This document shows positions 1-24,792 of a stretch of DNA of 24,792 bases, in pieces (the first letter of the stretch is position 1; every line of letters starts with the position of its first letter). The translations under genes were made by a program, and so were the position numbers. The notes below the pieces were generated by a model. The model saw nothing but the letters and a program-made list of their open reading frames with translations. It had not been told where the DNA came from and made no database searches. Source of the DNA: Syntrophaceae bacterium UBA4778 (GTDB lineage Bacteria > Desulfobacterota > Syntrophia > Syntrophales > UBA4778); NCBI GenBank assembly GCA_002403175.1, contig DHHG01000068.1, positions 1 through 24,792 of the forward strand, written 5' to 3'.

Positions 1-92
1 CAATGTATCTTCCGATATTTAAAATGGCGTCGGTAGTGGGGTAGCCGCGGAAAAATTCCGCGCAGAGCATGTTCGCAGTGCCTTCAGTAATC

Positions 93-169
93 TGGTCGGG
101 ATGGCGCGATTTGAACGCGCGGATCCTGCGTCCCGAACGCAGTGCCCTACCAAGCTGGGCCACATCCCG
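93..169 (-). tRNA. tRNA-Pro (anticodon CGG)
   Basis: Read on the minus strand this 77-nt segment folds as a complete cloverleaf. The acceptor stem CGGGATG pairs with CATCCCG, followed by discriminator A and an encoded CCA. The D-stem is GCCC/GGGC. The anticodon stem CTGCG/CGCAG encloses the loop TTCGGGA, which puts CGG at positions 34-36, with G37 as usual for proline tRNAs. The T-arm has stem GCGCG/CGCGC around the loop TTCAAAT. It decodes CCG proline codons. It stands alone, with no second tRNA beside it. An AT-rich stretch at about 183-189 (TATATT on the minus strand) could be its -10 box, but I see no convincing -35. Confidence 0.96.
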
Positions 170-307
170 ACTAAAAAGTGAAAATATAAAATCCAGTCGG
201 AAAAGTCCACCTTTTTTTACAATATTCGCGACCAAATCGAGCTTTTCCACGTCATTGTTTTTTGAGCTTATTGATGCTATATGAAGGAACGGTTCATCGT
301 TCGGTTA

Positions 308-335
308 TTGACAAAATTCCCGTAATGCATATCTT
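308..335 (+). promoter_or_regulatory. candidate sigma70-type promoter for the DUF1178 gene
   Basis: A perfect TTGACA (308-313) is followed after 16 nt by TATCTT (330-335, four of six consensus matches), 45 bp upstream of the next start codon. The sequence fits a housekeeping promoter; its activity is inferred. Confidence 0.45.
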
Positions 336-379
336 ATGAACAAACAATGCAATATTTGGAATAGAACGGATGAGGTATT

Positions 380-793
380 ATGATTATTTACGACCTTAGA
401 TGTGAAAAAAACCATCGCTTTGAAGGCTGGTTCAACGATAGAGCGGCTTTTGAAGAGCAAAAAGCCAAACAACTATTATCATGCCCGATTTGCGGCAGCT
501 CCAAAATCGTTATGGTTCCTTCATCTATTTCGATAATGGCCAGGGATAACCGGAGTTCCGAGAAAGACATGAGAGAGGTCTCTCCATTGAAGGCCCTGGA
601 AACGTTCCATAAATTTCTCGACAAAAATTTTGAAGAAGTCGGGGATAAGTTTGCCGAAGTGGCCATGAAAATCCATTCAGGTGAGGAAGACAAGCGTAAT
701 ATCAAGGGAACCACTACGAAAGAAGAGGATGAGGCACTCAAAGAAGCGGGGGTGCAGTTCGTGAAAGTTCCGATACCCAAGTTCGACAGTTAA
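380..793 (+). CDS. DUF1178 family zinc-ribbon-like protein
   Basis: A 137-residue protein matching the DUF1178 family in layout and length. It opens with MIIYDLRCEKNHRFEGWF and has a CPICGS knuckle at residues 34-39. It ends with the family's C-terminal block (HSGEE about 99-103, then the TKEEDEAL region) before a terminal IP-rich tail. C8, H12, C34 and C37 could bind one zinc ion; that is inferred from spacing. The start at 380 is supported by GAGG four bases upstream. The gene is monocistronic: it has its own candidate promoter (308-335) and a strong terminator (821-847). The molecular function of the family is not known to me, so none is assigned. There is no signal peptide or membrane segment, so the protein is probably cytoplasmic. 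Confidence 0.9.
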   Translation: MIIYDLRCEKNHRFEGWFNDRAAFEEQKAKQLLSCPICGSSKIVMVPSSISIMARDNRSSEKDMREVSPLKALETFHKFLDKNFEEVGDKFAEVAMKIHSGEEDKRNIKGTTTKEEDEALKEAGVQFVKVPIPKFDS

Positions 794-820
794 TTAGGAA
801 CCCATTCTGGAATTCGGGGG

Positions 821-847
821 GGGGTCAGAATCCTGACCCCTTTTTTT
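821..847 (+). terminator. intrinsic (Rho-independent) terminator
   Basis: A perfect 8-bp stem, GGGGTCAG (821-828) and CTGACCCC (833-840), closes a 4-nt AATC loop and runs straight into seven T residues (841-847). It lies 28 bp after the DUF1178 stop and 144 bp before the next gene. It begins inside a run of nine G (816-824). Confidence 0.93.
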
Positions 848-849
848 AT

Positions 850-877
850 TTGACATTCTAGGCGAGTTTGCTTTTAT
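850..877 (+). promoter_or_regulatory. candidate promoter for the cysteine synthase-CysRS fusion gene
   Basis: TTGACA (850-855) and TTTTAT (872-877) are separated by 16 nt, directly after the terminator T-run. This would give a leader of roughly 100 nt before the start at 985. I see no T-box-like structure or other riboswitch in that leader. Confidence 0.45.
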
Positions 878-984
878 TTTTTATGGAGTTTTACTTCAAT
901 TGGCTTTTTTGATTAGACGCAAGTCCAAATAGCACGGAAAAAAAATTATATGAAACAAATAGCTGAGTTAAAAACCGGTGCTCC

Positions 985-3294
985 ATGAAAGAGTCGGCTA
1001 ACTCTGTTTTGAAGTTAATAGGAAACACTCCGCTCGTTGAGATCCGAAACCTCAATCCCAATGCTGCAGTGAAGATTTTCGCGAAACTGGAGAGCGCCAA
1101 CCCTGGGGGGTCGGTAAAAGACAGGGTCGCTCTTTCCATGATAGAGCGCGCAGAACAGAGGGGAGAACTGACCAAGGATAAAATTATTCTGGAAGCAACC
1201 AGCGGAAATACCGGAATCGGATTGGCCATGGTCGCCGCCGTAAAAGGATACAAGCTTCTGCTGATGATGCCGGAATCGGCAAGCGAGGAGAGGAAAAAAA
1301 TTCTCAAGGCATTGGGGGCGGAATTGCGTTTAACACCCGCAGCATTGGGAACAGATGGAGCAATCGAGGAAGCCTACCACTTGGCCCGTGAAAATCCGGA
1401 CAAGTATTTTTGCACGGATCAGTTCAATAATGAAGACAACATAGCCGCTCACTATTACGGAACGGCGGAGGAAATATGGAACCAGACCGGGGGCAAGGTC
1501 ACCATGATTGTCTCTTCCATAGGAACCTCCGGAACGATTATGGGTATTTCCAAGCGATTAAAGGAGTACGATCCTGCAATCCGGATTATTGCGGTCGAAC
1601 CCTATTTGCGCCATAAGATACAAGGGCTCAAAAACATGAAAGAGTCCTATCAGCCCGGAATTTACGACAGAAGCAGACTCGATGAGAAAGTAAATATTCT
1701 CGACGAGGAGGCATTTGAAATGGCCCGCAGATTATCACGCGAGGAGGGCATCCTTGCGGGCATGAGCTCGGGCGCAGCTATGCATGTCGCCATCGAAAAA
1801 GCAAAGACCCTCGACAAAGGCCTCATCGTAGTTATTCTACCGGACAGTGCAGAGAGATATCTCAGCACGGACCTCTTTGCTGATAGGCAAAAATCCTCAT
1901 TACGCATTTACAATACATTGACAAGAAACAAGGAATCTTTCGAACCGATCCAACCGGATACAGTTCTGATGCACACCTGCGGGCCGACCGTTCATGAAGT
2001 CCCGCATATCGGCAACTACCGAAGATTTGTCGTATCCGATATGATTATGAGATACCTGGAATACAAGGGCTATCAGGTCAGGCATTTCACGAATATTGTG
2101 GATCTCGCCGACAGATCCATAAAGGGAGCAGATCGTGCAGGACAGGATCTCAGGGAGTTCACAAGCCGGCGCCTTGAAGAATTCATGAAAGATATTTCAG
2201 AGCTGAATATCCGGAAAGATACTCAATATCCGAGGGCAAGCGAGAACGTAGATGCAATGATAAAACTCGCGGAGACGCTCATGGACAAAGGATTTGCTTA
2301 CGAAAAGCTCCGCTCCGTCTATTTTGATATCTCCAAACTGGATGATTACGGAATTTTATCCAACATCAGACTTGATCAGAACAGGCGAGAGAAAACGATC
2401 GATCAGGACGATTACGAAAAAGACAGCCCTATGGATTTTACACTTTTAAAAAGATCCAATCTGGCCGAATTGAAAAGGGGTGTTTTTTATAAGACCAAAT
2501 GGGGGAATGTCAGGCCAAGCTGGCATCTTGAATGTGCCGCAATCTCGATGAAGTACCTTTCGGATACGTTCGACATACACGCCAGTGGATCGGATATCAT
2601 TTTTCCTCATTGTGAAAATGTCCTGGCCATCGGAAAGGCAAAAACAGGGAAACATACGGCGAATTACTGGATCAATACGGAATTGGTCATGCGTGACGGA
2701 AAGAAAATGTCAAGATCCATGGACAACTCGTTCACTTTGCAGGATCTGATGCAAAAAGGCTATCACCCAAAGGAGATCCGCTATTTCCTTCTCAGTTCTC
2801 ATTATCGAAAGCCGTTGAATTTTTCCTTTGGAGCACTGGACACTGCTAAAAATACGATCCGGCATCTGGATGAATTTATCCAGCATTTAATGCGTTACCG
2901 ATCAGGGAGGGGCTGCCCCGATGTTGATCAGTTCCTTTACGATTTGAATCATGGCTTCTCAGAAGCCATGGATGATGATTTCAATATATCGCAGGTCTTC
3001 GCTCACCTTTTCGATTTTGTTAAAAAGATAAATAAACCCCTGAACAAAGGCGATCTAGGTGTAGCGGAACGAGATCGTGTTCTGGAGACAATGAGAAAAA
3101 TCGATTCCGTCCTGGGCATAATGAATTTTTCGGAGGAAAAGCTGGATCAGGAATCATTTGATCTTTTGCAGTTGCGGGAAGAAGCCAGAAAGGCCGGAAA
3201 CTGGGAGCAATCAGATCGGATCAGAAGAACGCTTGCTGAAAAAGGGGTTTTGGTCCAGGATACAGTGAATGGAACGATCTGGCGAAAAGAATAA
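985..3294 (+). CDS. cysS: fused PLP-dependent cysteine synthase and cysteinyl-tRNA synthetase
   Basis: One uninterrupted 769-residue frame. Residues about 1-303 are a complete CysK/CysM-type cysteine synthase (O-acetylserine + sulfide to cysteine). It has NPGGSVKDR with the PLP lysine K45, TSGNTG, GTSGT, the SSGAA loop and a YLST end that marks the usual C terminus of the enzyme; the pattern is closer to CysM than CysK. After only about 7-10 linking residues, residues about 313-769 form a full-length CysRS. It has CGPTV (C332), HIGN (341-344), WHLEC (W513, C517), FPHCENV (542-548), KMSRS (574-578), the anticodon-binding region and the typical C-terminal tail ending in a TIWR-like motif. Relative to E. 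coli CysRS, the zinc ligands C28, C209 and H234 are kept but E238 is V546; see findings. The gene has its own candidate promoter. The start at 985 agrees with the family N terminus, though the ribosome site is weak. Both catalytic cores look intact apart from the noted substitutions; whether the CysRS half charges tRNA-Cys is uncertain. Confidence 0.93.
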   Translation: MKESANSVLKLIGNTPLVEIRNLNPNAAVKIFAKLESANPGGSVKDRVALSMIERAEQRGELTKDKIILEATSGNTGIGLAMVAAVKGYKLLLMMPESASEERKKILKALGAELRLTPAALGTDGAIEEAYHLARENPDKYFCTDQFNNEDNIAAHYYGTAEEIWNQTGGKVTMIVSSIGTSGTIMGISKRLKEYDPAIRIIAVEPYLRHKIQGLKNMKESYQPGIYDRSRLDEKVNILDEEAFEMARRLSREEGILAGMSSGAAMHVAIEKAKTLDKGLIVVILPDSAERYLSTDLFADRQKSSLRIYNTLTRNKESFEPIQPDTVLMHTCGPTVHEVPHIGNYRRFVVSDMIMRYLEYKGYQVRHFTNIVDLADRSIKGADRAGQDLREFTSRRLEEFMKDISELNIRKDTQYPRASENVDAMIKLAETLMDKGFAYEKLRSVYFDISKLDDYGILSNIRLDQNRREKTIDQDDYEKDSPMDFTLLKRSNLAELKRGVFYKTKWGNVRPSWHLECAAISMKYLSDTFDIHASGSDIIFPHCENVLAIGKAKTGKHTANYWINTELVMRDGKKMSRSMDNSFTLQDLMQKGYHPKEIRYFLLSSHYRKPLNFSFGALDTAKNTIRHLDEFIQHLMRYRSGRGCPDVDQFLYDLNHGFSEAMDDDFNISQVFAHLFDFVKKINKPLNKGDLGVAERDRVLETMRKIDSVLGIMNFSEEKLDQESFDLLQLREEARKAGNWEQSDRIRRTLAEKGVLVQDTVNGTIWRKE

Positions 3295-3343
3295 ACGGCT
3301 TTCTTCTTTAAGGAGACTGCTTTGAAAGGTTGAAAACCTCCCG

Positions 3344-4930
3344 CTAAATCAGAACCCTGTCAGATGCCCTCCTGCGTTTATTGCTCTTATGCAGAGGAGC
3401 AGAAAGCGTTGTACAAACCCCTTCCCCGGAATTTGATTCTATGCTCATGGCGCCTCCGATATGGGTCAGGCGCTCTCTGATACTGAAAAGCCCGAATCCT
3501 TTCTCCGAACTTTCCGGAGATTCAGATTTGTACGTAAATCCGACCCCGTCGTCTTTCACCTGGATCCGAATCTTCTCCTGAGACATCCCCAAATTAACCT
3601 GAATCCGACTGGCCTTTGCATGTTTTATGCTGTTCATCAAAAGCTCGCGCGTGGCCTGATATAGCAGGATCTGAAAATCATATTCCGGAACCTGAACCCG
3701 CTCCTCTATAGAGAGGGAAACCGGGATTCCATATCTTTCCTGTATCTGTTCAGTAAGCCACTCTACAGCCGCAGGAAATCCAAATTGATGGAGAACCGGA
3801 GAGCTCAATTCCCTTGTAATGGACCGTGTATCCTGAATAGCACTCTCAACTAGTTGAAGGATTTGATTGAGCGGTTCGGTCTGAATACCCTGCGTACCCT
3901 CTCGAAGCACTTCCAGCTTCAATTTGGAGATAGCGAGCGTCTGACCGATACGCTCGTGCAACTCCGTGGCAAGTCTCTGCCTTTCCCTTTCTTCAGCCAG
4001 TGTCAACTCGGATGTCATAGAACGAAGCTTCTCGTGATAACCCTGGAGGATTTTTTCGGTCTGATCCCGTTTCATGATCTCCGACTGAAGTTTCAGATTC
4101 GTTTTTTCCAGTTCACTGTGAGCCTGTTTCAGGACATCCTCGGCGTACTTGCGTTCCGTAATATCCTTGGAAATAACAGTGACCGAAACCACCTTGCCTG
4201 TCTCCGGGTCCCTCACAGGACTCAACGTCCTCAGGTAATACCGGTTGTCCCCCGCTCCGCTGTCCTCAAACTGAATGGATGATCCGCTTTCGATCACTTG
4301 AGGCAACTTCGAAAGCAGCTCCTCTTCCTGCCTCCCGGTATGAAAGGATCCGTATGGACGACCGATCACTTCCTCAGGGCTGAGCCCTATCCGGGAAAGA
4401 TATTTCTCATTGGCAAAAAGATAAACACCGGAAGGGTCCAGCATGTATATGGAATCGTCCGTCGATTCAACTAGAGACCGATACTTCTCTTCCGAATCGC
4501 GGAGTTTTTTCTCCATCGCTTTGCGCTGCTTTCTTTCCTGAACATCGCGCATCGCCCTTAAAACAGCGGATGGAAGACGGGAGAGACGATCCTTCAATAT
4601 ATAATCGGTAGCACCTTCCCGCAGAAGTTCGATCGCCCGCTCCTCACCCATTGCGCCTGATACAAAGATGAACGGCAACTCGGGCATCCGGCGTCGCGTA
4701 ATGCCCAAAGCAGACATCCCATCAAAAGACGGCAGAGAGTAATCCGCTAAAATCAGATCCGGGCAGAACTCCTCCAATGTCCGGGTAAAATCTTCCCGCG
4801 TCTCAACACGTCGCGCGGTGAATCCAATACCGGCACTCTGCAGCTCGTATTGCATCAAGTCCGCATCCGACTCCAGATCCTCCACGATCAGAATCCGCAA
4901 CGGCTCTTGGGTTTTATGGGATTTTGGCAT
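3344..4930 (-). CDS. receiver-PAS hybrid histidine kinase (NarL/HisKA_3 type)
   Basis: A 528-residue cytoplasmic signalling protein. Residues about 11-130 are a CheY-like receiver (acidic pair E17/D18, phospho-acceptor D63, VSGA and YILKD motifs). Residues about 150-275 are a PAS domain ending in the DITERK signature, and a short coiled coil follows. A HisKA_3-like dimerisation domain carries ELHERIGQ with H325, and the HATPase has N, DDGVGF and GFGLFSIRERL motifs. It probably receives a phosphoryl group on D63 and autophosphorylates H325; its partner regulator is not in the window. The upstream diguanylate-cyclase gene stops one base before this ATG (TAA-T-ATG), so the two are probably co-transcribed and translationally coupled. 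A TTG in frame at 4951 would extend it by 7 residues, but the ATG gives the same short leader as the paralogues. Residues up to about 275 are nearly identical to the upstream gene. Confidence 0.88.
   Translation of the reverse strand: MPKSHKTQEPLRILIVEDLESDADLMQYELQSAGIGFTARRVETREDFTRTLEEFCPDLILADYSLPSFDGMSALGITRRRMPELPFIFVSGAMGEERAIELLREGATDYILKDRLSRLPSAVLRAMRDVQERKQRKAMEKKLRDSEEKYRSLVESTDDSIYMLDPSGVYLFANEKYLSRIGLSPEEVIGRPYGSFHTGRQEEELLSKLPQVIESGSSIQFEDSGAGDNRYYLRTLSPVRDPETGKVVSVTVISKDITERKYAEDVLKQAHSELEKTNLKLQSEIMKRDQTEKILQGYHEKLRSMTSELTLAEERERQRLATELHERIGQTLAISKLKLEVLREGTQGIQTEPLNQILQLVESAIQDTRSITRELSSPVLHQFGFPAAVEWLTEQIQERYGIPVSLSIEERVQVPEYDFQILLYQATRELLMNSIKHAKASRIQVNLGMSQEKIRIQVKDDGVGFTYKSESPESSEKGFGLFSIRERLTHIGGAMSIESNSGEGVCTTLSAPLHKSNKRRRASDRVLI
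4104..4903. repeat. 800-bp direct repeat, copy 1 (receiver-PAS module)
   Basis: This aligns base for base, without insertions or deletions, to 6076-6875 (constant offset 1972). I count about 30 mismatches by eye, roughly 96% identity. It encodes the receiver and PAS domains of the histidine kinase. Differences cluster in the receiver-coding end, while 4205-4357 has no mismatch to its partner. Both boundaries fall inside the coding sequence, and flanking sequence is unrelated. Confidence 0.9.
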
Positions 4931-4931
4931 A

Positions 4932-6899
4932 TTAAGGCTCAAATAAGGCAACCTGATTTCGGCCCTGCACCTTTGCCCTGTAAAGGGCGATATCCGCCTT
5001 TTGAAGAACTTGATCCACCGTATCCCCGTTATCGGGAAAAACAGCTATACCGATCGAAACGGTTTTTCTTCCCAACGAATGTCCCTGATATTGAATTTCC
5101 ATTTCATTGATCTGCTTCCGGAGGGATTCCGCTCTCTGGATCACCACCTCCGGATATGTCTCCGGCAGAACGATGACGAACTCTTCTCCTCCGTAACGAC
5201 AGGCAAAATCTTCCGTTCGGACCTGCCCCTTCAAAAATGCCCCTAGTTCACGTAAATAGACGTCGCCAGCCTCATGTCCAAAAGTGTCATTGATATTTTT
5301 AAAAAAATCTATATCCAGCATCATGATCCCCAGAGGCGTTCCTTTTCGAGCCATTCTGTGCAATTCCCGGTTCAGTAGCTCCCCAAGGTATCTACGATTA
5401 TAAAGACCGGTTAATGCATCGTGCATGGATTGGATGTAGAGCGTTTCCCTGAGCCTGAAATTGGCAAGAGAGAGCGCGGTAGCTTCAGCAACGGCAATGG
5501 CCAACTGCTGCTTGTGCTTAATAAGCCTCTCTCGTGTTTCCTTCGGATAACTTTTCCAAGCAGGATCAAAAATCAATGTAAGAAGACCTAGCGTTTCCCC
5601 CTGCGCAGTCATAGGTACATCAAAATAATCAACTCCTAAGGATTTAATGTGGGCACAAACCAATTCAGAACGAGAACTTTCTACCAGATAGGGACGCCCT
5701 AGCCGTAGCGCCCAACACTCCTTCGGTTCAAGAATCTGATCCTCTTGACTATCCTTCCCCCAAGAGACAACAGTCTCAAGGAGGTTCTTATCAGAATCCA
5801 GGAGATAGACGGATCCGGATTCGGTTGAGAATAACTTCTGAAAAGATCGTGCTATCACCTGATGAGCTTCCTGAACAGAAACACATGCCTGAAGAAGACT
5901 GCTGGTCTCACTGAGAATCTCAATCTCACGATTCCTGATTTCCAATTCCTTTATTGTAGATGAAAGCTCTTCATTGGTTTTGATTAATGCATTCTCCGCA
6001 ATCTTTCTTTCTTCTACTTCCTGTTTTAAGAGATCATTTGAAGCAGCCAGCTCTGCGGTACGTTCCTTAACCCTGTTTTCCAGTTCACTGTGAGCCTGTT
6101 TCAGGACATCCTCGGCGTACTTGCGTTCCGTAATATCCTTGGAAATAACAGTGACTGAAACCACCTTCCCTGTCTCCGGGTCCCTCACAGGACTCAACGT
6201 CCTCAGGTAATACCGGTTGTCCCCCGCTCCGCTGTCCTCAAACTGAATGGATGATCCGCTTTCGATCACTTGAGGCAACTTCGAAAGCAGCTCCTCTTCC
6301 TGCCTCCCGGTATGAAAGGATCCGTATGGACGGCCGATCACTTCCTCCGGGCTGAGTCCTATCCGGGAAAGATATTTCTCATTGGCAAAAAGATAAACAC
6401 CGGAAGGGTCCAGCATGTATATGGAATCGTCCGTCGATTCGACAAGAGACCGATACTTCTCTTCCGAATCGCGGAGCTTTTTTTCCATCGCTTTGCGCTG
6501 CTTTCTTTCCTGAACATCGCGCATCGCCCTTAAAACAGCGGATGGAAGACGGGAGAGACGATCCTTCAATATATAATCGGTCGCACCTTCCCGCAGAAGT
6601 TCGATCGCCCGCTCTTCCCCCATTGCGCCTGAGACAAAGATGAACGGCAGCTCGGGCCTCTGGCGTCGCGTAATGCCCAAAGCAGACATCCCGTCAAAAG
6701 ACGGCAGGGAGTAATCCGCTAAAATCAGATCCGGGCAGAACTCCTCCAATGTCCGGGTGAACGCTTCCCGTGTCTCAACCCGGCGCGAGGTGAATTCAAT
6801 ACCGGCACTCTGCAGCTCGTATTGCATCAAGTCCGCATCCGACTCCAGATCCTCTACGATCAGAATCCGCAACGGTTTTTTGGGTGATTCAATTTCCAT
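4932..6899 (-). CDS. receiver-PAS-GAF-GGDEF diguanylate cyclase
   Basis: A 655-residue response-regulator-like cyclase predicted to make cyclic di-GMP from 2 GTP. From the N terminus it has a receiver (LRILIVEDLESDAD, then ILADYSLPSFDG with the acceptor Asp), PAS (to DITERK), a coiled coil, GAF (about 335-470) and GGDEF. The active motif is GGEEF at residues 570-574, preceded five residues earlier by RTED (561-564), which fits the RxxD inhibitory I-site. There is no EAL or HD-GYP domain and no membrane segment. The frame continues upstream to an ATG at 6989, but that codon has no ribosome site. I prefer 6899, which follows AAGGGG and gives an 11-residue leader matching the downstream paralogue. 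It is first in a two-gene unit with the histidine kinase. The receiver suggests control by a kinase outside the window, possibly shared with the neighbour. Confidence 0.88.
   Translation of the reverse strand: MEIESPKKPLRILIVEDLESDADLMQYELQSAGIEFTSRRVETREAFTRTLEEFCPDLILADYSLPSFDGMSALGITRRQRPELPFIFVSGAMGEERAIELLREGATDYILKDRLSRLPSAVLRAMRDVQERKQRKAMEKKLRDSEEKYRSLVESTDDSIYMLDPSGVYLFANEKYLSRIGLSPEEVIGRPYGSFHTGRQEEELLSKLPQVIESGSSIQFEDSGAGDNRYYLRTLSPVRDPETGKVVSVTVISKDITERKYAEDVLKQAHSELENRVKERTAELAASNDLLKQEVEERKIAENALIKTNEELSSTIKELEIRNREIEILSETSSLLQACVSVQEAHQVIARSFQKLFSTESGSVYLLDSDKNLLETVVSWGKDSQEDQILEPKECWALRLGRPYLVESSRSELVCAHIKSLGVDYFDVPMTAQGETLGLLTLIFDPAWKSYPKETRERLIKHKQQLAIAVAEATALSLANFRLRETLYIQSMHDALTGLYNRRYLGELLNRELHRMARKGTPLGIMMLDIDFFKNINDTFGHEAGDVYLRELGAFLKGQVRTEDFACRYGGEEFVIVLPETYPEVVIQRAESLRKQINEMEIQYQGHSLGRKTVSIGIAVFPDNGDTVDQVLQKADIALYRAKVQGRNQVALFEP
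6076..6875. repeat. 800-bp direct repeat, copy 2 (receiver-PAS module)
   Basis: Partner of 4104-4903, encoding the receiver and PAS domains of the diguanylate cyclase. It has the same length with no indel and is about 96% identical. The match begins at the TTTTCC before the PAS-proximal coiled coil and ends at the CGG encoding the start of the receiver beta-1 strand. The pattern fits tandem duplication or later gene conversion; the sequence alone does not say which copy is older. Confidence 0.9.
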
Positions 6900-7173
6900 A
6901 TCCCCTTCGCGTGTCAACAATAAAGGGTCTTCATCCCCTGCGCAGAAAGGTATCTTTTTTTCCGAATCGTCCGAGGAATTCGAAGCCATAATTTTATAGT
7001 AGAATCAAGTTTGAACGGAGTTGTTGAACTATCTGGGAAAAATTTAAAAACACTGTTTAGATAGAAAATGGAAGTTATCTGGGCACAAATACCTGAATCC
7101 GGCAGCGAGCACATTTCCCGCTATGCCGCGGGGTAAGCGAGCGAATCATGTTTAAACATCTTCCTCAAGGATC

Positions 7174-7207
7174 GGAGATTCGCCGGGGCTTTGTCCGGTG
7201 AGTCTCC
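7174..7207 (+). other. 13-bp stem-loop that pairs fully only as plus-strand RNA
   Basis: GGAGATTCGCCGG (7174-7186) pairs with CCGGTGAGTCTCC (7195-7207) around an 8-nt loop GGCTTTGT. The two non-Watson-Crick positions are G.T (G.U in plus-strand RNA) and would be A.C mismatches on the other strand. No T-run follows, so it is not a standard terminator. An RNA element or a remnant of one is possible. Confidence 0.5.
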
Positions 7208-7707
7208 AAAAGTAGTTTTCAAGGATGAACTGCTAAATTATGAAGTAGGCTCTAAACTGTCGACAATATATATTTTTTATAAAGATGAGCCAGCTGGGAT
7301 TAAAAGTCAAGTTCCATAAGGGCTTGCGCATACCGAACTATTTTCGAAGTATTCAGGAGCTTCAGAAACCAGCTCAAAAATAGGGAACTTATACTCATTT
7401 TGCTTTCGATATATGGAAAGTGATTGTCCATTCTATCGATCCAATGGAACCACACTCTTAAGCATAGTTCCTTGCGAAAAAAAGTCAACAGCTTTGGCTC
7501 TATTTGGTTAATTCTACTCTGCCCATTGGATCTACGGCAGGAGACGAATGCTAACAGCACGCAGAGAAAGCCCAGTGATTCTGATTTTCAAATCTTGACT
7601 TTAGATCCGTCTTTTTCAGTTATTTTTTCCCGGTCTGAATTCCGACTGTACAACCGACATTGGACCACCGTTTTTCAGAAAAGTGAATTCCCGTTTGGAT
7701 CGGCCAT

Positions 7708-7750
7708 AGTCTGCACGGAACCGCGTTTTATTGCCGGTTCCGTGCAGACT
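7708..7750. repeat. perfect 16-bp inverted repeat with 11-nt loop
   Basis: AGTCTGCACGGAACCG (7708-7723) and its exact complement CGGTTCCGTGCAGACT (7735-7750) flank an AT-rich loop, CGTTTTATTGC. It lies 139 bp beyond the 3' end of the cyclophilin gene. Neither strand has a U-tract after the stem, so it is not a classical terminator, though it could block 3' exonucleases. It could also be a small palindromic mobile unit (REP/MITE-like). I found no second copy in the window. Confidence 0.75.
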
Positions 7751-7888
7751 CCGTTTTCCATTTTCCAGATCGTTAGCTACCTCGCGAGTATAGTTTCCTA
7801 GCTTCAATGCGCAAAATCCTCTTTTTTGCGATCGGAGACTAATCTCATGGTCCGTAAGGGTGCAGAGTTTATCGGAATACAGTCCCCG

Positions 7889-8401
7889 TTACCTTGGACC
7901 GGCTTCCGAAGGGGCAACTTCCCCGCAATCCGAGATGATTATCTTTTTTGAGGTTTGACCATTTCTGGAGCCGTACTCAGCTATCTTATAGAGGACATCC
8001 ATTCCCTCGACAACCTTTCCAAAGACCACATGCCTTCCGTCGAGCCATTCCGTTTTAACCAGGGTGATAAAAAACTGAGATCCATTCGTATTCGGACCGG
8101 CGTTTGCCATGCTCAAAATGCCGGGGCCGGTATGCTTCAACTGAAAGTTTTCATCGTCAAATTTGTGACCGTAAATGGATTTGCCCCCCGTTCCGTTATG
8201 ATTCGTAAAGTCCCCTCCCTGACACATGAAATCCGGAATCACTCTGTGGAAAGAGCTTCCCTTATAGCCGAATCCGGCTTCGCCCGTACACAAGGCCCTG
8301 AAGTTTTCGGCCGTTTTTGGCACTACATCGGTTGCAAGCTCAAAGATTATCTTTCCCAGTAACTTATTATCTGCAGTAATTTCAAAAAAGCATTCTGTCA
8401 T
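7889..8401 (-). CDS. eukaryote-like cyclophilin (peptidyl-prolyl cis-trans isomerase)
   Basis: A 170-residue single-domain cyclophilin without a signal peptide, so probably cytoplasmic; it catalyses proline cis-trans isomerisation in protein folding. Residues corresponding to the human CypA active site are all present: R53, F58, M59, Q61, F111, W119 and H124. Long stretches such as [42 protein letters not shown] and [13 protein letters not shown] are nearly those of eukaryotic CypA rather than of E. coli PpiA/PpiB. The tryptophan equivalent to CypA W121 predicts cyclosporin A binding (inference). The start is well fixed by GGAGG five bases upstream. It follows uvrA on the same strand after 96 bp with no terminator between, so it may be the last gene of that unit. 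Confidence 0.95.
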
Positions 8402-8497
8402 GACGGCCTCCTATTTTTCTTATTAATAACCCGAATTTCTTTTGCTAGCTTTGTCTGTTTGGACCTCCTCCTCGCAGGCCCATCATTGCTGCAAGCC

Positions 8498-11400
8498 TTA
8501 ACCGTTAAGGTACTTCTTCAAAAACCGGGCGGTATGGGATTGTCTGGAAAGTTTGACGAGATCCTTCGGCGTACCTTCCGCAATGAGTCTTCCACCCCCT
8601 ATTCCTCCTTCCGGTCCCATGTCCAGGATATAATCGGCCTCTTTAATAACCTTGAGATTGTGCTCGATAACTAAGACCGTTGCTCCCCGATCGACCAAAT
8701 GGTGCAATATAGAAAGGAGTTTGTCGATATCTGCAAGGTGCAGCCCTGTGGTGGGCTCGTCTAATATATAAAGGGACCTTTCCGAAGATGGAATCGCTAA
8801 TTGGCGGGCAAGCTTGATACGCTGTGCCTCACCCCCAGAAAGTGTCGGGCTGGCCTGTCCGAAGGTCAAATAGTCCAGCCCGATATCGACCATGAGCTGA
8901 ACCCCTCTGGATATCTTTGGAATGGCGGCGAAGAATTCCAGCCCTTCCCCGAAAGTCATCTCCAGGACATCGTGGATTGTTTTACCGTGATATCGTATTT
9001 CCAAGGTTTCATTATTGAAGCGTCTTCCGGCGCATTCTTCACACGCAACATAGACTTCAGGAAGAAAATCCATCTCCACCCGGATCCGCCCCTGTCCGGC
9101 ACAGGCCTCGCAGCGGCCGCCGGAAACATTAAAGGAAAAGCGCCCGGCGCTGTAGCCTCGTATTCGCGATTCGGGCACGAGGGCAAAAAGACGCCGGATT
9201 TCGTCGAAGAGGCCGATGTAGGTTGCCGGTGTGGAACGGGGCGTCCTGCCAATCGGGGAATGATCGATCTCGACCACTCGGTTCAGGTGTTCCCAGCCAT
9301 GGATCGATTGAAATCCGTCTGCCACCGGAGCGGTACCCCTTGCACTTGCAACTTCCCCGTTTAGCCTGGCCCTTAATCCCTTGTAGATTACCTCTTTCAC
9401 CAAGGTTGATTTTCCGGAGCCGCTGACTCCTGTCACGCAGGTCAGTGTTCCAAGGGGAATACGAACATCCACCCCATTTAGGTTATATTTATTTGCGTTT
9501 TTGATCGTAAGCCACTGGCCGTCCTTTGATCTCCTGAGACGGGAATTGATTCGGGGGCGGTTATCATTTTTCAGATAAGCTCCTGTTATAGAATCGGCAC
9601 ACGAAATAATATTATCTATTGTACCCTCGGCGACAATTCGCCCTCCGTTAGGACCGGCGCCCGGTCCAAGATCTATGATATAGTCTCCGGACCGGATTGT
9701 CTCTTCATCATGTTCCACAACGACGATGGAATTTCCGCGTTCCTTTAATTTGCGGAGCGTTTCAATCAGGAGCACATTATCTCGCGGATGCAATCCAATC
9801 GTCGGTTCATCGAGCACATAACAGACACCCCGCATGTTAGAGCCAAGCTGAGCCGCCAGACGGATGCGCTGTGATTCTCCCCCGGAGAGGGTATCACCGG
9901 ATCGGTCGAGTGTCAGGTATCCAAGCCCGACTTGCCGGAGAAAATGAAAACGAGGCATAACTTCTCTCAGAATACTTTCTGCAACCGCCGTTTCTCTGGT
10001 TGAAAATTCAAAGGACCCAATCAGGAGCTCCGCATCCTGAACGGTTAGTCTGGTAAGTTCTCCAATCCCCCACCCCTTCAACTTGACTGCCAGGGCTTCC
10101 GGCCGCAATCGCTTTCCCAGGCATTCTGGACAGACTTCCTCGTTCACCATACCTAACCCGTCGCATGTCAGACAGGCGCCCTGACGGCTATTGAACGAAA
10201 AGAGCCTGGGGTCCAGCTCCTCAAAGCCCCGCTTGCACCTGTAGCAGTAAGCCTTCTCGCTGTACGTTTTGATCGTTTGATCGTCAGAGATGCGCACGGT
10301 TCCCTTGCCGACCCTGAGGGCTTCTCGGACCAGATCGATAAGCTGAGCCCGCCCGTGCCGGTCCAGCTGAACTTCTCCGATCAGGATATCAATATCGTGT
10401 TCGCGAAATCGGTCCAGGAGCGGAACGGGATCGAGATCATACATCTTCCCATCAACCAGAGCCTTCCGAAAGCCCTGTTTCCGGAAGCCCTGAAGCAGCT
10501 CTCGGTGAATACCCTTGCGACCGAAAACAACCGGAGCCAGAATGCCGGTATTTTTACTATGATAGCGTTCATAAACTTGCTCGATGAGAGCCTCCGGCAA
10601 AAAAGCCTGGATAGCCTCACCGCAATCGGGACAATGCTGAATCCCAAGTTTGCTATAGAGAAGACGTAGGTAATGATAAATTTCCGTCAGGGTAGCAACA
10701 GTCGAGCGTCGTCCCGATTGACTCGCCCGCTGTTCAATGGCGACTGTGGGAGGAATCCCTGATATTTGGTCAATATCGGGCCGCTCCAGAATTTTTAGAT
10801 ATTGCCGGATATAAGTGGGAAGACATTCCAGGTAACGCCGCTGCCCCTCCGCGAAAAGGATATCAAATGCCAAGGTCGATTTTCCTGAGCCGCTTACGCC
10901 TGTAACGACCACCATCTTGTCGCGAGGAATTGTGACAGAGATATCACGCAGATTGTGTTCCCGGGCCCCTCTGACAATCATCGATTTAGGGCCGGGGAAA
11001 TTCCCGCCGTTCTCTTCGGTTTCTTTCACCTTTGGAAGATTCCCTTCCAGATACGCCTGCAGGACTTCCCCCGTATAGGAGTGTTTCGTTCCGGCTATTT
11101 TTTCCGGAGTCCCGGCCGCAACGATCGTTCCCCCGCCTTCGCCCCCTTCCGGTCCGAGGTCAACGATGTAATCGGCGCATTTGATCAATTCCGGATTATG
11201 CTCGATAAAAACGATGCTGTTTCCTTCATCCACAAGTCTATTGAAGAATTCAATCAGCGGGGCAACATCATGAGGATGCAGGCCTATCGAAGGTTCGTCG
11301 AAAATGAACAGCGTATTATTCGATCTTCCAAGTCCGATCTGCTGGGCAAGCTTGAGTCTCTGAGCCTCTCCACCGGATGATGTATTTACCGGCTGTCCCA

Positions 11401-13792
11401 ATCTCAAATAACTGAGGCCGACCGATGCCAGGACCTTCAGAGGGGCAATAATTTTTTTGTACGCTGAAAAAAAAGCTATCGCTTCAGAAACCGTCAGGGA
11501 CAGAATATCACTGATATTGAGGCCCCGGTATTTTACTTCCAGAAGCTCACGGGTGAAGCGTTTCCCCGCACAGACTGGGCATTGAACGTAAACATCCGAG
11601 AGGAATTGCATTTCGATCTTCTCATATCCTTCCCCTCGACATGCCTCACAACGCCCACCGGAACTTCCGCCTGATGTATTAAATGAGAAAGAGGATGATG
11701 TGTAACCCCTTTCCTTTGCTGCTGGCTGCGCTGCCATAATGGCCCTGATCTGGTCGAAGGCCTTCATGTATGTGATCGGCGTCGCCCGAGGAGATTTTCC
11801 AATGGGCCTTTGATCTACCAGAATTATTCCATCAACCTGATCCGCACCGTCGAGGTCTAGAAATTTGCCAGGCTTTTCATCCGGATTGCCTTTCTGAAGC
11901 CTGAGTCCGCGGTATAGGATCTCGACGCCCAGGGTGCTCTTACCCGATCCGGATACTCCCGTAATCGCCGCCAATGCCCCCAGCGGGATCGTAATATCAA
12001 AGCCCTTCAGATTGTGTTCGGCCGCCCCCCGTATAGTGATGAATCGATCCGGGTTTCGCCTTTTAGCCGGGACGGGAATATGGAATGTTCCATTCAGATA
12101 AGCTCCCGTTAACGAATCTTTCTGTGTCAGAACCCCCGCCAGAGAGCCATTGTAAATAACTCTCCCTCCATGCTCTCCCGCTGCAGGACCGAGATCGATC
12201 ACATGGTCGGCCCCACCGATGATTTCCGGATCGTGTTCCACGACAATTACGGTATTTCCCATGTCCCGGAGATGATGGAGCGTACGCAAGAGTCTGCCGC
12301 TGTCGCGCGGGTGCAGTCCGATGGTTGGTTCGTCGAGAATGTATAACGTATCGACAAGAGAGGAACCCAGTGCCTTTGTCAGGCTGACGCGTTCGACTTC
12401 GCCACCTGAAAGGGTTCGGGACTGCCTATCCAGGGTCAGATAATCGAGTCCGACATCCATTAGATAACGCAACCTGCCGCGGATCTCTCTCAAAAGCAAC
12501 GTGACGGCTTCGTCGTTGGTTGAATCAGGCAGCTCCTTCGCGGATTTGTGATCGAGTCCGCTGAGAAATGCAAGCGCCTCAGCGATCGTCAGCCGATTAA
12601 CGTCCCCGATATTCTGCCCCATGATCCTCCAGAGGAGTGTCTCCTTTTTGAATCGGCTGCCGTTGCAGGCGGGACAGGTAATGTATCCCCGGTACCGCGA
12701 CAGAAAAACGCGGACATGGAGTTTATAGCGTTTGGTCTCCAGCCAGCGGAAAAAGCCCCGGATGCCATAGAAATCCTTATCTCCGTCAATGATTAGATTC
12801 TGCTGCTCTTCCTTGAGTTTGCCAAAAGGAACATCAATCGGAATTTTTCGCCGTCTGCAAAAATTCAGGAGATCCTCGAATTCCACACGGGCAATGCCGG
12901 TCCAGGGTTTGATAGCCCCCTCCCGAATCGATTTGGATCGATCGGGAATGATGAGATCGAGATCGATATCAATGGTTCTCCCGAACCCCCGACACGTGTC
13001 GCACGCACCTGCGGGAGAGTTGAAAGAAAAGATATTGGCCGAGGCTTCACGGTACGCAATTCGGCAATACGAACATTCCAGGGCAGTGCTGAACTTGCGC
13101 GTTTCACCGGTTTGCAGATGGACATGGGCCCGTCCCCCCTGTTTCAGTGCCGTTTCAATCGAGTCGATGGCCCTCTTCCGCTCCGTTTGTTTAAAATGGA
13201 AGCGGTCTGCAATTATTTCCCACTCACCACGGCCGATCTCTTCAATTGGCTGGACCTTCCCCGTCCAGGCCCGGTAAAATCCGGAGCGTTGAAGCTTGGT
13301 TCGAGTAATCTCAGGATCGGCTTCGAAGGAAACGGGAAAAGTCAGGACAATGGGGGATCTCTCCTCCAGATCCAGAAGTTCCCGATAGATTGTCTGGGGC
13401 GTGTCTTTTCGGACAGGCCTTCCGCATCCTTCGCAATAGAGGGTGGCCAGGCGGGCAAATAGGAGTTTCAGATAATCGTTTACTTCCGTAATGGTCCCAA
13501 CAGTGGAACGGGAGGTCTTGATCGTGTCCCCCTGCGAAATCGCCAGCGCAGGAGGGATGCCGTCGATCTTCTCCACCTTTGGTCGATCCATCCTTTCCAT
13601 GAACTGCCGTGCATATGGCGAAAAGGTCTCCACATAGCGGCGTTGTCCTTCTGCATAAAGTACGTCAAAGGCAAGAGACGACTTTCCTGCGCCGCTCACA
13701 CCTGTGATCGCGATCAATTTGTTCAAGGGGATTTCTAGATCGAAACCTTTTAGATTATTCTGACTGACTTGCCTAAGTTTAATGGATTCCAT
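8498..13792 (-). CDS. uvrA: tandem-fused double UvrA (excinuclease ABC subunit A)
   Basis: At 1764 residues this is almost twice the usual UvrA (about 940) and consists of two complete UvrA copies in one frame, about 1-930 and 935-1764. UvrA is the ATP-dependent damage sensor of nucleotide excision repair that loads UvrB. There are four Walker A motifs (GVSGAGKS at 31-38; GVSGSGKS near 614, 967 and 1457). The four signature motifs are LSGGE, SSGGE, LSGGE and LSGGE. The four Walker B motifs are [15 protein letters not shown], and each half carries Cys-pair zinc modules (e.g. CEACRGEG...CPVC and CEACAGQG...CEEC). The second nucleotide-binding domain of the first half is odd: it has SSGGE and four extra residues before CEAC. 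The same layout is known in Chlamydia UvrA (about 1786 residues). A single-chain pseudo-dimer in place of the usual homodimer is the natural reading. The frame is intact, with no stop or frameshift. Confidence 0.96.
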
Positions 13793-13869
13793 AATCTGGC
13801 CAAAAGGGAATTTTACCCTTTCTTGACCGGAAGTGCAATCGCTCAGTGGGGCTACAGAATTGAAAGCAA

Positions 13870-14052
13870 CTAAGCTTTTCGTTTGTGAAAAAAGCCGATA
13901 AGAAATTCGGAATCCTTGGGAGAAAGATCGAACATAAATACGGCCTTTTCCACCAGTTTGCCGATCGGTTGGTCGGGGTGTTCTTCAAGGTTGGCTGAAA
14001 CCCATTTAATTGCTTTTCGTATTTCTTCCCCTTCCGGCATCGTATTGGACAT
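13870..14052 (-). CDS. small conserved-looking 60-residue protein of unknown function
   Basis: Encodes a 60-residue, mostly helical, acidic protein that starts MSNTMPEGEEIRKAIKW and ends FLIGFFHKRKA. No transmembrane segment, cysteine cluster or known domain is visible. It is judged real because AAGGAG precedes the ATG at good spacing and a strong promoter (14083-14110) lies just upstream. It is followed on the same strand after 77 bp by uvrA, with no terminator, so co-transcription with uvrA and the cyclophilin gene is likely. An overlapping longer frame (13779-13988) is a shadow. I do not recognise the family and assign no function; a link to repair is suggested only by position. Confidence 0.75.
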   Translation of the reverse strand: MSNTMPEGEEIRKAIKWVSANLEEHPDQPIGKLVEKAVFMFDLSPKDSEFLIGFFHKRKA

Positions 14053-14082
14053 GTTCCATTCTCCTTTCAGCTGAATAAAATA

Positions 14083-14110
14083 AATATATGAAAGAAGATT
14101 TAATTTTCAA
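14083..14110 (-). promoter_or_regulatory. sigma70-type promoter for the small protein-uvrA unit
   Basis: On the minus strand TTGAAA (14105-14110, five of six) and TATATT (14083-14088, five of six) are 16 bp apart. They lie about 30 bp upstream of the small gene's ATG. I saw no clear LexA-like operator overlapping it. Confidence 0.6.
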
Positions 14111-14312
14111 GTAAAAAGATGCCGCCCATCCGCTCGAATTCTCCCGGCAACCTTCTGTTCATCAGCAAAATAAATTTGAATTTCAGGGATAAAGCCGATA
14201 CAAGGATACTCCGAGTAATCTGAGGGGGTGTAAGATCGCCGGCCTACCTGGCAGTAAGCTAATCAAATGGAGCGCTCTCGGATTTGCCAATTGATAATCA
14301 AGGTTCGAAGTT

Positions 14313-15908
14313 ATGGGAAATAATGCGATATTCTTCATCATCGGACTGGTCTTGTTTCTTTTCGGCATGCTGCAGTTAAGTACAGGAATCCAGCGGATGA
14401 TCTCGGCCCGAATTCGGGCATACATCAGATATTCGGTAAGAACTCCTTTTTACGGTTTGATGATGGGAATCCTTTCCACCGTTTTGTTGCAAAGCAGTAC
14501 GGCTACAACCATCATCACAGTCGGAATCGTCAACGCAGGTCTGATTACCTTCTACCATTCGCTCGGAATTATTTTGGGGGCGGATATCGGAACAACGCTG
14601 ACGGTTCAACTGGTTGTTTGGAAAGTCACATCCATCTCACCATTGCTGATATTTTTCGGGGGCGGTTTATGGATTTCAGGAAAAGAAAAATGGAATAAGT
14701 ATGGGGAAGCGATCTTTTATTTTGGATTAATGTTCTTCGGCCTGGAAATGACTTCCCAGGCTGCAGCCCCTCTGAAAGAAAATATTGAATTCATCAATTT
14801 TCTCCAGAGCACCAGAAATCCCTTGCTCGGGCTTTTTGCAGGCCTTGTCTTTACAGCACTTGTACATGCATCTTCTATCCCCATTAGTATTCTGGTCATT
14901 TTGGCTCAACATGGCTTGATCGGCATAGATAACGCCCTCCCCGTCGTCTTCGGAGCCAATATCGGAACAACGGCAACTGTCCTGATGGCAGGCTTGGCCG
15001 CAAATATCAGCGGGAAAAGGACGGCAATCGCTCATTTTTTATTTAAATTGATCGGGGTTCTCGTAGCATTTGCAGTCTTTCCGATCTTCACCCACATTCT
15101 GAAGAATCTCGTATCGGATACAGCCCAACAAATCGCCCTGGGGCATTTTTTGTTCAATATGCTCATCCTCCTCCTTTTTATTTTTGTCCTCGGACCTGTT
15201 TCCAGATTGCTCGAAAAAATTATGCCAGGAAAGGATGAAACGCTCCCGCTCTGGCCTGAATATCTTGATGAGAGCTATCTTACAAATCCGGAGCAGGCGC
15301 TCGACTGCGTCAGGAAGGAATTGAGGCGTCAATTGAGTCTTGCCCAGCGTACGGTTCAGGAGAGTATGGAGCTGATTACCAACTACAAGGAATACAAAAG
15401 AAAAACTATCTTTTATATCGAACTGGTCATTGATAATCTGCAAAGTGAGATAATTTCCTATGTATGGAAGGTATCGGCCGGCCCTTTATCTCAGGCACTT
15501 TCGACCAAATTATTTCTTTACACGGCCATGGTTGACGATATTGAAAGGATTGGAGATCACGCAATCAATCTGGTCGATCTGTCGAGACATAAATATAGGC
15601 GCCGCATATCCTTCACGGGCCCCGGTAAATCAGAGCTGATGGAAATCGGAGCGCTTATCCGTGATAATCTGAGCCTTGCCTTGCATTTGATAGAAAAAAA
15701 GGACCCGGACAAAATTGCACGAATTCTCGCCAATGAGGACAAGGTGGACAAGCTCGTCCGGAAATCACTGGAGAAACATCTGGAACGTTTTTATAAGAGG
15801 ATCTGTGAAGCGGAATCCGGGCCTATTTTTGTTGAGATGCTGGTCAATCTGGAAAGAATCTCTGATCATTGTGAAAACATCGCTCAGTATTTTCAAAAAC
15901 TCGATTAA
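14313..15908 (+). CDS. Na+/phosphate cotransporter family protein with C-terminal PhoU domain
   Basis: A 531-residue inner-membrane protein. Residues about 1-305 contain roughly eight hydrophobic segments in two inverted repeats, as in the NptA/Na-Pi cotransporter II family. The first repeat has the hallmark QSSTATT at 60-66 and GADIGTT, and the second has GANIGTT. In the second repeat the expected QSSS is replaced by HASS (H185-S188). Residues about 325-525 form a PhoU-like helical bundle, including a conserved MVDDIERIGDHAINL stretch and a second ERISDHCENI stretch. The likely role is sodium-coupled phosphate (or related anion) transport, with the PhoU domain regulatory. The start ATG follows a weak AAGG. 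The gene is divergent from the uvrA unit and has no phosphate-regulon partners beside it. Substrate is inferred from family only. Confidence 0.92.
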   Translation: MGNNAIFFIIGLVLFLFGMLQLSTGIQRMISARIRAYIRYSVRTPFYGLMMGILSTVLLQSSTATTIITVGIVNAGLITFYHSLGIILGADIGTTLTVQLVVWKVTSISPLLIFFGGGLWISGKEKWNKYGEAIFYFGLMFFGLEMTSQAAAPLKENIEFINFLQSTRNPLLGLFAGLVFTALVHASSIPISILVILAQHGLIGIDNALPVVFGANIGTTATVLMAGLAANISGKRTAIAHFLFKLIGVLVAFAVFPIFTHILKNLVSDTAQQIALGHFLFNMLILLLFIFVLGPVSRLLEKIMPGKDETLPLWPEYLDESYLTNPEQALDCVRKELRRQLSLAQRTVQESMELITNYKEYKRKTIFYIELVIDNLQSEIISYVWKVSAGPLSQALSTKLFLYTAMVDDIERIGDHAINLVDLSRHKYRRRISFTGPGKSELMEIGALIRDNLSLALHLIEKKDPDKIARILANEDKVDKLVRKSLEKHLERFYKRICEAESGPIFVEMLVNLERISDHCENIAQYFQKLD

Positions 15909-16287
15909 AACTTCCCCATAAAGCATCCAACCGAATTTCAAATTATGATGATCCACACCTGTATTTACGGCATTCGGATGAATATCCATACGGAGATCAT
16001 GAGAATTATCTATCCTGAGATAAAAAATTACATTATTTAGTGTTCAGTCCTTATATACGATTCTGCATATTTTGGAGTATCATAATATGCCTTTGTATTC
16101 TCAATTATTTCCCCTCCAAATATACTTGAGTACAGAGTGGTATGCATTGTGCACAGGTCATGCATGTTCTTTTAGGTCGCCTTCATCCCAATCATGATTT
16201 TTTTCAAGTCTGAAGCCCAAGCGCAACAGAAATCAGCACCAAATTAGAACGAATATTCAAATGAAAGGAATCGGAGGGTAAGCCAGT
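15909..16287 (+). other. intergenic region, nothing firmly identified
   Basis: 379 bp, AT-rich. It contains only very short frames; the best is 36 codons at 16087-16197. There is no clear terminator for the transporter gene and no consensus promoter for the ferredoxin. The ribosome site GGAGGG of the ferredoxin gene lies at its 3' end. Confidence 0.4.
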
Positions 16288-16482
16288 ATGAGAGTACGAG
16301 TGAACGAAGATCTTTGTGTTGGATGCGAAGCTTGCGCGGAGGTTTGCCCCGAATTATTTGAGATGCAGGGCGAAATGGCCGTTCCTAGAATAGATGATGA
16401 TGTGCCTGAAGAACTGGAGGACATCTGCCGGGAAACCGCGGATACATGCCCGGCTGAATCTATCATTCTCGAAGAAGAATAG
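16288..16482 (+). CDS. [4Fe-4S] ferredoxin, single-cluster type
   Basis: A 64-residue acidic, low-potential electron carrier resembling the monocluster ferredoxins of Desulfovibrio and Thermotoga. C10, C13, C16 and C54 (CVGCEAC and the later CPAE) should bind one [4Fe-4S] cluster. C20 and C47 sit where D. gigas ferredoxin has its disulfide-forming pair. The C-terminal half lacks a second CxxCxxC set, so a 2[4Fe-4S] type is excluded. The start is supported by GGAGGG nine bases upstream. It precedes a phosphoribosyltransferase (31 bp gap) and a radical-SAM gene about 770 bp further on; as an electron donor for AmrS it is plausible by position only. Confidence 0.94.
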   Translation: MRVRVNEDLCVGCEACAEVCPELFEMQGEMAVPRIDDDVPEELEDICRETADTCPAESIILEEE

Positions 16483-16513
16483 TGCACAAATCAATGTTTT
16501 TATCGGGAGAGTT

Positions 16514-17179
16514 ATGACCGATTTGTTTTTTAAGGACAGGCGCGATGCAGGCATACAGATTGCCGCCGAGCTGGCCAAAATCATCCCGGCAAATCAACCC
16601 ATTGTCATCTTGGGAATCCCCAGGGGAGGGATGATTACCGCCGATGAGGTGGCGGCGTTCTTCTCCGCGCCACTGGATATATTGATTGCAAGAAAGATAC
16701 GGGCACCGAATCAACCCGAACTTGGGATCGGATCCGTTACAATCTATGATGAAAACTACTTCATTAATGAAGCCTTGGCTCATATGGTTGGAGTAACACC
16801 CGATTACCTCGATCAGGAAATTTCTTATCAGAGACAACAAATGGAAAAAAGCATGCGGGCTTACCGCAAAGTCCGCCCACAGGCAGATATTTTCGAGAAA
16901 ACAGTTGTCGTAATCGATGATGGAATGACTACCGGATACACATTCCGGGCGGCACTTCAAGGAATTCAACTCCGCAGTCCGGAACGACTGATTGCAGCAA
17001 CTCCGGTTGCAACCGAAAAGAGCATCGAAATGATCCGCCCTTTTACAGACGATATCGTTTGCCTCGTAACTTCAGAATATTTTCTGAGCATCTCTACCTG
17101 GTACGACCATTACAGAAACGTCGACGACCATGAAGTGATATCTATCCTTTCCAGAAACTGGGCAGAACACCATTCATAA
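16514..17179 (+). CDS. phosphoribosyltransferase family protein
   Basis: A 221-residue type I phosphoribosyltransferase-fold protein. The PRPP-binding motif is VVVIDDGMTTGYT, with D135, D136 and G137 and the following T-rich loop. An upstream ILGIPRGGM segment (about residues 33-41) forms the other conserved loop. This subfamily of stand-alone PRTase-like proteins has no settled substrate, so no base is assigned. The frame is open further upstream to 16394, but that would overlap the ferredoxin. The ATG at 16514 has GGGAG four bases before it and gives the family's usual N terminus. It is probably co-transcribed with the ferredoxin. No membrane segment is seen. Confidence 0.87.
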   Translation: MTDLFFKDRRDAGIQIAAELAKIIPANQPIVILGIPRGGMITADEVAAFFSAPLDILIARKIRAPNQPELGIGSVTIYDENYFINEALAHMVGVTPDYLDQEISYQRQQMEKSMRAYRKVRPQADIFEKTVVVIDDGMTTGYTFRAALQGIQLRSPERLIAATPVATEKSIEMIRPFTDDIVCLVTSEYFLSISTWYDHYRNVDDHEVISILSRNWAEHHS

Positions 17180-17220
17180 TTCCATTGGAAACAATCTCAG
17201 ACCCAACGATTCTGTGCTCT

Positions 17221-17249
17221 TGTTAAATGCATCGGCTACTGTTATAGTT
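17221..17249 (+). promoter_or_regulatory. candidate promoter immediately before amrS
   Basis: TTGTTA (17221-17226) and TATAGT (17244-17249, five of six) are 17 bp apart. Transcription would begin near 17255-17256, at or next to the ATG of amrS; see findings. Confidence 0.4.
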
Positions 17250-17254
17250 TCCTC

Positions 17255-18283
17255 ATGAACACCGAAATGGATCTGAAAGAAGCCCTCCTTTACGAAAAGC
17301 TGGATCAGAACCGGGTATCCTGCTGCCTTTGCAGTCATCGCTGTAAAATTTCCGATCAACATTTCGGTATCTGTAACGTGCGGGAAAATCGCGGCGGTAT
17401 TCTATATACACATTCATACGGGACAGTTATCGCCAGAAATATCGATCCGATCGAAAAAAAACCCCTCTACCATTTTCATCCGGATTCTTACTCCTATTCC
17501 ATCGCAGCAATTGGATGCAATTTTAAATGCGGATTCTGCCAGAACTGGCAGATATCACAGGTCAATGAGGCAAGAGCGCTCGGTCTGGAGCCGCAGAAAT
17601 CCAAACCGGAAGATATCGTATTTCAGGCGATACAGTCGAAATCGAAAAGTATTTCCTATACGTATACGGAGCCGACCATCTTTTTTGAATTTGCCCGGGA
17701 AATTGCTCAGATCGCAACGGGTAAGGGACTGGCAAATATTTTTGTAACCAATGGCTTCATGACTAAAGAGATGATCCTGATGGCGAAGCCCTGGCTTGAT
17801 GCCGCCAATGTGGATCTTAAGTCGTTCAGAGAGGAAACGTACAGAAAAACCTGCAAAGGCCGGCTGGGGCCTGTGCTGGAGAATATCGAAACGATGAAGA
17901 ATGCGGGCATTTGGATCGAGGTCACTACCCTGGTCGTTCCAGGACTGAACGATTCGGAGGATGAGCTGAAAGATATCGCCCGATTTCTGGCCGGGATTGA
18001 TCCATCCATCCCTTGGCACATCAGCCGATTTCATCCTCAATACAAGATGACCGACAGCCCGGCCACGCCCTATTCCAGCTTGAATCGAGCTTATGAAATA
18101 GCTCGGGAAGCAGGGTTGCGTTATCCATATATCGGAAATGCAGTGGGTAAAGGGAACCATACATGGTGCTACAATTGCGGTCGGCTTCTAATCGAACGCT
18201 CAGGCTTTTCCATCGTGAAATATGATTTGAAGGAAGGTGCCTGCCCCCAGTGCGGAGCGGTTGTAGACGGCATAGGCTTGTAA
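17255..18283 (+). CDS. amrS: AmmeMemoRadiSam system radical SAM enzyme AmrS
   Basis: A 342-residue radical S-adenosylmethionine protein of the AmrS (PflA-like) family. The [4Fe-4S]-binding CxxxCxxC is CNFKCGFC at residues 88-95, preceded by an N-terminal Cys-rich block (SCCLCSHRC and FGICNVRE). The C terminus carries two extra CxxC pairs (WCYNCGR and CPQCG), typical of this family and probably binding a second metal site. The length is normal. The family is defined by genomic association with Memo-like and AMMECR1-like genes; neither is present in this window. The start is uncertain: neither ATG 17255 nor ATG 17267 has a Shine-Dalgarno sequence. The enzymatic reaction is not established. Confidence 0.92.
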   Translation: MNTEMDLKEALLYEKLDQNRVSCCLCSHRCKISDQHFGICNVRENRGGILYTHSYGTVIARNIDPIEKKPLYHFHPDSYSYSIAAIGCNFKCGFCQNWQISQVNEARALGLEPQKSKPEDIVFQAIQSKSKSISYTYTEPTIFFEFAREIAQIATGKGLANIFVTNGFMTKEMILMAKPWLDAANVDLKSFREETYRKTCKGRLGPVLENIETMKNAGIWIEVTTLVVPGLNDSEDELKDIARFLAGIDPSIPWHISRFHPQYKMTDSPATPYSSLNRAYEIAREAGLRYPYIGNAVGKGNHTWCYNCGRLLIERSGFSIVKYDLKEGACPQCGAVVDGIGL

Positions 18284-18327
18284 GAAAGCTGTTATCGGCC
18301 CCCTCCAATTCCTTCAATCGTCCGGTG

Positions 18328-18356
18328 TTGACAAGAATGCCCAAATGGTATCTAAT
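18328..18356 (+). promoter_or_regulatory. strong sigma70-type promoter for the PLD-VTT gene
   Basis: A consensus TTGACA (18328-18333), exact 17-bp spacing, and TCTAAT (18351-18356, five of six). It lies about 120 bp upstream of the start at 18474, leaving a leader of roughly 110 nt. Confidence 0.65.
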
Positions 18357-18473
18357 AGGCGCGATTTGTAAGCCGCTTTTCACTGTTCGTACTCGTATTA
18401 CCTCTGCCGGAAAGCTCACCTTTTTTATTTAACTCTATTTTGTAATTATGCGGTGGTCAAACAGAGGATGTCT

Positions 18474-20573
18474 ATGCATCCGTTTAGCAAGCTGATCGCA
18501 GATGAAGGCAGGAATTGCTGGAGGCGAGAGCATGCCGGGCGGGTCTCTTTTCTTATAGATGCCCAGGCCTATTTTTCTGCATTTGTATCGGCTGTGGAGC
18601 AAGCAGAACAGAGTATATTCATTCTTGGATGGGACATAGACAGCCGTCTGAACCTGAATCCCGAGCATGATGCCGGCCCCTATCCGGGTATGCTGGGAAA
18701 TTTCCTGAACAAGATCGTTCGGGCCAAGAGAGAATTGAACGTCTATATTCTGAGTTGGGATTTTTCCATGATTTATCTATTCGAGCGGGAGCTGATGCCG
18801 ATATTCAAGCTGGATTGGCGTACTCATTCGAGAATTCATTTCAGGCTTGACAGCTACCATCCTCCGGGAGGATCACATCACCAAAAGATAGTTGTAATTG
18901 ATGATGCCCTTGCATTTTCAGGAGGGATGGACCTGACGGGACGCCGCTGGGACACGCCGGAACACAAGTTAGACGACCCCAGGAGAATCGATCCGTGGGG
19001 CGCTCCCTACCATCCCTTTCACGATGTTCAGATTGCAGTAGACGGGGACGCAGCCTCAGCGCTGGGCTGGCTGGCTCGCGAAAGGTGGCATCGAGTAACG
19101 GGAAAATTTCCTGAAATGCATCAAAGAAAAAATCGGCCATGGCCCGTTGATTTGAATCCCGACATGACGGATGTTGAGGTCATGATCTCCCGAACCTATA
19201 ATGATGGGGAAAACGAAATCAAGGAAGTGGCGTCGCTTTTTCTGGACATGATAGGTGCCGCGCAAGCAAAAATGTATATCGAAAATCCCTACATTACTAC
19301 ACCAAAAATCGGCGAAGCCTTGGGAAAACGTCTGCAAGAAGAGGACGGACCTGAAATGGCCATCATTATCCCAAAGCAATGCTCCGGTTGGCTCGAACAG
19401 AGTACGATGGGAGTGTACCGCGCAAGAATTCTTCGAGAACTTCACAGTTTGGATCGATACGGAAAAATGAAAATTTACTGTCCCAATCATCCGGAAATAG
19501 AAATCCACTCCAAGGTTTTTATTATAGATGACGATATCGTTCGCATTGGGTCCGCTAACCTGACCAATCGCTCCATGAACTTAGATACCGAATGCGACTT
19601 GACGATCGAAGCAGCCGGCGAACTCAGGATTCGAGAAGCTATTTCTGCTTTTCGCAACCGACTGCTCGGAGAACATCTAGGTGTAAAACCCGAATCCGTT
19701 GCCGAAACGGAGTCTGAAGAAAAGTCATTAGGTCGAACGGTGGAAAAACTAAGGCTGCTGACCGGAAAACTGGAAGTTTATTCAGAGGAGATAGAAGAGG
19801 ACAAGGAGCCTCTGTGCGACGATATCTTCTGCGACCCGGAAAAACCGGTCGACGCTAATGAAGTGATGCAGTATATGGTTCCTGATGATTTTCAGGAACC
19901 ATCAAGGGGCCGTCTCATGAGTACCATTGCTCTTCTGGCCGCTCTGGGTGCCATTACGGCAGCCTGGCATTGGACGCCTCTGAGAGACTGGGTACAGCCC
20001 GATGCGATTGCGGCCATGATGATACCGATCAGATACAGCATCATGGCACCCCTTATGGTTGTTTCTGCCTATGCCGTTTTCGGGCTGGTAATCCCAATTA
20101 CCTTCATGGTGATTTCAACCGTACTGGTATTCGATCCGTTACCCGGCTTTTGTTATGCTCTGATAGGATGCCTCACGAGCGCAAGCGTATCCTATGCTGT
20201 CGGAAAGATCCTCGGTCGGGATTTGATTTGCAAGCTGGCAGGCTCAAAACTGAATCGTATCAGCAAGCATATCATCCGGCATGGGTTTCTGGCGATCACC
20301 TTCCTTCGCATTGCCGCCGTTGCCCCGTTTACGGTAATCAACCTGATCGCGGGAGCGACACGCATTAAATACCATCATTATATTCTCGGAACGATATCCG
20401 GCATGTTGCCCGGCCTGATTGCGCTCACCTTTTTCGGAGACCGGATGGGTGCGGCAATCCGCCATCCCGATATAAAGAGCTTGTCGGTTCTGATGATCCT
20501 CATTGTCCTCTTCATGATTGTGAGCATATGGCTTTCCAGAAAAATCGGCAATCCGGCTAAAGCGAGGTCATAG
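18474..20573 (+). CDS. phospholipase D/cardiolipin synthase-like protein fused to a VTT (DedA/TVP38) membrane domain
   Basis: A 699-residue protein. Residues about 20-400 hold two PLD repeats with intact HKD motifs: H136-Q-K138-x4-D143 within GSHHQKIVVID, and H345-S-K347-x4-D352 followed by GSANLTNRSM. An acidic linker (about 405-475) follows. Residues about 485-695 have some five or six hydrophobic segments with the VTT/SNARE-associated signature (FLRIAAVAPFTVINLIAGAT). The protein probably hydrolyses or transfers phosphatidyl groups at the inner membrane, with VTT acting on lipid scrambling or transport; exact substrate is unknown. The GTG at 18453 is in frame, but the ATG at 18474 has GAGG six bases upstream. 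It has its own strong promoter. The next gene begins 7 bp after its stop. Confidence 0.92.
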   Translation: MHPFSKLIADEGRNCWRREHAGRVSFLIDAQAYFSAFVSAVEQAEQSIFILGWDIDSRLNLNPEHDAGPYPGMLGNFLNKIVRAKRELNVYILSWDFSMIYLFERELMPIFKLDWRTHSRIHFRLDSYHPPGGSHHQKIVVIDDALAFSGGMDLTGRRWDTPEHKLDDPRRIDPWGAPYHPFHDVQIAVDGDAASALGWLARERWHRVTGKFPEMHQRKNRPWPVDLNPDMTDVEVMISRTYNDGENEIKEVASLFLDMIGAAQAKMYIENPYITTPKIGEALGKRLQEEDGPEMAIIIPKQCSGWLEQSTMGVYRARILRELHSLDRYGKMKIYCPNHPEIEIHSKVFIIDDDIVRIGSANLTNRSMNLDTECDLTIEAAGELRIREAISAFRNRLLGEHLGVKPESVAETESEEKSLGRTVEKLRLLTGKLEVYSEEIEEDKEPLCDDIFCDPEKPVDANEVMQYMVPDDFQEPSRGRLMSTIALLAALGAITAAWHWTPLRDWVQPDAIAAMMIPIRYSIMAPLMVVSAYAVFGLVIPITFMVISTVLVFDPLPGFCYALIGCLTSASVSYAVGKILGRDLICKLAGSKLNRISKHIIRHGFLAITFLRIAAVAPFTVINLIAGATRIKYHHYILGTISGMLPGLIALTFFGDRMGAAIRHPDIKSLSVLMILIVLFMIVSIWLSRKIGNPAKARS

Positions 20574-20580
20574 TGAGCCG

Positions 20581-21315
20581 GTGATTAAAGTTTCGTCAGC
20601 CGTTCAGTCAGATACTGCCGGAGAATCCCTCAAAGTAGTTTCTTATAATATTCACCGCTGCATCGGAACGGATGGGAGCTATAATCCTAATCGGATTGTC
20701 GCTATTCTGCACTCCATAAAAGCAGACCTGATCGGTTTACAGGAAGTCGATTCCCGCCTGTCAGCAGGAACCGGAATGTCGCAATTGGATTACCTCGGCG
20801 CGATGCTGAATTCAAAAATTATAGCGGGCCCCTGCATTCACGAAGAGAACGGGCATTACGGAAATGCGCTCCTGACACGATTGCCGGTCATTGATTTTCG
20901 ACTGATTGATTTGAGTGTTCGCGGACGCGAACCCCGGGGAGCCCTGGATGTGGATGTGAATTTTAAAGGGCGTATTCTGCGGGTGATTGTTACCCACCTG
21001 GGATGCCGCGGATTCGAACGTCGCGATCAAATACGGCGCCTGGTTTCCTTTATTAAAAATGATCCCAAGAGGACCACCGTGATCATGGGCGATTTCAATG
21101 AATGGACACCTATGAGCCGGGGTATTCGTACGATTAACTCGCATTTCGGAATGACAGCGGCGCTGGCCAGTTTCCCTTCCCGATTTCCTGTCTTTTGCCT
21201 GGACCGCATCTGGGTTCTAAAGGCCGTAGAAAAACCCACTTTTCATATTGAAAAGTCGACCCTGTCCAGAATTGCATCCGACCATCTGCCGATCGTGGCA
21301 AAATTTTCAATATAG
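20581..21315 (+). CDS. endonuclease/exonuclease/phosphatase (EEP) family protein
   Basis: A 244-residue metal-dependent phosphodiesterase/nuclease-fold protein. It has VVSYNIH near the N terminus, LIGLQEVD (the catalytic metal-binding Glu), THLG, MGDFNEW and the C-terminal SDHLPIVA histidine motif, so the full set of EEP catalytic residues appears present. It starts with GTG only 7 bp after the PLD-VTT stop, so it is co-transcribed and possibly coupled. E. coli has a comparable pairing of a PLD-type cardiolipin synthase (ClsB) with the EEP protein YbhP. This supports a role on a phospholipid or phosphodiester product rather than on DNA, but the substrate is unknown. There is no signal peptide. 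Confidence 0.9.
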   Translation: MIKVSSAVQSDTAGESLKVVSYNIHRCIGTDGSYNPNRIVAILHSIKADLIGLQEVDSRLSAGTGMSQLDYLGAMLNSKIIAGPCIHEENGHYGNALLTRLPVIDFRLIDLSVRGREPRGALDVDVNFKGRILRVIVTHLGCRGFERRDQIRRLVSFIKNDPKRTTVIMGDFNEWTPMSRGIRTINSHFGMTAALASFPSRFPVFCLDRIWVLKAVEKPTFHIEKSTLSRIASDHLPIVAKFSI

Positions 21316-21538
21316 AACTCCGAAATCATCGTTTGCTGTATTGCGTTATGGTCCAGTAATAGCAATATTGTAGGGTATCCCATTTTTCTAGGTGCAACTT
21401 TCTTCAGAATGGCTCATCTTAATTCTTGAATTCCCTATAATTTCAGGTTAAGAAAAACCTCATTCTCAATACATAAAAGACGATGCTTCCCTAGGCTACC
21501 AAATTCGAACCGGAAGTTCTCAGCTACTTGGAGATATG

Positions 21539-24500
21539 ATGGCCGATTCCGAAAGCAAAGCACTGTTTAAAAATGTCCGAATCCTTATCCTCGAAGATAA
21601 CATTGCCGATGCCGAGTTTCTTGAGCAAAATCTCCAGAATGATGGTTTCGTGTTTATTTCGGAACGCGTCGAGACGAAAAAATCTTACATAAAAGCACTC
21701 CGGGAATTTCGCCCTGATATTATTCTGTCCGATTATGATCTGCCAAACTTTTCCGGTTCGGAAGCTCTTCAGATAAGAAAGAAAATCTCTCCGGATATCC
21801 CATTTATCCTTGTAACCGGAGCAGTCGGCGAGGAACGGGCAATCGAAATCCTCACCGGAGGGGCTACGGATTATGTATTGAAAAAGAACCTGTCCAGAAT
21901 TGGCCCCCCTGTAAAACGCGCTTTGCAAGAGGCGGATGAACATATAAGAAGGAAAATAGCTGAAGCGCAAAGTGATCGTCTTCTGAAGGAATTGGAAAAG
22001 AGGGTACAGGAAAGGACAGAAGACCTTCAGTCCGAAATCGAATTACGTAAAAAGGCGGAAGAAGAAACACGGAAAACACTCGAGAGCATCGGCGATGGTT
22101 TTTTCTCCTGCGATCAGGAGTGGAGGTTTGTTTACGTGAACGCACAAGCTGAACGTTTGTTGGGTATCCGCCAAAAGGATGTAATCGGTAAAAGCCACTG
22201 GGATATATTTCCATTGACGCTCGGCACAGAATTGGAAAATCAGTATCGACTGGCAGCGGCGGGAGAAGCCAGAGATTTCGAAAATTTCTATAAACCTTGG
22301 GGCCGCTGGTTCCATAACCGGTGCTTTCCACGTGAGGGCGGCGGCATGTCTGTCTATTTTCAAGACGTAACCCACCGCAAAAGGGCTGAGGAGGCTTTGA
22401 GGGTAAGCGAGGAGCGCTATCGTCACCTCGTTCAAAACACCACCGCTGTTATCCTTCGAATGGATCCCAAGGGTAACATCCTCTTCGCCAATGAACATGC
22501 TCTGGAACTCTTCGGATACACAAGTGATGAGTTGATCGGCAAGCATGCTGTAGGGACCATTATTCCGGAGATGGAGACTACTGGTCGCGACCTGTTAGCC
22601 ATGGTCGATGAAATCTCGAGAAATCCCGATCGCTTTCATTCCAATGCGAACGAGAACATGCGCAAAAACGGCAAACGTGTATGGATGGAATGGACCAATA
22701 CCGGCATTTACGACACAGATGGCAACCTAAAAGAATTTCTGTCCGTCGGCATCGATGTGACTGAGCGAAAGCGGGCAGAGGAGGCGCTATCTCAATCTGA
22801 GACGCGTTACCGGATTCTACATGAAAATCTGCGTGATGCCTTTGTCCAGATCGATATGGATGGGAGGATAACAGAATTCAATGATATCTTTTGCCAGATG
22901 TTAGGTTACTCGCCAGATGAAATAATAGCGCTGCCTTACAAACAACTGACCCCCGCGTGTTGGCACTCCTTTGAAGATGGCATCGTCCGTGAACAGATTA
23001 TCTCACGCGGTTACTCTGACGTATACGAAAAGGAATACCGGAGAAAGGATGGGACCCTTCTTCCGGTGGAACTTCGGACTATTCTGTTGCGGGATATTGC
23101 CCGTCGGCCGAATGCAATGTGGGCTATCGTGCGTGATATAACCGAGCGCAAAAAAGCGGAGAAGTCCCTTCAGAAAGTCAAGGGCGAACTCGAAGAGCGC
23201 GTGAAAGAGAGGACAGCTGAATTGCGGGCTGCCTCACATTACGCGCGAAGTCTCATAGAGGCCAATCTCGATCCACTTGTGACTATCAGCCACGAGGGAA
23301 AAGTCACAGATGTGAACAACGCCGCGGAACAGATCACCGGGATGAAACGCAACCAGCTTATCGGAAGCGATTTTTCCGATTACTTCACCGATCCGGCTAA
23401 AGCGAAAGCCGGTTACGAAGAGGTTTTCCAGAAAGGATTTGTGCGGGATTACGAGCTGGAGCTGAAAAATCAGAATGGATGCTCTATCCCGGTCTTGTAT
23501 AACGCATCGGTGTACCGCGATAAGACGGGAAAGATTCTAGGAGTCTTTGCCGCCGCCCGAGATATAACCGAGCGCAAGAGGGCGCAAGAAGCCATCGAAT
23601 CCGAGCGAAACAGACTCTATGGCGTTCTGGAAACCCTGCCGGCAATGATTTGCCTTTTAAAGCCTGACTACCACGTTGTCTTTGCAAACCGTGCAGTTCG
23701 AGATAGACTGGGCAATACAGAAGGCCGCCTCTGTTATGATTATTGTTTCGGGCATAAAGAGCCGTGTAGCTTTTGCGAATCTTTCAGAGTACTTGAGACT
23801 GGGAAACCACATCATTGGGAATTCTCGACACCTGACTCCAGAGTCATTGAAACCTATAATTTTCCTTTCTATGATGTGGACAGCTCCCCTTTGATCCTTA
23901 AAATGGACCTCGACATAACCGATTTCAAAAAAACGCAAGAAGAGCTCCGGCTGCTTAATCAGTCACTGGAAAACCGGGTGGCCGAGCGCACGGCGGAACT
24001 GGAATATGCAAATAGAGAGCTGGAGAGCTTCAGTTACACCGTATCACATGATTTACGCGCTCCTCTGCGAGCTATAGACGGATTCTCCCGAATGCTCCTG
24101 CAAAATGAGCAGTGGCTGGATCATGAAACGACCAGAAAACTTAAAATTATTCGGGATAATGCAACGAAAATGGATCGCCTCATAAACGATCTGCTTCATT
24201 TGTCAAGATCCGCGCGGGCACCTATCTCCAGCAGGGAAATCGATATGAACCGGCTTGTGAAGGGTGTATGGCAGGAACAATTGGCTGCAAGCCCGGACCG
24301 CAGAATTGAGTTAATCAACAGATCAATGCCCAACGCACTCGGAGATGAAGCACTCATCCGGCAGGTCCTTTCCAATCTTGCTGCGAATGCAATTAAATTC
24401 TCAAGACGAAAAAAAATATCCATGGTCGAGATCGGCGGTGAAATCAAGGAAATGGAAGCCGTTTACTATATAAGAGACAATGGAACGGGCTTCAATATGC

Positions 24501-24706
24501 AGTACTACGATAAGCTCTTTGGGGTATTTCAGAGATTGCATTCGGAAAGCGATTATGAGGGAACGGGTGTCGGGCTTGCGATTGTGCAACGTATCGTTAA
24601 TCGCCATGGAGGCAGGATCTGGGCAGATAGCAAAATCGGAAAGGGCGCAACCTTCTATTTTTCACTCCCAGCCGCAAAAATGAATAATGCTTTCTTAATC
24701 AAATAA
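21539..24706 (+). CDS. receiver and multi-PAS hybrid histidine kinase (phytochrome-like HisKA)
   Basis: A 1055-residue soluble sensor kinase. A receiver (about 13-130; E19/D20, acceptor D65, YVLKK) is followed by a coiled coil and five PAS units (about 180-285, 290-415, 420-545, 560-690 and 695-800). Four end in D-ITERK-like signatures and the last in DLDITDFKK. HisKA has SHDLRAPL with H837, and HATPase has IRDNGTGF and the GTGVGLAIV box. The fifth PAS contains a Cys-rich CYDYCFGHKEPCSFC stretch that could bind a metal or respond to redox. No flavin, haem or bilin-binding Cys is obvious. The receiver resembles those at 3.3-6.9 kb at clearly lower identity. ATG 21539 is preferred over 21536 because GGAG sits five bases upstream of it. 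A perfect TATAAT at 21436-21441 lacks a good -35. The gene appears monocistronic; output partners are unknown. Confidence 0.92.
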   Translation: MADSESKALFKNVRILILEDNIADAEFLEQNLQNDGFVFISERVETKKSYIKALREFRPDIILSDYDLPNFSGSEALQIRKKISPDIPFILVTGAVGEERAIEILTGGATDYVLKKNLSRIGPPVKRALQEADEHIRRKIAEAQSDRLLKELEKRVQERTEDLQSEIELRKKAEEETRKTLESIGDGFFSCDQEWRFVYVNAQAERLLGIRQKDVIGKSHWDIFPLTLGTELENQYRLAAAGEARDFENFYKPWGRWFHNRCFPREGGGMSVYFQDVTHRKRAEEALRVSEERYRHLVQNTTAVILRMDPKGNILFANEHALELFGYTSDELIGKHAVGTIIPEMETTGRDLLAMVDEISRNPDRFHSNANENMRKNGKRVWMEWTNTGIYDTDGNLKEFLSVGIDVTERKRAEEALSQSETRYRILHENLRDAFVQIDMDGRITEFNDIFCQMLGYSPDEIIALPYKQLTPACWHSFEDGIVREQIISRGYSDVYEKEYRRKDGTLLPVELRTILLRDIARRPNAMWAIVRDITERKKAEKSLQKVKGELEERVKERTAELRAASHYARSLIEANLDPLVTISHEGKVTDVNNAAEQITGMKRNQLIGSDFSDYFTDPAKAKAGYEEVFQKGFVRDYELELKNQNGCSIPVLYNASVYRDKTGKILGVFAAARDITERKRAQEAIESERNRLYGVLETLPAMICLLKPDYHVVFANRAVRDRLGNTEGRLCYDYCFGHKEPCSFCESFRVLETGKPHHWEFSTPDSRVIETYNFPFYDVDSSPLILKMDLDITDFKKTQEELRLLNQSLENRVAERTAELEYANRELESFSYTVSHDLRAPLRAIDGFSRMLLQNEQWLDHETTRKLKIIRDNATKMDRLINDLLHLSRSARAPISSREIDMNRLVKGVWQEQLAASPDRRIELINRSMPNALGDEALIRQVLSNLAANAIKFSRRKKISMVEIGGEIKEMEAVYYIRDNGTGFNMQYYDKLFGVFQRLHSESDYEGTGVGLAIVQRIVNRHGGRIWADSKIGKGATFYFSLPAAKMNNAFLIK

Positions 24707-24792
24707 ATTTCATGACCAACTTCCAATCATATTGAAATTTGGAAATCGGTTTTCTTCCCACACTTTCACCTTTTCCGAACTTTAAAATAAGG

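Follow-up and report, generated by a model that had tools for sequence, protein, structure and literature searches.

A widespread fusion of cysteine synthase to a diverged cysteinyl-tRNA synthetase paralogue, a candidate tRNA-Cys-reading domain

In Syntrophaceae bacterium UBA4778, a single gene in the window (the whole 24,792-nucleotide stretch of contig DHHG01000068.1 that was analysed) joins a cysteine synthase to a full-length domain of the cysteinyl-tRNA synthetase (CysRS) type (Table 1). Judged by phylogeny and motif content, the second half is a diverged paralogue of CysRS. Across the alignments of its relatives, the catalytic motifs of this half are repeatedly eroded while the residues that read the anticodon are unchanged. 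We see an even chance that it is a tRNA-Cys-reading domain, probably one that senses uncharged tRNA-Cys and adjusts the attached synthase.

The initial annotation had described a synthase joined to a full-length CysRS in one 769-residue frame, and the frame itself and the Pfam and NCBIfam profiles bear this out. The synthase half (PALP, 248 bits) is followed directly by the CysRS-type half, in which tRNA-synt_1e (289 bits), DALR_2 and CysS_C stand in the domain order of CysRS. The protein exceeds the cut-offs of both TIGR01136 cysKM (380 bits against 344) and TIGR00435 cysS (399 bits against 340), and its residues 306-768 align to Escherichia coli CysRS at 36% identity; some other fusions stay below the TIGR00435 cut-off (P0242 at 221, P0263 of Desulforhabdus amnigena at 279 and L009 at 328 bits). 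The annotation's remark that there is almost no linker holds for most members: counted from the T of YLST up to the first conserved Asn in the CysRS half, the spacing amounts to 15-16 residues in 102 of 141 fusions and to 17-23 in the remaining 39.

Table 1. Features of the fusion gene and its surroundings in the window. Protein residues are numbered on the 769-aa product.
Feature	Position	Strand	Basis
Terminator-like hairpin and T tract after the upstream DUF1178 gene (380-793)	816..845	+	terminator scan
Fusion gene, cysteine synthase and CysRS paralogue, 769 aa	985..3294	+	single ATG-to-stop frame; Pfam and NCBIfam profiles
PALP/cysteine synthase domain, residues 9-287, predicted active	1009..1845	+	profiles; synthase residues in 142/142
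K45, PLP lysine by homology	1117..1119	+	kept in 142/142 fusions
CysRS-type catalytic (Rossmann) domain, residues 319-622, altered active site	1939..2850	+	Pfam, alignments
C332 (E. coli C28), zinc ligand present in the window	1978..1980	+	kept in 108/141 fusions
HIGN, residues 341-344, HIGH motif, tolerated variant	2005..2016	+	N40 in 53/69 CysRS from outside the phylum's set
C517 (E. coli C209), zinc ligand present in the window	2533..2535	+	kept in 121/141 fusions; 0/120 around Syntrophobacteraceae
H542-C543-E-N-V546, HCENV in place of canonical HHENE, without zinc ligand E238	2608..2622	+	alignment with canonical CysRS
KMSRS, residues 574-578, KMSKS with second K changed to R	2704..2718	+	K269 in 110/110 canonical
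DALR_2 helical domain, residues 658-713	2956..3123	+	Pfam
CysS_C anticodon-binding domain, residues 720-767	3142..3285	+	Pfam
Anticodon-domain residues R731, R735, W740, D744, R747, D759	3175..3261	+	set kept in 141/141 and 120/120 fusions

A search for the same architecture found it widespread in the phylum. Both domains occur in all 120 protein clusters listed (762-793 aa; P0001 among them is the window's own protein), and of 395 genomes sampled evenly across the phylum, 156 have a match to the fusion (E<=1e-130). This recurrence rules out an assembly artefact, and no frameshift or assembly error between the halves was found. In the rows listed, the match spans almost all of the query; the exceptions are G027, G316 and G011, and G079 is likewise partial. 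Some carriers have the fusion on contigs about as long as a genome (G009, G342, G114, G215), and named carriers include Syntrophus aciditrophicus, S. gentianae, Desulforhabdus amnigena, Desulfosoma caldarium and Thermodesulforhabdus norvegica. A further genome draw adds little, as 78 of its 198 genomes repeat the 395-genome sample. Outside the phylum, one of the listed clusters, P0288, is labelled as an Acidobacteriota MAG, and none of 198 genomes from the phylum of L042 (titled Nitrospirae), a set without a positive control, had the fusion. We found no description of a synthase-CysRS fusion in the open-licence PMC literature.

From the 156 carriers we took 130 sequences (30 loci and 100 regions); together with L001-L010, L100 and the window these make up the 142 fusions compared below. 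G007 and G009 are L007 and L009 and were included, and G011 (L011), being partial, was left out. Counts on the CysRS half refer to 141 fusions, L298 (G027) having been removed because its frame seems to shift near residue 592, and canonical CysRS to 41 sequences from the phylum and 69 others. A second set of 120 clusters, centred on Syntrophobacteraceae and referred to here as the decayed set, partly overlaps the 141, G345 being represented in it by P0242.

The N-terminal half is predicted to be a working PLP-dependent cysteine synthase of the CysK/CysM family. K45, S73-G77, G180, T181, G183, T184, S261, G263 and D287 are intact in all 142 fusions, as are the SGNTG and GT.GT motifs; we take K45 to be the PLP lysine and the two motifs to be the phosphate-binding and substrate loops, as is usual in the family. 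The question of a separate cysK or cysM was answered on relatives of the window's genome, and the answer is mixed: 25 of 58 carriers have no cysteine synthase (E<=1e-70) besides the fusion. Serine acetyltransferase was over the cut-off in none of 12 carriers, with strong matches below it in seven and weak or no matches in five. The nearest standalone synthases among the matches listed are about 295 aa long and 67-71% identical to the N-terminal half, and those named come from Woese-, Nano- and Pacearchaeota and from Patescibacteria. In the tree of the synthase half, fusions and these standalone relatives are not cleanly set apart (three changes).

The same relatives were checked for a separate cysS, and all 58 carriers encode one, which rules out the fusion as the sole CysRS of its genome in the carriers tested; judged on these relatives, it does not have the role of housekeeping CysRS. 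The 58 were hand-picked from the 156, with preference for long contigs and for a range of scores; G084, which stands in the same list, is a non-carrier. Their separate CysRS score 513-598 bits in 57 carriers and 432 bits in G172, and the fused halves, where complete, 179-457 bits. In another count, over 12 carriers, a separate CysRS was found in 11, the exception being the fragmentary MAG G010. In a CysRS tree of 54 of the 141 fusions, 21 of the 41 canonical sequences from the phylum, 35 of the 69 others and the E. coli enzyme, all 54 fused halves lie on one side of a single branch (SH-aLRT 100) and thus form one group.

The CysRS half in the window retains 14 of 18 CysRS hallmarks, against a minimum of 16 in canonical CysRS. 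HIGN, KMSRS, C28, C209 and H234 are retained, and the changes are E238 to V, H235 to C, D71 to A and the second KMSKS lysine (K269) to R. H235 and E238 are each present in 110 of 110 canonical CysRS, and K269 in 110 of 110 against 1.4% of the 141 fusions. C28, C209, H234 and E238, the zinc ligands of CysRS, read C, C, H and V, so that the quartet is incomplete; E238 is kept in none of the 120 Syntrophales-type clusters. HIGN is no proof of inactivity, because it is normal on its own, N40 being present in 53 of 69 CysRS from outside the phylum's set. The window's copy is intermediate in its decay, as is the Syntrophales-type branch to which it belongs; some cysteine or ATP binding may be left there, and residual activation of cysteine by this copy may persist.

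Across the fusions, by counts that depend on the alignments, HxG of the HIGH motif is lost in 72 of 141 (kept in 69) and KMSKS in 99 (a KMSKS-like motif kept in 42). The zinc quartet CCHE is complete in 63, and C28, C209 and H234 occur together in 108. All three features remain in 17 of the 141, and some fusions may therefore still activate cysteine. In the decayed set, HxG, KMSKS and the pair of zinc cysteines are each found in 0 of 120, leaving what, from its sequence, looks like a synthetase relative that would no longer charge, joined to an enzyme. Because the KMSKS loop aligns poorly in decayed members, the patterns were also searched free of alignment: H.G occurs in 0 of 120, and a KMSKS pattern of slightly broader definition, allowed at any position, in 1 of 120, against 111 and 110 of 111 canonical CysRS. 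Mapped onto a FastTree phylogeny of the synthase half, HxG requires a minimum of 16 changes, KMSKS 11, the zinc quartet 8 and the anticodon set 0. HxG is kept in 15 of 24 fusions that have no other synthase beside them and in 11 of 33 with a separate one; in this comparison there is no excess of HxG loss where the fusion stands alone.

The anticodon set is retained in 141 of 141 fusions, with R427 as K in seven, and R423, R427, W432 and D436 are present in 120 of 120 members of the decayed set. The window's R731, R735, W740 and D744 correspond to these four E. coli residues, which contact G34, and R747 and D759 to R439 and D451. According to passages of PMC12684709, G34 of tRNA-Cys is contacted by R427, D436 and W432, with water-mediated contacts to D436 and R423. 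Mean pairwise identity is 0.50 in the catalytic domain of the fusions against 0.65 in canonical CysRS, and 0.41 against 0.42 in the anticodon domain. Columns conserved in canonical CysRS are better kept in the anticodon than in the catalytic domain (Mann-Whitney p 0.004-0.012; 0.0009-0.0024 in fusions lacking HxG), these p-values being rough because only 6-10 anticodon columns and related sequences enter them. Taken over its full length, the anticodon domain of the decayed set shows no better conservation than the catalytic domain, with pairwise identities of 0.55 and 0.63 and with 9 of 59 and 52 of 300 columns invariant, respectively. The case for tRNA reading therefore hangs on which residues stay; these may in part be structural. 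D229 (119/120), W205 (114/120) and H234 (120/120) also stay, and the old cleft may thus still bind something.

In the explanation that we prefer, a duplicated CysRS would have been joined to a cysteine synthase and withdrawn from aminoacylation. The fused domain would still bind tRNA-Cys through its anticodon and, as a further step, tRNA binding would change how active the joined synthase is. The most likely form of this is that uncharged tRNA-Cys accumulating at low cysteine would be sensed and cysteine synthesis raised, in parallel to GCN2, where a HisRS-like domain controls a kinase. The more specific idea of a GCN2-like bacterial device, in which the charging state of tRNA-Cys controls a biosynthetic enzyme through a class I pseudo-synthetase on the same chain and with no transcription step, we hold only tentatively.

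The initial annotation had read the gene as coupling the synthesis of cysteine to its activation. The cysteine synthase-CysRS fusion in that interpretation is real; the coupling is doubtful or wrong, given that relatives have another CysRS and that the fused copy is diverged, with activation motifs eroded or gone in many members while the anticodon-reading residues stay. An enzyme with both activities, producing cysteine and charging it onto tRNA-Cys by way of channelling, would fit the full-length, above-cut-off CysRS half of the window, its retained HIGN, KMSRS, C28, C209 and H234, and the 17 fusions with HxG, KMSKS-like and CCHE. It is nevertheless very improbable against the separate CysRS of 58/58 carriers, the loss of E238 in the window and in 120/120 Syntrophales-type clusters, and the loss of the motifs in 120/120 clusters around Syntrophobacteraceae. 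Free cysteine is toxic and oxidisable, and a dead synthetase that binds tRNA-Cys (or CysRS-tRNA complexes) could act as a tether that only places synthesis near charging, without allostery. The anticodon residues (141/141 and 120/120) speak for such a tether as much as for a sensor; fast diffusion of cysteine and the lack of any sign of contact with the separate CysRS make it unlikely, and the short linker fits domain coupling at least equally well.

Two further alternatives leave tRNA aside. The domain could bind free cysteine or a nucleotide and feed back on the synthase, as the HisRS paralogue HisZ regulates HisG according to passages in PMC9437257. The joint presence of C28, C209 and H234 in 108/141 fusions and of D229 in the decayed set would suit this, yet both zinc cysteines are gone in 120/120 of that set while the anticodon residues are retained, and tRNA-free sensing has no need of an anticodon domain; we regard it as quite unlikely. 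A structural relic that merely stabilises or oligomerises the synthase would agree with the catalytic decay of 120/120 members and with an anticodon domain that drifts there like the rest. It is improbable in view of the unchanged anticodon-reading set and of the 46 of 117 canonical-conserved columns whose conservation in the decayed set is 95% or higher. The least probable alternative is that, much as in SepCysS, the PLP domain acts on the aminoacyl group of a tRNA-Cys bound to the dead synthetase. A PLP enzyme is indeed fused to a putative tRNA-Cys reader, and passages in PMC5424206 describe tRNA-dependent cysteine synthesis as known, but SepRS is over the cut-off in 0 of 33 carriers, leaving a SepRS-linked route unsupported. 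Moreover, the synthase half resembles an ordinary cysteine synthase (the sole one in 25/58) and carriers have a regular CysRS.

Sensing of uncharged tRNA-Cys by the fused domain would have its closest parallel in GCN2, whose HisRS-like domain, as the abstract of PMC4335047 describes, binds uncharged tRNA and activates the enzyme. Both systems have an enzyme and a synthetase-like domain in one chain; the fusion differs in being bacterial, in using a class I CysRS rather than HisRS and in its partner, a biosynthetic enzyme for the same amino acid, and tRNA binding and activation are putative here. HisZ is a class II protein on a separate chain, whereas the fusion is covalent, class I and equipped with an anticodon domain; the fusion matches CysRS profiles, with no HisRS profile among those listed. 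By analogy, the fusion may resemble HisZ-HisG in that a synthetase paralogue regulates the biosynthesis of its own amino acid, HisZ being the regulatory subunit that mediates inhibition by histidine (passages in PMC9437257). CysRS* of Desulfobacterales (Mukai et al. 2017) is another CysRS paralogue in the same phylum and, in the passages of PMC9437257 and PMC7609411 that treat it, charges without an anticodon domain. The fusion is the reverse, with decaying catalytic motifs and a retained anticodon domain, and CysS_C is present in the window's protein. MshC, the mycothiol ligase, is a CysRS paralogue outside translation (passages in PMC2922099 and PMC9437257) that differs in retaining activation, and the fusion is not an MshC (TIGR03447 189 bits against a cut-off of 485). 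The N-terminal half qualifies as CysK/CysM by TIGR01136, enzymes that lack a CysRS half.

The gene neighbourhood lends no support to a regulatory role, given the absence of a conserved operon partner over 111 loci (the largest neighbour cluster occurs in 14, and several loci end near the gene). The hairpin upstream is weak, because the region has two terminator-like sites against 3.0 expected by shuffling. Rfam gave no RNA leader in the region, its only match being a tRNA at 96-169 (tRNA-Pro by ARAGORN), and PADLOC defence families gave no match for the fusion.

Where databases name these proteins, they are called 'cysteine synthase' or 'cysteine--tRNA ligase / cysteinyl-tRNA synthetase'. Such names hide the second half and its status as a paralogue, and the genomes seem to have a second CysRS; this apparent second CysRS probably does not charge. 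The tRNA-sensing reading is open to testing with proteins of named carrier species such as Syntrophus aciditrophicus. If it is true, tRNA charging would in bacteria be read out directly at the level of metabolism, in parallel to GCN2, and the fusion would be, if the GCN2-like reading holds, a control point for cysteine across much of the phylum, including species in which the fusion is the only synthase.

The fusion gene of the window is a single uninterrupted frame, and the description of it in the initial annotation as a complete cysteine synthase joined to a cysteinyl-tRNA synthetase (CysRS) in 769 residues is borne out. Each half scores above its NCBIfam cut-off (380 bits against 344 for TIGR01136, 399 against 340 for TIGR00435), and residues 306-768 align with E. 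coli CysRS at 36% identity. A frameshift or assembly error between the halves, which would have undone that description, is contradicted by the intact frame and by at least 120 protein clusters with both domains. The linker, described as almost absent, is indeed short, with 15-16 residues in 102 of 141 fusions and 17-23 in 39. Catalytic signatures are intact in the synthase half, with K45 in 142/142 fusions.

Features of the fusion protein and of its surroundings in the window
Feature	Position	Strand	Basis
Fusion gene	985-3294	+	
PALP domain	residues 9-287	+	profile match in fusion
CysRS catalytic domain	residues 319-622	+	profile match in fusion
DALR_2	residues 658-713	+	profile match in fusion
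CysS_C	residues 720-767	+	profile match in fusion
Terminator-like hairpin	816-845		
12-codon ATG frame	951-989	+	
Adjoining genes, 535 and 685 aa	3344-6989	-	read from translations
1764-aa protein, apparently two UvrA-like halves in one chain	8498-13792	-	read from translation
706-aa protein combining phospholipase D-like and VTT membrane domains	18453-20573	+	profile match

The 12-codon frame lies directly 5' of the fusion, its TGA overlapping the fusion's ATG (ATGA), and is probably not an attenuator because it lacks a cysteine codon. An Rfam scan of RNA elements returned only a single tRNA. Over 111 loci, no gene neighbour was conserved across lineages; the largest neighbour cluster occurred in 14, and a DUF1178-like gene lay directly upstream in five. 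The receiver and PAS stretches of the adjoining 535- and 685-residue genes are nearly identical, and their ends differ, being histidine-kinase-like in one and GGDEF-like in the other; the pair looks like a recent tandem duplication.

The best 120 clusters of a protein search all have both domains (762-793 residues, 66-100% identity), several of them named Syntrophales, Syntrophaceae or Syntrophus. Querying with a diverged member added at least 120 further clusters, with names including Desulfosoma caldarium, Desulfacinum hydrothermale, Desulforhabdus amnigena, Thermodesulforhabdus norvegica and Syntrophobacter fumaroxidans (MAG). Named entries are labelled 'cysteine synthase' or 'cysteine--tRNA ligase'/'cysteinyl-tRNA synthetase', depending on the source. 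The initial annotation proposed a taxonomic mapping; in whole-genome searches, the fusion (E<=1e-130) was matched in 156 genomes of an even sample of 395 from the phylum to which the single-chromosome record G009 belongs, and in none of 198 from the phylum of L042, a locus titled Nitrospirae. Of 80 genomes in the same order as G006 (titled as a Smithellaceae MAG), 66 have it, some as contig-end pieces, and it is in 35/39 from the order of genome G382. One copy (L298, in the 2.8 Mb genome G027) has an apparent frameshift near fusion residue 592, at about 6767-6773, with both parts recognisable. Another match (G667:C182:44815-46827) contains three TGA, one TAG and two TAA in frame, and is possibly a decayed copy or a shifted frame.

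Separate genes for the two activities were sought in relatives of the window's genome. A second CysRS frame is present in 58/58 carriers, scoring 513-598 bits against TIGR00435 in 57 and 432 bits in the other (G172, 469 residues); an earlier set had one in 11/12, the exception being a fragmentary MAG (G010). The fused half is not the genome CysRS of these carriers. The fusion is the only cysteine synthase at E<=1e-70 in 25/58 carriers, G009 among them. Separate cysteine synthases, aligned from 13 carrier loci, form their own clade, 43-49% identical to the window's synthase half. Serine acetyltransferase exceeded the TIGR01172 cut-off in 0/12 carriers and 8/14 control genomes; below it, seven carriers scored 131-170 bits and five weakly or not at all. 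Standalone synthases of ~295 residues (P0158, P0178, P0191, P0193, P0198, P0230), labelled Woese-/Nano-/Pacearchaeota, Patescibacteria or Minisyncoccales, are 68-71% identical to the synthase half, far nearer than the carriers' separate enzymes; transfer between these groups is likely.

The activation site was compared, in E. coli numbering, with 110 canonical CysRS (41 from the same phylum, 69 others). The window's CysRS half agrees with working enzymes in having HIGN (a normal variant, found in 53/69 from outside the phylum), C28, C209, H234 and W205. At columns invariant in the controls it carries E238V, H235C, D71A, T68V, G201V, G226S, Q241I and K269R. Among the fusions, HxG is kept in 69/141, a KMSKS-like motif in 42/141, the full zinc quartet in 63/141 and C28/C209/H234 in 108/141; HxG, KMSKS-like and CCHE occur together in 17/141. 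Five columns with at least 98% conservation in canonical enzymes (R168, W184, G201, Q241 and K269) are kept in ~2% of fusions or fewer, and this shift is therefore common to the clade. A decayed set of 120 clusters around Syntrophobacteraceae lacks HxG, KMSKS and both zinc cysteines throughout; alignment-free patterns found H.G in 0/120 against 111/111 canonical, and a slightly wider KMSKS in 1/120 against 110/111. Given established class I synthetase chemistry, these proteins should form no adenylate. The window's member is of the Syntrophales type and at an intermediate stage, with 14/18 hallmarks (canonical minimum 16). Its own sequence is insufficient to call it dead; the case for a non-charging role comes from the family as a whole.

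The anticodon-reading residues have not changed. R423, R/K427, aromatic 432, D436, R439 and D451 are present in 141/141 fusions, and R/K427, D436, R439 and D451 in 72/72 lacking HxG; the residue set is kept in 120/120 Syntrophales-type clusters and in 120/120 of the decayed set, there with R427 and W432 strict. In the E. coli complex, R427 and D436 hydrogen-bond G34 of tRNA-Cys, which stacks on W432, and a water network spans D436 and R423 (PMC12684709). Mean pairwise identity is 0.41 in fusions and 0.42 in canonical enzymes for the anticodon domain, and falls from 0.65 in canonical enzymes to 0.50 in fusions for the catalytic domain. On a synthase-half tree built with FastTree, HxG required at least 16 changes, KMSKS 11, the zinc quartet eight and the anticodon set none. 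With 6-10 anticodon columns, their retention exceeded that of catalytic columns at p 0.004-0.012, and at p 0.0009-0.0024 in HxG-less fusions, values that ignore relatedness.

A further CysRS paralogue, in frames of 416-472 residues (loci L107 and L314-L317, in genomes G004, G382, G307, G146 and G287), keeps H[IVL]GN and KMSKS, has D for C209 (WN[IV]QD) and RHHDY[NS] for FPHHENE, and stops short of the anticodon domain. From its sequence it seems to be an ATP-dependent ligase acting on something other than cysteine. Three matches carry one or two in-frame stops each, and L314-L317 contain no tRNA gene.

An intact synthase, a decaying activation site, an unchanged anticodon reader and another CysRS in the carriers together fit a domain that would read tRNA-Cys. 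Because such a domain is joined to an enzyme that makes cysteine, its simplest use would be to sense uncharged tRNA-Cys. The nearest working parallel to such sensing is GCN2 (PMC4335047), and the nearest within amino-acid synthesis is HisZ (PMC9437257). The short linker is compatible with coupled domains, though no proof of them, and a tether acting without allostery stays in contention, as do a cysteine sensor that needs no tRNA, a tRNA-dependent chemistry and residual charging by the CysRS half. HxG is kept in 15/24 genomes with the fusion as only synthase against 11/33 otherwise, so its loss is not commoner in sole-synthase genomes. The CysRS half may also persist as a structural relic. In the decayed set, the C-terminal stretch has a pairwise identity of 0.55, below the 0.63 of the catalytic domain and the 0.81 of the synthase half; the C-terminal and catalytic stretches have similar shares of invariant columns (9/59 and 52/300). 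This whole-stretch drift is a point against a tRNA-reading domain, the peculiarity lying in which residues are retained.

On balance, these comparisons make tRNA binding by the fused CysRS half quite probable, and give regulation through it roughly even chances. No description of this fusion was found in the open-licence papers searched. Regulatory use of a synthetase paralogue is of a kind already known; what would be new, to our knowledge, is a class I pseudo-synthetase whose anticodon reader is conserved and which, in genomes spread across a phylum, is fused to the enzyme that makes the corresponding amino acid.
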